Below, piece after piece: positions 1 to 64,000 of a DNA stretch of 64,000 bases. The DNA lies in contig NZ_CP084469.1 of assembly GCF_020405205.1 (NCBI RefSeq), positions 930,001 through 994,000 of the forward strand. Direction: 5' to 3'. Position numbers and translations under genes: made by a program. The DNA comes from Natrinema salinisoli. Lineage in GTDB: Archaea; Halobacteriota; Halobacteria; Halobacteriales; Natrialbaceae. Positions within the stretch are counted from its first letter, which is position 1. Every line of letters starts with the position of its first letter. The notes beneath the pieces were generated by a model that was not told where the DNA came from, made no database searches, and was given only the letters and a program-made list of their open reading frames with translations.

Positions 1-2
1 AG

Positions 3-338
3 GATACGGCCTTCGACCGCCAGAAGGAGATCGAGGAGAAAGAGCGGATTATCGTCGGCGTCAACGAGTTCGAAGTCGACGAAGACCCCGCGATGGACGT
101 CGAAGAGGTCACCGAAGAGGACCAGCAGCGCCAGATCGACAACCTCGCTGCCGTCCGCGAGGACCGCGACGACGAGGCCGTCGACGCAGCGCTCGAGGCG
201 CTGCGGGATGCCGCGCGGAGCGACCAGAACCTGATGCCCTACATCATCGACGCGGTCAAGACGTACGCCACGGTCGGCGAGATCTGTAACGTCATGCGCG
301 ACGAGTTCGGGGAGTACCAGCCCGGTGGCGCGATGTGA
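3..338 (+). CDS. mcm: Methylmalonyl-CoA mutase large subunit, C-terminal end (5' truncated)
   Basis: The reading frame is open from the first bases and ends at a TGA, giving the last 111 residues. They match the end of the catalytic (alpha) subunit of methylmalonyl-CoA mutase: a stretch reading VGVNEFEVDEDP, a DNLAAVREDRDD segment and a closing YATVGEICNVMRDEFGEY. The enzyme interconverts methylmalonyl-CoA and succinyl-CoA with adenosylcobalamin. Archaeal mutases carry the B12-binding domain on a separate small subunit, which agrees with this chain ending shortly after the barrel. The start lies outside the window. The epimerase gene of the same pathway lies 2.6 kb downstream on the same strand, supporting the assignment. 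Confidence 0.88.
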   Translation, partial: DTAFDRQKEIEEKERIIVGVNEFEVDEDPAMDVEEVTEEDQQRQIDNLAAVREDRDDEAVDAALEALRDAARSDQNLMPYIIDAVKTYATVGEICNVMRDEFGEYQPGGAM

Positions 339-514
339 CCGGTTGAATATCGAATTGGAGCCGAGTAATGCCGGAGATGTGTCTCGAGTAATACCGTTTT
401 ACACCCGCTCCCGTCCGGCGGTTCGAAGATAACCCCCAGTTGAGCGGGGAATTCGGGGGAACGGTCGGTTCTGTTTATCCTCATATCGGGCGACGGCGCT
501 GTCGTGAGCGCAAC

Positions 515-2761
515 ATGAGCGAGCAACCCGACGAGCGATCGACCCCTGTAACGGAGTCCGCTGACAACTATCCGTCCCGCCGCCGCGTGCTGCGAGCGGC
601 AGCGGCCGCAGGTGGCGTCGCCGCGCTGGGCGGCGTCGCCGTCGGTCAGGACACCGAGACGATCGAACTCGGTGGCGAGACGAGCGGCTGGATAGGACGG
701 TCTCCTTCGGATATCGAGGATGAGACGAACCCGACCCTCGAGTTAGAGGAGGGAACGACCTACGAGATCACCTGGGAGAACGTCGACGGCGCGGCCCACA
801 ACATCGCCATCCTCGACTCCGAGGGGAACGAACTCGAGAGCACCGAGATCATCTCCGGCGAGGGAGAAACGCAGACACTCGAGTTCGAGGCGACGAGCGA
901 AATGGCCGAGTACTACTGTGTCGTCCACCCCAACACGATGCGGGGGAGCATCGAACTCAGTAGCGGCGGCGGTGGCCAGCAGGAGGCGGCCGGCCAGATG
1001 GAGGGCTTCTTCCAGTCGGGAACCGAGATCGGCGTCCAGACGATCGCGGAGGGCATGACCGCGCCGACGGACATGGCGGTCGCCGACGAGGGCCGCTATT
1101 TCGTCACCGACCAGACCGGCGAACTCTGGGTCGTCACCGACGACGGACTGCAGGACGAGCCGTTCCTCGACGTGAGCGATCGGATGGTCGAGCTGGGAAC
1201 TTTCCAGGGCGACTACGCGGATCCGAACTCGGAGTACGACGAACGAGGGCTGCTCGGCGTGGACCCCCATCCCGACTTCTCGGAGAACGGGCGCTTGTTC
1301 GTCCACTACAGTGCGCCGCCGAACGACGAGACGCCGGACGGCTGGAGCCACGTCGAGGTCGTTTCCGAGTTCCAGGCCAACGATGACATGACCGCGGCGG
1401 ATCCCGAGTCGGAGCGGGTAATCATGGAGTTCCAGAAGCCCCAGTACAATCACAACTCGGGACCGATGGCGTTCGGGCCAGACGGCTACCTGTACGTCCC
1501 GATGGGCGACGGCGGTGGTGCCAACGACGCCATGCTGGGTCACGTCGACGACTGGTACAGCGACAACGAGGGCGGGAACGGGCAGGACGTCAGCGAGAAC
1601 CTGCTCGGCAGCGTCCTCCGGATCGACGTGGACACTGAGGGCGACGATCGACCGTACGGTATTCCGGACGACAACCCGCTGGTCGACGCCGAGAACGCCC
1701 TCCCCGAACACTACGCCTGGGGCCTCCGGAACCCGTTCGGCATCTCGTTCGACAGCGACGACCGGCTGTTCGTCGCCGACCTCGGGCAGGACCTCTTCGA
1801 GGAAATCGACATCATCGAGTCGGGCGGGAACTACGGCTGGAACGTCAAGGAGGGGACCCACTGCTTCAGCCCGGAGACGCCCGGCCAGCCGCCGGAGGAG
1901 TGTCCGGACTCGGCCCCCGATGAGCCGCCGTACGACGGGCAGGAGTTCCAGGACCCGATCGTCGAGTACCCCCACGTCTATCAGGAGCAAGTCGTCGGCA
2001 TCGCGATCGTCGGCGGTCACGTCTACGAGGCCGACGCCGTGCAGGAGCTGAACGGGAAGTACATCTTCGGCGACTGGACGGCGGACCCGGCGCGCCAGTC
2101 CCCAGCGGGGCGACTCCTCGCCGCCTCGGAGCCGGAAGACGGTGCCGGACAGATGCCCGACGAGGCCGGCGGCAACGAGACTAACGCGACCAACGCTACT
2201 AACGCGACCGACGTCCCGGAAATCGAACAGGAAGGCTTCGTGAACGAGACTAACGACACCAACGCCACCAACGCGACCGACGTCCCGGATGTCGAACAGG
2301 AAGGCCTCGAGAACGAGACGAACGCCACCAACGAGACTGCCGGTGGCGACATGCCGACCGCCGACGGTGACGGTCAGGAGCAGGTCGTCCCGCGAGACGA
2401 GCTCTGGGAGATGGAAGAACTCCAGGTCGCGGGCATCGAAGGCGACACCTTCCCCTTCTTCGTCCGACAGTTCGGGCAGGACGACGACGGCAACGTCTAC
2501 GTCCTCGTGAACCAGGTCGGTGTCCCCGAAGGTGATACCGGTCGGGTCCTCGAGATCGTTCCGCCCGAGGAAGGCGAGTCCCTCTCACCGCCGCAGGAGA
2601 GTGCTGACATGGAGGGCGGGAACGAAACGGCTGCGAACGAGACCGACGGTAACGTGACGGCTGCGAACGAGACCGACGGTAACGTGACGGCTGCGAACGA
2701 GACCGACGGTAACGTGACGGCTGCGAACGAGACCGACGGTAATCTGACGACCGACGAGTAG
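515..2761 (+). CDS. Tat-exported plastocyanin-domain / PQQ-type sugar dehydrogenase with sequon-rich repeats
   Basis: A 748-residue secreted protein. I chose the ATG at 515 because it puts a Tat motif (SRRRVLR, residues 21-27) and an alanine-rich core at the N-terminus; the frame stays open to 440. Residues 70-150 form a plastocyanin-like domain with plausible copper ligands His95, Cys135, His138 and Met142. Residues about 170-540 are a six-bladed soluble glucose/aldose dehydrogenase fold (RGLLGVDPHPDF, YNHNSGPMAFGPDGYLYV, WGLRNPFGISFD, GGNYGWNVKEG). Residues 549-609 and 703-748 are repeats packed with N-x-T sequons. The family oxidises sugars at the cell surface with PQQ; the attached cupredoxin could take the electrons (inference). 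Substrate unknown. It separates the methylmalonyl-CoA mutase and epimerase genes. Confidence 0.85.
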   Translation: MSEQPDERSTPVTESADNYPSRRRVLRAAAAAGGVAALGGVAVGQDTETIELGGETSGWIGRSPSDIEDETNPTLELEEGTTYEITWENVDGAAHNIAILDSEGNELESTEIISGEGETQTLEFEATSEMAEYYCVVHPNTMRGSIELSSGGGGQQEAAGQMEGFFQSGTEIGVQTIAEGMTAPTDMAVADEGRYFVTDQTGELWVVTDDGLQDEPFLDVSDRMVELGTFQGDYADPNSEYDERGLLGVDPHPDFSENGRLFVHYSAPPNDETPDGWSHVEVVSEFQANDDMTAADPESERVIMEFQKPQYNHNSGPMAFGPDGYLYVPMGDGGGANDAMLGHVDDWYSDNEGGNGQDVSENLLGSVLRIDVDTEGDDRPYGIPDDNPLVDAENALPEHYAWGLRNPFGISFDSDDRLFVADLGQDLFEEIDIIESGGNYGWNVKEGTHCFSPETPGQPPEECPDSAPDEPPYDGQEFQDPIVEYPHVYQEQVVGIAIVGGHVYEADAVQELNGKYIFGDWTADPARQSPAGRLLAASEPEDGAGQMPDEAGGNETNATNATNATDVPEIEQEGFVNETNDTNATNATDVPDVEQEGLENETNATNETAGGDMPTADGDGQEQVVPRDELWEMEELQVAGIEGDTFPFFVRQFGQDDDGNVYVLVNQVGVPEGDTGRVLEIVPPEEGESLSPPQESADMEGGNETAANETDGNVTAANETDGNVTAANETDGNVTAANETDGNLTTDE
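2171..2340 (+). repeat. Degenerate in-gene repeat encoding N-x-T sequon tracts
   Basis: Two imperfect copies of a roughly 75 bp unit inside the PQQ dehydrogenase gene, each encoding a run of NET/NAT/NDT triplets followed by DVPEIEQEGF or DVPDVEQEGL. A third, shorter run of sequons follows. The encoded segment sits between two blades of the propeller and probably forms a glycosylated loop. Confidence 0.8.
2621..2750 (+). repeat. 30 bp exact tandem repeat, about 4.3 copies, in-frame
   Basis: The unit has a period of exactly 30 bases (ten codons) and encodes NVTAANETDG with two N-glycosylation sequons per unit. Copies at 2651-2680, 2681-2710 and the following unit are identical. It forms the C-terminal tail of the PQQ dehydrogenase. 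Perfect identity suggests recent expansion by slippage or recombination. Confidence 0.95.
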
Positions 2762-2937
2762 CGATTCGAGCGACGAGTAGGTCGCCCTCGCGATCACCCT
2801 TTTCTGCGCTGTCGCAACGCGTCGATACCGCCCAGATAACTGACGATCGCGAGGCCACCGGTCCGTCACCGCGAGGCCCGGTCGTCTCCGACGAAAAATC
2901 ATAACAGTAACACGGACACCCCGAACAGTACAATCAC

Positions 2938-3321
2938 ATGCACTTCGATCACGCCGGGATCGCGACCGACGACGCACAGGCGCTTGCGGAACTGTACGGC
3001 GACCTCTTCGGCCTCGAGGTCGCCCACGAGGAGGAGTTCGACGGGCTCCGCGTCGTCTTCCTCGAGTGTGGCGACGGCTATTTCGAACTGCTCGAGCCGC
3101 TCGAAGAAGGGACGGTTTCGCGGTATCTCGAGGACAACGGCGCGGGAATTCACCACCTCGCGCTCGCGACCGACGACATCGAGGGGGCCCTCGAGACGGT
3201 CCGCGATCACGAGGTGGCGTTGATCGACGAGGAGCCGCGACCGGGCGCGTGGGGCCACTCGGTGGCGTTCCTGCACCCGAAAGACACTGGCGGCATCCTG
3301 ATCGAACTCGTCGAACACTGA
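2938..3321 (+). CDS. mce: Methylmalonyl-CoA epimerase
   Basis: A 127-residue vicinal-oxygen-chelate (glyoxalase-fold) protein. The opening MHFDHAGIATDDAQ and the later GIHHLALATDD and HPKDTGGILIELVEH are hallmarks of methylmalonyl-CoA epimerase, with metal ligands expected at His4, at a His of the GIHHLAL segment and at the Glu of ILIELVEH. The enzyme interconverts the (R) and (S) isomers of methylmalonyl-CoA to feed the mutase whose gene end lies at the left edge of the window. Length is normal for the family. It has its own intergenic region of about 175 bases after the PQQ dehydrogenase, so it is probably transcribed separately from that gene. Confidence 0.93.
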   Translation: MHFDHAGIATDDAQALAELYGDLFGLEVAHEEEFDGLRVVFLECGDGYFELLEPLEEGTVSRYLEDNGAGIHHLALATDDIEGALETVRDHEVALIDEEPRPGAWGHSVAFLHPKDTGGILIELVEH

Positions 3322-3384
3322 CCGAATCGGACGGCGGCTGTCCCGAGTTCGAGAGTTCCGAAACCGACCGTCGATCGATGCTCG

Positions 3385-4347
3385 TCACACGTCTCCCGGA
3401 TAGTCGACCGCCGTGATTTCCTTCGTTTCGGAGGCGGTTTCGTGGGAAACCGTGACCCGGCCGGGATAGCGGCCGTCGAGGTCGATTCGGGCCTCGTAGT
3501 CGGCGACGCCGAGACAGTCGATACAGGTGCCCGCGTCCCGATCGCCGACGGCGACGGTGATCGCGAGGACGTCGCGGCGCTCGTCGTACGCCGTCTCCGT
3601 CACCGAGACGCCGTGACAGGGCGTTGGAAGCGTGATATCACCGTCGACGATCACGGCCTCGTCCGCAAACTCGACGACCGCCTGATGGCCGTCCATCCGG
3701 CCCGCACACGTCCGATCGTCGATCTCGAGCGACGCGTCCGCGACCGCCGGTACCGGACAGGGAGCGGACGTCGAGGTCGACTCGGTCCGAACGCCGGTTT
3801 CGCGGAGCGTTATCGTCGTTCGCGATCGGACGCAATCGAACGGCTGCCGGTCGATCCCGTTAGTCACGGTCGACTCGCCCGTCCCATCGTCGCTGTCGGT
3901 TCGAACGGTGATCGCGTACGAACGCGGTTCGACGAGGGCGAACGCGATCCGTTCTCCTGCCGGCAGGTCGAACTCGCGCTCGAGTAGCGGATCGTCATCG
4001 CCGCTGCCGTCATCACTGGTATCATCGATGCTTCCATCGGATTGCTCGTCACTGTCGGTCGCGATCACTACCGAAATCGCTCGTTCGGTGTCACCTGGAT
4101 TCCGGAGGACGACTTCGTGTGGCGGGTGTGCAGCTGGGAACGGAACGTCGTCGGGGTTCCCGACCTCGATCGGCGTGTCCGATTCGGAATCCGTATCGCT
4201 CCGGTCGGATTCGTTGCTCGAGTTCCCGTCTATCTCGTCTCCGTCGATATCGCTCGCTGCACTGAGTCGCTCGAACTCGGAACTCGTGCACCCGGCCAAT
4301 CCGCAGAGTACGCCGGTCGTCCCAGCGAGGAGGGTTCGCCGTCGCAT
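3385..4347 (-). CDS. Haloarchaeal secreted lipoprotein of unknown function
   Basis: A 320-residue protein starting MRRRTLLAGTTGVLCGLAGC: a twin-arginine leader with a lipobox (LAGC), so probably a membrane-anchored extracellular lipoprotein. A GTG five codons upstream (4362) is possible but the RR motif fits the ATG. After an acidic, serine/aspartate-rich spacer (residues 20-120) come beta-rich segments with several cysteine pairs (FDCVRSR, APCPVP, RTCAGR, TPCHGV, GTCIDC), suggesting disulfides in an immunoglobulin-like fold. I do not recognise a named family. It is convergent with the epimerase gene and divergent from the DoxX-like gene. Confidence 0.75.
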   Translation of the reverse strand: MRRRTLLAGTTGVLCGLAGCTSSEFERLSAASDIDGDEIDGNSSNESDRSDTDSESDTPIEVGNPDDVPFPAAHPPHEVVLRNPGDTERAISVVIATDSDEQSDGSIDDTSDDGSGDDDPLLEREFDLPAGERIAFALVEPRSYAITVRTDSDDGTGESTVTNGIDRQPFDCVRSRTTITLRETGVRTESTSTSAPCPVPAVADASLEIDDRTCAGRMDGHQAVVEFADEAVIVDGDITLPTPCHGVSVTETAYDERRDVLAITVAVGDRDAGTCIDCLGVADYEARIDLDGRYPGRVTVSHETASETKEITAVDYPGDV

Positions 4348-4482
4348 ACCTGATTCGACCACGATGAGGGATAAACACCTTTGTCAGGCGTTCTAACCTA
4401 TTTTCTCGCCCGGAAGTCAGCATTCCCGAGACAGGCACATGTCACGGTCGGACTGAAAGCCGTCGCGCGTCTAGTCCGATCC

Positions 4483-4950
4483 ATGCGTAGCCTGATACAC
4501 CGTGAGACGGGGACCAGCGAGCGAACGCCGCTCCGTCAGTCCGACTCGACGGCCGACTCGATCGGCGAGAGCGGACTGTTTCGACTCGGACGCGTCCTGT
4601 TCGGTGCCGTTCTCGCCGTCATGGCGACGGACAACTTCCGGAACCTCGAGGGCCGAATTCAGTACGCCGAGTCGAAGGGCGCGCCGGTCCCGTCGCTTTC
4701 GGTCCCGGCGGCGAGCGGGGGGCTCCTGTTCGGCGGTCTCGGCGTGGCGCTGTGGCGGGTGCCCGTCGCGTCAGCCGCTGCGGTGGCGGCGTTCTTCGCC
4801 GGAACCACCCCGATGATGCACGATTTCTGGGAGATGGACGATCCCGAGATGCGACAACAGGAGTTCTTCCACTTCGCCAAGAACACCGCGCTGCTCGGGG
4901 CGGCGCTCGCGTTCCTGAAACTGGGACTGTCCGAAGCGCCCGAGGAGTGA
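4483..4950 (+). CDS. DoxX-like small membrane protein
   Basis: A 155-residue protein. The segment FRLGRVLFGAVLAVMATDNFRNLEGRI followed by three further hydrophobic stretches resembles haloarchaeal DoxX-family proteins, four-helix membrane proteins related to subunits of terminal quinol oxidases whose actual role is mostly unknown. The ATG at 4483 was chosen because upstream codons in the same open frame (from 4381) overlap the divergent lipoprotein promoter region. The first 35 residues are polar and probably cytoplasmic. It stands alone between a divergent lipoprotein and a convergent flavin reductase, with no oxidase genes nearby. Confidence 0.75.
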   Translation: MRSLIHRETGTSERTPLRQSDSTADSIGESGLFRLGRVLFGAVLAVMATDNFRNLEGRIQYAESKGAPVPSLSVPAASGGLLFGGLGVALWRVPVASAAAVAAFFAGTTPMMHDFWEMDDPEMRQQEFFHFAKNTALLGAALAFLKLGLSEAPEE

Positions 4951-5001
4951 GTCCGTCGCGTCGGTGACTCGAGGGAGATCGACCGAGATTCCCGCCGGTC
5001 G

Positions 5002-5640
5002 TTAGCCGAAGTTTTCGATCAGCGCGTCGTCCGAGTCGCCGCCGGCGTCCTCGATCGCGTCGGCGACGAACGTGACGAAGTCGTCGAACCCGAAGGCGTA
5101 CAGCTGGCCTGCATCGCGGTGTCTCGCGATCGTATCGGCCAGTTCGTCCGTCCTATCACCGGCGACAATGATGACCGTCGCGCCCGCGTCCTCGAGCGCG
5201 TCGAGTCGAGCGGTGTGTGCTGGCTCGTCCGCCTGATAGATCACGACGGCCTCGTGGCCCGCATCGTGGGCTGCTTCGGCGACCGCAACCGATGGGCCGA
5301 TTCCCGGGCCTCCGGCGACTGCGACGATATCGCTCTCGCCCTCGTAGGTGATCCGGCCGAACGGTCCGTCGATGTGGACGGTTTCGCCGGTATCGAGGTC
5401 GGCGAGCCACGGCGAGAGATCGCCGTCGGGATCGACGCCCACGGTGAGTTCGAACGTCTCCCCCACGGACGGCGAGGAGAGCGTGTAGTGGCGGGAGAGT
5501 ACCTCGTCGTCCGGTTTCGCTCGGAGCAAGACGAACTGCCCCGGCAGGGCGTCGAACCCATCGGGCGTCTCCAGCTCGAGCGTGACCGTATCGGGACCGA
5601 CTTCGGTGACCGATTCGATGCTGACTGGCGTCCCTTCCAT
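5002..5640 (-). CDS. Ferredoxin-NADP-reductase-type FAD oxidoreductase
   Basis: A 212-residue flavoprotein of the ferredoxin reductase fold. The flavin-binding SRHYTLSS motif (near residue 53), the DGPFGRITYEG segment and the nucleotide-binding GGPGIGPSVAVAEAA glycine-rich loop are all visible. The family transfers electrons between NAD(P)H and an iron-sulfur or flavin partner. No 2Fe-2S cysteine set is present, so the partner must be a separate protein. I chose the ATG at 5640 (MEGTPVSIESVTEV); the frame continues open to 5757 but that part is unlike the family. It is divergent from korAB, the ferredoxin-dependent 2-oxoacid oxidoreductase, which may hint at a shared electron carrier (inference). 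Confidence 0.85.
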   Translation of the reverse strand: MEGTPVSIESVTEVGPDTVTLELETPDGFDALPGQFVLLRAKPDDEVLSRHYTLSSPSVGETFELTVGVDPDGDLSPWLADLDTGETVHIDGPFGRITYEGESDIVAVAGGPGIGPSVAVAEAAHDAGHEAVVIYQADEPAHTARLDALEDAGATVIIVAGDRTDELADTIARHRDAGQLYAFGFDDFVTFVADAIEDAGGDSDDALIENFG

Positions 5641-5880
5641 ATCGAACTGGTTCGGCGGCCGGTTGAAAAGACGTTCTGTTCCCTCCGCGACCTCGCGGTG
5701 ACAGCAGTTACGAATCTGGACCGTGAAATATCCTGGACTATGAGAATACACGCACACGGAGTTGTCAGTTTTTCCGCCGCGAAACGTTATCGCCGAAATC
5801 TATACTGGTTAATGGAACTGTCCCCCGCTATCGAACATATTTCCCGCTGTTGCGGCCGTCCGACTGGGGTTTCAGAAGCC

Positions 5881-5890
5881 TTTTCATTTA
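5881..5890 (+). promoter_or_regulatory. TATA-like promoter of korAB
   Basis: An AT-rich box TTTTCATTTA is centred 28 bases before the ATG at 5914, the spacing expected for a leaderless haloarchaeal transcript. It supports the 5914 start over the in-frame ATG at 5890, which lies inside the box. Confidence 0.55.
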
Positions 5891-5913
5891 TGGGGGGCAA
5901 GTCTCAGCACAAC

Positions 5914-7668
5914 ATGGCAGAGGATCTCAACTGGGCGGTTGGAGGCGAGGCCGGGGACGGTATCGACTCCACGGGGAAAATCTTCGCTCAGGCCCTTTCC
6001 CGAGCCGGACGGCACGTATTCACCTCCAAAGACTTCGCGTCGCGGATCCGTGGCGGCTACACCTCCTACAAGATCCGCACCTCCGTCGATCAGGTTCAGA
6101 GCGTCGTCGACCGGCTCGATATTCTGGTCGCGCTCACCCAGCGGACGATCGACGAGAACCTCGACGAGCTCCACGAGGGCAGCGCCATCATCTACGACGG
6201 CGAACGCTCCTGGGAGGCCGAGATTCCCGACGAGATGACCGCCGTCGACGTACCGCTGAAGTCGCTGGCCGAGGAGGCCGGCGGCGCGATCATGCGCAAC
6301 ATCGTCGCGCTCGGTGCCGCTTGCGAGATCACCGGGTTCGACGTCGAGTACCTCGACGAGGCCCTCGAGAAGCGCTTCGGCGGCAAGGGCTCGAAGATCG
6401 TCGAGAACAACAAGGAAGCCGCCCGAGTAGGGCAGGAGTACGTCCGAGAGAACTACGATCTGGACCACCTCGGCTACAACATCGAGACGACGGACAACGA
6501 CTACGTGCTGCTCAACGGGAACGAGGCGATCGGGATGGGCGCACTCGCGGCCGGCTGTCGGTTCTACGCCGGCTACCCCATCACGCCCGCGACGTCGATC
6601 ATGGAGTACCTGACGGGCCGTATCGACGACTACGGCGGCCACGTCGTGCAGGCCGAAGACGAGCTGTCGGCGATCAATATGGCACTCGGTGCCGCACGAT
6701 CCGGTGCCCGATCGATGACCGCGACGTCGGGCGCGGGGATCGACCTCATGACCGAAACGTTCGGTCTGGTCGCGACCAGCGAGACGCCGCTGGTCATCAC
6801 CGACGTCCAGCGCTCCGGCCCCTCGACCGGGATGCCGACGAAGCAGGAACAGGGCGACCTCAACATGGCGCTGTACGGCGGCCACGGTGAGGTTCCGCGG
6901 TTCGTCGTCGCCCCCACGTCGATCACCGAGTGTTTCTGGAAGACCGTCGAGGCGTTCAACCTCGCCGAGAAGTACCAGACGCCCGTCTTCCTGGTCTCCG
7001 ACCTGGCGATGTCGGTCACGGAACAGACGTTCCCGCCGGAAGCGTTCGACATGGACGAAGTCGAGATCGACCGCGGCAAGCTCGTCGACGAAGACGAGGT
7101 CGACGAGTGGCTCGACGCCCAGGGCCACTTCCGGGCCCACGCCGTCACCGAGGACGGCGTCAGCCCGCGAGCCATCCCCGGTACGACCGACGCCGCCCAC
7201 ATGTCCACCGGCCTCGAGCACGACGAGCTCGGCCGCCGGACGGAGGAGGAAGACGAACGGGTTCATCAGGTCGACAAGCGGTATCGCAAGGTCGAGACTG
7301 CCCGAGAGCAAGAGGACTGGGACTACCGGGAGTTCGGAAACGCCGACGCCGAGAACCTCATCATCTCGTGGGGCTCGAACGAAGGCGCGCTCGTCGAAGC
7401 GCTCGACTACCTCGAGGACGACGGGATCGACGTCCGCGTCATCTCGGTGCCCTACATCTATCCGCGGCCGGACCTGACAGAGGAGATCGAGGCCGCCGAC
7501 GACACGATCGTCGTCGAGTGTAACGCGACCGGGCAGTTCGCGGACGTGATCGAACGCGACGTGCTTACCCGTGTAAAGCGCATTAACAAGTATACAGGCG
7601 TCCGATTCAAGGCGGACGAACTCGCAGACGCGATTACCGAGAAACTCTCCGAGGAGGTACCAGCATAA
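5914..7668 (+). CDS. korA: 2-oxoacid:ferredoxin oxidoreductase, alpha (fused gamma-alpha) subunit
   Basis: A 584-residue protein. Residues 1-190 are the gamma domain (GGEAGDGIDSTGKIFAQAL, SRIRGGYTSYKIR), followed by the alpha pyrimidine-binding domain (GNEAIGMGALAAGCRFYAGYPITPATSIMEYL) and a C-terminal transketolase-like part. Together with the beta subunit it oxidatively decarboxylates a 2-oxoacid to acyl-CoA and reduces ferredoxin, replacing the NAD-linked dehydrogenase complexes of bacteria. The gene pair most resembles the haloarchaeal 2-oxoglutarate enzyme (KorAB), but a branched-chain or pyruvate paralogue cannot be excluded from sequence alone. Its stop codon overlaps the korB start (TAATG), so the pair is translationally coupled. 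Confidence 0.92.
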   Translation: MAEDLNWAVGGEAGDGIDSTGKIFAQALSRAGRHVFTSKDFASRIRGGYTSYKIRTSVDQVQSVVDRLDILVALTQRTIDENLDELHEGSAIIYDGERSWEAEIPDEMTAVDVPLKSLAEEAGGAIMRNIVALGAACEITGFDVEYLDEALEKRFGGKGSKIVENNKEAARVGQEYVRENYDLDHLGYNIETTDNDYVLLNGNEAIGMGALAAGCRFYAGYPITPATSIMEYLTGRIDDYGGHVVQAEDELSAINMALGAARSGARSMTATSGAGIDLMTETFGLVATSETPLVITDVQRSGPSTGMPTKQEQGDLNMALYGGHGEVPRFVVAPTSITECFWKTVEAFNLAEKYQTPVFLVSDLAMSVTEQTFPPEAFDMDEVEIDRGKLVDEDEVDEWLDAQGHFRAHAVTEDGVSPRAIPGTTDAAHMSTGLEHDELGRRTEEEDERVHQVDKRYRKVETAREQEDWDYREFGNADAENLIISWGSNEGALVEALDYLEDDGIDVRVISVPYIYPRPDLTEEIEAADDTIVVECNATGQFADVIERDVLTRVKRINKYTGVRFKADELADAITEKLSEEVPA

Positions 7669-8531
7669 TGAGCTCCGACGTACGATTCACCGACTTCAAG
7701 TCCGACAAGCAGCCGACGTGGTGTCCCGGATGCGGCGACTTCGGGACGATGAACGGTATGATGAAAGCCCTCGCGAACACCGGCAACGATCCCGACAACA
7801 CCTTCGTGGTCGCCGGGATCGGCTGTTCCGGCAAGATCGGGACCTACATGCACAGCTACGCCCTCCACGGGGTCCACGGCCGTGCGCTCCCGGTCGGCAC
7901 CGGCGTCAAGATGGCCCGTCCCGACATCGAGGTCATGGTCGCCGGCGGCGACGGTGACGGCTACTCGATCGGTGCCGGTCACTTCGTCCACGCCGTCCGC
8001 CGGAACGTCGACATGACCTACGTGGTCATGGACAACCGCATCTACGGCCTGACGAAGGGACAGGCCTCGCCGACCTCGCGGTCGGACTTCGAGACCAGCA
8101 CGACCCCCGAAGGGCCGAAGCAGCCGCCGGTCAACCCGCTCGCACTCGCACTCGCTTCCGGAGCGAGCTTCATCGCTCAGTCGTTCAGTTCGGACGCGAT
8201 GCGCCACGCCGAGATCATCGAGAAAGCCATCGAGCACGACGGCTTCGGCTTCGTCAACGTCTTCAGCCCGTGTGTCACGTTCAACGACGTCGACACGTAC
8301 GACTACTTCCGCGACAACCTCGTGGACCTCCAGGACGAGGACCACGATCCGAACGACTACGAGGCCGCCAAGGGAGTCATCCTTGACTCCGACAAGGAAT
8401 ATCAGGGAGTCATGTACCAGAACGAAAACTCGGTCCCGTACCACGAAGAACACGGCGTCACCGAGGACATGTCCGAGATCCCCGACGGCGCGCCCGACGA
8501 CGCGATGGACCTCGTCCGCGAGTTCTACTAA
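7668..8531 (+). CDS. korB: 2-oxoacid:ferredoxin oxidoreductase, beta subunit
   Basis: A 287-residue thiamine pyrophosphate-binding subunit. The WCPGCGDFG motif near residue 17 and later cysteines (GIGCSGK, SPCVTF) are the expected 4Fe-4S ligands. The TPP motif begins GGDGDGYSIGAGHFVHAVRR and ends with MDNRIYGLTKGQ. Length is normal for archaeal beta subunits. The start codon shares a base with the korA stop. A hairpin and T-rich run follow the stop. As in other haloarchaea, the enzyme would pass electrons to a plant-type 2Fe-2S ferredoxin, which is not encoded here. Confidence 0.93.
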   Translation: MSSDVRFTDFKSDKQPTWCPGCGDFGTMNGMMKALANTGNDPDNTFVVAGIGCSGKIGTYMHSYALHGVHGRALPVGTGVKMARPDIEVMVAGGDGDGYSIGAGHFVHAVRRNVDMTYVVMDNRIYGLTKGQASPTSRSDFETSTTPEGPKQPPVNPLALALASGASFIAQSFSSDAMRHAEIIEKAIEHDGFGFVNVFSPCVTFNDVDTYDYFRDNLVDLQDEDHDPNDYEAAKGVILDSDKEYQGVMYQNENSVPYHEEHGVTEDMSEIPDGAPDDAMDLVREFY

Positions 8532-8564
8532 CCGCGGTCTTCCGACCACGGATTTTTCGTTTTT
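8532..8564 (+). terminator. Probable terminator after korB
   Basis: A six-base-pair stem with one mismatch (8532-8537 with 8546-8551) is followed by a broken T tract at 8553-8564. It begins one base after the korB stop codon. T tracts are the main archaeal termination signal; the stem is weak. Confidence 0.5.
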
Positions 8565-8650
8565 CAGCGTGCGAGCAGCGATGGGGATGCTGAACGAACG
8601 GTAGGCCGCCGAAACGCGCTATCTCGAGCGAAGCCAGCGAGGCGTCAGAA

Positions 8651-9316
8651 TCAGCTATCGAGCGGGTGTTCGGCGGACTCCATGAGTTCCTCGACGTTCG
8701 CCGACTCCTCGGTGAGTCGTTTCGGGTAGACCCCGAGCAAGACGAGCAGGTCGTCCTCGTGGTCGAACGACGTGACCTTGATCTCGATCTCGATCGTCTG
8801 CCCGTCCATCTCCGTTTCGCCCGTGAAGGCGTCGACGTCGCGGCTCTCACCGAGGATATCGAGCGAGAACGTCTCGTCGTGCTGGATATCGTCGATACTG
8901 CCGTTCTCTCCCTCGAGCTGACTCAGGAACTCCTCGAGCAGTTCCTTGTTCGACATGTCCGCGAGCGGATTGACGGATCGGCCGGCGACCGTCATCCCGG
9001 GTATCGAGACGGCGGCGAACGCGCTTCCCTCGCGCTCCTGGCCGGCGTACTCGACCGTCTTCGTGTAGACCGACGTCCAGAGCGACGCTTTGAAATCGCG
9101 TTCGACGCCGCCGATCTCTTCGGACCGCTCTATCGTCTCTTCGTTGACTTCTTGCTCTTCGTAGCCCGTTTCGTCGAGTTTCTGGTCAGTAGGCGCTACG
9201 CGGTCGGCGTCGAACTCGAGCGGCTCGTTGCCGAGGACGAACCCGAGACAGCCGGCGGTCAGTGCGACCGTCCCTGTCGCGCCTGCGGCAAGCAGCGATC
9301 GTCGAGAGGGTGTCAT
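8651..9316 (-). CDS. DUF6517-type haloarchaeal lipoprotein
   Basis: A 221-residue protein with a Tat-like leader (SRRSLLAAG) and lipobox (TAGC, Cys23), then a domain with repeated patterns such as YEEQEVNEETIERSEEI, SAFAAVSIPGMTVAGRSVNP and ILGESRDVDAFTGE. It matches the conserved haloarchaeal family I know as DUF6517, whose function is unknown; the number is from memory. It is expected at the outer face of the membrane. A TATA-like box lies 27 bases before the ATG, consistent with a leaderless mRNA. It is convergent with korAB. Confidence 0.75.
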   Translation of the reverse strand: MTPSRRSLLAAGATGTVALTAGCLGFVLGNEPLEFDADRVAPTDQKLDETGYEEQEVNEETIERSEEIGGVERDFKASLWTSVYTKTVEYAGQEREGSAFAAVSIPGMTVAGRSVNPLADMSNKELLEEFLSQLEGENGSIDDIQHDETFSLDILGESRDVDAFTGETEMDGQTIEIEIKVTSFDHEDDLLVLLGVYPKRLTEESANVEELMESAEHPLDS

Positions 9317-9338
9317 TGTCCGAGAATGCCGTACGAGC

Positions 9339-9347
9339 GGTATATTC
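9339..9347 (-). promoter_or_regulatory. TATA-like promoter of the 9316 lipoprotein gene
   Basis: Read on the minus strand the box is AATATACC, centred 27 bases upstream of the ATG ending at 9316. The spacing fits a leaderless transcript. Confidence 0.5.
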
Positions 9348-9425
9348 CTTGTGGCATCTTCCGTTTCGTAGACAAGAGCGTCAGGAATCCGTGACAGTCG
9401 GTGCTGAATCGAGACTGACGAACAC

Positions 9426-9460
9426 TTGACCTCCTCCCGCGCCTAAAGACGGGGGTATGC
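9426..9460. other. Short hairpin resembling an IS200/IS605-type end remnant
   Basis: TTGAC is followed by CTCCTCCCG, a ten-base loop containing CCTAAAGA, and CGGGGG, giving a six-pair stem. Haloarchaeal IS200/IS605 (TnpB) elements often carry a similar TTGAC-preceded hairpin with a CTAAAG loop near one end. No transposase or TnpB fragment is nearby, so this is at most a relic. Confidence 0.25.
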
Positions 9461-9509
9461 GCTCGCAACTTTATCAAGAGTTATCGGGATCGCCCCCTCC
9501 CACTTAGTC

Positions 9510-10631
9510 ATGACCGAATTCGCAGACAGAGTCGAGCAGGTGTCGATCAGCGGCATTCGCGAAGTGTTCGAGGCTGCCGGTGACGACGCGATCAACCTCG
9601 GACTCGGACAACCGGACTTTCCGACGCCCGCCCACGCCCGCCGCGGCGCGATCGAGGCCATCGAGGCCGGGCAGGCCGACGCCTACACGTCGAACAAGGG
9701 AACCCCGCAGCTCCGGGAGGCGATTTCGGCGAAGTACGACCGAGACTACGGACTCGAGGTCGATCCGGCGGACGTGATCGCGACCTCGGGCGGTAGCGAA
9801 GCCTTGCACCTCGCGCTCGAGGCCCACGTTGACCCGGGCGAGGAGGTCATCTTCCCCGATCCCGGTTTCGTCTCCTACGACGCGCTGACCCACATCGCCA
9901 GCGGCACGCCGAAACCGGTCGGCCTCCGGGAAGACCTCACGCTCGATCCCGCGACGGTCGAGGACGCGATCACCGACGAGACGGCGGCGTTCGTCGTCAA
10001 CAGTCCCGCGAATCCCACGGGAGCCGTCCAGAGCGAGGCCGACATGCGCGAGTTCGCCCGCATCGCCGACGAGCACGACGTGCTCTGCATCTCAGACGAG
10101 GTCTACGAACACATCGTCTTCGAGGGCGAGCATCACTCGCCGCTCGAGTTCGCCGAGACGGACAACGTCGTCGTCGTCAGCGCCTGCTCGAAGACCTACT
10201 CGATGACGGGGTGGCGACTCGGCTGGGTCGTCGGCTCCAATCGTCGCATCGAACGCATGCTCCGGGTCCACCAGTACGGGCAGGCCTGCGCCTCCGCACC
10301 AGCACAGTACGCCGCGGAGGCCGCCCTGACCGGGCCGCAGGATCGAGTGCAGGAGATGGTCGATACCTTCGAGGAGCGGCGCGACCTCGTACTGGACGGG
10401 CTAACGGACGCCGGCCTCGAGGTCCCCACGCCCGAGGGGGCGTTCTACGCGATGCCGAAGGTCCCCGACGGCTGGTGTGAAGAAGTGCTCGAGCGCGGCG
10501 TCGTCGTCGTCCCCGGCGACGCCTTCGGCGCGAACGGTGAGGGCTACGCGCGACTCTCGTACGCGACGGGGACGGAGGAGTTGAAAGAGGCGCTCGAGAT
10601 CATGGCCGACGCGACGCGGGCAGTTCGATAG
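9510..10631 (+). CDS. PLP-dependent class I/II aminotransferase
   Basis: A 373-residue fold-type I aminotransferase. Visible landmarks are INLGLGQPDFPTP, the tyrosine region ASGTPKPVGL, VNSPANPTGAV, CISDEVYEHIVF with the PLP-contacting Asp, the Schiff-base lysine in SACSKTYSMTGWRLGW (near residue 230), and a C-terminal arginine in GYARLSYATG that binds the substrate carboxylate. These are typical of archaeal aspartate/aromatic aminotransferases (AspC/AAT group). The exact amino donor is not decidable here. The gene stands alone and is followed by a palindromic repeat element. Confidence 0.9.
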   Translation: MTEFADRVEQVSISGIREVFEAAGDDAINLGLGQPDFPTPAHARRGAIEAIEAGQADAYTSNKGTPQLREAISAKYDRDYGLEVDPADVIATSGGSEALHLALEAHVDPGEEVIFPDPGFVSYDALTHIASGTPKPVGLREDLTLDPATVEDAITDETAAFVVNSPANPTGAVQSEADMREFARIADEHDVLCISDEVYEHIVFEGEHHSPLEFAETDNVVVVSACSKTYSMTGWRLGWVVGSNRRIERMLRVHQYGQACASAPAQYAAEAALTGPQDRVQEMVDTFEERRDLVLDGLTDAGLEVPTPEGAFYAMPKVPDGWCEEVLERGVVVVPGDAFGANGEGYARLSYATGTEELKEALEIMADATRAVR

Positions 10632-10677
10632 CGTTTCTGATTCGCGCTTCCATTTCGTACCAACAGATGGGCGCGTG

Positions 10678-10982
10678 GTGGCGCGCGCTACCAGCCGACC
10701 GAGTGCTAACGAGGGCGGCTGATGACACCGTGCGAGGGATGAGGACCGCAGCGACCGCTGGGAGCGAGGACCGCAATCGGCTGGGGAGGACGTGGCGAAT
10801 CCGTGCCGCCACGATTGGCAGAATATCTGAGTTAGAATGGCGAGCAGAGCGCTGCTCACGCTGGCAACACGGATTTGCCACGCCCTCCCCAGCCGATTCG
10901 CTCACGCCTCACGGCGTTCGCTCATCCCTCGCACGATGTCGAGCCGCGGTTCACACGTTCACCGCGGCTCAGCGTGCGCCAC
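10678..10982. repeat. 305 bp imperfect palindromic element (REP/MITE-like)
   Basis: Three matched blocks appear in inverted order on the two arms: 10678-10689 with 10971-10982 (11/12), 10730-10743 with 10921-10934 (14/14) and 10776-10805 with 10868-10897 (28/30). The centre (10806-10867) holds a small GAGCAG/CTGCTC hairpin. The right arm also contains a perfect ten-pair stem with a ten-base loop at 10941-10970. It has no coding potential I trust and fills the gap between two convergent genes. The architecture suggests a mobile non-coding repeat or a bidirectional terminator. Confidence 0.75.
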
Positions 10983-11007
10983 AGCAAACGCCCGTCAGTA
11001 GCAGCTT

Positions 11008-11574
<567 letters not shown>

Positions 11575-11690
11575 GCCGAAGGCGAGGCTAGTCGCGTATA
11601 CAAGGGTTCTACTTGCCGGTGCAACAGCCGAGCCGCCAGTGACGGAGTCGGCGCGGACCGCTCGCGGCTCCGGCTGCCGACACGTGTACC

Positions 11691-11699
11691 ATTATACGG
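11691..11699 (+). promoter_or_regulatory. TATA-like promoter of the quinone reductase gene
   Basis: ATTATACGG centred 28 bases before the ATG at 11724, consistent with a leaderless mRNA. Confidence 0.5.
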
Positions 11700-11723
11700 T
11701 CTCGTTCCATCGTCTCGAGTATC

Positions 11724-12689
11724 ATGCGAGCTGTCCGCCTTCACGAGCACGGCGACGCCGACGTCCTGCAGGTAGACGAGATCGATCGACCGGACCCGGC
11801 CGAGGACGAACTCCTGATCGAGGTCGCGTCCGCGGGCGTCAACCCGGTCGATACGTACTTCCGAGACGGATCGTACGCGCCGGTCGACGTGCCGTTCACG
11901 CCGGGCGTCGACTTCGCGGGCACCGTCGTGGAGATGGGCGACGCCGTCGAGGAGTTCGAAGCGGGCGATCGCGTCTACGGGACCGGTATCGGAAACGGTG
12001 GATTCCAGGGATCCTATGCCGAGTTCGCCACGGTTCCGACCGACCGCGTCGTCCGCCTTCCCGACGGTGCCGACGTGACCGAAGCGGGCGCCGCGGGCGT
12101 CGCCGCCGTCACCGCCTGGCGCGCGCTGATCGACCACGCCGACCTCGAGCCGGCGGAGTACTGTCTGATCCACGGTGGCTCCGGCGGCGTCGGCCACGCA
12201 GCCGTCCAGATTGGGGCCGCCGTTAGTGCCCGAGTGATCACCACCGCGTCCGAGGCATACCACGACGCGATCTCCGACTACGGGGCCGAAACGGTACTGG
12301 ACTATAGCCGCGACGACCTGGCGGACGCCGTCCTCGAGGCCTCCGACGGCGGCGTCGATGCGATCCTCGATCACCGGCTGGACGACTACCTCCAGTTCGA
12401 CGCGGACGTCGCGGCGACTGGCGGGCGCGTCGTCGGAATCGGAGAGAACAGCCCCGATCCGGGCTTTACGAACGACGGGGCTGCCCGGTCGAAGGACGTC
12501 TCCTACCAGTTCATGAGTATGTTCAACACGCCGGATCTGCGCGTCCCGCTCCGGGGTGCCGCTCACCTCATGGACGCCGGGGAGCTCTCGATCGACGTGG
12601 CGCGGCGCTACGATCTCGAAGACGCCGCTGACGCACAGCGCGCCGTCATGAACGACAGCTTCCTCGGAAAACTCGTCATCGAGCCGTAG
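11724..12689 (+). CDS. NADPH:quinone reductase-type medium-chain dehydrogenase (zinc-free)
   Basis: A 321-residue MDR-superfamily oxidoreductase. The N-terminal GroES-like domain (MRAVRLHEHGDADVLQ, AGVNPVDTYFRDGSY, PFTPGVDFAGTVVEMGD) is followed by a Rossmann domain with HGGSGGVGHAAVQIG. The structural and catalytic zinc cysteines of alcohol dehydrogenases are absent, placing it in the quinone reductase/zeta-crystallin branch. It would use NAD(P)H to reduce quinones or enones. Length is normal. The gene is monocistronic with its own TATA-like box, and is convergent with the small winged-helix regulator at 12721. Confidence 0.88.
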   Translation: MRAVRLHEHGDADVLQVDEIDRPDPAEDELLIEVASAGVNPVDTYFRDGSYAPVDVPFTPGVDFAGTVVEMGDAVEEFEAGDRVYGTGIGNGGFQGSYAEFATVPTDRVVRLPDGADVTEAGAAGVAAVTAWRALIDHADLEPAEYCLIHGGSGGVGHAAVQIGAAVSARVITTASEAYHDAISDYGAETVLDYSRDDLADAVLEASDGGVDAILDHRLDDYLQFDADVAATGGRVVGIGENSPDPGFTNDGAARSKDVSYQFMSMFNTPDLRVPLRGAAHLMDAGELSIDVARRYDLEDAADAQRAVMNDSFLGKLVIEP

Positions 12690-12720
12690 CGGTCGTCAGG
12701 ACCGTCGCCTCACTGCGGTC

Positions 12721-13116
12721 TCACTGACGTGGCTCGGAAAGGGCATCCCGCTGGTCGAGCAGCGCCCGTCCGCGGTCGTGGAGCGTGACAGTCTCCGTCT
12801 CGGTGTCGTAGTCGACCACGTCCGCGTTCGCCAGCATCGGAATGTGGGTGTGGTGCAGCGAGATACGGACGGCGCGACGATCCCTCGCGGAAACGTCACC
12901 GTGATCCGAAATCGCGTTCGGCTCCGCGCCCGCCTCCCGGGTAGCGACCTCGACTGCGAGTTCCGTGAGGGTAGCGGAGCCGCCAGTCTCCTCGAGGTAT
13001 TCCAACACCTCGCGTCGTCGCTGATTCGCCAACAGATCCAGCGCCGTATCCACGGCGTCGGCACGCGTATCACCGAACGCAGTGAGGCTTTCGGGTGAGT
13101 TCAGTAGTGGGATCAT
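12721..13116 (-). CDS. Winged-helix regulator of the haloarchaeal DUF7344 type
   Basis: A 131-residue protein. After a short leader comes ALDLLANQRRREVLEYLEETGG, a winged-helix core (LTELAVEVATREAG), a RAVRISLHHTHIPMLANADVVDYD recognition/wing segment and a TVTLHDRG strand. This layout is common to many small haloarchaeal HTH proteins (DUF7344, number from memory) presumed to bind DNA. The ATG at 13116 was chosen over 13149 because a strong TATA box is centred 28 bases upstream, which fits leaderless transcription. No target can be named. Confidence 0.8.
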   Translation of the reverse strand: MIPLLNSPESLTAFGDTRADAVDTALDLLANQRRREVLEYLEETGGSATLTELAVEVATREAGAEPNAISDHGDVSARDRRAVRISLHHTHIPMLANADVVDYDTETETVTLHDRGRALLDQRDALSEPRQ

Positions 13117-13137
13117 ACGGACGGTAAGCCTCGGTTC

Positions 13138-13150
13138 GTATATATACAAC
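13138..13150 (-). promoter_or_regulatory. TATA box of the 13116 winged-helix gene
   Basis: On the minus strand the box reads GTTGTATATATAC, centred about 28 bases upstream of the ATG at 13116. It is one of the clearest TATA boxes in the window and excludes the longer start at 13149, which lies within it. Confidence 0.65.
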
Positions 13151-13261
13151 GTGTGAGTCTGATCGAAACACTACCTCCCGTTGTCATTGTCGGGACTCGT
13201 CGCGTCGATCATCGAGCCCGTGGGATACCGCAAGAAGCGCGAGGGGAGGAACGGGGCGAAG

Positions 13262-14323
13262 TCAGGACAGCTCGGCGACCGCTTCCATCGTCGTCCGTTT
13301 GTCTTCCTCGTCCATCCCGTTGACGAACCCCAGCCGAACGGCGTCGACGCCCTCGATCTCGCTGTATTCTTCGACCCACTCGCGGACCTCGTCTGGCGTG
13401 CCCGCCGGAGCCAGTTCGTCGAGTACGTCTTCGGGGAGGGCCGCCGCCATCGCGTCGGTGTCCCGCTCCTCCCAGGCGGCCCGGATCTCGTCGACGACGT
13501 CGGGATAGCCCTGCTCAGCGACCGAGTTCCCGTAATACGGGCCGTACGCCCCGAGCAGGAAGGCGACGGTGCTACGGGCTTTCGCACGTGCTGTTTCGCG
13601 GTCCTCCGATGCGATACCGCGGACGATCGGGGCCACTCGCAGATCCGAGAGGTCTTTCCCGCCGAGTTCGGCACCGTGCTCCAGGTCCTCGAGTCGATCC
13701 CGAAGCCCGTCTCTCGTGAACAGCTGGGGTGCCCAGCCGTCGCCGAAGCGGCCGGCCATTTCGGTGGCCTTGGGGCCGAGCGTACCGACGTCGATCGGCG
13801 GCGGGTTCTCGCTCGGGCCGCGCTCGTAGTCCAGCCCGGGAATATCGAAGATCTCGCCATCGTACGCGGGATTGCCCTCCTCGTAGACCGCCCGCATGAT
13901 CTCGATCACTTCGCGCGTGCGTCGGAGCGGCCGGTCGAACTCCTGGCCGTGCCAGCGCTCCGTGATCGCGGGCGAACTCGGGCCGATTCCGAATCGGAAC
14001 CGGCCGTCGGCGGCGGCCTGCATCGTCAGCGCCGTCTGGGCGAGCATCGACGGCGTTCGACCGTACGGCGAAATGACGTCGTTGGAGATGCCGAGATCCT
14101 CGGTTCGATCGGCCGCCAGCGTCAGCGGTGGGACGATGTTCCAGCCCGTCGTCTCCCCGACCGTGATCCGGTCGAAGCCCAGGTCCTCGGCCTGCACGGC
14201 GCGATCGGCGACGCCCTGCGGCCGGTCGTAGTCGCCCAGCCTGACCAGCAGGTCCAGTTCGGCGTTCACTGTGCTCCCCTCCGCGTCGGCGCTCGCGTCG
14301 CGTCTCGATGTGTCATCATCCAT
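13262..14323 (-). CDS. F420-dependent LLM-class oxidoreductase
   Basis: A 353-residue luciferase-like (LLM class) flavin/F420 enzyme. Landmarks are ELDLLVRLGDYDRPQG, AEDLGFDRITVGETTGWN, SNDVISPYGRTPSMLAQTALTM, FRFGIGPSSPAITERWHG and VGTLGPKATEMAGRFGDGW. This matches a haloarchaeal group of coenzyme F420-dependent oxidoreductases (the NP1902A-type family, recalled from memory). Three starts are possible: 14338, 14323 and a GTG at 14269 where the conserved domain begins. I chose 14323 because an ATAAAATT box is centred about 24 bases upstream. Substrate unknown. Confidence 0.83.
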   Translation of the reverse strand: MDDDTSRRDASADAEGSTVNAELDLLVRLGDYDRPQGVADRAVQAEDLGFDRITVGETTGWNIVPPLTLAADRTEDLGISNDVISPYGRTPSMLAQTALTMQAAADGRFRFGIGPSSPAITERWHGQEFDRPLRRTREVIEIMRAVYEEGNPAYDGEIFDIPGLDYERGPSENPPPIDVGTLGPKATEMAGRFGDGWAPQLFTRDGLRDRLEDLEHGAELGGKDLSDLRVAPIVRGIASEDRETARAKARSTVAFLLGAYGPYYGNSVAEQGYPDVVDEIRAAWEERDTDAMAAALPEDVLDELAPAGTPDEVREWVEEYSEIEGVDAVRLGFVNGMDEEDKRTTMEAVAELS

Positions 14324-14487
14324 GACCGCGTCATGCATTCACATAAAATTGTAGCGTTTCCATCCAGTCACGAGTAGCCGTCGCGCTCGATTCCAGTCCC
14401 CGCCAGCGGGAGTTTCGACATGTGTTGTCTGCGCTGACCGACGCGCGGAGACCAATGCCCACGGCCGCCCTCGAGCGACGGCCGGGG

Positions 14488-14829
14488 TCAGGAACTCGTC
14501 GGGTCCTCCTGCTCGATGCCCTCGAGAATCTCCATACAGACCCGTGTCGCCGCCTCGAGGTGATCGTCAGCGCCCGGGTGGCCAGTGTCGTCGACCTCTG
14601 CGAGCAGGCGTCGGACCGTTTCGAGGCGCTCGACGGTGGTTTCACTATCGAGTTCACTCGTCGCGAGGTCGCGAGCGACCGCCTCGGCCTCGCCGAGCCA
14701 GCGGTTCGTCCGTCGATCGATCGGGAGTTCGGCCGTCGCCTCGAGGTGGCGGGAGAGCGCGCGGGTCTGCGCCTCGAGGGACGCGGATACATCATCGCCG
14801 GCCGAAGCGGGTGATGAGTCGTCGCTCAC
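14488..14829 (-). CDS. Conserved haloarchaeal hypothetical protein, helical, 113 aa
   Basis: A GTG start at 14829 gives a compact acidic protein (VSDDSSPASAGDD...); the open frame extends to 15144 but the upstream part is arginine-rich and looks non-coding, and it would run into the divergent glcD promoter. The body is almost wholly helical with heptad-like spacing (LEAQTRALSRHLEATAELP, AEAVARDLATSELDSETT, VERLETVRRLLAEVDDTGHP) and ends DHLEAATRVCMEILEGIEQED. It looks like a four-helix protein. I do not recognise a function. It sits back-to-back with the GlcD-like gene. Confidence 0.6.
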   Translation of the reverse strand: MSDDSSPASAGDDVSASLEAQTRALSRHLEATAELPIDRRTNRWLGEAEAVARDLATSELDSETTVERLETVRRLLAEVDDTGHPGADDHLEAATRVCMEILEGIEQEDPTSS

Positions 14830-14924
14830 AGTCGTGCGTTCGGTCGCGAGCACCGTGACGGTTTCCGCTGCCGACCCGGTCCTGAGCGTCGGGCGTTCCC
14901 TCACCGTTCGAACCGGTGGGAAAC

Positions 14925-14934
14925 GTTGATACTG
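14925..14934 (+). promoter_or_regulatory. TATA-like promoter of the GlcD-type gene
   Basis: GTTGATACTG centred 26 bases before the ATG at 14955; consistent with a leaderless transcript. Confidence 0.4.
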
Positions 14935-14954
14935 CCAGTGACTAACGTGGTCGT

Positions 14955-16379
14955 ATGGCACACGACTGTTCGTTCCTCGAGGACCTCGACCTCGCGGACG
15001 ATCAGCTATCGTTCGCGGACGGACGCCGGGAATCGCACGCGGCCGACTGGGGGACGGAGCAAAACGAGGGCGGCGGCGTGCTGCCGGACGCCGTCGTCTG
15101 GCCCGAGAATACGGCCGACGTGTCGGCAGTGCTCGCCGCCGCAAACGACCGCGGTGTTCCGGTTACACCTTACGCTGCGGGGACCGGACTCGAGGGGAAC
15201 GCCGTTCCCGCCCACGGCGGAATCAGTCTCGATTGCACGCGGATGGACGACGTCGTCGACTACCGGCCCGACGACTTCCAGATCGACGTCGGTCCGGGAA
15301 TCATCGGCTCGGACGTCGACGAGTACGTCGCCGGTGACGGCCTCTTCTTCCCGCCGCTGCCCTCCTCGGGCGACATCTCGACGATCGGCGGAATGATCGC
15401 GACCGACGCCAGCGGAATGCAGACCGTCCGCTACGGCGAGATCGCAGACTGGGTGCTCGGCCTCGAGGCGGTGCTCGCCGACGGCACCGTCGTGCAGACG
15501 GGATCGCGGGCGATCAAGACCTCGAGCGGCTACAACCTGACCGATCTCGTCGTCGGCAGCGAAGGGACCCTCGCGGTGGTCACCGAAGCCACGCTGGAAC
15601 TCGCCGGTCGGCCCGAACAGATCCGCGGCGGACGGGCGATCTTCGAGACGCTCGACGACGCGGCGGAGGCGGTCTTCGACGCGGTCCGGACCGACGTCGG
15701 CGTCGCCCGGATCGAACTCGTCGACGGGCTGAGCGCGACGATGGCCAACGACTACCTCGGCAGCGACTTGCCCGACGCGCCGATGGTCTTCCTCGAGTTC
15801 CACGCCAACCACGGCGTCGAGGAGGAGATCGAGCTCTGCCGGGCGATCTTCGAGGATCACGACGTCGTCCGATTCGAGATGAGCGACGACGACGAGGGGA
15901 TGGACGAGCTCTGGGAGGCGCGCCGGGAGCTCGCCTTCGCCGTCGCGAGCTACGATCCCGACCTCGAGTCGCTCCACCCCGGCGACGTCACGGTGCCGAT
16001 CAGTTCCTATCCCGAAACCGTTCACGAAGCGAAGCGGCTCGCCGACGAGTACGACCTCCTCGTGCCGTGCTTCGGCCACGCGGGCGACGGCAACCTCCAC
16101 TACAGCGTGCTCGTCGATCCCGACGACCCCGATCAGGTCGAACGCGGCGAGGAACTCTATCGGCGGCTCGTCGAACTCGCGATCGAGATGGGCGGAACCG
16201 CGACTGGTGAGCACGGTATCGGCCAGGGGAAACAGGCGTACCTCGAGCCGGAACACGGCGCCGGCGCGGTCGAGGCCATGCGAACGATCAAGCGAGCGCT
16301 CGACCCGAACGACACGCTCAATCCGGGGAAGGTATTCCCGGAGACGGCCGACGGCGACCGGGTCCGCGGTCCCGACTGA
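14955..16379 (+). CDS. glcD: FAD-linked 2-hydroxyacid dehydrogenase (GlcD/D-lactate dehydrogenase type)
   Basis: A 474-residue PCMH-type flavoprotein. The FAD-binding half shows PYAAGTGLEGNAVPAHGG, GDISTIGGMIATDASGMQTVRYG and SGYNLTDLVVGSEGTLAVVTEATL. The C-terminal substrate half carries CFGHAGDGNLHYSVLVDPDD with metal-binding histidines and GEHGIGQGKQAYL. The family oxidises D-lactate or glycolate, passing electrons to the membrane quinone pool. No separate iron-sulfur subunit gene (GlcF) is adjacent, and no fused cysteine-rich domain is present, so the electron acceptor is unclear. The symbol reflects the family, not a proven substrate. Confidence 0.88.
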   Translation: MAHDCSFLEDLDLADDQLSFADGRRESHAADWGTEQNEGGGVLPDAVVWPENTADVSAVLAAANDRGVPVTPYAAGTGLEGNAVPAHGGISLDCTRMDDVVDYRPDDFQIDVGPGIIGSDVDEYVAGDGLFFPPLPSSGDISTIGGMIATDASGMQTVRYGEIADWVLGLEAVLADGTVVQTGSRAIKTSSGYNLTDLVVGSEGTLAVVTEATLELAGRPEQIRGGRAIFETLDDAAEAVFDAVRTDVGVARIELVDGLSATMANDYLGSDLPDAPMVFLEFHANHGVEEEIELCRAIFEDHDVVRFEMSDDDEGMDELWEARRELAFAVASYDPDLESLHPGDVTVPISSYPETVHEAKRLADEYDLLVPCFGHAGDGNLHYSVLVDPDDPDQVERGEELYRRLVELAIEMGGTATGEHGIGQGKQAYLEPEHGAGAVEAMRTIKRALDPNDTLNPGKVFPETADGDRVRGPD

Positions 16380-16526
16380 TAGAATCGCACTGGATCGCTG
16401 GCCGTCATTCTGTGTGGTGCGACCCGTTCGTAACGCAGTTTTTATTGAGTTTCCGCGGTTCCGACCAAATAACCACGCCGGTCGAGAAAGCGATGAGTTC
16501 GCGCTCCGCTGCGAACCCAGATACCT

Positions 16527-18074
16527 ATGACACGCAGGATTCACGTCGACGTCCGGTCCAGTTGTAGCCTCGTCGGAACCGTACTGAAGTATCTCTCCCT
16601 GACGCTACTTTTTCCGACCGTCGTCGCGCTGTACTACCGGGAGAGTCCGCTGCCGTTTCTCGTCGCCCTCGTCGTCGCTGTCACCGTCGGGATCGGCCTC
16701 GAGCGTCTCGAGCCGGATCCCTCGCTCGAGCACCGCGAGGCGTTCCTCATGGTGGCGCTGACGTGGCTCGCCGTCCCCCTCGTCGGAATGATCCCGTACC
16801 TCGTCGCGGGGACGGGGACGATCGCCTATCCCGTCAACGCCTTCTTCGAGAGCATGAGCGGGTTCACGACGACCGGCGCGACGGTGATGGGCGAGATCTC
16901 CGTCGAGACGCACTCGCGATCGATCATGATGTGGAGACAGCTGACCCAGTGGCTCGGCGGGATGGGGATCCTCGTGCTCATGGTCGCGATCCTCTCGGAG
17001 CTCTCCGTCGGTGGGACACAGCTCATTCGGGAGGAATCGCCGGGGATTCAGGTCGAGAAGTTGACGCCCCGAATCAGACAGACGGCGCGAGCCCTCTGGC
17101 TGATCTACGCCTGGTTCACGCTCGCCGCGGTGGTCGTCTACTACGGGCTCCAGCTGCTCGGACTGGCCGAGAACATGACGTTCTACAACGCCGTCGCCCA
17201 CGCGCTCACGACGCTGCCGACCGGCGGCTTCTCGCCGGAAGGCCGCAGCATCGAGGCCTTCTCACCGATCGTCCAGTGGGCGATCATGCCTTTCATGATC
17301 GTCGCCGGAACGAACTTCGCACTCTACTGGTACGCCTGGCGCGGCGAGCCCAGGCGCCTGACCGACAACGCCGAGTTCAGGTCGTACATCCTGTCGATGG
17401 GGATCGTCGGCGGGCTCCTCTCAGTCCTGTTGTTCCTCGGGATCGGCTTCGCCGCGGTCCCCGAAAACGTCGGCGTAATTCCGGGGAGCCTCGAGCGATC
17501 GCTGCGCCACGGGCTCTTCCAGACGCTGGCGATCGTGACGACGACCGGCTACGCCAGCATGGACTTCAACACGTGGAGCGAGTCGACGCAGGTGATTTTG
17601 CTGTTCGCGATGTTTCTGGGGGGATCGGCTGGGTCCGCTGCCGGCTCGATCAAGATCATCCGCTGGTACGTCGTCGGGAAGTCGATTCGGCGTGAACTGT
17701 TCCGGGTCGTCCATCCGCAGGCGGTCAGTCCGGTCCGAATGGGTACGTCGGGAGACGTCATCGACGAGGACGCGATTCACAGCATCTTCGTCTTCATCCT
17801 GCTCTTCCTCTCGCTGTTCGCCGTCTCGACCGTCCTGCTCTTCCTGGACGCCTATCGAACCCCCGGCCTCTCGCTGTCGGCGCTCGAGGCGATCAGCGCC
17901 ACCATCGCGACGCTCGGAAACGTCGGGCCGGGCGTCGGCGTCGTCGGCCCGATGAACAGCTACGAGCCGTTTTCGGGGGCCGCGAAGCTGTACATGGTCT
18001 TTCTCATGTGGATCGGCCGGCTCGAGATCCTCTCCGTGCTGGTAATCCTGACGCCGGCCTACTGGCGCTCCTGA
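16527..18074 (+). CDS. trkH: Trk-type potassium transporter, membrane subunit TrkH
   Basis: A 515-residue integral membrane protein with about ten to twelve helices. Four pore loops can be picked out, each ending near a selectivity-filter glycine: MSGFTTTGATVM, TLPTGGFSPEG, VTTTGYASMD and ATLGNVGPGVG. These define the TrkH/KtrB potassium (or sodium) uptake superfamily. Haloarchaea accumulate molar potassium, so several paralogues are usual. The regulatory TrkA subunit is not encoded next to it. The gene is followed at 60 bases by an amidase gene that has its own promoter-like box, so co-transcription is not required. Confidence 0.92.
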   Translation: MTRRIHVDVRSSCSLVGTVLKYLSLTLLFPTVVALYYRESPLPFLVALVVAVTVGIGLERLEPDPSLEHREAFLMVALTWLAVPLVGMIPYLVAGTGTIAYPVNAFFESMSGFTTTGATVMGEISVETHSRSIMMWRQLTQWLGGMGILVLMVAILSELSVGGTQLIREESPGIQVEKLTPRIRQTARALWLIYAWFTLAAVVVYYGLQLLGLAENMTFYNAVAHALTTLPTGGFSPEGRSIEAFSPIVQWAIMPFMIVAGTNFALYWYAWRGEPRRLTDNAEFRSYILSMGIVGGLLSVLLFLGIGFAAVPENVGVIPGSLERSLRHGLFQTLAIVTTTGYASMDFNTWSESTQVILLFAMFLGGSAGSAAGSIKIIRWYVVGKSIRRELFRVVHPQAVSPVRMGTSGDVIDEDAIHSIFVFILLFLSLFAVSTVLLFLDAYRTPGLSLSALEAISATIATLGNVGPGVGVVGPMNSYEPFSGAAKLYMVFLMWIGRLEILSVLVILTPAYWRS

Positions 18075-18103
18075 CGGCCCCGCGCTCTGCCGGCGACCCA
18101 ATC

Positions 18104-18112
18104 GTTAATACG
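18104..18112 (+). promoter_or_regulatory. TATA-like promoter of the amidase gene
   Basis: GTTAATACG centred about 26 bases before the GTG at 18134. It decides the start: the ATG at 18008 in the same frame lies inside trkH and upstream of this box. Confidence 0.5.
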
Positions 18113-18133
18113 CGGGTACTGTCAGCATTCACC

Positions 18134-19579
<1,446 letters not shown>

Positions 19580-19618
19580 GGCGGCCTCGCGGTCGTCGGC
19601 AGCATCGTCCGGCGACCG

Positions 19619-21310
19619 TCAGTCCTGAACCAAGACGTCCAGCACGTCCGTTCCCTCGCGACCGAGCGCGTCCTCGAGTGTTCCCTCGATCTCGTCGGGC
19701 GTTTCGACGAGTTCGGCGCGTGCGCCGTGACTCTCGGCGTTTTTGACGAGGTCGACGGCGGGGTCGAAGTCCATCCCGACGAACTCGTAGTCGTCCTCCT
19801 CGCCGCCCATGATGTTGAGCGTGTTGTCCTTCAGGATGCGGTAGTTGCGGTTGTCCGAAATGACGACCGTCAGGTCCAGATCGTAGCGAGCTGCGCTGTA
19901 AATCGAGTGGGGGTAGTACTGGTAGGAGCCGTCCCCGATGAAGCCGACGACGTCGCGAGGGTCGTCGCGTTGTTCCTCGGCGACGGCGGCACCGACCGCT
20001 GCCGGGAGTCCGTATCCGAGGCCGCCGCCCTTGTTCGAGATGTACTGTTCGGGGGCGAGGTCCCACCGGGTCAGCATGGCGTACTTCGAGGTGACGCCCT
20101 CGTCGACGATTGCGGCATCGCCCGCGACGCGTTCCATGGCGTCGACCAGTTCGGCCTTCGAGGAGCGCGGGTCGTCCGCCGCACTGCCCTCGCCGTAGCC
20201 CGCCATCTTGGCCTCGACCATCTCTTTGACGTCCGCGACCGCGTCGAGTCGGTCGGTCACGATGTCGTCCGAGAGCTTCCCCTGGACGCGCTCGGTGATC
20301 CCCTCCATGACGAGTCCGGGATCCCCGATCACGGCCGCGTCAGCGGGCTGGTTCTTGCCGATCTGCCAGGTGTCGTCGCTCAGGTGGATGCAGGTCGTGT
20401 CGTCGTCGACCAGCGCCTCCTCGTGGCGGGTCAGCGTCGTGTTCGTCGAACAGCCCGCAAAGAGGATGGTGTCGGTGTCCATCAACATCGCGGCGAGGTC
20501 CTCGCTGGTCGGGAGGTAGGACACCCACTGCTCGTGGTCCGTCGGGAAGTCGACCTCACACGAGAGGATCTCGCCGTGAACCCGTGCCCCCGTCGCCTCC
20601 GCGAGGTCGACCGCCGCGGCGACGGCGTCCGCCCCGGATCTGGCGATGTGGTCGCCCACGACCATCACCGGATCGTCGGCCTCGGCCAGCAGCTCAGCCG
20701 CGCGCTCGAGCTGGACGGGATCGCCGCTCCCCGCGTTCGGAATCGAGCCGAGTCGTTCGGGTTCGGCGTCGGTTTCGCTCAGCATGACGTCGAGGGGCAG
20801 TCCGAGGAAGACCGGCCCGGTCGGGGGCGTCATCGCGACGCGGAAGGCCCGCCGGAGCATCGTCGGCAGCGCCGAGACGTCGAGTACCTCGTCGGACCAC
20901 TTGCAGAACTGGTCGGCCATGTCGACCAGATCGCCCGAGAGAATCGGCTCCTCGTGGCGGAAATCCGTGCTGTGGTTGCCCGCCGTCACGACCAGTGGCG
21001 CTCCGGCGATCTTGGCCGCGTAGAGGTTGCCCAGCCCGTGAGCCAGCCCCGGAGCGATGTGGAGGTTCGCCACGCCGACCGGCGTGATCGAGTCGTCGTG
21101 GTGGGCGTGATACCGCCGCCGCTGGGCGTAGCCGCCGGCCATCCCGACCGCGATGTCCTCGTGGAGCCCGAGCCTGTACTCGAGGTCGCTCTCGCCGATC
21201 GCTTGCATGATCGGCAGTTCCGTCGTCCCCGGATTGCCGAAGACGTAGTCGACCCCGTAGGACTCGAGGGCGTCAGTGAAGAGATCCGCACCGGTGTAAC
21301 CATCTGTCAT
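19619..21310 (-). CDS. Thiamine pyrophosphate enzyme, benzoylformate decarboxylase/acetolactate synthase type
   Basis: A 563-residue TPP enzyme. The activating glutamate is in GLHEDIAVGMAGGYAQ (near residue 50), the central domain resembles benzoylformate decarboxylase (PTGPVFLGLPLDVM), and the TPP/Mg motif starts GFIGDGSYQYYPHSIYSAA and ends VISDNRNYRIL. The family decarboxylates 2-oxoacids or condenses them. No small regulatory subunit or ilvC lies nearby, so a role in branched-chain synthesis is unlikely although ilvD is 20 kb away. I chose ATG 21310 (MTDGYTGADLFTDAL) over 21340. It is divergent from a UbiA prenyltransferase gene. Confidence 0.85.
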   Translation of the reverse strand: MTDGYTGADLFTDALESYGVDYVFGNPGTTELPIMQAIGESDLEYRLGLHEDIAVGMAGGYAQRRRYHAHHDDSITPVGVANLHIAPGLAHGLGNLYAAKIAGAPLVVTAGNHSTDFRHEEPILSGDLVDMADQFCKWSDEVLDVSALPTMLRRAFRVAMTPPTGPVFLGLPLDVMLSETDAEPERLGSIPNAGSGDPVQLERAAELLAEADDPVMVVGDHIARSGADAVAAAVDLAEATGARVHGEILSCEVDFPTDHEQWVSYLPTSEDLAAMLMDTDTILFAGCSTNTTLTRHEEALVDDDTTCIHLSDDTWQIGKNQPADAAVIGDPGLVMEGITERVQGKLSDDIVTDRLDAVADVKEMVEAKMAGYGEGSAADDPRSSKAELVDAMERVAGDAAIVDEGVTSKYAMLTRWDLAPEQYISNKGGGLGYGLPAAVGAAVAEEQRDDPRDVVGFIGDGSYQYYPHSIYSAARYDLDLTVVISDNRNYRILKDNTLNIMGGEEDDYEFVGMDFDPAVDLVKNAESHGARAELVETPDEIEGTLEDALGREGTDVLDVLVQD

Positions 21311-21389
21311 GCTTTTTCGTGGTACTGCACGGCACATCAAACTGTGTGTCTCGGAAGTTCGATCCCAGCGCGTGCGGCCCCGACCGGAG

Positions 21390-21398
21390 TATTATACG
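21390..21398 (+). promoter_or_regulatory. TATA-like promoter of the UbiA-family gene
   Basis: TATTATACG centred 27 bases before the ATG at 21421, supporting that start over upstream in-frame codons and a leaderless transcript. Confidence 0.5.
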
Positions 21399-21420
21399 TC
21401 AGTTCGTTGTCGACCGGAGT

Positions 21421-22281
21421 ATGGCTATCGCGAGAGACGGCACCGGCGTCGGTCCGACGGCTCGAGCCGTCTGGTCGCAGGTCCATCCGGTCTTCATGAC
21501 GCCGCCGCTGGCCGCGTCGCTGTTCGGCGCGATCCTCGCCGGCAACGTCGATCCGGTCCTCGCGGCGGTTCACGTCGTCGCGATGTTCGCGGCGGTCTAC
21601 ACGGCCCACGTGAAGGACGGGTACGTCGATTTTCACATCCGCGGCGAGGACGACGACCACCCGTTGACCGAAACGGGATGTCGACTCGCGCTCGCCTTGT
21701 CGACGGCGACGTTCGCGCTGTGTTGTCTCGCCCTCGGCGTCCTCGTCGATCGCATCGCGGTCGCGGTGACGCTTCCGACGTGGCTGATCGCCTACCACCA
21801 CGCCCCGCAGCTCGACACGAATCCCCTGACGGCGACGACCGGGTATCCGCTCGGCATCGCCCTGTCGGTGCTCGGCGGATTCTACGTGCAGGCGGGGACG
21901 ATCACCGCTGTCCCCCTCGGATTCGCGCTCGTCTTCCTCACGCTCCTCTCGGGGATCAAGGTGATCGACGACGCCCAGGACTACGCGTACGACCGGTCGA
22001 TCGAGAAGCGGACCGTCGCAGTGGCGTTCGGTCCCGATCGCGCCTACGACATCGCCTACGGCCTGATGACCGTCGCGTTAGTGGCCGTCGTCGCCTTCGC
22101 GGCCGCTCGCATCTTCCCGCTGACGGCGCTTGTGGCGGCCCTCGCGTTCGCCGCGGTCGCCGGTATCGCGCGGCGAGCCGACCCCGAACTGGCGACCATG
22201 TTGCTCATCCGCGGCTCGTACGTCTTCCTCGCCGTGCTCGTCGCCGCCGTTCGGTTCGATCCGATCGGTCGGCTGGTGTGA
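21421..22281 (+). CDS. UbiA-family prenyltransferase
   Basis: A 286-residue polytopic membrane protein with about eight hydrophobic segments. Two aspartate-rich motifs expected of UbiA enzymes are present: a divergent first one (HVKDGYVDFHIRG, near residue 62) and a second, clearer one (VIDDAQDYAYDRSIEKRT, near residue 182). UbiA enzymes attach isoprenoid chains to aromatic or lipid acceptors; in haloarchaea the family covers menaquinone, archaeal lipid, haem and carotenoid (lycopene elongase) synthesis. Nothing nearby identifies the acceptor. The first motif departs from the usual NDxxDxxxD, so the substrate may be unusual. Confidence 0.8.
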   Translation: MAIARDGTGVGPTARAVWSQVHPVFMTPPLAASLFGAILAGNVDPVLAAVHVVAMFAAVYTAHVKDGYVDFHIRGEDDDHPLTETGCRLALALSTATFALCCLALGVLVDRIAVAVTLPTWLIAYHHAPQLDTNPLTATTGYPLGIALSVLGGFYVQAGTITAVPLGFALVFLTLLSGIKVIDDAQDYAYDRSIEKRTVAVAFGPDRAYDIAYGLMTVALVAVVAFAAARIFPLTALVAALAFAAVAGIARRADPELATMLLIRGSYVFLAVLVAAVRFDPIGRLV

Positions 22282-22334
22282 TCACTACTGCGCTCGAAGA
22301 GCGATCGCCCGAAACGGAGCCGCTCGAGGTGGTG

Positions 22335-22586
22335 CTACAGCGACCGGCGGTGTCCGCACCGCGGACAGAACATGCTCCCGGCTTTGATGAGCGTGAAGCT
22401 CTCCTCGCAGTGACCACACAGGCAGCCGACTGAGACGCCGGCCTCCCGGCCGACCGCGGCGATGGTGTTCTGTAGCTGGCGCTGTCGGCGCTCAGCGGCC
22501 TCAAGACGGTCGCTGAGGGCGGCCAACTGCGACGCGGTGTCTCGTTCGCGCAGGGGACGGGAAACGCGGGTGGGACGGGGAGTCAT
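22335..22586 (-). CDS. Small coiled-coil zinc-ribbon protein
   Basis: An 83-residue protein. Residues 15-48 form a coiled coil (QLAALSDRLEAAERRQRQLQ), and the tail carries two CxxC pairs (CLCGHC and CPRCGH) that should bind one zinc ion. It ends immediately after the second pair. Proteins of this shape are common in haloarchaea and are thought to mediate protein or nucleic acid contacts; no function is known. It is convergent with the UbiA gene. Confidence 0.65.
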   Translation of the reverse strand: MTPRPTRVSRPLRERDTASQLAALSDRLEAAERRQRQLQNTIAAVGREAGVSVGCLCGHCEESFTLIKAGSMFCPRCGHRRSL

Positions 22587-22691
22587 AGTAGGGATAGAAC
22601 GCCAGCGAGTAAAACTGCATCTCTACCCGATAGAAGCCGTGATACTGCGGAAATCTATAGAATTCGGCAGGGGTTCTCACAGTGCCGACCG

Positions 22692-22967
22692 CTACTCTTC
22701 CTCCGACTCTGCAGACTCCTCGGAGACGTTCGCTGGCTTCCAGTCCATCTTGATCGTCACCGTCTCACGCCCCCCGCGCAGGATCGACGACCGCTCGCGA
22801 ATTCCCACTTCGTAGGCGATCGTGGCCGGCGGTCGAAGTTCGGTCGTCTTGTTCCCGGTCTGGACCTGCGCCGATCCATCACCCTCGAGCTCGTCGGCCA
22901 GCGCTCGCAGTCGGTCGGCGGCCTCGTCACGAGTGAGCTGTTCCTCGGAGAGTTGCTTTTCGGCCAT
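22692..22967 (-). CDS. Amphi-Trp domain-containing protein
   Basis: A 91-residue acidic protein. The order of elements (EEQLTRDEAADRLRALADEL, a short beta hairpin, VTIKMDWKPAN near the end) matches the amphi-Trp domain, a small conserved domain of unknown function named for its amphipathic strand ending in tryptophan. A TATA-like box at 22992-23000 lies 28 bases before the ATG. It is the first gene downstream of ychF on the same strand, about 150 bases after its stop. Confidence 0.8.
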   Translation of the reverse strand: MAEKQLSEEQLTRDEAADRLRALADELEGDGSAQVQTGNKTTELRPPATIAYEVGIRERSSILRGGRETVTIKMDWKPANVSEESAESEEE

Positions 22968-22991
22968 GGATGGCTCTCACCACGAACCCTC

Positions 22992-23000
22992 AAATAAATC
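22992..23000 (-). promoter_or_regulatory. TATA-like promoter of the amphi-Trp gene
   Basis: Minus-strand GATTTATTTG centred 28 bases upstream of the ATG at 22967; fits a leaderless transcript. Confidence 0.5.
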
Positions 23001-23116
23001 GTACGCCTGCTGAATTGGGGGGCGCTCGAGGACGAGAGAACCCCTCTGCGAATCGGCTTCCGTCCCTCGTGACGACTCGGTGCAGTACTGGACGAACTCC
23101 GACTCACGTTTCTTCG

Positions 23117-24298
23117 TCAAGAGGCGGTCGAAACGATCTTGATCACGTCGCCTTCCTCGAGTTCGTACTCCTCGCCGATCTCCCGGTTCGATTTCGCGTT
23201 GACCGCGTGCAGATAGCCGTCGCCGATATCGGAGTGGACGCTGTAGGCCAGATCGATGGGCGTCGACCCCTGGGGCAGCAGGAACGCGTCGGGGAGGACG
23301 TTGCCGCTGCCGTCGGACCACTTCGAGGCGTCCTCGACCGGGTAAGCGGTGAGGTGGTCGAGAAGGTCGTACACCGCGTGATCGAGCGCCGCCTGAACGC
23401 CCGTCCCGCCCCACTCGGCCATCGTGTCAGCGAGGTCCTCGAGCGCCCCGCGCTGTGCGTCGGTGACGCCGTCGCCGATCTCGATCGTCTCGTCGCCGGG
23501 GTCGTACTCGATCAGGTCGTTGTCGGCCGCCCGGCGGAGCGCGAGTTCTCCCTCCGCCGTCGTGGGGATCACGGGCTTGTCGAGCTCGAGCAGTCGTTCG
23601 ACGTTCTCCTCGGGTGCGACGTCGATCTTGTTCGCCGCGACGACGATCGGCTTGGTTCGCTGGCGAACGTCCCGAGCGAGCGCTTCGCGGTGGTCGTCCT
23701 CCCACTGGATGGGGTCGTCGGGATAGTCGAGGTCCCGGAGGACCATCGCGATCTGTTTCGGTGATGCACCGAAGCCCGAGAGCATGTCCGCGAGCGCGTC
23801 GTCGATGTCGAAGTCGGGCGAGCGGGACTTGCGTTCTACTGATTCCCAGTTTCGCTCGACGATGCCCGCCAGCCAGAGGTCCATCTCCTCCTCGATGAAG
23901 TCGATGTCCTCGAGCGGGTCGTGGTCGCCGATGTCGACGGGTTCGCCCTTCTCGTTGGTCCCGCCGGAGGCGTCGACGACGTTGACGATCACGTCCGCGT
24001 TCGTGAGTTCGTCGAGGAACTGGTTGCCGAGGCCTTTCCCCTCGTGGGCACCGGGAACGAGTCCCGCGACGTCCAGGAGTTCGATCGGGACGTAGCGCTT
24101 GCCGTCCTCGCAGTTGTCTGCGTTACAGCGCTCGTCGCGCTCGAGGCAGGGACACTCGGTCCGGGCGTAGCTCACGCCGCGGTTGGCGTCGATCGTCGTG
24201 AAGGGATAATTGGCGACGTCTACCTCCGCCATCGTCGCCGCGGTGTAAAACGTGGACTTGCCGGCGTTCGGTTTCCCGGCAAGCGCGATCGAAAGCAT
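23117..24298 (-). CDS. ychF: YchF/OBG-type redox-regulated ATPase
   Basis: A 393-residue TRAFAC-class NTPase. The G1 loop is AGKPNAGKSTFY at residue 6, G3 is DVAGLVPGAHEGKGLGNQF, and G4-like NKID appears in VVAANKIDVAP. The C-terminus is a TGS domain (VLPDAFLLPQGSTPIDLAYSVHSDIG...YLHAVNAKSNREIGEEYELEEGDVIKIV). OBG/YchF proteins are ribosome-associated and hydrolyse ATP or GTP; bacterial YchF prefers ATP. Several cysteines near residue 50 (ECPCLERDERCNADNCEDG) form an archaeal insertion after switch I that could bind metal. Full length. Confidence 0.93.
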   Translation of the reverse strand: MLSIALAGKPNAGKSTFYTAATMAEVDVANYPFTTIDANRGVSYARTECPCLERDERCNADNCEDGKRYVPIELLDVAGLVPGAHEGKGLGNQFLDELTNADVIVNVVDASGGTNEKGEPVDIGDHDPLEDIDFIEEEMDLWLAGIVERNWESVERKSRSPDFDIDDALADMLSGFGASPKQIAMVLRDLDYPDDPIQWEDDHREALARDVRQRTKPIVVAANKIDVAPEENVERLLELDKPVIPTTAEGELALRRAADNDLIEYDPGDETIEIGDGVTDAQRGALEDLADTMAEWGGTGVQAALDHAVYDLLDHLTAYPVEDASKWSDGSGNVLPDAFLLPQGSTPIDLAYSVHSDIGDGYLHAVNAKSNREIGEEYELEEGDVIKIVSTAS

Positions 24299-24426
24299 GG
24301 CTCAGGGTAGCAGGGTCCGGGAAAACTACCTTTCGATTCCACAACTCCGGATCGGTGACGACGACGGGCCGTTTCATCGCCCGGTATGGGCCGCGGACCG
24401 CTCGGGGGAGCGGTCCCGGCGGATTG

Positions 24427-25518
24427 CTATCTGGTTCCCGGCTCGAACGACTCGAGGAGGACCGACGCCTCTCGGACCCCTTCTTCGAAGACGGCGTGGT
24501 CCGACGCCGAGACGCGATTCGCGTGGGGATCCCAGTCGACGGCCCGGATCGCTCGGAGTCGGGGAAGCGTCGCGTGCCGCAGGCCGGCCTCGACGGCGTC
24601 GGCTGAATCGTCGACGTGATACGAGACGGCGCGGGCGAGATCGTCCACGGATCGCGTCTCGTCGTCCCATTCGTGGTAGAGAACGGCGAGGGCGATTCGG
24701 GCGCGTTCGTTCCGGAGCACGGCGAGGACCTCGTTCGCGGTCGCGGGGACCGACGCGACGGTATCGACGCCCGGTTCCCGAGTCGCCGTCGAGACGGTCG
24801 TGGTAGTCGACGGGGACCTTGCGGAATCTCCGGAACGGGGGCCCGCCTCGGCGTTCGGCGACGGACGAGGGTGCGACGCCGGTGCCGTCGTCGACGCGCT
24901 CGTGGTCGCCGTTTCTCCGCCAGTGGCCGCGGCACGGGCTGACGTCGGTGTGTCGGCGACCGCTGGACCGATCAACTCGGTTACTCCGGCGGGCGTCTCG
25001 GTCGGCCGATCGGCGGGCGGTGCCGCCTCCGGTGTCGTCGCCGACGACGATTCGGTGTCTTCGTCCGGCGGGTGTTCCCGCGCGTCGGCCGAGTCCACGC
25101 TGGTGGCCTCGAGCGACGTCCCAACGGCGGTCGCGAAGCCGGTCGCGCCGCCGACCGCGGTGAGGATCGTCACCAGCGCGATCGGGTCGCGGACCGCGCC
25201 GCCCTCGAGTGTCACGTAGCCGACGAGCCAGAGAGCGAGCGCGCAGGCGGCGACGATCCCGATCGAAACGCGAGTCGCGACCCTGTCGCGCGCGTCGGAC
25301 GGAACGTCACGACGGGCTAGCCAGACGCCGCCCGTTGCCAGCCCCGTCGGGACGAGCAGCGAAACGAACAGTTCGAACGCGAGGGCAGGTTGCGAGACCG
25401 GCGTCTCGAGCGTCCGGACGATTCCGGCGACCGCCAGTGCGAGCCCCATCGCGACGATGGCAGCGGTCGATTCCCCCCATCCCTCCCACCGGTACTGTAC
25501 GGGGGTAGCGAAACGCAT
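24427..25518 (-). CDS. Membrane-anchored winged-helix protein (four TM plus C-terminal HTH-like domain)
   Basis: A 363-residue protein. Residues 10-140 contain four hydrophobic helices (for example STAAIVAMGLALAVAGIV, ALAFELFVSLLVPTGLATGG, VSIGIVAACALALWLVGYV). A low-complexity Thr/Ala/Pro/Glu linker fills residues 140-260. The C-terminus reads VLAVLRNERARIALAVLYHEW, DLARAVSYHVD and DWDPHANRVSASDHAVF, which has the helix/wing layout of DUF7344-type winged-helix domains. This suggests a membrane-tethered regulator or a sensor; no target is known. ATG 25518 was taken over a codon at 25533 because it starts the conserved-looking part. Confidence 0.65.
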   Translation of the reverse strand: MRFATPVQYRWEGWGESTAAIVAMGLALAVAGIVRTLETPVSQPALAFELFVSLLVPTGLATGGVWLARRDVPSDARDRVATRVSIGIVAACALALWLVGYVTLEGGAVRDPIALVTILTAVGGATGFATAVGTSLEATSVDSADAREHPPDEDTESSSATTPEAAPPADRPTETPAGVTELIGPAVADTPTSARAAATGGETATTSASTTAPASHPRPSPNAEAGPRSGDSARSPSTTTTVSTATREPGVDTVASVPATANEVLAVLRNERARIALAVLYHEWDDETRSVDDLARAVSYHVDDSADAVEAGLRHATLPRLRAIRAVDWDPHANRVSASDHAVFEEGVREASVLLESFEPGTR

Positions 25519-25591
25519 GCCTCTCGGTTCCACGGACTGTCGTATAAAACGGACTGATCGCGGTCCGACACGTTCACCGATCTGAACGTGG

Positions 25592-26323
25592 CTACAGCTC
25601 GACGGCCATCATCACCTCATCGACGTAATGGCCGTTGAGTTTGTAGTGGTCCTCCCGGATCGCCTCGGTCTCCCAGTCGTGTTCCTCGAGGAACGCGATC
25701 GCCTCCTCGTTGGTCGACGGGACGCTCTGGTAGACCTTCTCGTAGCCGTTGGAGCCGGCCCACTCGAGGCCCCGCGAGAGGAGGTGCGAGCCGACGCCGT
25801 GGCCGCGGTACTCTTCGAGCACGCCGACGGTGAGCTCGGCGGTGTGACTCAACTTCTCCAGTTCCGGCGCGTGGAGGTGAACCCAGCCGACGACGTCGTC
25901 CTCGACCGTGGCGACGAAGAACATCCTGGACTCGAGTTCGTTGTGCCGGAGCAACGCGTCTTCGTGATCGATCTCGTCGGCGACGCTCTCGGCCTCGATG
26001 TACGTCTTCTCTTCCGCGACCTGTCGGATCGCGCCGACGATGCCCGTCAGGTCCTCCTGACGCGCCGGACGGATGTGGAACTCGAGGGCCTCGGAGACGT
26101 ACTCCTCTTCGGCACCTGCATCGATCGTCACTCTGAGCGTGCCGTCCTGTTCCTCGATCCGGCCGTCACGTTTGAGGATCGCGACGTGGTGTCGGAACCC
26201 GCTCGGATCGAGATTGAGGTGTTCCTGGGTCTCGTCCGGGTCGACCGCCCCGTGTCGCTCGACGTACTCGTAGATCTCCTTGCGGTCCGCGTGGCCGAAC
26301 TCGAGCGTATCAGTTGACGACAT
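25592..26323 (-). CDS. HTH-GNAT fusion: winged-helix domain plus N-acetyltransferase
   Basis: A 243-residue protein. Residues 10-80 are a winged-helix module (RKEIYEYVERHGAVDPDETQEHLNLDPSGFRHHVAILKRDGRIEEQ); residues 85-243 are a GNAT acetyltransferase (HIRPARQEDLTGIVGAI, MFFVATVEDDVVGWVHLH, LTVGVLEEYRGHGVGSHLLSRGLEWA, with the acetyl-CoA loop RGHGVG). GNAT enzymes move an acetyl group from acetyl-CoA to amines, including protein N-termini. The fusion to a DNA-binding-like domain is recurrent in haloarchaea. A TATA-like box at 26344-26353 is 26 bases upstream of ATG 26323, favouring it over 26338. Confidence 0.85.
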   Translation of the reverse strand: MSSTDTLEFGHADRKEIYEYVERHGAVDPDETQEHLNLDPSGFRHHVAILKRDGRIEEQDGTLRVTIDAGAEEEYVSEALEFHIRPARQEDLTGIVGAIRQVAEEKTYIEAESVADEIDHEDALLRHNELESRMFFVATVEDDVVGWVHLHAPELEKLSHTAELTVGVLEEYRGHGVGSHLLSRGLEWAGSNGYEKVYQSVPSTNEEAIAFLEEHDWETEAIREDHYKLNGHYVDEVMMAVEL

Positions 26324-26343
26324 GATAACTGCTACCACGAAAC

Positions 26344-26353
26344 ATTACTTAAT
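26344..26353 (-). promoter_or_regulatory. TATA-like promoter of the HTH-GNAT gene
   Basis: Minus-strand ATTAAGTAAT centred about 26 bases before the ATG at 26323. Confidence 0.5.
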
Positions 26354-26621
26354 CCTTGTCCGGTCGAAAGCCACGTCGAAACGGGCCGTACACATCGACC
26401 GATGTCACTCACGGTATGGGGGTTCGCGAGTGAGTGCCCGCTCGAGCCGAGACCAACGCCGTTCTCCGTCAGTCACAGGGGGGCTCGAACGGACGTCTGG
26501 TACTTAAGCGGACAACTGGTACAGGCGGAGGACCTTCCACCAGCGGGGTATCGACTCGAGTGCGTGAGATGAGCGCTGTCCCACCCGATTGGCATCTGAC
26601 AGTGTGCGTCTCGCGTTCCGC

Positions 26622-27071
26622 ATGATCGGATCGAACGTGGTGGTTGCTGGCTGTGCCTTGGTCCTCGCGGTAGCGGTCGGACTGGTGGCCCACGAGTGGA
26701 CACACGCGATCGTCCTGCGATTCGCGCGGGTCGAGTACTCCGTCTCCTATTTCCCTGGCCGTTCCGACGGAGTCATCGCGCTCCTCCTGACCCGTCCCTG
26801 GGCTGCCGTCTCTCCCCGCCCGACCGGCAACGAGCCCGCCTGGGTTCTCCGCCTTGCGGCGCTCGCACCCCTCTCGCTCGCGGTTCCCGTCTTCGGACTG
26901 GGGGTCGCTGGCCACGTGACGACCGAAACACCGGTCGTCGCTGCGGCGGCGATCGGCTGGCTCGCCTGTGCCCTCCCGAGCCCGCAGGACTTTTCGGTCG
27001 CGTTTCACGCCCGCCGACTCCTCGAGCGGTCCGCCGAATCGACCGCGACACTCGCTTCCCGCGCCGACTGA
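26622..27071 (+). CDS. Membrane HExxH protein, site-2-protease-like
   Basis: A 149-residue membrane protein with three to four hydrophobic helices. The first contains VGLVAHEWTHAIVLRF, an HExxH zinc-protease motif inside a membrane helix, as in site-2 proteases and the related DUF3267-like families. A later SPQDFSVAFHA could supply the third ligand (Asp). The start is uncertain: TTG 26589, GTG 26604 and ATG 26622 are in frame; I use the ATG just before the hydrophobic core. The small size and lack of a PDZ domain leave the substrate open. It is convergent with the winged-helix gene at 27120. Confidence 0.65.
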   Translation: MIGSNVVVAGCALVLAVAVGLVAHEWTHAIVLRFARVEYSVSYFPGRSDGVIALLLTRPWAAVSPRPTGNEPAWVLRLAALAPLSLAVPVFGLGVAGHVTTETPVVAAAAIGWLACALPSPQDFSVAFHARRLLERSAESTATLASRAD

Positions 27072-27119
27072 CGGTCGTCGATTGGCTCCCGGGTTCGGTC
27101 GGGCCGCTCTCTCGAGGGA

Positions 27120-27689
27120 CTACTGACGATAGGCACCGGTCGACCAGACGTGTGCGCTCGTAACGATAGCAAACGCGGCGAGAACGAACCCCGCACCGAC
27201 GAGATCCGATATCGGGAGGAGTCCCGTCGCGATCGCTCCGATCAGCAGTGTACAGCAAACGACCGTCCCGGCGTACCGTCGTGGCCACCGGTCGGACGAG
27301 TCGGATCCGGTGGGCGGCTCGAGATACGAATCGAGTAGCGACGTCCGTGACGTCGGTTCGACCCGCCCGCGGTCCTTGTCGTAGTCGACGATTCCGTGAT
27401 TGTCGAGCTTCGGAAGGTGGGATTGATACAACGAGATATACACGCGCTGGCGCTCGTCCGAGGTGAGTTCGTCGACGGTCGTTCCCTGTTCCCAGGCTGC
27501 GACCTGTTCCGCGAGTTCACGTAACCGAACGGGTTCCTCTGCCTCACGGAGGTATCGGAGCACGTCCCGACGCCGTTTCGTCTGAAGCAAGTGATGGACA
27601 TCGTCCAGTGACAACTCCGACGAACCATCGACTGTCTCGGGGTCTCGAGTCGGTTCGTTAGTGGCGGTCGTCCGACTACGTCCGAACAC
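27120..27689 (-). CDS. DUF7344-type winged-helix protein with C-terminal membrane anchor
   Basis: A 189-residue protein. Residues 25-105 form the winged-helix module (DVHHLLQTKRRRDVLRYLREAEEPVRLRELAEQV, ISLYQSHLPKLDNHGIVDYD); residues 135-185 form two hydrophobic helices (YAGTVVCCTLLIGAIATGLL, VGAGFVLAAFAIVTSAHVW). The start is a GTG at 27689, about 35 bases after a strong TATA box. The membrane anchor at the C-terminus is the reverse of the arrangement at 24427-25518, where the membrane helices come first. Function inferred only as a membrane-associated transcription regulator. Confidence 0.78.
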   Translation of the reverse strand: MFGRSRTTATNEPTRDPETVDGSSELSLDDVHHLLQTKRRRDVLRYLREAEEPVRLRELAEQVAAWEQGTTVDELTSDERQRVYISLYQSHLPKLDNHGIVDYDKDRGRVEPTSRTSLLDSYLEPPTGSDSSDRWPRRYAGTVVCCTLLIGAIATGLLPISDLVGAGFVLAAFAIVTSAHVWSTGAYRQ

Positions 27690-27718
27690 GTCGACTCTTC
27701 CGGATCGTATTCATGTTG

Positions 27719-27729
27719 GATATATAAAA
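27719..27729 (-). promoter_or_regulatory. TATA box of the 27689 winged-helix gene
   Basis: Minus-strand GTTTTATATATCC, about 35 bases before the GTG at 27689; predicts a leader of under ten bases. Confidence 0.6.
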
Positions 27730-27734
27730 CTACG

Positions 27735-28101
27735 GGCTGGTCCCGATCGCAATTCCCCGTCGGCAAGGAAGAGAGGAGGAGGGTCGGTAGACGACCCATC
27801 AGCAGTCCGGCATCGAGGCGGTCACACAGCCACGAATGACCGCGGATCGGTGATTGAGCACGGGTGATCCACCGGCGTTGACAGCGATGCTAGCGCGTCG
27901 GGTGGTCGGACCACGCCGACACTCAACTGTTGTCTTGTTCGATAATAAAGCTATCTATTGGATCAACAAATCATAAATCGACTAACTTTCCCCACATACT
28001 GGTAGTAATATGGCTGTTTACACATATAAGCGCAGATATCGGTGGTGTCGGTCGTTCGATTTGCCGATCTGTTTGGCTCGAGGGGACGACTGTCGGCATA
28101 C
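27735..28101. other. Gene-free gap with an AT-rich block and a short palindrome
   Basis: No convincing gene. A 13-base palindrome GTGGTC-G-GACCAC lies at 27902-27914. Bases about 27930-28035 are far richer in A+T than the surroundings and hold TATA-like boxes on both strands (for example ACATATAAG near 28023). The gap separates two minus-strand regulator genes. An unseen small RNA transcript is possible. Confidence 0.5.
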
Positions 28102-28800
28102 TCAGGGATCGATCTCCATCGGTGCGCTTCGATCGGAGAGCTCCGCACTGACGAGCGCAGCGTGGCTCCGACGGAGCCGTTCGGATAGCGCCTGATGTGA
28201 GATACCCAGTTCCGTGGCCAGTTCCTTGAGCGTCACCCCTCTGGGCACGTCGAAATAGCCGAGTTCGTGGGCCTTACAGATCGTCTCGTACTGGGTTTCG
28301 GTCAGGGGAGTCCGCGCGGTCGCGAGGTCGTTGACGCCACTGATTCGGCAGACGTCCGCTGCGAAGTCGTACTGTTCGAGTAACTCGTGACACGCCGAGA
28401 CCGACTCCCGGTCGTGGAAGAGTAATTTCACCATCCAGCGTTCCTCTCGGCCCTGAGCGGTCAGTATCGCACCGTCGTTTTCCGTGACGATCTCCTCGAA
28501 TAGCTTGACGCCGTCACCGAACGCGAGCCGAAACAGCCAGCGGTCGTTCGGGCCGACAGCGGTCTCGTCGTCCGTCGTAGATCCCTCTGCGTCGTCGGCG
28601 ACGCTCGCGATCACGTCGACGGACGGATCGTCCTCGAGCGCCCGCCGAACCGAGTCCCGGTCCGGCCCGCTCGTCCAGACGAGCGGCGGTGAACCACCGA
28701 TCATGCCGCCGACCTGGAACTCGAACGTCGACACTCGATCGAACGTGCGAGCGAATCCGAGTCGATCGGTCGGGATCCCGAGTTCGACGACTGTGGTCAT
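28102..28800 (-). CDS. Bacterio-opsin activator (Bat)-type HTH regulator
   Basis: A 232-residue transcription regulator. The N-terminus MTTVVELGIPTDRLGFARTFDRV and the following sensor-like domain (VKLFEEIVTENDGAILTAQGREERWMVKLLFHDRESVSACHELL) are typical of haloarchaeal proteins with a C-terminal HTH_10 domain, here LTETQYETICKAHELGYFDVPRGVTLKELATELGISHQALSERLRR. The ATG at 28800 matches the usual family start; a GTG at 28881 is also open and would give a leaderless message from a TATA-like box near 28908. The target genes are not evident. Confidence 0.88.
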   Translation of the reverse strand: MTTVVELGIPTDRLGFARTFDRVSTFEFQVGGMIGGSPPLVWTSGPDRDSVRRALEDDPSVDVIASVADDAEGSTTDDETAVGPNDRWLFRLAFGDGVKLFEEIVTENDGAILTAQGREERWMVKLLFHDRESVSACHELLEQYDFAADVCRISGVNDLATARTPLTETQYETICKAHELGYFDVPRGVTLKELATELGISHQALSERLRRSHAALVSAELSDRSAPMEIDP

Positions 28801-29294
28801 CATCGAAAGCCACCACAAAGACGTATACACGGATTGTGTTTCCGGTAGCCTTTCCCGCCACCCAATTCCGATGACTGTCACTTTTGCTCGAGGGTGTCGG
28901 TTAATTATATGTCGGTCCGCGAGGCCCCTGTACTACGATCGTGCCGATCTTTGCTATCGCAATTCGATTGTTCTGCTCGTTGTGGCTTATCTCCGACATT
29001 TCTTTGCGAGCGACGAGAACGGTTCACTGGCTCAGTCGATCGTATTTTCAGTCCCTGTAACTCCCGACCAGCTACAAGTATCCACGCCGCCTCCGTTCGA
29101 GTGGCCATCGACGAGCACTGGCCGACAGGGAATGCACGACGACCGCCGTCCGTCGTTCTCGCGAACGGCGTCGTCGATAATGCCGGTCGAGTCTCCTGGA
29201 TCGATTTCTCGAGTCGATAGTCTCTGACGGGGCAGGGAGACGTCCGAGATATTTTGTACTCGATAGTCGAGTGTTCGGGAACGACCGACTGTCG
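28801..29294. other. Gene-free gap upstream of the Bat-type regulator
   Basis: Beyond the putative 80-base leader and a TATA-like CATATAATTAAC (minus strand, about 28902-28913) I see no gene, repeat or RNA. Reading frames across it are short or arginine/serine-rich shadows. Confidence 0.5.
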
Positions 29295-30221
29295 CTACCG
29301 CTGTAACCGCGCCACGGGGCCGTCGGTATGGTCGCGTTCGAGATCGACCAGTCCGTCCGACTCGAGATCGTCGAGGAGGCCCTCGAGCCACGCTCGGCCG
29401 TACTCGCCGTCGGGTGCGTAGTCGACGCGAATGCGATGCCCGAGCGCGTCGAGCTCGAGTTCGTCGTACTCCTTGAGCGTCCGGACGATCCGGCCTCGGA
29501 ACTGCCGGCGACTACCCTCGAAGCTCGGTTGGGTAGGAACGTCGGGAGCGGTGAAATCACCGCTTGCGTACGCGCCACACCATTCCCGCCACGGACAGCC
29601 GGCCTCGTCGCAGTGTGGCGTCTGCTCGCAGGCGACGCCGCCCAGTTCCATGATCGCGTTGTTCCAGACTCGAGACTGCCCCGCCGGCATGAGTTCGCTC
29701 GCCGCCGTTTCGAAGGCCCCGTCGTCGTCCGGTACGTCGAAGGCGCGGTAGAGCACCCGTTTGACGTTCGTGTCGACGACCGCGTCGCCGTCGTTGAACG
29801 CGAAGCTCGCGACCGCATTGGCCGTGTACGGGCCGACGCCCATCAGCTCTTGGAGTTCGTCGGGATGCTCGGGGAAGTCCCCGTCGTACTCCTCCTGAAC
29901 CTGCTGGGCCGCCTCGTGGAGGTACTTCGCCCGGTTGTTGTACCCCAGGCTGTGGTCCGTCCAGAATCCCACGACGTCGGCGCGGTCGGTGTCGGCCAGC
30001 GCAGCGGTGGTCGGCCAGCGCTCGAGGAATTCCTCCCAGGCCTCGACGACGCGACCGAGCTGCGTCTGCTGGCTCATCACCTCGCTGACGAGGATCTCGT
30101 AGGGATCGTCGGTCCGTCGCCACGGAAACTCACGGTGGTCGTCCTCGTACCACTCGATCAACGCCTCGCGAACGGCCTCGCGGTCGGCCGGCAACGCCCA
30201 CTCCTCGGCCTCTGCTGTCAT
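29295..30221 (-). CDS. mutY: A/G-specific adenine DNA glycosylase MutY (haloarchaeal short form)
   Basis: A 308-residue HhH-GPD glycosylase that removes adenine mispaired with 8-oxoguanine or G. Catalytic Glu lies in SEVMSQQTQLGRVV, the helix-hairpin-helix is LMGVGPYTANAVASFAF and the catalytic Asp is in AVVDTNVKRVLYRAF. The iron-sulfur ligands are Cys198, 204, 209 and 215, spaced C-x5-C-x4-C-x5-C rather than the textbook C-x6-C-x2-C-x5-C. The usual C-terminal NUDIX-like 8-oxoG recognition domain is missing; instead about 70 residues (FRGRIVRTLKEYDELELDALGHRIRVDY...LEGLLDDLESDGLVDLER) look like a winged helix. Confidence 0.9.
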   Translation of the reverse strand: MTAEAEEWALPADREAVREALIEWYEDDHREFPWRRTDDPYEILVSEVMSQQTQLGRVVEAWEEFLERWPTTAALADTDRADVVGFWTDHSLGYNNRAKYLHEAAQQVQEEYDGDFPEHPDELQELMGVGPYTANAVASFAFNDGDAVVDTNVKRVLYRAFDVPDDDGAFETAASELMPAGQSRVWNNAIMELGGVACEQTPHCDEAGCPWREWCGAYASGDFTAPDVPTQPSFEGSRRQFRGRIVRTLKEYDELELDALGHRIRVDYAPDGEYGRAWLEGLLDDLESDGLVDLERDHTDGPVARLQR

Positions 30222-30360
30222 CGACGGACGTTACGCGGTCGGCTGTAAGTCAGTGTCGCAATTCGGCGGTTCGACGACGGTGGCGCTCACGATTGCTACC
30301 ACCTACCCAGACGGAATCGGCGGTCCGTCGGCGACGGCCGGGCGATACGAATCACAATAG

Positions 30361-30370
30361 ATTTTATCGC
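30361..30370 (+). promoter_or_regulatory. TATA-like promoter of the 30393 gene
   Basis: ATTTTATCGC centred 27 bases before the ATG at 30393. Confidence 0.5.
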
Positions 30371-30392
30371 AGAATAATGTGTGCTGTTTACT

Positions 30393-30662
30393 ATGGGCTC
30401 ACACTCGATCGGATCCTGGCTGATCGTCGCTGGATTCGCGATCCTCGTAGGCCCGTTCGTCGTCCTGTTTCTCCGAGCGATCGGACCGACCGGGTGGATG
30501 ATCCTCGGCTTCTTGCTGATCGGTGTCGGTTCCCTCATCACCCTGTTTGAGAAGACTCGCTCGGACGGATCCGGTCACAGAACGTGGACGAACTGTGACA
30601 ACTGCGGGAAGCGTATCGATGACCGCGCTCCGACCTGCGCCTATTGTGGGACAGACCGCTGA
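30393..30662 (+). CDS. Two-TM small protein with zinc ribbon
   Basis: An 89-residue protein. Two hydrophobic helices (SWLIVAGFAILVGPFVVLFL and WMILGFLLIGVGSLITLF) are followed by a linker and a zinc ribbon, CDNCGKRI...CAYCGTDR. The ribbon would lie on the cytoplasmic side if the N-terminus is inside. The ATG at 30393 is supported by the TATA-like box; an ATG four codons upstream exists. Function unknown; haloarchaea encode many such membrane-anchored zinc ribbons. Confidence 0.75.
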   Translation: MGSHSIGSWLIVAGFAILVGPFVVLFLRAIGPTGWMILGFLLIGVGSLITLFEKTRSDGSGHRTWTNCDNCGKRIDDRAPTCAYCGTDR

Positions 30663-30739
30663 GTCGACGACCGATCTCGACGCCGTCGACTCGAGGCGAC
30701 CACGAAAGGCCTATCCGACCCGCTCGAGTCCCCTCCCGT

Positions 30740-31063
30740 ATGAGCCTCGACGACCTCAACGACGAGGTGACGGAGTCGTACACGGACATCGGCGACGACC
30801 TCACCGTCTCGCTCGACCGCGAGACGCGGAACGAACTGGCCTTGCTCGAGACGGCGCTCGAGCCCGAGGAAACGGACGAACTCGTCCGGCGGGCCATTCA
30901 CATGCTCTTTCAGTCGACCGTCGACACGGGGAAGCTCGACTTCCAGCTCCGGTCGGCCTACGACGTGACCTACGACGAATACCTGTCGGGCATGACCTTC
31001 GAGGAGATGACCGGTGCGGATCAGTACCCGTCGATGGACGACGAGCGACGCTACCAGTTTTAA
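30740..31063 (+). CDS. Conserved haloarchaeal hypothetical protein, 107 aa
   Basis: An acidic, mainly helical protein beginning MSLDDLNDEVTESYTDIGDDLTVSLDRETRNELALLETALEP and ending with an aromatic stretch (FEEMTGADQYPSMDDERRYQF). The middle, LVRRAIHMLFQSTVDTGKLDFQLRSAYDVTYDEYLSGM, resembles helix-turn-helix packing but I see no defined DNA-binding motif. The ATG 30740 starts the acidic part; the frame is open upstream to 30644 with arginine-rich, non-coding-like sequence. It lies 78 bases after the zinc-ribbon membrane gene. No function is proposed. Confidence 0.65.
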   Translation: MSLDDLNDEVTESYTDIGDDLTVSLDRETRNELALLETALEPEETDELVRRAIHMLFQSTVDTGKLDFQLRSAYDVTYDEYLSGMTFEEMTGADQYPSMDDERRYQF

Positions 31064-31165
31064 CGACCACGGGATCGGTGTTCTTCAACCGACGAGATAT
31101 CGCGTCCTCGTTTCGTTCCGACAGCGATATCCATACGTGTTCTAGTCACAATGGACACTTCTAAC

Positions 31166-31189
31166 TTCATAATAGGTGAGCTTAAGCTC
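31166..31189 (+). promoter_or_regulatory. TATA-like box and 12 bp palindrome before the 31211 gene
   Basis: TTCATAATAG at 31166-31175 is followed at once by the perfect palindrome GAGCTTAAGCTC (31178-31189), which lies over the predicted transcription start region. Such placement suits a repressor site. No cognate regulator is identified. Confidence 0.35.
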
Positions 31190-31210
31190 GCTCGTACCCT
31201 CGTCACCTAC

Positions 31211-31339
31211 ATGACTATCAATCAACATTCCCTCGAAACAGATTACCACTGCCCCGAATGCTCGGGTCCGCTGTCGACTCGATACGAGTCGCTCGCCTGC
31301 AACGACTGCGGGTACACGCCGCGTCACGGCGCGGACTGA
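31211..31339 (+). CDS. Very small zinc-ribbon protein, 42 aa
   Basis: From ATG 31211 the product is 42 residues: a short polar head, CPECSGPLSTRYESLACNDCGY and a short tail. The two CxxC pairs, 15 residues apart, should bind one zinc ion. An ATG at 31151 would give 62 residues, but the promoter-like elements at 31166-31189 then fall inside the gene. Tiny zinc-finger proteins are abundant in haloarchaea and a few are known to affect biofilm formation or stress responses; nothing specific can be said here. Confidence 0.65.
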   Translation: MTINQHSLETDYHCPECSGPLSTRYESLACNDCGYTPRHGAD

Positions 31340-31482
31340 TCGAACGACTTCCGCTCTCGAATTTCTCGTACCGATTCGAACCAGCCCGGTCAGGCGCGTA
31401 TTTCCGTTACTGTAACGCCCGTGAGAACGTGATCGGCTGCGACCGTCGCCGAGGGGCGGTCGTTGCGATCACGGAGCGACGA

Positions 31483-34400
31483 TCAGCCGTCGCCCAGCGG
31501 GACGAACGGTAGCATCGCCGGTTGATCGGCCGAGTAGGCCAGCGCGTCGGCCTGGCTGGTGTCGTCCGGCGTCACCACGTCCATGATGCGCGGCGCGTTC
31601 TCGGCCGCGCCGGGGATTGCACCGCCGAACACGTAGTCCGCCGCGTCTTCGGCGACGGGACGGAGCGTCCCGCGGTCCTCGGACTGGACCATCGCCACGA
31701 CTTCCAGGTCCGAAATATCGGCTCCACCGAACGCGGCCTGATCGACCGAGAGCGCCACGGTGTTCGCCTCGGTGTCTACGTCGTCCCGAACGCTGATCTC
31801 GTTGCCGTCGGTGTCGGTCAGCGGATTCCCGCCCGCGTCGACCGCGCTCTTCGTGAAGCCACTGACCTCGAGGCGGTAGTGCCAATCCGACTCGAACTCC
31901 GCAGCCAGCCCGAGGTCGCCGACCTCGGTCGTACTCCCGCCGTCTTCGGTCGGATCGCGGAGCCACAGGACGAACATGTGTGGCGAGAAGCCGCGATCGC
32001 TTCCGAAGGCGTTGTTCAAGGTCTCGACCGCGAAGGAGAACTGGACGGTGCTCGAGGTCCGCGTGACTTCGAACGACTGGAGGTCGAAGACGCCGTCCTC
32101 GAACGCGCCGGCGGTCGGGTACGTGTACTCCCCTGGGCCGTAATCGTCGCCGCTCGAGTCGGTGAACGATGCGACGGTCTCCGGCGGCGTCACCGTCACG
32201 GTCCGGCTGGCGAGGGTTTCGCCGTCGGGGGTTCGGACGGTCACGTCGTACGTTCCTGCAGTGTCGATCGCCGTTCCGAACCCGAACGACTCGTTGGTCG
32301 CACCCGGCCCGAACCGGACGTTTTCGAGGCTTCGGACGTCGCCGTCGACGACGAGCTCGACGGTCGTCCCGCCGATGTAGTCGCCGTCGTTGGAGCCGGT
32401 CGCCGAAACGAACGGCTCCCGCACGAAGGTTTCGCCGTCGATCGATACGTCGACCTCCTGGGTGGGCCGTTCGTAATTCGGGAGCTGTTCGAGGTCCTCC
32501 TCCGTTGCCGGTCGGAGCCGAACGGCGGTGCCGCCGGAACCGACCATCGAGGCCAGCAGCGTCGTGGATGCGTCGACGATTGCCTCGTCGATGCGCACGT
32601 CCTCGAGATTGCCGTCGTAGTCGGCATCGACGCCGTCGGAGTAGATCTCCGCGACGTACTTGTCTTTCCCGTGTCCACGGCCTCGATGCTGCCCGCGTCC
32701 GTTTCGTTGGCCGCGAGCGCGTTCCTCTCGGTGACCGTTGCCACGTCCCTTCTCGTGGCCCTTGCCGCGGCCCTTCTGATGACCGTTGCCGGTTCCGTTT
32801 CCGTGACCTCGACCCCAGCCACGGTCGTCGTTATCCCACCATCCGGGGCCGTCATCCTCTCCCCAGTCGTGATCATCGTCGTCGTCCCACCAGCCGCGGT
32901 CGTCGTCATCGTCCCACCAGCCGTGGTCGCCGTCCTCCCACCAGTGACCGGAGTCGGAGTCGAGGAAGTCGAGGGGAATCTCGAGCGCGCGGCCGTTCTC
33001 GTCGGTCATCGCACCGACGTACCACTCGTCGCCCTTCTGCCGGGCGGTGATCATGTAGTCGCCGATCGACGCATCCAGAACGCGCGTGTCGTCCCAGCCC
33101 GCCGCCGGGACGTCTTCGATGAACTGGAACGCGGGGACGGTCGGCCCGGTGATCGGCGGCTCGTCGGGCTCGGGCATCGACGCGCCGGGCTCCGTGACGG
33201 CGATCGCATCGAGGTTGAAGCCGCCGGTGTCCTCGTCCGTGAGCGCGAGGGAGAGTTCGGTATCGCCGGACTCGAGCGAGACCGTCGTCGCCGTGGCGGT
33301 CCAGACGTCCCAGTAGTCCGTTCCGGGGATCGATAGCTGTTCGACCGGTTCCCCGTCGATCTGGAGTGTAGCCGTTGCGTCGACCTCGAAGCCGAGCCCG
33401 TTGTCGGCTTCGTAGTTGGCCGCTCGAAGGTGGACGTCGTACTCGCCGGCGGGGGCGTCTTCGAGCGTCCAGGTGGCCGTCGACCCGCTGTCGACGCTGT
33501 TGGCGTCGAAGGGAACGTACGCCTCACCCTGTGCGTTGGCCCACTCCGACTGGGTGGCGAACCCGTCGAGGTCGGCGTGCTGGGCTTGCGCGACTTCGCC
33601 CACGCCCAGCGTGGCGGGCTGGTCGGCCAGGTACGAACTCGGTAAGTCCGCGGCCATCTGGAGGCCGCTGAAGTAGGTCGGATACATCGCGAGCTGTTTG
33701 GCCCGCGTCGTCTCGATGCCGCCGGAGCCCGACTCCATGTCGAAGATTCCCGGCGTGTACTCGACGGGGCCGCCGAGCATGCGCGTGAACGGGAACGTGA
33801 CGTGGTGGTCCGGGCTGACGTTCCCGAAGGCGTCGTACTCCTGTCCTTTCACGCCCTCGCGGGTCATCAGGTTAGGATACGTTCGCCGGCGACCGGTCGG
33901 GTGAATCGGCTCGTGCACGTCGAGCATCTGCCGGTTGGCCGCCGCCGTCTCCGCGACCAGCGTGTGGTGGTTGACCAGCACCTGATTGTGGTGGCTGTAT
34001 CCCTCCCCGGAGAGATCACCGCTGTCGGAGACGTACCCGTTCTTGATCGTCCGGATGCCGAGGTCGTCGTACAGCCCGAACGCCTCGTCCAGTTGTGACT
34101 CGTAGTTCCGGAAGTCCCCCGCCGTCTCGTTGTGCATCGTCATCTGCGTCGACGGCTCGAGACTCGACCCGTAGTCCGTCACCCCTTCGAGATCGAAGTC
34201 GGGATACGACTCCGTGAAGCTGAACTCGCTGCCATCGCCCGGGTAGCTCGACCAGCCCTGGTTCCAGCCCTCGACGAGCACGCCCGGAATGTCGTGCTCG
34301 CTCGCGAAGTCCATGTACTGCTTCGCGCGGCCAGTCTGCGCGCCGTGGTTGCCGGTCTGTGGCCCCTGGTACTCCCAGTCTGCGCGACCGGTGATCATCA

Positions 34401-35424
34401 GCCACCAGACCCCGATGAACTTCTGGGGCTCGATCCAGTCGGTTCCCCGCGTGAACACGTCGTCGCTGTAGTCCTCGTTGAGGTTGACGATGAGGTTCGA
34501 CTCGATGAGATCGCCCGGCCGCCTGCCGAGCTGGATCGTCCGCCACGGGGTGACGTGGGGCGCGGAGGCCGACACCTTCGTGCCGTCCGGAAGCGGGGCC
34601 AGCGCCGCCTCGAAATCGGTGGAGCCGTCCTCCTGCGGTGTGATCGCCAGCGACGCGTAGTCGTCGAGGTTCGCCTCGTGGACGCTGACGTAGTGGTCGT
34701 CGTCGGTCCGCATCGTCATCGGCGTGTGAACGCCGTCGAACGAACCGCCGAATTCCGACTCGAGCGTCGAGCCGATTTCGCTGAGGGGTGTCGCTTCGTA
34801 CTCGTACTCGAAGCTGTTGTAATCGCCGGGGACCCACCACGAGTCGTAATCGCCCGCGAAGGAGTACTCCGTTCGCTCCGAGGTGATGACGAACTCCTCG
34901 CCGAAGCGCTCGTCGAAGAGGAACCGGAACCCGAAGCCGTCCTCGAACACTCGGATCTCGAGGGTGCCGCCCCGGCCCGGTCCCTCGGTCTCCTCGAGGC
35001 CGATCCGGAGCTCGGTGTAGCGCTCCTCGATCTCGTCGTACTGATCCCAGACCGGTTCCCACGTGCTATCGACCCGGTCCCACTCGCTGCCCGTGACCTC
35101 GAGGTCGGCCGCGTCGCTGCCGACGCCGAAGGCGGGCTGGTTCTGGAACTCGAACCCGATCCGCGATGAATCGACGACGGTTCGCCCGTCGAACCGGACG
35201 CTGTACGTCGGCGTGCCGTCCTCCACGTCGATGACGACCAGCACCCTCCCGTCGGGCGAGGGGACGACTCGAGTCGACGAATCGTCGCCCTCCCAGACCG
35301 GCGATGCGGCCTCCGCGGATACGTTCAGCGAATACGCCGACGCCGCGAGCAGCGATGCCATGCCGCCGAGTACCCCGCGTCGCCCGTACGTCTCCAATGT
35401 TTGGTGTGATTTCTCATCAACCAT
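31483..35424 (-). CDS. Giant secreted GH97 glycoside hydrolase with inserted CBM and C-terminal beta domains
   Basis: A 1313-residue exported protein. A twin-arginine leader (YGRRGVLGGMASLL) precedes the GH97 N-terminal beta-sandwich (SPDGRVLVVIDVEDGTPTY, residues 55-300). The barrel follows (WWLMITGRADWEYQG, PGVLVEGWNQGW, QMTMHNETAG, REGVKGQEYDAFG) with likely catalytic glutamates in HNETAG and VKGQEYD. A CBM6/35-like beta-sandwich (about 630-760) interrupts the enzyme before its C-terminal domain, and a 95-residue low-complexity block (827-921) interrupts that domain. A glucodextranase-type domain (about 1085-1310) ends the protein. GH97 enzymes act on alpha-glucosides or alpha-galactosides; the substrate here is probably an alpha-glucan (inference). 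Confidence 0.88.
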   Translation of the reverse strand: MVDEKSHQTLETYGRRGVLGGMASLLAASAYSLNVSAEAASPVWEGDDSSTRVVPSPDGRVLVVIDVEDGTPTYSVRFDGRTVVDSSRIGFEFQNQPAFGVGSDAADLEVTGSEWDRVDSTWEPVWDQYDEIEERYTELRIGLEETEGPGRGGTLEIRVFEDGFGFRFLFDERFGEEFVITSERTEYSFAGDYDSWWVPGDYNSFEYEYEATPLSEIGSTLESEFGGSFDGVHTPMTMRTDDDHYVSVHEANLDDYASLAITPQEDGSTDFEAALAPLPDGTKVSASAPHVTPWRTIQLGRRPGDLIESNLIVNLNEDYSDDVFTRGTDWIEPQKFIGVWWLMITGRADWEYQGPQTGNHGAQTGRAKQYMDFASEHDIPGVLVEGWNQGWSSYPGDGSEFSFTESYPDFDLEGVTDYGSSLEPSTQMTMHNETAGDFRNYESQLDEAFGLYDDLGIRTIKNGYVSDSGDLSGEGYSHHNQVLVNHHTLVAETAAANRQMLDVHEPIHPTGRRRTYPNLMTREGVKGQEYDAFGNVSPDHHVTFPFTRMLGGPVEYTPGIFDMESGSGGIETTRAKQLAMYPTYFSGLQMAADLPSSYLADQPATLGVGEVAQAQHADLDGFATQSEWANAQGEAYVPFDANSVDSGSTATWTLEDAPAGEYDVHLRAANYEADNGLGFEVDATATLQIDGEPVEQLSIPGTDYWDVWTATATTVSLESGDTELSLALTDEDTGGFNLDAIAVTEPGASMPEPDEPPITGPTVPAFQFIEDVPAAGWDDTRVLDASIGDYMITARQKGDEWYVGAMTDENGRALEIPLDFLDSDSGHWWEDGDHGWWDDDDDRGWWDDDDDHDWGEDDGPGWWDNDDRGWGRGHGNGTGNGHQKGRGKGHEKGRGNGHREERARGQRNGRGQHRGRGHGKDKYVAEIYSDGVDADYDGNLEDVRIDEAIVDASTTLLASMVGSGGTAVRLRPATEEDLEQLPNYERPTQEVDVSIDGETFVREPFVSATGSNDGDYIGGTTVELVVDGDVRSLENVRFGPGATNESFGFGTAIDTAGTYDVTVRTPDGETLASRTVTVTPPETVASFTDSSGDDYGPGEYTYPTAGAFEDGVFDLQSFEVTRTSSTVQFSFAVETLNNAFGSDRGFSPHMFVLWLRDPTEDGGSTTEVGDLGLAAEFESDWHYRLEVSGFTKSAVDAGGNPLTDTDGNEISVRDDVDTEANTVALSVDQAAFGGADISDLEVVAMVQSEDRGTLRPVAEDAADYVFGGAIPGAAENAPRIMDVVTPDDTSQADALAYSADQPAMLPFVPLGDG
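32662..32946 (-). other. Low-complexity W/D then G/H/R/K insertion within the GH97 gene
   Basis: About 95 codons inserted between FLDSDSG and KYVAEIYSDG, two neighbouring strands of the GH97 C-terminal domain. The first half repeats units such as GWWDDDDD; the second half is built of GHGNGTGNGHQKG-like repeats with many Arg and Lys. The reading frame stays intact. Confidence 0.85.
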
Positions 35425-35451
35425 GCCATCTCATACATGCCGATACAGTCA

Positions 35452-35463
35452 CTAAAAATTTAC
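35452..35463 (-). promoter_or_regulatory. TATA-like promoter of the GH97 gene
   Basis: Minus-strand GTAAATTTTTAG, centred about 32 bases before the ATG at 35424, in an AT-rich patch. It suggests a leader of only a few bases. Confidence 0.5.
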
Positions 35464-35603
35464 TACGATAAATAGTAGGAGTCAATGATCGAGTGAGGAT
35501 CATCTAACAGGTTCGAAAGCGCGTCCGTTGACTCAGACCGTTACAGAGAGCAGTCGCGGCCTCCCTCTCAGACGAACAGCATTCTATCTGCGAATAAATT
35601 CCA

Positions 35604-35616
35604 ATAGATATAAGTT
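35604..35616 (+). promoter_or_regulatory. TATA box preceding the structured leader
   Basis: ATAGATATAAGTT centred near 35610. At the usual 26-27 base spacing, transcription would start near 35636, exactly where the predicted RNA fold begins. Confidence 0.5.
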
Positions 35617-35637
35617 TAACTTTCTCGTATGAATAGC

Positions 35638-35726
35638 TGGAAGTCAGCTCCAGCGGGGGCGTGCGTCGAAACGCCCCGGGTGCTGAGACACCCGAGACTG
35701 GCTTCCAACCGCAACGGCTCGAAGCC
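35638..35726 (+). ncRNA. Candidate structured leader or small RNA (three-way junction with alternative pairings)
   Basis: An outer helix P1 of ten pairs (35638-35647 with 35698-35707, one G-T wobble) encloses two hairpins: P2, seven pairs (35656-35662 with 35671-35677), and P3, five pairs (35678-35682 with 35689-35693). Two competing stems exist: GCTGGA/TCCAGC (35636-35641 with 35649-35654) and GGCTTC/GAAGCC (35700-35705 with 35721-35726), the latter ending at the ATG of the next gene. All are read directly from the sequence; function as a switch, small RNA or attenuator is inference. Confidence 0.5.
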
Positions 35727-35882
35727 ATGTTTCACTTACTCCCACCGAGACATAAACGTCTCGCACGACGACGGTATCGCAGACGAGTATCGGACGCAGT
35801 CGATCGACTATCGGCCGTCATCGAACGACGATCGCTCGAGTGGCACCGCCATCGACGGACACGGACTCGGAGCGATCGATGA
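35727..35882 (+). CDS. Possible small basic protein, 51 aa
   Basis: ATG 35727 directly follows the structured leader. The product (MFHLLPPRHKRLARRRYRRR...) is strongly basic, unusual for a haloarchaeal protein, with a possible amphipathic helix VSDAVDRLSAVIERRSLEW. Its TGA overlaps the ATG of the next gene (ATGA at 35879-35882), a typical coupling arrangement, which is the main reason to take it as real. It could bind nucleic acid. Arginine-rich frames also arise by chance in GC-rich DNA, so confidence is moderate. Confidence 0.45.
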   Translation: MFHLLPPRHKRLARRRYRRRVSDAVDRLSAVIERRSLEWHRHRRTRTRSDR

Positions 35883-36103
35883 GCGCCGATGACGAGCCGT
35901 CCCCCGACGACGAACTGACGATGGACGCCGATTCGATCGCCGCCGACAATTCGTCGCGACGGCGACAGCCGGTTCCGTGCCCGCGGTGTGACACACCGGT
36001 CGCGGTGGTCGTGAGCTACGGCCCGACGACCCACAGGGCCACGCCCTGTGGCTGTCCGGTCTCCGGCAGCCTGCTCGAGAAAACCGGGCCCGGCTCCGAC
36101 TAA
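35879..36103 (+). CDS. Small acidic zinc-ribbon protein, 74 aa
   Basis: The product starts MSADDEPSPDDELTMDADS, has a short basic patch (SRRRQPV) and ends with CPRCDTPVAVVVSYGPTTHRATPCGCPVSGS, where CPRC and CGC could bind zinc. The start overlaps the stop of the preceding small basic ORF by four bases, and a strong hairpin plus T run lies just after the stop. I do not recognise the family. Pairing of a very basic and a very acidic small protein in one operon may indicate that they interact (inference). Confidence 0.65.
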   Translation: MSADDEPSPDDELTMDADSIAADNSSRRRQPVPCPRCDTPVAVVVSYGPTTHRATPCGCPVSGSLLEKTGPGSD

Positions 36104-36113
36104 GGGAAGGGTT

Positions 36114-36138
36114 GGGGTGCGACGGACCCCGTTTTTTT
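36114..36138 (+). terminator. Hairpin plus T7 terminator
   Basis: GGGGT (36114-36118) pairs with ACCCC (36126-36130) across a seven-base loop, followed by G and seven T residues (36132-36138). It lies ten bases after the stop at 36103 and is the clearest terminator-like structure in the window. Confidence 0.7.
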
Positions 36139-36212
36139 ATCGAGGATCGAATCGCTGTAGCCACTCCTCGAGTTGTATCGTCGAAACCCAAAATCGAACG
36201 GCAGCCCGGCGG

Positions 36213-38117
36213 TCAGTCGTCGATCGGTGCCGCACTCGAGAGCGCTTCGTCGATGTCGGCCTCGGCCATCTTCTCGACTAAGGCGTCGATCACTTCCTCG
36301 CGCTTGCCGGAGACGAACTTGATCGAGCCGACGACGAGGTGGCCGCCGCCGGAGACGCCGCCGCCCGCGATTTCGGCCTCGAGTTCCGTGACCATGTTCG
36401 GAATGTCGAGTCGGACGCCGTCACTGCGGAGCACGGCGAAGTCTGGCCCGTAGCCGACCGTGATGACCGGATCGCCGGTCTCCTCGATTTTCCGGTCGTG
36501 GATCTCGCCCGTCGTCTTCCCCGGCGCGGGGTAGGTAAAGCGGTGGGCGTAGTTTTCCACGTCGATCCGGTAGAGGTGCGCGCCGTTCTCGAGCGTCTCG
36601 TGCTCGAGGTGGGGCATCGCGTCCTCGAGTTGCTCGTCGACTTCCTCGCGGCCGCGGTCGGCGAAGAACTCGACGAGGTCGCGGTGGCGCTCCTCGTCGT
36701 CGCTGTCGACCTGGAGCAGGTCCTGAATCAACTGGTCGCCGGAGTTGTAGCGCAGCCAGAAGGCGGCGTAGTCCAGCGCTTCGCTGACGTCCTGGACGCG
36801 ATCCTCGTCGTACCCCTCCTCCGCGGCGAGCGCGAGGTAGTCGTCCATCGCGTCGGCCTTCGAGCGGTCCGAGAGGCCGGCGACGGCGGGGACGTGACGG
36901 AGTTCGTCGCCCAGCTCGGGGTAGATCATCCGCGCGAGCTCAACGCAGAGCATCCCCGTCGTGATCCGGTAGTCCTCGTCGTGAAGGTAGGGGTTCACGT
37001 GGGCGTCGAGCAGATCCTCGACGGCGTCGGGGTCGGGGTGGTGGTGGTCGACGACAGCGATCGGGATGTCGTAGTGGGCCAGCGTCTCGTAGGCCGGCAC
37101 GTCCTCGGCCGTCGAGCCGTTGTCCAGCATCAGGAGGAGCGGCAGTTGCTGGCCGTGTTTCTCGCGATCCTCGAGCGCGAAGTTGAGGTCACGGGTCGCG
37201 TCTTCCATCTCGTAGAACGGCGCCTTCGCCGGCAGCCGCTTGATGAGGTGGCGGGGTGCGTTCTCGTCCTCGTGAACGTCGGCGATGAACCGTTGGAGGG
37301 CGATCTGGACGGGGACGGCGGCGCACATGCCGTCACCGTCGGCGTGGTGACGCACGCGGATCGGACGTCCCTCGAGGACCGTCCGACGGAGCAGTCGGGC
37401 GACTTCCTCGAGGTTCGGCTGCAGTTTTTCGAAGGCCGGCCAGTCGATCAGCGGCTCGACGTCGTGGGGCTCGGCGCGCTCCTCGAGGGCGTCCTCGAGT
37501 CGCTCGCGGGCCCCCTCGGCGTCCTCGCCCTCGAGTTTCGAGAGGCCGTCGACCTCGATCTGGACCGATCCCTCGCGGTGTTCCGGCGTCCCGGTGACGC
37601 GGACGACGTCGCCGACCTCGATGGTGGGGTAGGCGCGGACGCCGGCCTCCTCGAAGGCGGCACAGGGGACGACGCCGTACTCGTCGGAGACGTGGAAGAT
37701 CGTCGGGCCGCCGGTCTGTTTGACCTGGGTGACCGTTCCCTCGACGTGGATTTGCTCGCCGATGGCGCTCTCGAGGCGGTCCGTGCCGGTCAGCGAGTAG
37801 TCGTGGCCGACCTCCTCGACCGTGTAGTCCTCGATATCGACGGGTTCGAAGGCGAGATCGCCGTTCTCGCGGACGCTCTCGAGTTCGACGACGAGTTCGT
37901 CGCCGACGGCGAAGGTGCCCTCGAGGACGGATTCGTGGACGAGTCCGGAGACGGAATCGGAGAGATCTACGAAGACGCCGTAGTCGACGATGCCGTTAAT
38001 TTCGGCGAGATAGGACTGGCCTTGTTCGACGTCGTCAGCGGTACAATCGGAAGCGAGATCGTAAACGACGGAATCCCCGTCGTCTGCGCCGGGTTCCCCG
38101 GCGGAGTCACGCGTCAT
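36213..38117 (-). CDS. S1-OB-DHH phosphoesterase (archaeal RecJ-like nuclease)
   Basis: A 634-residue protein. Residues 25-90 are an S1 RNA-binding domain (GQSYLAEINGIVDYGVFVDLSDSVSGLVHESVL), then an OB-fold module (IHVEGTVTQVKQTGGPTIFHVSDEYG), then a DHH phosphoesterase core: HADGDGMCAAVPVQI (motif I), MLDNGSTAEDV (motif II) and AVVDHHHPDPDAV (DHH motif), and a DHHA1 C-terminus ending in GGGVSGGGHLVVGSIKF. Archaeal RecJ-like proteins act as single-strand exonucleases on DNA or RNA; some associate with GINS or take part in RNA decay. The S1 domain points to RNA for this one (inference). ATG 38117 is preferred to 38159. Confidence 0.88.
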   Translation of the reverse strand: MTRDSAGEPGADDGDSVVYDLASDCTADDVEQGQSYLAEINGIVDYGVFVDLSDSVSGLVHESVLEGTFAVGDELVVELESVRENGDLAFEPVDIEDYTVEEVGHDYSLTGTDRLESAIGEQIHVEGTVTQVKQTGGPTIFHVSDEYGVVPCAAFEEAGVRAYPTIEVGDVVRVTGTPEHREGSVQIEVDGLSKLEGEDAEGARERLEDALEERAEPHDVEPLIDWPAFEKLQPNLEEVARLLRRTVLEGRPIRVRHHADGDGMCAAVPVQIALQRFIADVHEDENAPRHLIKRLPAKAPFYEMEDATRDLNFALEDREKHGQQLPLLLMLDNGSTAEDVPAYETLAHYDIPIAVVDHHHPDPDAVEDLLDAHVNPYLHDEDYRITTGMLCVELARMIYPELGDELRHVPAVAGLSDRSKADAMDDYLALAAEEGYDEDRVQDVSEALDYAAFWLRYNSGDQLIQDLLQVDSDDEERHRDLVEFFADRGREEVDEQLEDAMPHLEHETLENGAHLYRIDVENYAHRFTYPAPGKTTGEIHDRKIEETGDPVITVGYGPDFAVLRSDGVRLDIPNMVTELEAEIAGGGVSGGGHLVVGSIKFVSGKREEVIDALVEKMAEADIDEALSSAAPIDD

Positions 38118-38613
38118 CTTGATTCGCTGTTCGAGACGGTCGCGTATAACCCTTGTCAAGACGTGCTGGCGACTCGAGGCGCTGTTCTGGGCCAGTCTCT
38201 CATTCGTGACCGTTTCGTGCTGACAATGTGGTGGTATGGCTCTCGCTGGTACCGTCTCGATGGAAATGCTACTCAGCTATCATGCGGTACATTCGACAAT
38301 CGCCGTTCCGTCTGTCGCGAAACGAAGATATATCTGTGGATGGTGATGATCCGTTCGAAACGTACCGCGGGAGTGCCACCAGTGACGAGACGATGCTCGA
38401 GCCGATGCGCCGACTTCGTGGCGACTACCCCCGCGATGTCCGTATCGAGTGACCGACAGGAGGATGATCTCCGGTACGATCGTGTCGTGACCTGCAGCGA
38501 TATCGATGTGGCTGATACGTACCGGCCTGATCAGGTCCGAACTGTACGGGAACCCGAACGATCCCTGCCCACTCGAGCAATAGCTACAAACGACATCGGC
38601 GGGATGTCCGTAT
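38118..38613. other. Gene-free gap between divergent genes
   Basis: About 500 bases with lower GC than the flanks. An open frame at 38228-38452 (+) encodes 74 residues without a recognisable domain or promoter and I do not call it. The region must hold promoters for the DHH protein and the MaoC-like protein; a weak AT-rich GCAATAGCTA near 38577 may serve the latter. Confidence 0.45.
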
Positions 38614-39024
38614 ATGGACGTCTCACATCCGCCTGCGGAAGGCGACGAGTACGTTTTCGAACGAACCTTCGATCACGAGGACGTACGCGAGTTCGGCGAG
38701 CTGTCCGGCGACCAGCAGCCGATCCACACCGAGCCAGATGAGGCAGGTCGGCTGACCGTCCAAGGACTGCTCACCGCGACCCTGCCGACCAAGATCGGCG
38801 GCGATCTCAACTACATCGCTCGCAGTATGGAATTCGAGTTCCACCAGCCCGTTCACACCGGCGAGCGGATCTCCTGCACCTGTCGCCTCGAGTCGGTGAC
38901 CGAACGCGACGACTACTACGACGTGGAGTGCTCGGCGGTCTGTACGAACGAGGACGACGAGAACGTACTGCGAGCCGAAATCGACGGCCTCATTCCGAAA
39001 AGTGCGGTTCCCGACGACGAGTAG
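38614..39024 (+). CDS. MaoC-like hotdog-fold dehydratase
   Basis: A 136-residue single hotdog domain. GDEYVFERTFDHEDVREFGELSGDQQPIHTEPDEAG carries the Asp/His pair of (R)-specific enoyl-CoA hydratases in altered form (SGDQQPIHT), followed by QGLLTATLPTKIGGDLNYIARSMEFEFHQPVHTGERI, typical of MaoC-domain proteins. Such proteins hydrate trans-2-enoyl-CoA or serve as thioesterases. No acyl-CoA genes are adjacent. Length is at the short end of the family. The start ATG 38614 gives the usual N-terminus of the domain. Confidence 0.8.
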   Translation: MDVSHPPAEGDEYVFERTFDHEDVREFGELSGDQQPIHTEPDEAGRLTVQGLLTATLPTKIGGDLNYIARSMEFEFHQPVHTGERISCTCRLESVTERDDYYDVECSAVCTNEDDENVLRAEIDGLIPKSAVPDDE

Positions 39025-39092
39025 CGTCGCTTCTCGGAGTCAACGGGCCGCCCATCGGAACGTTTAGCAACCGCAAGGCCCCAGAGGGGTGT

Positions 39093-39590
39093 ATGGGGCT
39101 GTTCGACGCGCTGTTTCGCTCGAGCGAGATTCTCGGCATCGCCGAGGAGACCCTCGAGTTCGCCCTCGAGTCCTCCGAAGAGACCCATCCGAACGAGTAC
39201 ATGGGATTCCTCCGGGGGACCGAGGCCGATCGCCTGGATCTGGACCGGGAGGGCCTGGTAATCACGGACATTCTCGTGGTACCCGGCACCGAGACCAACA
39301 GCGTCAGCGCGACCGTCAAGACGAACCAGATTCCGAACGACGTGAAAGCGTTAGGGAGCATTCACTCCCATCCAAACGGCGTCATCAAGCCCAGTAATGC
39401 GGATCTGGACACGTTCGGTCGAGGGAGCGTCCACATCATCATCGGCGCGCCCTACCGGCGGACGGACTGGAAGGCGTTCGACTCACAGGGGCAGCCGACC
39501 ACGCTGAACGTGGTCGACGTCGACCTGCCCGACACCGAGGACTTCTTCGACTTCACGCAGGCGGATATCGACGAGGAACTGCGACGATGA
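39093..39590 (+). CDS. JAMM/MPN-type metalloprotease (desampylase-like)
   Basis: A 165-residue protein. The JAMM zinc motif is clear: the upstream glutamate in [10 protein letters not shown], then [21 protein letters not shown] (HxHP-x6-S-x2-D). The group includes the archaeal enzyme HvJAMM1 that removes ubiquitin-like SAMP modifiers from proteins, so desampylation or a related isopeptidase role is likely. ATG 39093 was chosen because GTTTAGCAA, 28 bases upstream, is a plausible TATA box and the longer frame (to 38928) overlaps the MaoC-like gene. It is followed at 100 bases by ribL. Confidence 0.88.
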
Positions 39591-39690
39591 GCGCTTCGCT
39601 ACTCGAGACGATGGCACCAGTGACTACCGCACGACCGACGACGGGATCGCCACGGAAACCGCACGCGGCAGGATCGACGGCGAGGCACAC

Positions 39691-40122
39691 ATGACGCGGC
39701 GGGTCATCGCTCAGGGAACGTTCGACATCCTCCACCCCGGCCACGTTCACTACCTCGAGGAGGCCGCCGCGATGGGCGACGAACTGTCCGTTATCGTCGC
39801 CCGCTCGACCAATGTCGACCACAAGGAGCAACCGATCTGTCCGGCCACACAGCGCCGCGACGTGGTCGGCGCGCTCGAGGCGGTCGACGAGGCCCTGCTG
39901 GGCCACGAGGAGGACATCTTCGTCCCGATCGAGGAGATCGATCCGGACGTGATCGCGCTCGGCCACGATCAACACCACGACGACGAGGCGATCCAGGCCG
40001 AACTGGATCGCCGCGGGATCGATTGCGAGGTTCGCCGGGCGAGCGCACGTGAGACGGACGACGACGCGCAGCTGTTGTCGACGCGGCTGATCATCGATCG
40101 AATCCTCGAGCGCCGGGGATGA
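39691..40122 (+). CDS. ribL: FAD synthetase RibL
   Basis: A 143-residue nucleotidyltransferase of the cytidylyltransferase-like fold. [17 protein letters not shown] carries the HxGH active site, and [14 protein letters not shown] is the ISSTxI-like closing motif. Archaeal RibL transfers AMP from ATP to FMN to make FAD. A cysteine near residue 50 ([14 protein letters not shown]) is in the position of a redox-sensitive cysteine described for the family. Full length and on the same strand as the JAMM gene, possibly co-transcribed. Confidence 0.92.
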
Positions 40123-40156
40123 GAGGTCGCTAGAGCGCGTTCTCGGTTGGGCCCGA

Positions 40157-40312
40157 TCAGTTCTCGAGGACGACCGGGGGCGGCAGTCGCAGCGAATCGA
40201 CCGTGTGTCCCGTCTCGACGAAGTGTTCGATGGCCTTCTCCGAGACCTCCTTTTCGGTGTAGCCGTCGGCAGTGCTGAGTTGCCAGTCGCATTCGAGACA
40301 GTATTTACACAT
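40157..40312 (-). CDS. Small C2H2-like zinc protein, 51 aa
   Basis: The product begins MCKYCLECDWQLSTADGYTEKEVSEKAIEHFVETGHTVDS. The CxxC pair and the two later histidines (EHFVETGH, spaced His-x5-His) make a single C2H2-type zinc site. ATG 40312 gives the conserved part at the very N-terminus; ATG 40339 adds nine residues. Such one-finger proteins are widespread in haloarchaea but uncharacterised. It is convergent with ribL. Confidence 0.65.
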   Translation of the reverse strand: MCKYCLECDWQLSTADGYTEKEVSEKAIEHFVETGHTVDSLRLPPPVVLEN

Positions 40313-40429
40313 ACGTCGCTCTAACTGGTAGTCGGTCACAAAGGCGGGAAAGACTCGTGCAGGAAATCGAAGGGGTCGATTCGGTGAGCGCGTAAGAATC
40401 GAGTGTACCGGTCCCGTTCGACCGGTCGC

Positions 40430-42157
40430 TTACTCTTCCTTGACGCCGGGGTTGGTCACGGCACCGTTGGCTGCCGACCCGAAAGCGTGGCCGAACTTCG
40501 CCAGCACGCCGTTCTCGTAGTTGGGTTCGGGCTGGTCCCACTCCTCGCGTCGGGCCGCGAGTTCCTCGTCGTCGAGGTCGACCTCGAGGGTGCGCTCGGC
40601 GATGTCGATCGTGATCACGTCGCCGTCCTCGATGAGACCGATGGGGCCGCCGGCGAACGCCTCGGGGGCGACGTGGCCGATCGAGAATCCGCGCGTCGCG
40701 CCGGAGAAGCGACCGTCGGTGATGAGTGCGACGTCTTCGGCGTGGCCCTGACCGGCGACCGCGCTCGTGACGCCGAGCATCTCGCGCATTCCGGGGCCGC
40801 CCTGTGGCCCCTCGTTGCGGATGACGATCACGTCGCCGCTCTCGACGTGTCCTTCCTGGACGTACGCCATCGCGTTCTCCTCCTCTTCGAAGACCCGGAC
40901 GGGGCCTTCGTGGTGGAGTTCGTCGTCGCCGGTAACCTTGAGAACCGAGCCGCCGGGCGCGAGGTTGCCCGTCAGGATGCGGATGGCCCCCTGCTCGTTT
41001 TTCGGCTCGTCGACGGTGTAGAGGAAGTCGACGTCGAGGTCTTCGATCGCCGGCGGATCGATTCGCTGGAGCTCTTCGCCGATCGTGTTGCCCGTCACGG
41101 TCAGTGCGTCGCCGTGGAGGAGATCGGCCTCGTAGAGGGCGTTCAGAACGACCGGGACGCCGCCGACCTCGTGGAGGTCGTTCATCACTCGCGACCCGCC
41201 GGGCTGGAGGTCGGCGATCTTGGGGGTGCGCTGGCTGATCTCGTCGAACTCCTCGATGGAGAGGTCGACGCCGGCTTCGGCGGCCATCGCCAGCAGGTGG
41301 AGGACGGCGTTGGTCGAGCCGCCGACGGCGACTTGCAGGGCGATGGCGTTCTCGAAGGATTCCTTGCTGAGGAAGTCGGAGGGCTTGCGCTGTGCTTCGA
41401 CGGCCTCGACGGCGAGTTCGCCGGCCTTCCGGGCGACGTCGTAGCGCGATTCGTCCTCGGCGGGCGGACTGGCGCTGCCCAGCGGCGCGAAGCCGAGCGC
41501 CTCAGAGATCGAGGCCATCGTGTTGGCGGTGAACATGCCACCGCAGGAGCCCGCGCCGGGGCAGGCGTTGCGCTCCATCTCGTCGAGTTCCTCGCCGGAC
41601 ATCTCGCCGTCAGCGACGGCACCGACGCCCTCGAAGAGGTTCTGTACGGTGACTTCTCGCCCCTCGTGTTCGCCGGGCATGATGGAGCCGCCGTAGAGGA
41701 AGACGGAGGGAAGGTCCGTCCGAATGGACGCCATCATCATCCCCGGCATGTTCTTGTCACAGCCGCCGATGGTGACCAGTCCGTCCATGCGCTCGCCGAA
41801 CGAAACCAGTTCGACGGAGTCGGCGATGAGTTCCCGAGAGATCAGCGACGCCTTCATCCCCTCGGTCCCCATCGAGATGGCGTCGGAGATCGTGATCGTG
41901 CCGAACTCGATGGGCATGCCGCCGGCCTCGTCGACCCCCCCGAGGGCCGATTCGGCGACGTCGTCGAGGTGGACGTTACACGGCGTGATGTCTGCCGCTG
42001 GATTGGGGACGCCAATCATCGGCGATCCGAAGTCCTCGTCGTCGAACCCCATCGCGCGGAACATCGCGCGGTGTGGTGCCTTGTCCGGCCCCTCCGTTAC
42101 TTCGCGGCTCCGCAACTGCTCGTCTTTCCCGTAGTCGAACTGGTCGTCGCTACTCAT
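40430..42157 (-). CDS. ilvD: Dihydroxy-acid dehydratase
   Basis: A 575-residue IlvD/Edd-family enzyme. Iron-sulfur cysteines lie in ITPCNVHLDDV, IGGCDKNMPGMMM and ACPGAGSCGGMFTANTM; the C-terminal half shows GGSTNAVLHLLAMA, TGNTIGEEL and DGRFSGATRGFSIGHVAPEA. The enzyme converts 2,3-dihydroxy-3-methylbutanoate to 2-oxoisovalerate in valine, isoleucine and pantothenate synthesis. IlvD-type enzymes also dehydrate sugar acids, but these motifs and the length suit the branched-chain enzyme. ATG 42157 was chosen because CTTATACGG 26 bases upstream is a good TATA box. Confidence 0.93.
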   Translation of the reverse strand: MSSDDQFDYGKDEQLRSREVTEGPDKAPHRAMFRAMGFDDEDFGSPMIGVPNPAADITPCNVHLDDVAESALGGVDEAGGMPIEFGTITISDAISMGTEGMKASLISRELIADSVELVSFGERMDGLVTIGGCDKNMPGMMMASIRTDLPSVFLYGGSIMPGEHEGREVTVQNLFEGVGAVADGEMSGEELDEMERNACPGAGSCGGMFTANTMASISEALGFAPLGSASPPAEDESRYDVARKAGELAVEAVEAQRKPSDFLSKESFENAIALQVAVGGSTNAVLHLLAMAAEAGVDLSIEEFDEISQRTPKIADLQPGGSRVMNDLHEVGGVPVVLNALYEADLLHGDALTVTGNTIGEELQRIDPPAIEDLDVDFLYTVDEPKNEQGAIRILTGNLAPGGSVLKVTGDDELHHEGPVRVFEEEENAMAYVQEGHVESGDVIVIRNEGPQGGPGMREMLGVTSAVAGQGHAEDVALITDGRFSGATRGFSIGHVAPEAFAGGPIGLIEDGDVITIDIAERTLEVDLDDEELAARREEWDQPEPNYENGVLAKFGHAFGSAANGAVTNPGVKEE

Positions 42158-42280
42158 GCCCGTCCCTTGACTCGGAACCCGTATAAGTCGTCCTTTCTCG
42201 GTCAATCGTTCGTGTGGGCCCCTGCGACGCGAACATCTTCGTCTCAGAAGGCGGATAGTCGATCCGTCATCGTCGACGTG

Positions 42281-42988
42281 TCAAAAGTACTCCCGCGTCG
42301 GCGACCGGCCGGGCAGGACGTACTCGAGGTAGCCGACGAGATAGATCCAGCAGAGCCGCATGTATCCGACGCGTTCTTGCCGCCGATTCGAGGTGTCGAC
42401 GGGGCAGGCGTGATCGTACACGAGGGTCCCCTCGCGGCGCAGTCGCAAGGAGAGGTCGGTGTCTTCGAGAAAGCCGAGCGAGTCGTCGAACCCGTCGACC
42501 GCCTCGAAGGCCGTTCGACGCACGCTGCAATTACAGCCGGGTTGCTGGACGAAGCCGACCGGCCAGCACGCGCGATACCACCAGTCCGAGAGGAGCCGAA
42601 AGAGGACGCGGTGTCGGAGTCCGTCCTCGAGCGGCCGGAGCGGGCCGCCGACGCCGACGACGTCGGGGGTGGCGTAGTGACGGCAGTGTCGGCGGACCCA
42701 CGACGGCGGAACGACGGTGTCGGCATCAGTGAAGAGCAGGACCTCCCCATCTGCCGCACTCGAACCCCGATTTCTCGCCGGACCGGGGCCCTCCTGCCGG
42801 TCGTCGATCACGACCTGATCGACGATCGAACGCGCTCGAGCGACGGCCACCGTTCGTGCGCCGCTGGCGACGACGATCACCTCGAGACGTCCGTCGAACG
42901 TTTGGGCGGCGAGGGACTCCAGCGTTCGCTCGAGGCGCCGTCCCTCGTCACGGGCTGGGACGACGACCGAGGCGTCGGGATCCGACAT
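42281..42988 (-). CDS. Family 2 glycosyltransferase
   Basis: A 235-residue GT-A glycosyltransferase. It begins DASVVVPARDEGRRLERTLESLAAQ, has the metal-binding DXD in LLFTDADTVVPPSWV and the acceptor region DDSLGFLEDTDLSLRLRREG. There are no clear multi-pass membrane helices, though AGCWIYLVGYLEYVL-like hydrophobic sequence near the end (LCWIYLVGYLEYVL) may dip into the membrane. The sugar and acceptor are unknown; such enzymes build glycolipids or surface glycans. It lies downstream of a divergent amylase gene and upstream of ilvD, with no glycan cluster around it. Confidence 0.85.
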   Translation of the reverse strand: MSDPDASVVVPARDEGRRLERTLESLAAQTFDGRLEVIVVASGARTVAVARARSIVDQVVIDDRQEGPGPARNRGSSAADGEVLLFTDADTVVPPSWVRRHCRHYATPDVVGVGGPLRPLEDGLRHRVLFRLLSDWWYRACWPVGFVQQPGCNCSVRRTAFEAVDGFDDSLGFLEDTDLSLRLRREGTLVYDHACPVDTSNRRQERVGYMRLCWIYLVGYLEYVLPGRSPTREYF

Positions 42989-43172
42989 CGTCGGAGACTG
43001 ATGGCGGGAGTAACATAACCGCTGTGTCCAGTCGAGCGTCCTCGAATCTCCGTGGACTCACACGAAACGTGCACGATGCCGGCGTGACCCGAATCGGTTT
43101 CCGATGGCCGCTACTGGTACGATCGAACGGGAATACGGCGGTTTTACCGCAGTTTGGCCAGATACATACAAA

Positions 43173-43195
43173 CTTTATGTATAAAAATTATATAC
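43173..43195 (+). promoter_or_regulatory. AT-rich promoter region of the secreted amylase gene
   Basis: A 50-base AT-rich block contains overlapping TATA-like sequences, TTTATGTATAAAAATTATAT. It could serve a start at 43205 as leaderless or at 43235 with a leader of about 30 bases. Confidence 0.5.
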
Positions 43196-43234
43196 ACTGG
43201 TTATATGAATGAGGAAATAATACATCGGGCCTGT

Positions 43235-44554
43235 ATGACAGATGACACCACACAATCGTCCCACACCCGAACCCACGGAACGGTCAGTAGACGCACCTTC
43301 GTCCGCGGCGCCGCGATAGCCGGGCTCTCTCTCGCCGGTGCGGGGGCCGCTTCGACCGCGACGGCCGCCGGTGAGCGGGTGTTCTTCCAGTACTTTCACG
43401 AAACGTGGCCGACGATTACGGACGACCTCTCGCGGGTCGCCGACCGCGGCTACGACGGGATCTGGATCCAGGCGCCCCAGGAGAGCGAGTTGACGTGGGA
43501 CGACCAGGACGGTCGAAACGACCCGCCGCTCGGCTACCAGCCCGTCGACTACCGATCGTTCGACAGCGAGTTCGGCACCGAGGCGGAACTGCAGCGGCTC
43601 ATCGATACCGCCCACGAAAACGGCCTCGAGGTGTACGTCGACTGCGTCATGAATCACATGGCGGCGAATCGCGGGTACGATTTCCCGCGCTTCGACGAGG
43701 AACACTTCCACACCGACGTCGGGTCGATCGACGACTGGGACGACGAGCACCAGGTCGAACACGGGAATCTCCTCGGGTTGAAAGACCTCGCGCAGCTCGA
43801 GACCCACGGCCACGAGGACACTGCACCGTACGTCCGCGAGCAACTGTACCGCTACATGGAAAAGATCGCGAGTTTCGGCGCGGACGGCTACCGGTACGAC
43901 GCGGTCAAGCACGTCGAGGCCGAGTTCTGGGATCAGTACGCCAACCCCTGGGCCGACGAGTTCGACATGAACCGCGTCGGCGAGGTGTTCGACGGCAGCG
44001 TCGACTACGTACAGAACTACGTCGACACCGGCATGGACGCCTTCGACTATCCGCTGTACTTCGTGATGAACGACGTCTTCGACTACGGCGACATGAGTCG
44101 ACTCGAGGGAGCGGGCCTCACGGCACAGGACCCGTGGCACGCCTGGCCCTTCGTCGGGAATCACGACGAGGGCGCGCCGCCGCAGTACCACCTGGCACAC
44201 ACCCACGTCCTCACGCTCGAGGGGACGCCGATGGTGTACAACCTGTATCCGGACGAGATCCTCGATGACGACGCGATCACCAACATGGTGTGGGTCAAGA
44301 CGACCCTCGCCGGTGGTCCCACCCACTGGCGGCACGCGGATTCCGACCTCGCGATCTACGAGCGGGAGAACAACTTGCTCGTCGGCTTGAACAACGATAC
44401 CGACGAGTGGCGCAGCGAGTGGGTGTACACGACCTGGCGGGACGAAACCCTCAACGATTACAGCGGCACGACCGAGGACGTACAGGTCAACGGCGACGGC
44501 TGGGTCGAAATATCGGTTCCGCCCGAGGGGTGGGTGTTCTACGCCCCGTACTGA
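43235..44554 (+). CDS. Tat-exported GH13 alpha-amylase
   Basis: A 439-residue secreted amylase. The Tat motif is SRRTFVRGAA (residues 18-27) with an alanine-rich core ending near residue 46. GH13 landmarks: YVDCVMNHMAAN (region I), GADGYRYDAVKHV with the nucleophile Asp, GEVFDG with the acid/base Glu, and FVGNHDEG with the third Asp. It would hydrolyse starch outside the cell. A start at 43205 would add ten residues and is also possible; the leader fits either. There is no starch-binding domain. The gene is monocistronic. Confidence 0.9.
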   Translation: MTDDTTQSSHTRTHGTVSRRTFVRGAAIAGLSLAGAGAASTATAAGERVFFQYFHETWPTITDDLSRVADRGYDGIWIQAPQESELTWDDQDGRNDPPLGYQPVDYRSFDSEFGTEAELQRLIDTAHENGLEVYVDCVMNHMAANRGYDFPRFDEEHFHTDVGSIDDWDDEHQVEHGNLLGLKDLAQLETHGHEDTAPYVREQLYRYMEKIASFGADGYRYDAVKHVEAEFWDQYANPWADEFDMNRVGEVFDGSVDYVQNYVDTGMDAFDYPLYFVMNDVFDYGDMSRLEGAGLTAQDPWHAWPFVGNHDEGAPPQYHLAHTHVLTLEGTPMVYNLYPDEILDDDAITNMVWVKTTLAGGPTHWRHADSDLAIYERENNLLVGLNNDTDEWRSEWVYTTWRDETLNDYSGTTEDVQVNGDGWVEISVPPEGWVFYAPY

Positions 44555-44670
44555 TTCCCGCGACCGGTGATCGATGCCGGGAAACGGTGTCGTCGCTTCC
44601 CGATCCTGCGCATGTCCGTCTCCTTGCCACCGTCGAAATCCCCTTGACGGCGCTTCCCCTATGCCGCGAC

Positions 44671-45651
44671 ATGGCGACCGTCAGCGCGGGTGCGCGTCTC
44701 CACGTCGGCTTCCAGAACCTCTCGCTCGCCCGCGAGCGACTCTACGGCGGCATCGGCGTCGGACTCGCGGAACCGCGCGTCACCGTTACCGCCGAACCCG
44801 CCGCGAGCGTCGAGGCCGACGATCCGCTGGTCCGGACCTACGCGAGCCGGGCCGTCGAGGTTCTCGACGTCTCCGGTGTCGCGGTCACGCTCGAGGAATC
44901 CCTGCCGCGACACGTCGGCCTCGGTAGCGGGACCCAGCTCGCGCTCGCCGTGCTGACGGCCACGGCGCGGGCACACGGAATCGAGCCGCGGATTCGGGAC
45001 TACGCGCCGGCGATGGGACGGGGCGGGCGGAGCGGCGTCGGCGTCGCTACCTTCGAGGACGGCGGGTTCGTCGTGGACGCGGGCCATCCGACGAACCGGT
45101 TTACCACCGAGCCCCCGGCGGAGGGCGACTGGACTGTGCCGCCGGTCGTCGCGCGACACTCCCTCCCATCGGAGTGGCGGTTTCTGGTCGTCGTCCCCGA
45201 GGCCGACCCCGGTCGCAGCGGCGACGACGAGGACGCGAGCATGCGCGCGGTCGTCGAACGCGCCGATCCCGCGATCGCCGACGAGATCGCCGGCGTCGTC
45301 ACCCGCAAACTGCTGCCGGCCGCCGCCGCCGGCCGCCTCGAGTCCTTCGGCGAGGCGATCGCCGAAATCGGCCGCAAGAACGGCGCGTGGTACGCCGACG
45401 CGCAGGGGGGCGTCTTCCGACCGCCGGCGGGCGAACTCGTCGAAGCGCTCGAGGACTGTCAGGTCCTCTCCGGCATCGGCCAGTCGTCGTGGGGGCCGGT
45501 CGTCTACGGCGTGACCGATATCGCGCATGCGCCGGAAGCCGAAGCCGCCGCCGAAGACGCGCTCGCGGATCGCGGGCTCGAGGGACGTGTTATTCTCACG
45601 GGGACGGCGGAGAACGGGGCTCGAGTTCGGACCGATACCGACCGACAGTAA
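44671..45651 (+). CDS. Beta-ribofuranosylaminobenzene 5'-phosphate synthase family protein (MptG-like)
   Basis: A 326-residue GHMP-kinase-fold protein. It begins ATVSAGARLHVGFQNLSLARERLYGGIGVGL and has the glycine-rich LPRHVGLGSGTQLALAVL loop, RGGRSGVGVATFEDGGFVVDAGH and, near the end, GIGQSSWGPVVYGVTD. In methanogens the enzyme joins p-aminobenzoate and PRPP for methanopterin. Haloarchaea lack methanopterin but keep such homologues, thought to make modified folates (inference). ATG 44671 was chosen as the family N-terminus; the upstream frame overlaps the amylase gene. Confidence 0.87.
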   Translation: MATVSAGARLHVGFQNLSLARERLYGGIGVGLAEPRVTVTAEPAASVEADDPLVRTYASRAVEVLDVSGVAVTLEESLPRHVGLGSGTQLALAVLTATARAHGIEPRIRDYAPAMGRGGRSGVGVATFEDGGFVVDAGHPTNRFTTEPPAEGDWTVPPVVARHSLPSEWRFLVVVPEADPGRSGDDEDASMRAVVERADPAIADEIAGVVTRKLLPAAAAGRLESFGEAIAEIGRKNGAWYADAQGGVFRPPAGELVEALEDCQVLSGIGQSSWGPVVYGVTDIAHAPEAEAAAEDALADRGLEGRVILTGTAENGARVRTDTDRQ

Positions 45652-45661
45652 CGAGACTGAG

Positions 45662-45730
45662 ATGAGCAGTTCAACCGTTGACAGCTACGATCTCCACGTA
45701 TTCGATTTCGACTACTGCCACAACAGGTAA
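45662..45730 (+). CDS. Possible tiny ORF, 22 aa
   Basis: An ATG-TAA frame (MSSSTVDSYDLHVFDFDYCHNR) fills most of the 103-base gap before the KaiC-like gene. It is rich in Asp, Tyr and Phe, unlike the arginine-rich shadow frames common here, and starts ten bases after the MptG-like stop. No similarity is recognised. It could be a leader peptide or chance. Confidence 0.25.
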   Translation: MSSSTVDSYDLHVFDFDYCHNR

Positions 45731-45754
45731 ACGGGTCCGACCGAACGAATCCCT

Positions 45755-46591
45755 ATGGAGCGGATGCCGCTCGGAATCTCACGGCTCGATCGGATGATCG
45801 GCGGCGGCGCGCCCGCCGGCAGCGTCGTCCTCCTCGCGGGCGAATCCGGTGCCGGCGCACGGGAGTTCTGCTACACGAGCGCCGCGATGAACGGACTCGT
45901 CGACGCGGATCCCGACCTGTTCGACCTCTACTACGGCGACCTGGAGCCGGAGGTGACGGTCCCCGAGGCCGTCCACTACGTCTCGTTTACCGACGAACGG
46001 AGCGCCGTCGTCAGCGAGATGGAGTTCGTCATGGACGACGAACTCGTCGGTGCCGGGATGGACGACGTTCGGTTCGTCGAGTTGGCCGAGGAGTACTTCC
46101 AGCTGACGCCGGTTCCGACGAACTGGTACGCCGACGGCATGGCCGATATCACCGAACTCGGCAGTCACAACGACCGCACGGACGTCCTCGAGGCCCTCGG
46201 AGAGTACCTGACGGAGCACGCGACGGGGAACCTCGTCGTGATCGACTCGATAACGGATCTGGTCGCGGCGGCCGACGACCGGCTCGGCTGGTCGGACCTG
46301 ACCGTGCTGCTGAAGGGACTCAAACGCGCATCCCATCGCTGGGGCGGCGTGATACTCCTGCTCGTCAACGCGGAGCTACTCGGTCCGACGGAGCTCGGGC
46401 AGCTCAAGGAGGCCACCGACGGGACACTGCTGTTCGAGTGGGAGAGCGGCGGCTCGGAGCGAGCCCGCACGCTCGTCGTCGAACAGTTCCGCGGCGTGCT
46501 CTCCCGGCTCGAGGACGAGGACATCGTTCGGTTCGAAACGGAGATCCACGACGGCGGGTTCGATATCAGCAACGTCCGCAAGATCCGGTAA
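45755..46591 (+). CDS. KaiC/RecA-superfamily HTR-like protein with degenerate Walker A
   Basis: A 278-residue RecA-fold protein. It begins PLGISRLDRMIGGGAPAGSVVLLAGESGAGAREFCY; the P-loop should read GxxxxGK[S/T] but here is GESGAGAR, so the catalytic lysine is missing (Ala35) and the next residue is Arg. A Walker-B-like strand, NLVVIDSITDLV, is present near residue 168. Haloarchaea have many such KaiC/RAD55-like or HTR-like proteins, often with unknown or regulatory roles. Loss of the lysine suggests ATP hydrolysis is lost or altered. It sits alone between the MptG-like gene and an RHH/zinc gene pair. Confidence 0.82.
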   Translation: MERMPLGISRLDRMIGGGAPAGSVVLLAGESGAGAREFCYTSAAMNGLVDADPDLFDLYYGDLEPEVTVPEAVHYVSFTDERSAVVSEMEFVMDDELVGAGMDDVRFVELAEEYFQLTPVPTNWYADGMADITELGSHNDRTDVLEALGEYLTEHATGNLVVIDSITDLVAAADDRLGWSDLTVLLKGLKRASHRWGGVILLLVNAELLGPTELGQLKEATDGTLLFEWESGGSERARTLVVEQFRGVLSRLEDEDIVRFETEIHDGGFDISNVRKIR

Positions 46592-46643
46592 GGTAGCGAA
46601 CCGCGACTCGATCGTCGGACTCAGCAGCTGAGTTTGGACCAAC

Positions 46644-46652
46644 GCTTATACG
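46644..46652 (+). promoter_or_regulatory. TATA-like promoter of the RHH/zinc pair
   Basis: CTTATACGG centred 28 bases before the ATG at 46676; suits a leaderless bicistronic message. Confidence 0.5.
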
Positions 46653-46675
46653 GCTGATATCCCAACTAGAGGCAG

Positions 46676-47533
46676 ATGTCGAGCCAGGACCACGACGACG
46701 GCGGCGTTTCGTTCACACTGCCCGCCGACGTCGACGACTGGCTGGCCGAGGAAGCGACCCGACGAGGGGAGACTCGTGAGGATATCTGTCGTCGTCTGGT
46801 GACTGCCGCACGGACCGTCGCGACGGACGACGACCTCGACCTCGCCGATCGCGACGAACTCGTCGACGTACAGGATCGACTCGAGGCCCAGCGCGAGGAG
46901 TTCGACGAGCTGCTCGAGGACGTCCGGTCCCGAGTGGTACAGGTCAAACGCGAGACCGACGCGAAGGCACCGGCGGAGCACGACCATCCGGAGTATCCGT
47001 CCGACGACGACCTCGAGTCGATTCGCGACGAACTCACCGCACTCGAGAACACCGTCGAAAGCGGCTTCGATAACTTCGAAACCGTCCTCGAGGACCTCCT
47101 CGCGGAGACCGACGAACTCGCCGAGCGGTCGACGCTCCTGGCTCGGGCCGTAGTCGACCTCAGAGATCGACGGGACGAATTCACGGCACGGAACCGCAAT
47201 CGGGCGGCCGCCGACGATCTCAAACTGGCCGCCAACCGACTCGGGATCAGAACGGCGACCTGTACGGACTGTGGCTCGAGCGTCGATATCGCACTGCTGA
47301 CCGCGCCCGAATGTCCCCACTGTGCGAGCGGCGTTATCGACGTCGAGAAGAACTCGTCCCTCTTCGGTTCGAATCGACTCCTCACCGGCGATCAGCCGGC
47401 GCTCGAGGGACGGATCGAACCGTCGGACGAGTCGTCACCGGACGCGATTTTCGATGCCGTCGAAGCGGACGCCGAACCCGAGGATACCGATCCTGACGGG
47501 TCGACGCACCCCGATTCCGGAGGCGACACCTAA
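46676..47533 (+). CDS. Ribbon-helix-helix, coiled-coil and zinc-ribbon protein
   Basis: A 285-residue protein with three parts. Residues 10-45 (VSFTLPADVDDWLAEEATRRGETREDICRRLV) have the strand-helix-helix pattern of CopG/ribbon-helix-helix proteins. Residues 55-185 are a long, mostly charged coiled coil (LEAQREEFDELLEDVRSRV and onward). A zinc ribbon follows (CTDCGSSVDIALLTAPECPHC), then an acidic tail. The layout suggests a dimeric DNA-binding or chromatin-associated protein. It is translationally coupled to the next gene (TAATG overlap). Function unknown. Confidence 0.75.
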   Translation: MSSQDHDDGGVSFTLPADVDDWLAEEATRRGETREDICRRLVTAARTVATDDDLDLADRDELVDVQDRLEAQREEFDELLEDVRSRVVQVKRETDAKAPAEHDHPEYPSDDDLESIRDELTALENTVESGFDNFETVLEDLLAETDELAERSTLLARAVVDLRDRRDEFTARNRNRAAADDLKLAANRLGIRTATCTDCGSSVDIALLTAPECPHCASGVIDVEKNSSLFGSNRLLTGDQPALEGRIEPSDESSPDAIFDAVEADAEPEDTDPDGSTHPDSGGDT

Positions 47534-48015
47534 TGACTGACCGATCGAACCCGAGCGACGACACCGACGGTACCGAGTTCACTCACGACGAGGGCCGGGA
47601 CTCACCGGCCGATGCCGACGCCGGCCGATCTCCGGAGACGCCGGATCGGTCCGCCCCGCTCGGAGAGCTTGCCGCGACCGTCGAGGAGACGGACGGCTCG
47701 GATGGCTCGCAGTCGAGCACGCCCGACTTCGACGACCTGTTCGACCGCCAGGAGACGACCGAGATCGACGGCGATCGCCTCTGGGAACGACTCGAGGGCG
47801 ACGAACTGGGCGAGCAGCCCCGGTCGGCGGAGCGCGAAATCCGGGAGGTCGAGAAGCGATCGTACTGCCAGGACTGTGAACACTTCTCCGAGCCGCCGAA
47901 CGTCGCCTGCGGTCACGAGGGGGCCGACATCCTCTCGATCCCGACGGTGACGACGTTCCGAGTCGCGGACTGTCCGTTCGTGCTCGAGGACGAGGCGCTT
48001 GAGCGAGAGCGCTAA
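47533..48015 (+). CDS. Acidic protein with C-terminal Cys/His cluster, partner of the RHH protein
   Basis: A 160-residue protein. The first hundred residues are acidic and disordered-looking with many Asp, Ser and Glu. The C-terminus carries YCQDCEHFSEPPNVACGHEGADIL and ADCPFVLE, four cysteines and two histidines that could bind zinc. Its start codon overlaps the stop of the RHH gene by one base, so the two are coupled and probably work together. I do not recognise a family. The next gene, tfs, follows after 67 bases. Confidence 0.7.
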   Translation: MTDRSNPSDDTDGTEFTHDEGRDSPADADAGRSPETPDRSAPLGELAATVEETDGSDGSQSSTPDFDDLFDRQETTEIDGDRLWERLEGDELGEQPRSAEREIREVEKRSYCQDCEHFSEPPNVACGHEGADILSIPTVTTFRVADCPFVLEDEALERER

Positions 48016-48082
48016 CGCGTCCACTCGGGTGTCGTGCCGTCAAGTGGTGTATTTTTGCGTGCCGAGTCCGTACACGACGGAT

Positions 48083-48412
48083 ATGCAGTTCTGTGACGAC
48101 TGCGGCTCGATGATGAAAGCTCAGGGCGAGCGCATGGTCTGTACGAACGACGATTGCGGAGCCTCGAACGAACGGGACCGCGAGCAGGAGGACGCGTTCG
48201 TCACGACGGAATCCCAGACCGACGACGACGTGATCGAGTCCAGCGAGGAGGCGAACTTCGAAGGGAAACCGAAGGCGACGGACGTCATCTGCGACGAGTG
48301 CGGTGCCGAAGAGGCGTGGTACACGCTCAAACAGACCGCGTCGGCCGACGAACCGCCGACGCGCTTTTTCAAGTGTACCGACTGCGGATACCGCTGGCGA
48401 GAGTACAACTGA
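48083..48412 (+). CDS. tfs: Transcription factor S (TFS, TFIIS/RPB9-like)
   Basis: A 109-residue two-zinc-ribbon protein. The N-terminal ribbon (FCDDCGSMM...CTNDDCG) and C-terminal ribbon (ICDECGAEEAWYTL...FFKCTDCGYRW) match TFS. The C-terminal tip carries the Asp-Glu pair (SADEPPTRFF) that in TFIIS and TFS stimulates transcript cleavage by stalled RNA polymerase. The ATG at 48083 follows a TGTATTTTTGC box. Length matches archaeal TFS (about 105-110 residues). Confidence 0.93.
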   Translation: MQFCDDCGSMMKAQGERMVCTNDDCGASNERDREQEDAFVTTESQTDDDVIESSEEANFEGKPKATDVICDECGAEEAWYTLKQTASADEPPTRFFKCTDCGYRWREYN

Positions 48413-48489
48413 CTGGGCCTAGGGGGTTCGTGACAGCCGCCGCCGGGCGCAACGTTCACGTCGGTCCGGACGAATCGACCGATAGACGA

Positions 48490-49779
48490 ATGTCCGACGG
48501 GCCGCGGCTACCGGGCGTCGACGAAGCGGACGAGGAAGACCGGATCGTCTGCCACGTCGACGCCGACTGCTTCTACGCCTCCTGCGAGCGACTGCGCGAG
48601 CCGGAACTTCGCGACGAACCGCTCGTCGTCGGGATGGGGTACGAGGCGGGAGCGACCAACGGCGCGGTCGCCACCGCCAGTTACGAGGCCCGCGAGTTCG
48701 GGGTCGAGAGCGCACAGGCGATCTCGACGGCGCTCGAGCGACTCCCCCGACGCGCGGCGTTCGAAAACGGTGAGCTCGACGAATCGGACCTCGAGCGCGG
48801 GGAAACCGGCTACTACCGGCCGGTGGACATGGATTACTACGAATCGGTCGCAGCCGACGTCCGAGAGATCCTCCACGACTGTGCCGACGTCGTCCGCGAG
48901 GTGAGCATCGACGAGGCCTACCTCGACGTGACCGACAGGACCGCCTGGGACGTCGCCGACGGCTTCGCTCGCCACATCCGGGACCGTATCCGACGGGAAG
49001 TCGGCGTCACGGTCAGCGTCGGCGTCGCCCCGACGATGAGCACGGCCAAGATCGCCAGCGACTTCGACAAACCCGACGGGCTCACCGTCGTCGAGCCCGG
49101 CGAGATCCGCGAGTTTCTCGCGCCGCTCGAGGTGGAGCTGCTTCACGGCGTCGGACCCGTGACCGCCCGCGAACTCCGGGAAATGGGTCTGGAGACCGCG
49201 GGTGACGTCGCCGAAACGGACCCGGAGCCGCTGGTCGAACGCTTCGGCGAACGGGGCCGAGAACTGTACGGCCGCGCGCGCGGCGAGGACGACCGCCGGG
49301 TCGAGCCGAAAGGCGATCCGAAGAGCTTCTCCCGCGAGTCGGCCTTCGCCGACCCGGTCGAGGACCCGTCACCGAAATACGAGCTGATCGAAACGCTCGC
49401 GGCGGCCGTGGCTGACCGCGCACGGCGGGAGGGCGCACTCTACCGGACCATCGGCGTTAAAGCCGTGACGCCGCCGTACGACGTCAACACGCGCGAACGG
49501 TCCCTGCCCGGTCCGGTCGACGACCCCGACCTCGTCGACCGAATCGCTCGCGATCTGTTCACCGAGTTCGAAACCGAGCCCGTCCGCAAACTCGGCGTCC
49601 GGGTGGCCAACCTCGAGTTCGCGGCCGCCGATCAGGCGAGCCTCGACGGGTGGGAAGGCGACGCGACCGGTACCGAAACAGGGGCAGACGAGGAGGTGAC
49701 CGACGACTCCGATCCGGGCGCAAACCCGGACCGTGACGACCGAGCGGCCGGTCAGTCGTCACTCACGGACTTCTCCTGA
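48490..49779 (+). CDS. dinB: Y-family DNA polymerase IV (DinB/Dbh type)
   Basis: A 429-residue translesion polymerase. Catalytic carboxylates lie in CHVDADCFYAS (Asp24) and VREVSIDEAYLDVTD (Asp-Glu pair), followed by VGVAPTMSTAKIASDFDKPDG, the thumb helix-hairpin-helix LLHGVGPVTARELREMG and the little-finger domain. The tail is an acidic linker ending QSSLTDFS, a PCNA-interacting (PIP-box) motif QxxLxxF at residues 422-428. ATG 48490 gives the expected N-terminus; the upstream frame overlaps tfs. It bypasses damaged bases during replication. Confidence 0.93.
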   Translation: MSDGPRLPGVDEADEEDRIVCHVDADCFYASCERLREPELRDEPLVVGMGYEAGATNGAVATASYEAREFGVESAQAISTALERLPRRAAFENGELDESDLERGETGYYRPVDMDYYESVAADVREILHDCADVVREVSIDEAYLDVTDRTAWDVADGFARHIRDRIRREVGVTVSVGVAPTMSTAKIASDFDKPDGLTVVEPGEIREFLAPLEVELLHGVGPVTARELREMGLETAGDVAETDPEPLVERFGERGRELYGRARGEDDRRVEPKGDPKSFSRESAFADPVEDPSPKYELIETLAAAVADRARREGALYRTIGVKAVTPPYDVNTRERSLPGPVDDPDLVDRIARDLFTEFETEPVRKLGVRVANLEFAAADQASLDGWEGDATGTETGADEEVTDDSDPGANPDRDDRAAGQSSLTDFS

Positions 49780-49927
49780 GGGGAACGGGTCTCGCGGAAC
49801 CGCAGCCGAACGGCCGAAATACCCACAATCCTCGAGCGACGACGATACGCAACCGAACCGGACAGAACACCGAAATTATAACCCCGCCCCGACAATCACC
49901 GTAGCAAACCAATCGCCCTATGCTCAC

Positions 49928-51133
49928 ATGACTGAGGACTTTTACGACCTGCTGGAAATCTCGCCCGACGCCTCCCAAGACGAGATCAAGGACGCCTACC
50001 GCGATCAGGTCCGGGTCTACCACCCCGACCTGAACGACGACGACCGCGCACAGGCCCAGTTCACCGCGGTCAAGACCGCCTACGACATCCTCGGCGATCC
50101 GGTCGAACGACAGGCCTACGACCGTCTCGGCCACGAAGACTACGTCGCGAAGCGAACCAGCGGCCTCCCCTCCCCCGACGTCTGGCAAAGCGACGACGCG
50201 TCGGCGACCACGTCGGCGGCGGCCGCCTCGACGGCGTCGGGATCGACGACCGCCGGCCGATCGTCGTCCGCAACGGGCTCGAGCGGGTCGAAGGCGGCTG
50301 CTGGCGCGGCATCGGCCTCGGCCGGAACCGCCGGTGGCGCCTCGAGTGCGACCGGAGGTAGCGGCTCGGCGACGACCAGTCGAACCGGCAGTACGAGCGG
50401 CGCGACCACCTCGAGTACTGGTCGATCCGGTCGAACGGCAACGCGATCCGGTACCGGAGATAACGCCCTCGCCCGCTGGTGGCGGCGACAGAACTTCTCG
50501 CTGCCGCTGCTCTGGCTCTCGGTACTCGTCTACGCCGCCGGCCTCGGCCAGTTCGGAATCGAAAATCGGGGACCACTGGAATCGCTCTGGGCCGAGCTCC
50601 GTGCAGTGGGTGCCGATCCGGCCGGGATCTGGGCCCTGCTTACCGAGGGCCGGCACGGACTCGAGACCTCGGTCGCGTTTCTCCGGGGCGTCGAAATCGT
50701 GGCGCCGCCGCTGGAGCAGACGCTGTGGTACGGTGCGCTCGCGGGCGTCGTGGCGGTCGCGGTCGGTGCGTTGCTCGTCGTCCGCGTCGTCGCTCGGGAG
50801 CACAGCTGGGGGCCGGTGACGATCGACGAGACCATCGTCGTCGCGCTCGCAGTGGGTGTCACCGCGACGCTCGTCGGCGGCCCGCTGCTCGCGGGCGCCC
50901 TGCTCATGCCGTTGCTGTTCGGCGTCGTCGTCCGCCACACCAGGCGCGGACCGGGCTGGACGCCGTCGTATCTGTACGTGCTTCCGGTGCTCGTACCGCT
51001 CGCTGGGGTGGGGTTGTCCGCGGCCAGCTATGGTACGCTGCCCGTCGATCTCGTCGCGTTCGTGCTCCTCCCGATCGGCGGTGGAGTAGCGCTCCCGTTG
51101 CGGGCAACGCTCAAGAAACACGTCGGCTGGTAA
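49928..51133 (+). CDS. Membrane-anchored DnaJ-domain protein
   Basis: A 401-residue protein. Residues 1-65 are a J domain (MTEDFYDLLEISPDASQDEIKDAYRDQVRVYHPDLNDDD) with the HPD tripeptide that stimulates DnaK. Residues 80-180 form a Ser/Thr/Ala/Gly linker, followed by about five membrane helices (for example PLLWLSVLVYAAGLGQFGI, VVAVAVGALLVVRVVA, ALLMPLLFGVVVRH, LPVLVPLAGVGLSAASYG). It lacks the Cys-rich zinc domain of DnaJ. The J domain would face the cytoplasm and could recruit DnaK to a membrane site. ATG 49928 starts the J domain. Confidence 0.85.
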   Translation: MTEDFYDLLEISPDASQDEIKDAYRDQVRVYHPDLNDDDRAQAQFTAVKTAYDILGDPVERQAYDRLGHEDYVAKRTSGLPSPDVWQSDDASATTSAAAASTASGSTTAGRSSSATGSSGSKAAAGAASASAGTAGGASSATGGSGSATTSRTGSTSGATTSSTGRSGRTATRSGTGDNALARWWRRQNFSLPLLWLSVLVYAAGLGQFGIENRGPLESLWAELRAVGADPAGIWALLTEGRHGLETSVAFLRGVEIVAPPLEQTLWYGALAGVVAVAVGALLVVRVVAREHSWGPVTIDETIVVALAVGVTATLVGGPLLAGALLMPLLFGVVVRHTRRGPGWTPSYLYVLPVLVPLAGVGLSAASYGTLPVDLVAFVLLPIGGGVALPLRATLKKHVGW

Positions 51134-51210
51134 CGGCCTCTCACGGGAACAAAACAGCGCCGAACCGATCGGGAGTGTCAGTTCGGGGACGATTCGGGTC
51201 TGCGGTGGAC

Positions 51211-53844
51211 CTATCGATGGGAGGCGTTCTCAGCCGTCCTGCCGTCTACGTTCTCTGCCACGGTCGATCCAGAGCCGTAGCGCGTCCAGAGCAGCAGCAG
51301 ACTCGGCTGGATGAATACGCTCGCCAGGAACGAGTACCCGATCCCGACCGCGAGGATGAACCCGAACTGGCGAAGCGCGGGCAACAGCGAGAACGACAGC
51401 ACGCCGAACCCAGCGGCCGTGGTGACGGCACTGCTCGATAGCGCACCACCGGTCCCCGTCACGGTCTTCGCGAGGGCCGCCTCCGCATCGCCATGAGTGC
51501 CATACTCCTCCGCGAATCGTTCGCTGACGTGAATCGCGTAGTCGACGCCGAGCCCGACGGAGATACTCCCGACGAGAGCGGTGACGAGTCCGATCGGGAT
51601 ATCGAGCAGCGCCATCGTTCCGAGCAGCCAGCTGACGCTGAACGCGACCGGGACGAGCGTAACGGCTCCGAGCGAGGCAGTTCCCTCTCGCAGCCGGAAG
51701 CTGGTCAGCAGGAATCCGAGGACGACGACGAGGGTGAGCCCCAGACTCTCGAGCAACGTCATCGCGAGGCGGTCGTTCAGCTCCTTCGCGATGACCGGCT
51801 GACCGGTCGCAGTCGCGTCGACACCGTCGGTATCGTCGAACGCGGCTGCGCTATCGCGGAGCGGTGCAACGGCAGTCGCCCGGTCGACGTCTCTGTCGAG
51901 GGCCATCCGGAGCCGAACTGCAGTGTATCTCCCGCTCGCACCGTCTTCCGACGCGTGCCGATCTTCGTCCGTGCGGTGGATCGTCCGTGCTGCGAGGTCC
52001 GGCGTCGCCGCGTAGAACTCGTCGTAGAGCGTTCGGAGATCGGCGTCGGGGACGCCGTCGCCGTCGGTATCGGCGGCGTGGAACGTCTCGTTGAACGTCC
52101 GATTTTGCGCCGCAGCCCGCTCCATCGCCGACAGCGGCGTCACGAACGTCTCCGCTCCGTTCGGGCCAGTCGCGACGGCCTCGGATCGCCTCGTCGTTCG
52201 TTCGGCGGCGGCGACTCGCTCGAGCGTCTCCGGATCGGTTACGTTCCCCTCGACGAGAACGTAGCCTTGCGTATCGGGCGTCTGGAAGCGTGAGTCGATA
52301 TAGCGGCGATTTTCCTTGAGGTAGAATTCGCCGGGCTGGACCGCATCCGGGAGGGTAGCGGTCCACTCCGGCGGATCGTCGGCCATGAAGGCCTCGTCCG
52401 GGCTGGCAACGTCGACCCCCGTCGCCCCGTACGCGGCACCCGCGCTGAGGACGAGGGCGAACACGACCACTGCCAGCGGTGCAGCGCTGGCGATCGACGC
52501 GCTCGCGCCGAGCGCTCGCCGGAGGCGCCCGGCCGATCCCGGCGGCGACGGGGTCCGATCCCATCCCAACCGACCCAGACGCGAGGAGATCGCGGATTTG
52601 AGGGCCGGCACGAACAGCCCGAAGACGATCAGGGTCGCAGTGATTCCGATGGCGGCGACGAGCCCGAACGAGCGAATATCACCCATGGGACTCGTGAGGT
52701 TCGCGAGGAACCCGATCGCCGTCGTCACCGTGACTACCACGAGGGCCGGGCCCACGCGTCCCAGCGCCCGGGCCATTGCGGTTCTCGCCCCGATCTCGTC
52801 CGCGGCGCGTTCCTCTCGATACCGCATGAATACGTGCAGCGCGTAGTCGACCGAGAGCCCGATCAGCAGGATCGGGACGGCGATCATCGTCTGATTGAAC
52901 GCGATACCGAGCCAGCCCGTCGCGCCGAACGTCCAGACCAACACGGCGACGACACCGACCAACCCGAGCACCACGTCGATCGGGTCACGGTAGGCGACCG
53001 ATAGCGAAATGAGGACGAAAGCCAGCGCCAGCGGCCCCAGCATCGCGAGACTATCGGATATCGCAGCGCTCTGCTGGCCGCTCACGAGGCCGCCGCCGAA
53101 CACGTAGTACGTCTCGGGTCCGGGCTGGGTCGCGGCCAGCGAGCAGGCCGCCCGTTGCCCGTCCGAGACCGGTTTCGAAAGCGCCACGTCGACCTGCACT
53201 GCCCCGTCGGTGTCCTGCGTGAGCACGAGGAGGTGACTCGCGGCCGTCGCGGATCCCGGCTCGTACGTCCGTGGCAGCAGCCGCGATGCCGTCCGACTCG
53301 CGGCCGTGGGACGCTCGGGGTCCAGTACCCGTCGCACGACGGCCGCCACCTCGGCGTCGTCCATCGACTCTAGTCGTGCGATCTGCTCCTCGAGCGGCGG
53401 GGAAGTCCCCCGCCCGGTCGTCGCGGGTGTGGCGTTCCGGTCAGCGTACCGACGGTCGCTCGCGATCGCTGCCGTCGCAACGAGGTTCGCCACGCTGACG
53501 GTCGGCCGGTCGTCCACCAGCGTGGCGTTGAGCGTCCCGTTTTCCCGGAGCTTCTGTTGGTATCGAAGCGTCCGCACGAGCGTCGCCTTCGAGAGCGCGT
53601 TCCCGCTCTCGTTGCTGATCGCGATCACCGACGTCGTCGTGTTGGCCTCCCGGGGAGAGAAGTCGGCCCTGACGTCGTCGTACGCCCTCGAGACCTCCGA
53701 ATCGTCCGGGAGTCCGGTTACTGACGATGACTCTTCCATCGCGCCCGTTCCTGCGCCGACGGCAGCCGTCGTCAGCACCATCACGGCGATGACGATCCAG
53801 CTATATTCGGTGACCACCGTCGCGATGCGATCGATCCACGACAT
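51211..53844 (-). CDS. RND-superfamily (MMPL-type) exporter
   Basis: An 877-residue transporter with about twelve membrane helices in two homologous halves. Each half has a membrane segment, a large extracellular loop and a sterol-sensing-domain-like helix bundle: IAVPILLIGLSVDYALHVFMRYREE in the first and VGSISVGLGVDYAIHVSERFAEEYG in the second, with the conserved GLSVDYALH/GLGVDYAIH proton-relay segments. MMPL proteins export lipids or hydrophobic compounds. ATG 53844 was chosen over 54000 because it is followed directly by the first helix (YSWIVIAVMVLTTAAVGAG). It is divergent from an HTH regulator that may control it. Confidence 0.87.
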   Translation of the reverse strand: MSWIDRIATVVTEYSWIVIAVMVLTTAAVGAGTGAMEESSSVTGLPDDSEVSRAYDDVRADFSPREANTTTSVIAISNESGNALSKATLVRTLRYQQKLRENGTLNATLVDDRPTVSVANLVATAAIASDRRYADRNATPATTGRGTSPPLEEQIARLESMDDAEVAAVVRRVLDPERPTAASRTASRLLPRTYEPGSATAASHLLVLTQDTDGAVQVDVALSKPVSDGQRAACSLAATQPGPETYYVFGGGLVSGQQSAAISDSLAMLGPLALAFVLISLSVAYRDPIDVVLGLVGVVAVLVWTFGATGWLGIAFNQTMIAVPILLIGLSVDYALHVFMRYREERAADEIGARTAMARALGRVGPALVVVTVTTAIGFLANLTSPMGDIRSFGLVAAIGITATLIVFGLFVPALKSAISSRLGRLGWDRTPSPPGSAGRLRRALGASASIASAAPLAVVVFALVLSAGAAYGATGVDVASPDEAFMADDPPEWTATLPDAVQPGEFYLKENRRYIDSRFQTPDTQGYVLVEGNVTDPETLERVAAAERTTRRSEAVATGPNGAETFVTPLSAMERAAAQNRTFNETFHAADTDGDGVPDADLRTLYDEFYAATPDLAARTIHRTDEDRHASEDGASGRYTAVRLRMALDRDVDRATAVAPLRDSAAAFDDTDGVDATATGQPVIAKELNDRLAMTLLESLGLTLVVVLGFLLTSFRLREGTASLGAVTLVPVAFSVSWLLGTMALLDIPIGLVTALVGSISVGLGVDYAIHVSERFAEEYGTHGDAEAALAKTVTGTGGALSSSAVTTAAGFGVLSFSLLPALRQFGFILAVGIGYSFLASVFIQPSLLLLWTRYGSGSTVAENVDGRTAENASHR

Positions 53845-54095
53845 CACGATCTCACCTCCTCGCTCGGCCCGAGTCGCCGGTCGGACACTGGATCGATCCG
53901 GAGGCCACGCACCCTCTTTGATATCCCGTTCACGCTCGAGTTTCCGGGTCGATCGATCGACGAGTGGACACTGCTCCGCTGCGTCTCGTCGCCTCTCCAC
54001 CGGATCGTGTCAGCCGGTACCGTTGGCGGGTTCGTTCGCATCATCGTATGGAAGCCGTCCATTTATCGAGAGGATTCGGCCACGTATAGAAGCGG

Positions 54096-54105
54096 GATTT
54101 ATGGG
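54096..54105 (+). promoter_or_regulatory. TATA-like promoter of the 54128 regulator
   Basis: GATTTATGGG centred 28 bases before the ATG at 54128. Confidence 0.45.
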
Positions 54106-54127
54106 ACGTCACCGGACGAGATGACGT

Positions 54128-54802
54128 ATGAAACGGCTCCGAGTCACCGTTCGTGTGGACCCCGACAGGGCACCGGCGTTTTTCAATCTCCTCGCCAATA
54201 CGCCTGCGATCGAGGAAGCGCGCGTTCTCGAGGTGAACACGACGCTGGACGGCGTCGACAATTACCTGTTCTCGATCGATGGCGATGCGACCGTCCTCGC
54301 GGAGCGAGCGTCCGAGATCGACGGTCTCGAGTCGGTACGGCTGTCCGAATCGAGCCGTGGCCGCACCTACGCACTCGTCGTCGCGCGCTCGCTGGAGATG
54401 CCGATGTACGACAGCATCCTGCGAGCGAGTTCCCGCCTCGAGCTGATCGTTCGGACGCCGATCATCTACCGGGACGGCAAGATGTACGGCAGCGGGGTCG
54501 GCGACCCGCAGCAGATTCAGGCAGCACTCGAGGAATCGTCCGACGTGATGGAGATTCGGGTCGACGAAATCGGAGAATTCAGGGGTGAACTCGACGACCC
54601 GGTGCGAGCGCTCAGCGACAGACAACGCGAGGCGCTTTCGGTCGCCTTCGAGATGGGATACTACGAACGGCCCCGTCGGGTGACCCACGAGGACATCGCT
54701 GCGGAACTCGAATGCGCTCCTGCGACGGCCAGCGGTCACCTTCAGAAAGCGGAGGCGAAACTCGTTCGCGCGGTGATGAACGATTTCGGTCCGGCTCTCT
54801 GA
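54128..54802 (+). CDS. HTH_10 (Bat-type) regulator next to the MMPL exporter
   Basis: A 224-residue regulator. The N-terminal domain (KRLRVTVRVDPDRAPAFFNLLANTPAIEEARVLEVNTT) is of the kind often placed before a C-terminal HTH_10 domain, here DRQREALSVAFEMGYYERPRRVTHEDIAAELECAPATASGHLQKAEAKLV. It lies divergently from the exporter across 283 bases and so is the natural candidate to regulate it (inference). The inducer is unknown. Confidence 0.85.
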   Translation: MKRLRVTVRVDPDRAPAFFNLLANTPAIEEARVLEVNTTLDGVDNYLFSIDGDATVLAERASEIDGLESVRLSESSRGRTYALVVARSLEMPMYDSILRASSRLELIVRTPIIYRDGKMYGSGVGDPQQIQAALEESSDVMEIRVDEIGEFRGELDDPVRALSDRQREALSVAFEMGYYERPRRVTHEDIAAELECAPATASGHLQKAEAKLVRAVMNDFGPAL

Positions 54803-54947
54803 CCGGTCTCACTGCCGCGATGGCGCGGCGTGGTCCGTCGCTCGGAGGAGACGAGCCGAGTCCGACACTATCGACCGTGTGAGTGGGACTCGTCATCGAG
54901 GTCCGCGCTACCGATTAGTTGAAATGCGACAGATGCCAAACACTCGC

Positions 54948-55472
54948 ATGGCCAAATACTCGACCGGTTCGTCCGGTAGCGGTGGCGGGACGAACTGCGA
55001 ACTCTGTGGTGCCGAGAGTAGTTCGCTCACGCTCGCATCGGTCGCCGGAGCCGAACTCGAGGTCTGTCCGGACTGTGCGCCACACGACGATTCCAAAGCG
55101 CGCGGCCAAGACCGAACCGAGAACCGGAGCGAGCAGGACGCGGGCGCCGACGACGGACCGAGCCGTAAACGAAAGGCGGCCCAGAACGTCGCGAAAGCGA
55201 ACCCGGTCTGGGACGGTGACTCCGAACACTGGGAGAGCGAGGGAACGAACTACGACGACGACCCGCTGCCGTACCTGGTTTCGGACTACGGCGACGCGCT
55301 CGTCGAGGCCCGACAGGACGCCGGGCTCCAGCGCGAGGAGCTCGCGGCGGAACTCGATGCGTCGGAGAAAGACGTCCTCGCGGTCGAACAGGGGCGGGCA
55401 GCGCAGGCCGGCATCGGTGGCGGCCTGATCGAGGCCCTTGAGGACCGACTCGACGTGACGCTCGCGGAGTAG
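54948..55472 (+). CDS. Multiprotein bridging factor aMBF1
   Basis: A 174-residue protein with an N-terminal zinc ribbon (CELCGAES...CPDC), a charged linker and a C-terminal cro/C1-type HTH (SDYGDALVEARQDAGLQREELAAELDASEKDVLAVEQGRA). This is the architecture of archaeal MBF1, which bridges TBP or binds the small ribosomal subunit. The symbol is left empty because the exact locus name is not evident. ATG 54948 gives the usual N-terminus just before the ribbon (MAKYSTGSS). Confidence 0.88.
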   Translation: MAKYSTGSSGSGGGTNCELCGAESSSLTLASVAGAELEVCPDCAPHDDSKARGQDRTENRSEQDAGADDGPSRKRKAAQNVAKANPVWDGDSEHWESEGTNYDDDPLPYLVSDYGDALVEARQDAGLQREELAAELDASEKDVLAVEQGRAAQAGIGGGLIEALEDRLDVTLAE

Positions 55473-55513
55473 GCGACGGCTCGTTCGTCTCCGGTGACAG
55501 TATCGGCGAGCAG

Positions 55514-55522
55514 ACTTTTAAC
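55514..55522 (+). promoter_or_regulatory. TATA-like promoter of alaX
   Basis: ACTTTTAACC centred 27 bases before the ATG at 55545, which supports that start. Confidence 0.5.
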
Positions 55523-55544
55523 CGCTGACGACACATTTCAACCG

Positions 55545-56432
55545 ATGACCGGGCAACGGGCGGCAGCGGAACCGTACGCCACGCGGTTCGAAACCGAGGT
55601 AACGTCGATCGACGGCCGACGGGTCTGGCTCGAGCGCAGCCACTTCTTCGGGGCGAGCGGCGGGCAGCCGGCCGACCGCGGGACCATCGGAGACATCGCC
55701 GTCACGGACGTCCAGTACGCCGACGGCGAGCAAGTTCACGTGCTGGCCGAGGAGCCGTCGTTTCGGACGGGCCACCGCGTCCTCTGTTCGGTCGACTGGT
55801 CGTTCCGGATGTACTGCATGCGGGCCCACACGGCCAGTCACATCCTCGCCGGTGCAGCGCGGCGACTGCTCGAGGAACCGACGTGCGTCGGACTCGATAT
55901 CGGGGCGCAAACCGCCAGTGTCGACCTCGAGACGAGCGCGACCCTCGACGACGAGACGCTGATCGAACTGGACGAACTGGTCAACCGCGTGGTCTGGGAA
56001 TCGCGACCGGTATCGTGGGACGATATGCCGCTCTCGAGGGCACGCGAGCGCGACGGGATCACCGTCGATGCCGAACTCGACGCCGCCGCCGTCGAGAAGG
56101 GACGAGTTCGCGTCGTCACGATCGAAGACGAGAACGACAACCGCAATCGGAACCGACTCTCCAATATGAACGGCTCGGCCGATCCATGGGACGTCACGGC
56201 CTGCGGCGGTACCCACGTTCGGAACACTCGGGAGGTCGGCCCCGTGACCGTGCTCGGCCGCTCGAGGCCGACCGACGGCGTGATCCGAATCGAATTCGCC
56301 GTCGGACCGCAGGCGATCGATCACCGGACGGCCGAAAAACGGGCCGCACTCGCCGCGTCTGCGGCGCTGGACGTCGAGCTGGAGGACGTAACCGACGAAC
56401 TCGAACGCGTGAGAGCTGCCCGTAGTCGCTGA
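55545..56432 (+). CDS. alaX: Alanyl-tRNA editing protein AlaX
   Basis: A 295-residue trans-editing enzyme. The zinc ligands are in MRAHTASHILAGA (HxxxH) and TACGGTHVRNTREVG (CxxxH). The N-terminal SHFFGASGGQPADRG loop is the editing-domain counterpart of the alanyl-tRNA synthetase motif. The enzyme hydrolyses mischarged Ser- or Gly-tRNA(Ala). It is longer than the smallest AlaX forms and includes an N-terminal beta-barrel (AlaX-M or L type). Full length, with its own promoter. Confidence 0.93.
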   Translation: MTGQRAAAEPYATRFETEVTSIDGRRVWLERSHFFGASGGQPADRGTIGDIAVTDVQYADGEQVHVLAEEPSFRTGHRVLCSVDWSFRMYCMRAHTASHILAGAARRLLEEPTCVGLDIGAQTASVDLETSATLDDETLIELDELVNRVVWESRPVSWDDMPLSRARERDGITVDAELDAAAVEKGRVRVVTIEDENDNRNRNRLSNMNGSADPWDVTACGGTHVRNTREVGPVTVLGRSRPTDGVIRIEFAVGPQAIDHRTAEKRAALAASAALDVELEDVTDELERVRAARSR

Positions 56433-56560
56433 GTCTCGATCGAGGGTCACCGGCCCCGTTGCAAGCAGTGAGTTCAGGATCCTCGGTCCGTATGGTGTCA
56501 CCGAAGCGAGTCGCCCGCCGATCGAGTCCGCGTCCGAAACCTTGCCGAGAGAAGGTAGAA

Positions 56561-56571
56561 ACTATTACTAT
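56561..56571 (+). promoter_or_regulatory. TATA-like promoter of the enolase-superfamily dehydratase
   Basis: ACTATTACTAT centred 27-28 bases before the ATG at 56593, consistent with a leaderless transcript. Confidence 0.5.
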
Positions 56572-56592
56572 CTTCGGAGTGAATATCCATCC

Positions 56593-57831
56593 ATGGGAGT
56601 CGACTACTCAGATTTACACGATCCGAACGCAGAGTACACGATGCGAGACCTCTCTTCGGAGACGATGGGGGTCACGCGCGAGCGCGGCGGCGGACGGGAC
56701 GTCGAAATTACCGACATCCAGACGACGATGGTCGACGGGAACTTCCCGTGGACGCTCGTCCGCATCTACACCGACGCGGGAGTCGTCGGCACCGGCGAGG
56801 CCTACTGGGGTGCCGGGGCGCCGGAACTGATCGAACGGATGACGCCGTTCCTGCAGGGGGAGAATCCGCTGGACATCGACCGACTCACCGAGCACCTCGT
56901 CCAGAAGATGTCCGGCGAGGGCTCGATCGGCGGCGTCACCGTCACCGCGATCTCCGGCATCGAGGTCGCGCTCCACGACCTCGCCGGCAAGATCCTCGAC
57001 GTGCCGGCCTACCAGCTGCTGGGGGGCAAGTACCGCGACGAGATGCGGGTCTACTGTGACTGCCACACCGAGGAGGAAGCCGATCCGATCGCCTGCGCCG
57101 ACGAGGCCGAGCGGGTCGTCGAGGAGCTGGGATACGACGCCCTGAAGTTCGACCTCGACGTGCCCAGCGGCCACGAGAAGGACCGCGCGAACCGACACCT
57201 CCGCGGTCCCGAAATCGACCACAAGGTCTCGATCGTCGAAGCGGTCACCGAACGCGTCGGCTCGCGAGCCGACGTCGCCTTCGACTGTCACTGGACCTTC
57301 TCCGGCGGCAGCGCGAAACGTCTCGCGAAGCGCCTGGAGGACTACGACGTCTGGTGGCTCGAGGACCCCGTCCCGCCGGAGAACCACGACGTCCAGCGGG
57401 AAGTCACGCAGTCGACGTCGACGCCGATCACCGTCGGCGAGAACGTCTACCGGAAGCACGGCCAGCGCCGCCTGATCGAGGAGCAGGCCGTCGACATGAT
57501 CGCGCCGGACATGCCCAAGGTCGGCGGCATGCGCGAGACGAGGAAGATCGCCGACCTGGCCGATATGTACTACATGCCGGTTGCGATGCACAACGTCGCC
57601 TCGCCGGTGGCGACGGTCGCCAGCGCCCACGTCGGCGCGGCGATCTCGAACTCGCTGGCAGTCGAGTACCACTCCTACGAGCTCGGCTGGTGGGAGGACC
57701 TCGTCGAGGAGGACGTCATCGAGGACGGCTACATCGAGATTCCGGAAGAGCCGGGCCTCGGCGTGACGCTCGATATGGATACCGTCGAGGAACACATGGT
57801 CGACGGCGAAGAGCTGTTCGACGAAGCGTAA
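56593..57831 (+). CDS. xacD: Mandelate racemase/muconate lactonizing family dehydratase (xylonate/arabinonate type)
   Basis: A 412-residue enolase-superfamily enzyme. Metal ligands lie in DVAFDCHWTF (Asp), WWLEDPVPPE (Glu) and TPITVGEN (Glu); YDALKFDLDVPSG carries the Lys/Asp general acid-base region and MPVAMHNVAS the conserved His. The N-terminus VDYSDLHDPNAEYTMRDLS closely follows the haloarchaeal xylonate dehydratase XacD of the oxidative pentose pathway, as I remember it. The symbol is by similarity only; related enzymes act on arabinonate, galactonate or gluconate. No pentose dehydrogenase genes are visible alongside. Confidence 0.75.
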   Translation: MGVDYSDLHDPNAEYTMRDLSSETMGVTRERGGGRDVEITDIQTTMVDGNFPWTLVRIYTDAGVVGTGEAYWGAGAPELIERMTPFLQGENPLDIDRLTEHLVQKMSGEGSIGGVTVTAISGIEVALHDLAGKILDVPAYQLLGGKYRDEMRVYCDCHTEEEADPIACADEAERVVEELGYDALKFDLDVPSGHEKDRANRHLRGPEIDHKVSIVEAVTERVGSRADVAFDCHWTFSGGSAKRLAKRLEDYDVWWLEDPVPPENHDVQREVTQSTSTPITVGENVYRKHGQRRLIEEQAVDMIAPDMPKVGGMRETRKIADLADMYYMPVAMHNVASPVATVASAHVGAAISNSLAVEYHSYELGWWEDLVEEDVIEDGYIEIPEEPGLGVTLDMDTVEEHMVDGEELFDEA

Positions 57832-57942
57832 CCACCGCCCCTGATCTCCGATTTCGGACGGTATTCGACCACACCAGTTATCGGCGGTTCCGATGGGATT
57901 ATCCCGTATTCGACGCCCGGTCGTAGTCGCAGAACCACGCTC

Positions 57943-58617
57943 TCATAGTTTCCCTTGCCATTCCCTTTTGAAGCGATCGCTGAACTCCTCCAGGAACTGG
58001 TGGCGTTCCTCGGCGATCTCCCTCGCTTCGTCGGTGTTCATCTCCGCTTTGAGATGCAGTAGTTTATCGGTAAAGTGACCGAGTCCGGAGTTCTCCTCGG
58101 CATCCGGAGCCCAGAGCCGGTTACCGACCACGCCGGTAAACGCAAAGTTCCTCGCGATACCGACCGCTCCCATCGCATCTAGGTTGTCCGCGTCCTGTAC
58201 GATGCGGGCCTCCATCGTTTCGGCCGGATTCTCGTCGCCCTCGAATTCGTACTCTTCGTGAACCTCGACACAGTGGACTACCGACGGAAGCTTCTCGTCC
58301 GGGAACGACGTCGCCTCGAGTACGGACTTCACCGCTGATAGTGACTCGTTGGGATGAACGTACTCGCCGTCTGCACCCATAGACCGGTGGATATCGTGAG
58401 TGAGGGCTGCGGCTCCGACGATATCGACATCGGCGACCTTCCGATCGGCCAACCGAACGCCCATAGTGAACACGCGTCTGGCGTGATCGAGGTCGTGACC
58501 GGACGAGTCTGCGCCTATCCACACTTCCATTTCCTGCTCGATTTCGTGGAACACCTGGGGGCGAGGGTGTCCTTCAGGAACTACTTCGAGTATATCGAAC
58601 CCTTGGTCAGTCATCAT
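57943..58617 (-). CDS. HD-domain phosphohydrolase
   Basis: A 224-residue HD-fold metal-dependent phosphohydrolase: the first His in SSGHDLDHARRVFTMG, the HD pair in AALTHDIHRSMG, and a later Asp in IVQDADNLDAMGAVGIAR. Such enzymes cleave nucleotides or phosphomonoesters. A box near 58640-58648 (minus strand) lies 27 bases before the ATG at 58617. It is divergent from the GH13 gene. The substrate is unknown. Confidence 0.85.
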   Translation of the reverse strand: MMTDQGFDILEVVPEGHPRPQVFHEIEQEMEVWIGADSSGHDLDHARRVFTMGVRLADRKVADVDIVGAAALTHDIHRSMGADGEYVHPNESLSAVKSVLEATSFPDEKLPSVVHCVEVHEEYEFEGDENPAETMEARIVQDADNLDAMGAVGIARNFAFTGVVGNRLWAPDAEENSGLGHFTDKLLHLKAEMNTDEAREIAEERHQFLEEFSDRFKREWQGKL

Positions 58618-58721
58618 TTATCGAGAACCATCACCTCACGAATAAGATCACGATTTCTCCGCTCGACGGAAGGGCCCCACGTGTTCGAGTGTGAATCGGT
58701 CGTCAACGAGTCGACTGGCGC

Positions 58722-58731
58722 AAAATATATG
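58722..58731 (+). promoter_or_regulatory. TATA-like promoter of the cytosolic GH13 gene
   Basis: AAAATATATG at 58722-58731, about 49 bases before the ATG at 58776, which implies a leader of roughly 20 bases. It is the most AT-rich patch in the gap. Confidence 0.5.
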
Positions 58732-58775
58732 TACTATTTCAACACAGATTTACGCTCGATACTGGAAGGTACTCT

Positions 58776-60827
58776 ATGGACAGCCAGCGGATACGGATGG
58801 ACGGCGGCAAAACGGAATCCGACGCGTTCGAGAGCGGCGACGGGTCGTCCCATCCCGGCCCGCCCCGTTTCGTCACTGTCGGTGAGGGAATCGTCGACCC
58901 GAACGGGAACGAAATGGAGACGCGCGACTCGCTGGCCCCGTGGAACCCGGGCACCGAGGGCGCGTACGACTGGCGAGTCCTCGAGTCACCGGCTGGTTCG
59001 AACGCTGCACCGACAGACGGCCCGGTCGCCGAGTTCGAACCGGACGTGCCGGGCGAGTACACGCTCGCGCTCGAGGCACCCGACGGAACGCACGAGCTGA
59101 CGGTCCGCGCGTTTCCCGAGGCGGACGAAGACGCGCCGCGACCGCAGGTCGAACTCGACGCGACGCTCGAGGACGATCGGATTCAGCTCTCTGCGACGGC
59201 CAACGTCGTCGGTGACGGCGACCCCGATATCGAGTTCTACGTCGACGACCGGAACGAGGACGTACTCGAGGCCGACGGCACGATTCCCGTCAGCGCGATC
59301 GACGAACCGACTCGCGTCTACGCGGTGGCCGTAGACGAACGACATTCGGTGCCGGACGCGATCGAGTTGGTTCCCGATGCGGACCGGCCGGGCCAACCAG
59401 CCGTCAGCATCGACAATCCGTTCGAACCGCCCGAGTGGGCCGTCGACGCGATCGTATACGAGATCTTCACGCGCCGATTCCCGGATCAGGACGATCCCAC
59501 GTTCGAGAGGATCGCGGAGCGACTCGACCATCTCGAGCGCCTCGGGATCGACGTCCTCTGGTTGACGCCGTTTCTCGAGGCCGAGAGCGGGTTCGGGACG
59601 CCGATGGAGTTCGGTGGCCCCCACGGCTACAACACGCGGGACTACTTCCGGGTCGATTCCGACCTCGGCACGATAGCCGACTTCGAGGCGCTGGTCGACG
59701 CCTGTCACGACCGGGATCTCAAGGTCGTCTTCGATCTCGTGATCAACCACACGGCCGACACGCATCCGTTCTACGAGGCCGCCGTCGACGAGGCCCACCC
59801 AGATCACGAGCGCTACCGCGACTGGTATCGCTGGGTCGATTTCGACGAGCGGGACGCGGACACCTACTTCGGCTGGGACGGCATCCCCAACCTGAACTAC
59901 GGTAACCCGGAAGTCCGGGAGTACCTGCTCGAGGTCGTGGACTTCTGGGCCGACAAAGTCGACGGCTTTCGGGCCGACGTCGCGTGGGGCGTCCCCCTGA
60001 GCTTCTGGACCGAAGTGTCCGATCGACTGGCGGGCACGGACAGCGACTTTTTCCTGCTGGACGAGACGCTCCCCTCCGATACCGAGATGGGGGGCGGCCG
60101 GTTCCACATGCACCACGACGACGTCCTCCACGACACGCTCGAGCAGTTGGGCGAGTCGATCACGGACCACGGAACCGGCGAGTCCGACGAGAAGGGGACG
60201 AAAGACGAAGACAACGCGGTCGCGGACGAGTTCACCGATTCCGCGGCCGGGCTGGACACGACGACCGCCGACGCGATCCTCGAGGCGATCGAGGACCGGC
60301 AGCGCCGCGGTGCCCACCCCGACTCGGAGTGGTTGCTGTACGTGGAGAACCACGACACCGACCGATATCTCACCGAGTACGGGCGGGACGCGCAACTGGC
60401 AGCCGGCGCGTCGACGTTCACGCTCCCCGGCTCGCCGATGCTCTACTACGGGCAGGAAACCGGCGTGACGGGACGGCGCGACCCGATGAACTGGGACGCG
60501 TTCGACGAGGGCCTGCTCGAGCACTACGAGCGATTGATCGACCTTCGGAAATCGCATCCGGCGTTACAAGCCGGCGCGGACCTCGAGCGCATCGGGTACG
60601 ACTCGGACACCGACGCCGCCGTCGCCTTCGCTCGGACGGACTCCGAAAGCGGTCGCCGCGTCGTCGTGGTACTCCACTTCGGAACGGGGTCTGCAACGGT
60701 CGAGGTCGACGAACCGGTCGGTGAAACCGATCTCCTAACCGGGGCGAACGTCGGTGGCGGTATCGATAGAGATCGGACACTCTCGGTCGAAACCGTAGTC
60801 GTCCTCGAGTGCGAGGAGAGCAATTGA
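58776..60827 (+). CDS. Cytosolic GH13 alpha-glucan hydrolase (cyclomaltodextrinase/neopullulanase-like)
   Basis: A 683-residue enzyme without signal peptide. Residues 1-215 hold two beta-sandwich-like segments (EGIVDPNGNEMETRDSLAPWNPG, then a CBM34-like part); the barrel begins WAVDAIVYEIFTRRFPD near residue 219. Catalytic regions: VFDLVINHTAD (I), DGFRADVAWG with the nucleophile near 396 (II), LLDETLP with the acid/base near 427 (III) and VENHDTDRY near 524 (IV). An acidic insertion (about 475-495) precedes region IV. It should cleave imported maltodextrins. It lies beside and convergent to a malEFG importer. Confidence 0.88.
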   Translation: MDSQRIRMDGGKTESDAFESGDGSSHPGPPRFVTVGEGIVDPNGNEMETRDSLAPWNPGTEGAYDWRVLESPAGSNAAPTDGPVAEFEPDVPGEYTLALEAPDGTHELTVRAFPEADEDAPRPQVELDATLEDDRIQLSATANVVGDGDPDIEFYVDDRNEDVLEADGTIPVSAIDEPTRVYAVAVDERHSVPDAIELVPDADRPGQPAVSIDNPFEPPEWAVDAIVYEIFTRRFPDQDDPTFERIAERLDHLERLGIDVLWLTPFLEAESGFGTPMEFGGPHGYNTRDYFRVDSDLGTIADFEALVDACHDRDLKVVFDLVINHTADTHPFYEAAVDEAHPDHERYRDWYRWVDFDERDADTYFGWDGIPNLNYGNPEVREYLLEVVDFWADKVDGFRADVAWGVPLSFWTEVSDRLAGTDSDFFLLDETLPSDTEMGGGRFHMHHDDVLHDTLEQLGESITDHGTGESDEKGTKDEDNAVADEFTDSAAGLDTTTADAILEAIEDRQRRGAHPDSEWLLYVENHDTDRYLTEYGRDAQLAAGASTFTLPGSPMLYYGQETGVTGRRDPMNWDAFDEGLLEHYERLIDLRKSHPALQAGADLERIGYDSDTDAAVAFARTDSESGRRVVVVLHFGTGSATVEVDEPVGETDLLTGANVGGGIDRDRTLSVETVVVLECEESN

Positions 60828-60937
60828 GCCCCGCTTCGCGACCGCCGAACGGTTGAGATCGAGACGATCGTATCTACATAGTTGAGTAGTTGCGGTAACG
60901 AATCGACTGCGAACGAAACGGTCGTTCGAGAGCCGCC

Positions 60938-61840
60938 TCAGCCTTCCATCCCGCCGAAGGAGAGGCCGCTCTCGACGTAATTCTGAGCGAAGAAGTAGAT
61001 GATCGCGACCGGGGATGCGAACAGGATCGCGAACGCCGAGAACTGGGTCCACGGCGTCTCGAACCGGCCGGACTGGGCGAGCGAAAACAGTTCGACCGCG
61101 AGCGTGTAGTTGTTCGGTCGGAGCAACGTCTGTGCGATGATGAACTCGTTCCACCCCGCCAGGAACGTAAAGACCAGCACGACGGCGATGCCGGGTTTCG
61201 ACAGCGGCAGGATCACCTCGCGGATGACGTCCCATCGGCCGGCACCGTCGACGATCGCGGCCTCCTCGTAGGAGACCGGAATGTTGTCCATGAAGGTCTT
61301 GAGCAACCACGTGTTGAACGGGATCGCTCCGGCCGCGTAGAACAGCCCCAGCACGAGAAGGTTGTTACTCAGTCCGAGATTGACGAACAGCGCGTACAGC
61401 GCGATCAGCGTCGCGATCGAGAGGCCGGCGCCGACCTGCGTAAACAGGACGTAGCCGTAGAGGATCTTCTCGCGACCGATGAATTTCCGCCGCGAGAGCG
61501 CGTACGCGCCCGGAATGACGACCGACATCGAGACGAGGACGGTGACGGTCACCACGACCAGGCTGTTGACGAGTGCGTCTCGGAACGCCGACTCGAAGAG
61601 CACCCACCGGTAAGCCTCGAGGTTGTAGGTGGACGGATCGGCGAATATCCCTTCGGTGCTCATTAGGCCCGAACCCTGGGAAAGCGATGCGCTGAGGACC
61701 CAGTAGACGGGGAACATGAGGACCAGCAGAATGCCGATGGCACCGCCGGTCCCGGCGACCGTCTTGGCGGTGTCCCACGGATTCCGGAGTCGATTCCTGA
61801 GCCGGTCGTCGGCCTGCGTCTCAGATTCGGATGGCGTCAT
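60938..61840 (-). CDS. malG: ABC sugar transporter permease, MalG-like
   Basis: A 300-residue permease with six membrane helices. The cytoplasmic EAA loop reads VSYEEAAIVDGAGRWDVIREVILPLSKPG, which contacts the ATPase MalK. The N-terminal helix is GGAIGILLVLMFPVYWVLSASL. It is the last gene of a minus-strand operon whose preceding gene (malF-like) overlaps its start by one base (TAATG). ATG 61840 is fixed by this overlap. The sugar is inferred as maltodextrin from the neighbouring GH13 enzyme. Confidence 0.9.
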   Translation of the reverse strand: MTPSESETQADDRLRNRLRNPWDTAKTVAGTGGAIGILLVLMFPVYWVLSASLSQGSGLMSTEGIFADPSTYNLEAYRWVLFESAFRDALVNSLVVVTVTVLVSMSVVIPGAYALSRRKFIGREKILYGYVLFTQVGAGLSIATLIALYALFVNLGLSNNLLVLGLFYAAGAIPFNTWLLKTFMDNIPVSYEEAAIVDGAGRWDVIREVILPLSKPGIAVVLVFTFLAGWNEFIIAQTLLRPNNYTLAVELFSLAQSGRFETPWTQFSAFAILFASPVAIIYFFAQNYVESGLSFGGMEG

Positions 61841-62871
61841 TACGAGTTCACCCCCTCGGCGAGGTCGCCTTTCCGCACTGCGAGCCACATGAACATGCCG
61901 ATGAACGCGATGGCAGTCACCATGATCGCGGAGCCGAACGCGTACTCGTTGAGAGCGGTCGCCTCACGGTAGCCGTAGACGAGGAGGAGTTCGTTCTGCC
62001 GCGAGGGACCGCCCTGATTGAAGATCCACGGGACGAGGAACTGCTGAAACGACGTCGCCGCCGTCAGGATCGCGCCGAACATGACCGGTCGTTTGATCGA
62101 TGGGAGCGTGACGTGACGGAACCGATGGAGAAACCCCGCGCCGTCGACCTTCGCCGCGTCGTGGAGTTCGCCCGGAACGTCCTGCAGCGCGCTCACGATG
62201 ATGATGACCATGAACGGATACGCCAGCCACACTTCCGTCGTGACGTACGCGAAGAAGGCGCTCCATCGGCCACCGCTGAGCCACGAAACAGGGACGTCGG
62301 CAAGCAGTAGTTCGGGGGCGTTGATCGTCGCGAAGACGACGACCGCATCCACTGCGCTTACGAGGCCAGTGACGACACCGTTGTAGTAGTCGAGTAACTG
62401 GTTCAGCGGACCGAACCGGGCGCTACTGAACAGCCCCTTCCAGACCGTGATCGTAAAGATCGTCGGGAATCCCATCGGAACGATGACGATGGCCCGCATG
62501 AACCGCTTGCCCACGACGCGGGCGTGCGTGAGCACCATCGCGAGTCCGATCGAGAGCGCGATCTTGATCACCAGACTCACCACGACGAACAGCCAGGTGA
62601 TGGCTAACGAATTCCAGAACTGGATGTCCGTGTAGAGCGCCCTGTAGTTCTCGAGGCCGACTACGTTCGACCCGCCACCGATGACCGTCCCCGCGTGGGT
62701 CGCGTCGGTCAGCGACAGGTAAATCAGGAACGTGATCGGGAACAGCATAAACGAGCCAAAGAGGACGGCACCGGGAAATACGAGGAGGAGCCCGAACAGA
62801 TCGTCCAGGGTACCTGAAAGCGGTTGCTGACCCCGCTTTGACACACGGCTGAGGAATGACGATGTTGACAT
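61840..62871 (-). CDS. malF: ABC sugar transporter permease, MalF-like
   Basis: A 343-residue permease with about six to seven membrane helices; the EAA loop is VPGELHDAAKVDGAGFLHRFRHVTLPSIK. It partners with MalG to form the translocation pore. It is shorter than E. coli MalF, which has a large periplasmic insert, as usual for archaeal sugar transporters. The ATG at 62871 lies 25 bases after the stop of the solute-binding protein gene, so the three genes are probably one operon. Confidence 0.9.
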   Translation of the reverse strand: MSTSSFLSRVSKRGQQPLSGTLDDLFGLLLVFPGAVLFGSFMLFPITFLIYLSLTDATHAGTVIGGGSNVVGLENYRALYTDIQFWNSLAITWLFVVVSLVIKIALSIGLAMVLTHARVVGKRFMRAIVIVPMGFPTIFTITVWKGLFSSARFGPLNQLLDYYNGVVTGLVSAVDAVVVFATINAPELLLADVPVSWLSGGRWSAFFAYVTTEVWLAYPFMVIIIVSALQDVPGELHDAAKVDGAGFLHRFRHVTLPSIKRPVMFGAILTAATSFQQFLVPWIFNQGGPSRQNELLLVYGYREATALNEYAFGSAIMVTAIAFIGMFMWLAVRKGDLAEGVNS

Positions 62872-62896
62872 AAAGTTGCGTAGTGAGCGCAGTCAG

Positions 62897-64000
62897 TTAC
62901 TCCCAGCGGCTGCGGATCTCGTCGGCAGCCGATTTCATCGCCACGTCGGGCTCCGCCTGATCGTTGAATACTCGCTCGAGGGCGTTTTCGAACGGCGTCC
63001 ACACAGTATCCATACGCTGATCGGCTGGCATCGGAGTCCCCATATCGACGGTTTCAGCGAACATCGGGACGTCGTCGCCGAGCTCGTCGGAGTCGACGTA
63101 ATCCGAGTGAACGGGGATCAAACCGTGATTCCGTGCGTTACCGGTGATCACGTCTTCGTTGGTCGTGTACCACTCGGCCCACTCCAGCGTCGTGTCGAGC
63201 GACGCCTCGTCCGCCCCGTCAAGCTGTGCCGTGAAGTACCACGTCTGTACGCCCGTGTACGGCGTTGGGCTACCACCGTCGACGTCGGGAAGCGGTGCGA
63301 CGGTCGCGTCGACGCCGCTGTCGCGGAAGCTACCGAGTTGCCACGGGCCGTTGATCGCGAATGGTGCGTTGCCGTCGGCGAACGGCGGCATCTGTCCGTT
63401 GTACGTGGTATCGTCCGCGACGTACGGCCAGATGGAATCCTGGAGGAGTTCGACTCCCTCGAGGAACTCGTCGGTTTCGATACCGAGTTCGCGGCTCTCC
63501 TCGTTGTAGATCCGCCCGCCAAAGGCGTGCAAGAACGCGCTGACGAAGTACGCCGTCTTCGGTGGACACGAGAGCCCCCACGTGCTGTTCTCGGGATCGT
63601 GGTGGTCTTCCATGATGGAGACCATCTCCGAGAGGGTCTCCGGTGGTTCGTCCACCAGATCGGGGTTGTACATGAGCGACACCGTTTCGGACGCGTAGGG
63701 GAGTCCGTACACGCCGTCCTCCCACTGAACTGCGGAGGCGGCGTTTTCGGTGAACGTCGCTTCGAGGTCGAGCTCGAGATCGCCGCTCCCGTCGTAGAGG
63801 AAGTCTTGACTCTGATACTTGCCGATGCGGTCGTGGGCCCACGGGAAGGTGTGGGGCCCGTTTCCTGCCGGGATCGCCGTTTTGAGTTGCTTTTTGACGT
63901 CCGAGAGGTTCTCGGAGACCATCGGATCGTCCCGTCCCTCGTTGAACGTTTCGAGGTGCGTCTCGAGGCTGTCCTGCTCGCTCCCCGTGAACTGGTTCCA
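62897..64000 (-). CDS. ABC sugar-binding protein, MalE-like (N-terminus outside window)
   Basis: The frame runs to the right window edge, so the start, signal peptide and lipobox are missing; 367 residues are present. Characteristic segments are VYGLPYASETVSLMYNPDLVDE, FADGNAPFAINGPWQLGSFRDSG and TPMPADQRMDTVWTPFENALERVF, as in maltose/maltodextrin-binding proteins. Tethered outside the membrane, it would deliver sugar to the MalFG pore. The ATPase (malK) is not in the window and may lie upstream, or be shared. Confidence 0.87.
   Translation of the reverse strand, partial: WNQFTGSEQDSLETHLETFNEGRDDPMVSENLSDVKKQLKTAIPAGNGPHTFPWAHDRIGKYQSQDFLYDGSGDLELDLEATFTENAASAVQWEDGVYGLPYASETVSLMYNPDLVDEPPETLSEMVSIMEDHHDPENSTWGLSCPPKTAYFVSAFLHAFGGRIYNEESRELGIETDEFLEGVELLQDSIWPYVADDTTYNGQMPPFADGNAPFAINGPWQLGSFRDSGVDATVAPLPDVDGGSPTPYTGVQTWYFTAQLDGADEASLDTTLEWAEWYTTNEDVITGNARNHGLIPVHSDYVDSDELGDDVPMFAETVDMGTPMPADQRMDTVWTPFENALERVFNDQAEPDVAMKSAADEIRSRWE

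Follow-up and report, generated by a model that had tools for sequence, protein, structure and literature searches.

A folded RNA leader of the haloarchaeon Natrinema salinisoli, located in the window (the whole 64,000-nucleotide stretch of DNA that was analysed), is probably a three-strand translational switch that controls the start codon of the following gene. The middle strand of this leader can apparently pair either with a strand at the 5' end of the transcript or with a strand that abuts the start codon. Both helices are conserved, co-varying alternatives, the start codon is a conserved target, and the two genes that follow overlap.

Architecture of the leader and its alternative helices

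The unit that carries the leader is self-contained and lies on the plus strand between two minus-strand genes, one GH97-like and the other DHH (RecJ-like), both named by sequence inspection, in a 4.7 Mb genome of the family Natrialbaceae. It runs from a TATA box through the folded leader (35636-35726), ORF1 and ORF2 to a terminator-like stem with a T-run. The parts are as follows, with the basis for each in parentheses:

35606-35616, plus strand: TATA box of the unit's promoter, AGATATAAGTT (sequence)
35636-35654, plus strand: P0, a local hairpin of GCUGGA (35636-35641) with UCCAGC (35649-35654) that would occupy the 5' strand of P1 in the alternative fold (minimum free energy of a longer transcript)
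35638-35650, plus strand: F, 5' strand of the outer helix P1 (P1 covariation)
35656-35677, plus strand: P2, hairpin with stem 35656-35662 x 35671-35677 and loop GCGUCGAA (covariation, loop tails)
35678-35693, plus strand: P3, hairpin GGGUG-CUGAGA-CACCC with stem 35678-35682 x 35689-35693, adjoining P2 without a gap (covariation, loop comparison)
35694-35707, plus strand: M, putative switching strand, the 3' strand of P1, with F or T as partner (covariation, M:T test)
35721-35727, plus strand: T, putative sequestering strand GAAGCC(A), which adjoins the start codon and extends into it (M:T pairing test)
35727-35882, plus strand: ORF1, a 51-residue basic peptide (conserved start M...LLP(R/G)(H/Y)KR(L/P)ARR)
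35746-35763, plus strand: P5, hairpin CGAGAC-AUAAAC-GUCUCG within ORF1 (73 copies compared)
35869-35872, plus strand: Shine-Dalgarno-like GGAG ahead of ORF2 (similar motif in copies)
35879-36103, plus strand: ORF2, a 74-residue acidic CPxCG zinc-finger protein, overlapping the ORF1 stop by 4 nt (ATGA)
36113-36138, plus strand: terminator-like stem and T-run at the unit's end (consensus scan only)

The first-pass annotation of this DNA had described a ten-pair outer helix around two hairpins, and a letter-by-letter check found it exactly there: P1 joins 35638-35647 (UGGAAGUCAG) to 35698-35707 (CUGGCUUCCA) and is extended by CUC (35648-35650) with GAG (35694-35696). The fold is better than that of shuffled sequences, with a minimum free energy of -47 kcal/mol for 35636-35729 (z -3.7, 0 of 200 shuffles as good) and of -60.2 for 35636-35768 (z -4.8). 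Two competing stems had also been proposed and were located as P0 and a sequestering stem, in which UGGCUUC (35699-35705) pairs with GAAGCCA (35721-35727), including the A of the ATG at 35727. The modelled window transcript folds as P1 when it ends at 35729 and adopts the alternative fold, with the start codon buried, when it extends to 35768; on paper, the competition between the two folds is real. The TATA box is likewise present, and the start proposed near 35636, itself a prediction, is consistent with the homologues. A TATA-like match occurs in 67 of 79 of them, its centre a median of 28 nt (commonest 27) 5' of the outer helix, and the TATA-to-P1 distance lies between 25 and 36 nt in 67% of homologues versus 26% in shuffles, a spacing that agrees with the predicted transcript start.

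The compensatory changes suggested as a check were sought with covariance models and are plentiful in P1 and P2, and also occur in P3 where that hairpin varies. In 81 aligned sequences, standard pairs fill 90.2% of the cells versus 76.2% after shuffling, the alignment being one fitted to the model, with two of the 81 rows representing weak antisense matches to loci already counted. Cells with changes on both sides number 227, against 62 in shuffles and 29-54 with the partner slid by one to three columns; the copies are related by descent, so that the shuffle controls overstate the number of independent events. Such double changes affect 20 of the 23 pairs overall, with 11 of 11 in P1 and 6 of 7 in P2. 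The P3 stem GGGUG/CACCC recurs in 59 of 79 copies around a free loop (55 distinct loops), and the 3' end of the P2 loop is mostly (N)GAA. The leader has a conserved structured core backed by covariation, which is one criterion by which riboswitches are recognized.

The further proposal that one competing stem ends at the ATG passed an independent test of the pairing between M and T. An M:T stem of at least five Watson-Crick pairs is present in 84% of the 79 copies with an assignable ATG, and in only 7% when T is swapped among copies with at least two differences in M. For the 42 copies with a minority M, their own T fits in 81% and the majority T in 5%. With G-U pairs allowed, stems of at least five pairs, usually touching the ATG, form in 85%, versus 26% with shuffled T and 18% in windows inside ORF1; L088, L219 and L233 are among the few copies that have no good M:T stem. 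The loss of fit on exchange of T indicates that F, M and T have changed together. Co-changed M/T strands include GGUCUUC/GAAGACC, GGGUUC/GAACCC and GGUUGUC/GACAACC, and complete F/M/T sets include GGAAGCC/GGCUUCC/GAAGCC, GGAAGAC/GGUCUUCC/GAAGACC, GGGAAC/GGGUUCCC/GAACCC and GAGACAA/GGUUGUCUC/GACAACC. The leader also has, as a riboswitch does, a mutually exclusive expression-platform helix over the start region.

The energy difference between the folds, E(B)-E(A), has a median of +2.1 kcal/mol, a value that rises to +9.0 on shuffling of the linker and T alone. In copies from outside the family, P1 is in most cases the more stable helix (median +3.7 kcal/mol); all these values come from the standard 37 °C model, not from molar KCl. 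A P0 stem of at least five pairs occurs in 24% of family copies versus 4% of shuffles, and outside the family in 10% versus 5%. This signal is weak and mainly confined to the family, and P0 was rejected as a general conserved part.

Copies, downstream genes and similar viral leaders

A DNA search detected 19 copies in the window genome and matches in 45 of 100 relatives, while R1, a covariance model covering the whole element, identified 26 in the window genome and others in most of the sampled Natrialbaceae. R2, a model of the three-way junction only, from which strand T was excluded, matched 130 of 391 genomes of the class, belonging to 52 of 86 genera. In a phylum sample of 295 genomes, there was no covariance-model match outside the same order. 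An 18-letter pattern of the element, used on bacterial contigs as a negative control, gave chance matches at 40 loci with scores of at most 22.5 bits, compared to 54-76 bits for the 11 Natrialbaceae loci that the pattern retrieved; its named carriers include Natrialba, Natronorubrum, Halopiger, Halovivax, Halostagnicola and Natrarchaeobius.

At the window site, the unit is present only in the host genome (G000) and a sister genome (G027). It is absent from this site in ten other Natrinema genomes that keep both neighbours, where the gap between them is 207-316 nt (647 in one, with repeats) versus 788 nt, and this differing occupancy among Natrinema indicates that units come and go. Homology around P1 spans about -39 to +530/590; a transposon check found no transposase within the unit, and the flanks are too diverged to define its ends. 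On a 10.8-kb plasmid of Halomarina sp. BCD28, a diverged leader (L177, 20.6 bits) lies directly 5' of a small ORF, which is followed by a site-specific integrase gene. Many leader units of the window genome have within 1 kb a dispersed repeat of 70-95 bp, about 80% identical and unlike the leader, for example L051 (-246 to -162 relative to P1), L053 (+855 to +949), L055, L056, L047, L117, L116 and L120. A shorter version of the leader, with GGGGUUCCC/GGGGUUCUC as M, has expanded in G389 and G227, related genomes of another family (L092, L104, L109, L111, L113; L099, L103, L108, L110, L112), where it precedes a tiny ORF, often with a CxxCG motif, and then a protein of about 180 residues. Several diverged copies, mostly from outside the Natrialbaceae (L221, L222, L225, L228, L214), have palindromic sequences around the TATA box and the start of transcription, such as CATAAGACACGTGTCTTATG in L221; their resemblance to operators would suggest a second, transcriptional layer of control.

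On the chromosome of the window genome, leaders and zinc-finger genes correspond one to one: every leader of the 26 has one such gene behind it, and none of the 26 chromosomal members of the gene family lacks a leader; two weaker relatives on a second contig are without one. Every one of these leaders stands ahead of a small basic ORF that overlaps the acidic CPxCG zinc-finger gene. The 26-copy family, the overlapping gene pair as the presumed regulated unit and the continuation of the RNA into ORF1 as P5 all go beyond the first-pass annotation. The ORF1 family has a median net charge of +7. Of 61 copies, 42 have an ORF1/ORF2 overlap of 4 nt and 13 one of 8 nt, 55 in total; these figures are biased upward because the ORF2 start was chosen nearest the ORF1 stop, although the ATGA overlap is visible by eye; a Shine-Dalgarno-like motif lies within 15 nt before ORF2 in 54 of 61. 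Two reports describe translational coupling of overlapping gene pairs in Haloferax and other prokaryotes, archaea included (PMC6728339, PMC10666635).

ORF2 contains CPRC...PCGC, and C-P-x-C ... P-C-G-C is invariant over 17 members; the definition of the CPxCG motif applied here comes from PMC2253796. Searches of Pfam and NCBIfam gave no match to ORF2, and comparison of the zinc-finger proteins with solved structures returned generic zinc-finger matches only. At L087, ORF1 continues in frame into the zinc-finger ORF, giving a single fusion protein of 107 residues. Plasmid records of relatives (L176, L178), whose gene table is incomplete, list no gene for leader plus ORF1 or for the zinc-finger ORF2. 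The leader/ORF1/ORF2 family may be largely invisible in databases.

Within ORF1, the third pair of P5 is G-C in 35 of 73 copies, A-U in 35 and another combination in 3, and the last pair is U-G in 38, C-G in 31 and U-A in 3. The swap of the third pair alters the encoded amino acids (G..P to R..L), and selection on the RNA is therefore probable, although the G-C and A-U types probably represent two old subfamilies rather than a large number of independent changes. Beyond the Natrialbaceae, the genes that follow the leader encode SWIM zinc-finger proteins, PadR-like regulators and other small proteins; inside the family, weak copies are followed by genes for PadR-like and DUF7344 proteins.

Homologues of the PadR-like proteins are encoded by the haloviruses SNJ2, BJ1, Humcor1, HHTV-2, phiH, phiCh1 and LSV-48N. 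The leader layout (junction, M, and T abutting the ATG) is visible in BJ1, Humcor1 and SNJ2 with weak model scores, at most 16.2 bits and none for SNJ2. The early lytic leader of phiH and phiCh1 resembles the chromosomal ones in having an M-like partner and a T-like strand right before the ATG of a PadR-like gene, and in phiH the mapped early lytic transcript start lies one base before the F-like strand. Between phiH (GAGCAGG/CCUGCUC) and phiCh1 (AGCAAGCG/CGCUUGCU), the differences are compensatory. An antisense RNA is also known in phiH. The enclosed region is different, however, and not detected by R2. Virus and chromosomal leaders share a kinship of layout, which is less than proven homology. 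A pattern scan of viral contigs gave 22 matches, mostly chance, with model scores of at most 23 bits, and was discarded.

The proposed switch and competing explanations

In the mechanism that we favour, M (GGCUUCC in the window copy) would choose between two near-repeat partners, F at the transcript's 5' end and T directly before the start codon. Pairing with F would enclose P2 and P3 within the long outer helix P1 and leave the ORF1 start codon free (on), and pairing with T would form a hairpin that buries it (off). As transcription proceeds, M:F would form first, with the ORF1 start open, and M:T would close it later. ORF2 begins inside the last codons of ORF1, so that opening ORF1 might open ORF2 as well through termination-reinitiation. 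A shared cell factor or ligand would probably bind at the P3 stem, which is near-invariant, and at the conserved P2 loop, favouring P1 and setting the balance. We infer switching in the cell, the identity of the on state, the coupling of the two genes and a ligand or protein trigger, and with them that the leader regulates anything in the cell. Since P1 is usually more stable outside the family, the off state may need help or may form rarely there. A predicted 5'-UTR stem-loop is known to affect translation in Haloferax (PMC2636863).

Other functions can be envisaged for the same structures. The zinc finger or the basic peptide could hold one of the folds, making the leader a protein-binding autoregulatory site; this would suit the 26 to 26 correspondence with zinc-finger genes and the P3 stem, whose sequence is near-invariant even though its pairs could vary, suggesting sequence-specific recognition. 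We nevertheless regard it as unlikely, given that other copies precede unrelated proteins (SWIM, PadR-like, DUF7344) and no gene product is common to all. We attach similarly little weight to a role for the alternative fold in RNA processing or antisense control, of the kind reported for early transcripts of phiH. There, transcripts T1-T3 start at 38582, one base before the GAGCAGG that pairs with CCUGCUC, GAGC stands directly before the ATG, and the antisense transcript T(ant) starts at 38732, facing the leader; phiH and phiCh1 have no R2 match, however, and are linked to the chromosomal elements by layout only.

It is very improbable that a stable 5' structure merely protects the mRNA or fixes a low translation rate, with M:T a by-product of the duplication of F before the ATG. 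F and T are indeed near-repeats, as both pair with M, and P1 is usually the more stable helix outside the family, but T stays complementary to M across many M sequences and hugs the ATG, and the energy gap between the folds is far below that of linker-shuffled controls. The first-pass annotation had left the choice among a cis-regulatory switch, an attenuator and a small RNA, of which the evidence favours a switch at the start codon. A compact, stable fold would also be compatible with a transcription attenuator or a trans-acting small RNA, yet neither the alternative hairpin nor P5 is followed by a U-run, nearly all inspected copies precede an ORF, and the unit's only terminator-like site is 3' of ORF2, leaving these as the least credible of the readings considered. 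The translational switch remains our preferred interpretation.

Relation to known systems and implications

No Rfam 15 family matched the window at gathering thresholds, and a permissive search of 35560-36110 returned two matches at chance level (18.4 and 17.4 bits against cut-offs of 41 and 50). The element is undescribed in the openly accessible papers that were searched; the text of Weinberg 2010 on candidate RNAs names no haloarchaeal motif, and a transcriptome paper on salinity in Natrinema does not mention zinc-finger or small proteins. By these two measures, Rfam and the searchable papers, the RNA element was previously uncatalogued.

Like translational riboswitches, the leader combines mutually exclusive pairing of three strands, 5' of the coding region, with a conserved core of several helices and a start region that can be either open or buried. 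It differs from them in occluding the start codon itself, in preceding small regulators and not metabolic genes, and in having no known ligand or Rfam match. The element would work like a translational riboswitch, but we do not file it as one, ligand binding being a defining feature. The S15 ribosomal-protein leader of Halobacteria (PMC7247131) is also a haloarchaeal cis-acting leader with a multi-stem junction, but it precedes rpsO with recJ and rps3ae, whereas the leader described here precedes zinc-finger, SWIM or PadR-like genes. A ribosomal-protein leader was rejected on the basis of these downstream genes, DUF7344 included, and of the lack of a match to Rfam leader families, and the recJ-like neighbour was dismissed as coincidental, since the unit is missing there in other species. 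A parallel in gene arrangement is provided by brz-brb and bp4-OE2447F of Halobacterium salinarum, which combine a small basic ORF and an acidic CPxCG zinc finger in one transcript; OE2447F has a basic ORF upstream with a 7 bp overlap and a transcript start about 134 bp upstream. The accessible parts of these sources (PMC2253796, PMC3184054) describe no leader RNA, and the likeness noted here is one of layout.

A broader reading, which we put forward tentatively and consider somewhat short of probable, is that the leader represents an archaeal RNA switch present across the class, which arose in haloviruses and plasmids or was exchanged with them, and which gates the start codons of small nucleic-acid-binding regulators by exchange among three strands. 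In the Natrialbaceae, it would have been copied into dozens of dispersed, self-contained cassettes with one shared trigger. In Haloferax volcanii, 72% of protein-coding transcripts are leaderless and structured leaders were judged atypical for haloarchaeal translational control (PMC4983044). A covarying putative start-codon switch that 130 of 391 genomes in the class carry, one of them in 26 copies, argues against this picture. The leader has the look of a translation switch built into the mRNAs of small regulatory proteins, and its family provides one common entry point to a large group of tiny regulators, most of them unannotated. The virus copies hint at a connection with early gene control in viruses and, if the 26 copies share a trigger, one reporter could show what dozens of genes respond to.
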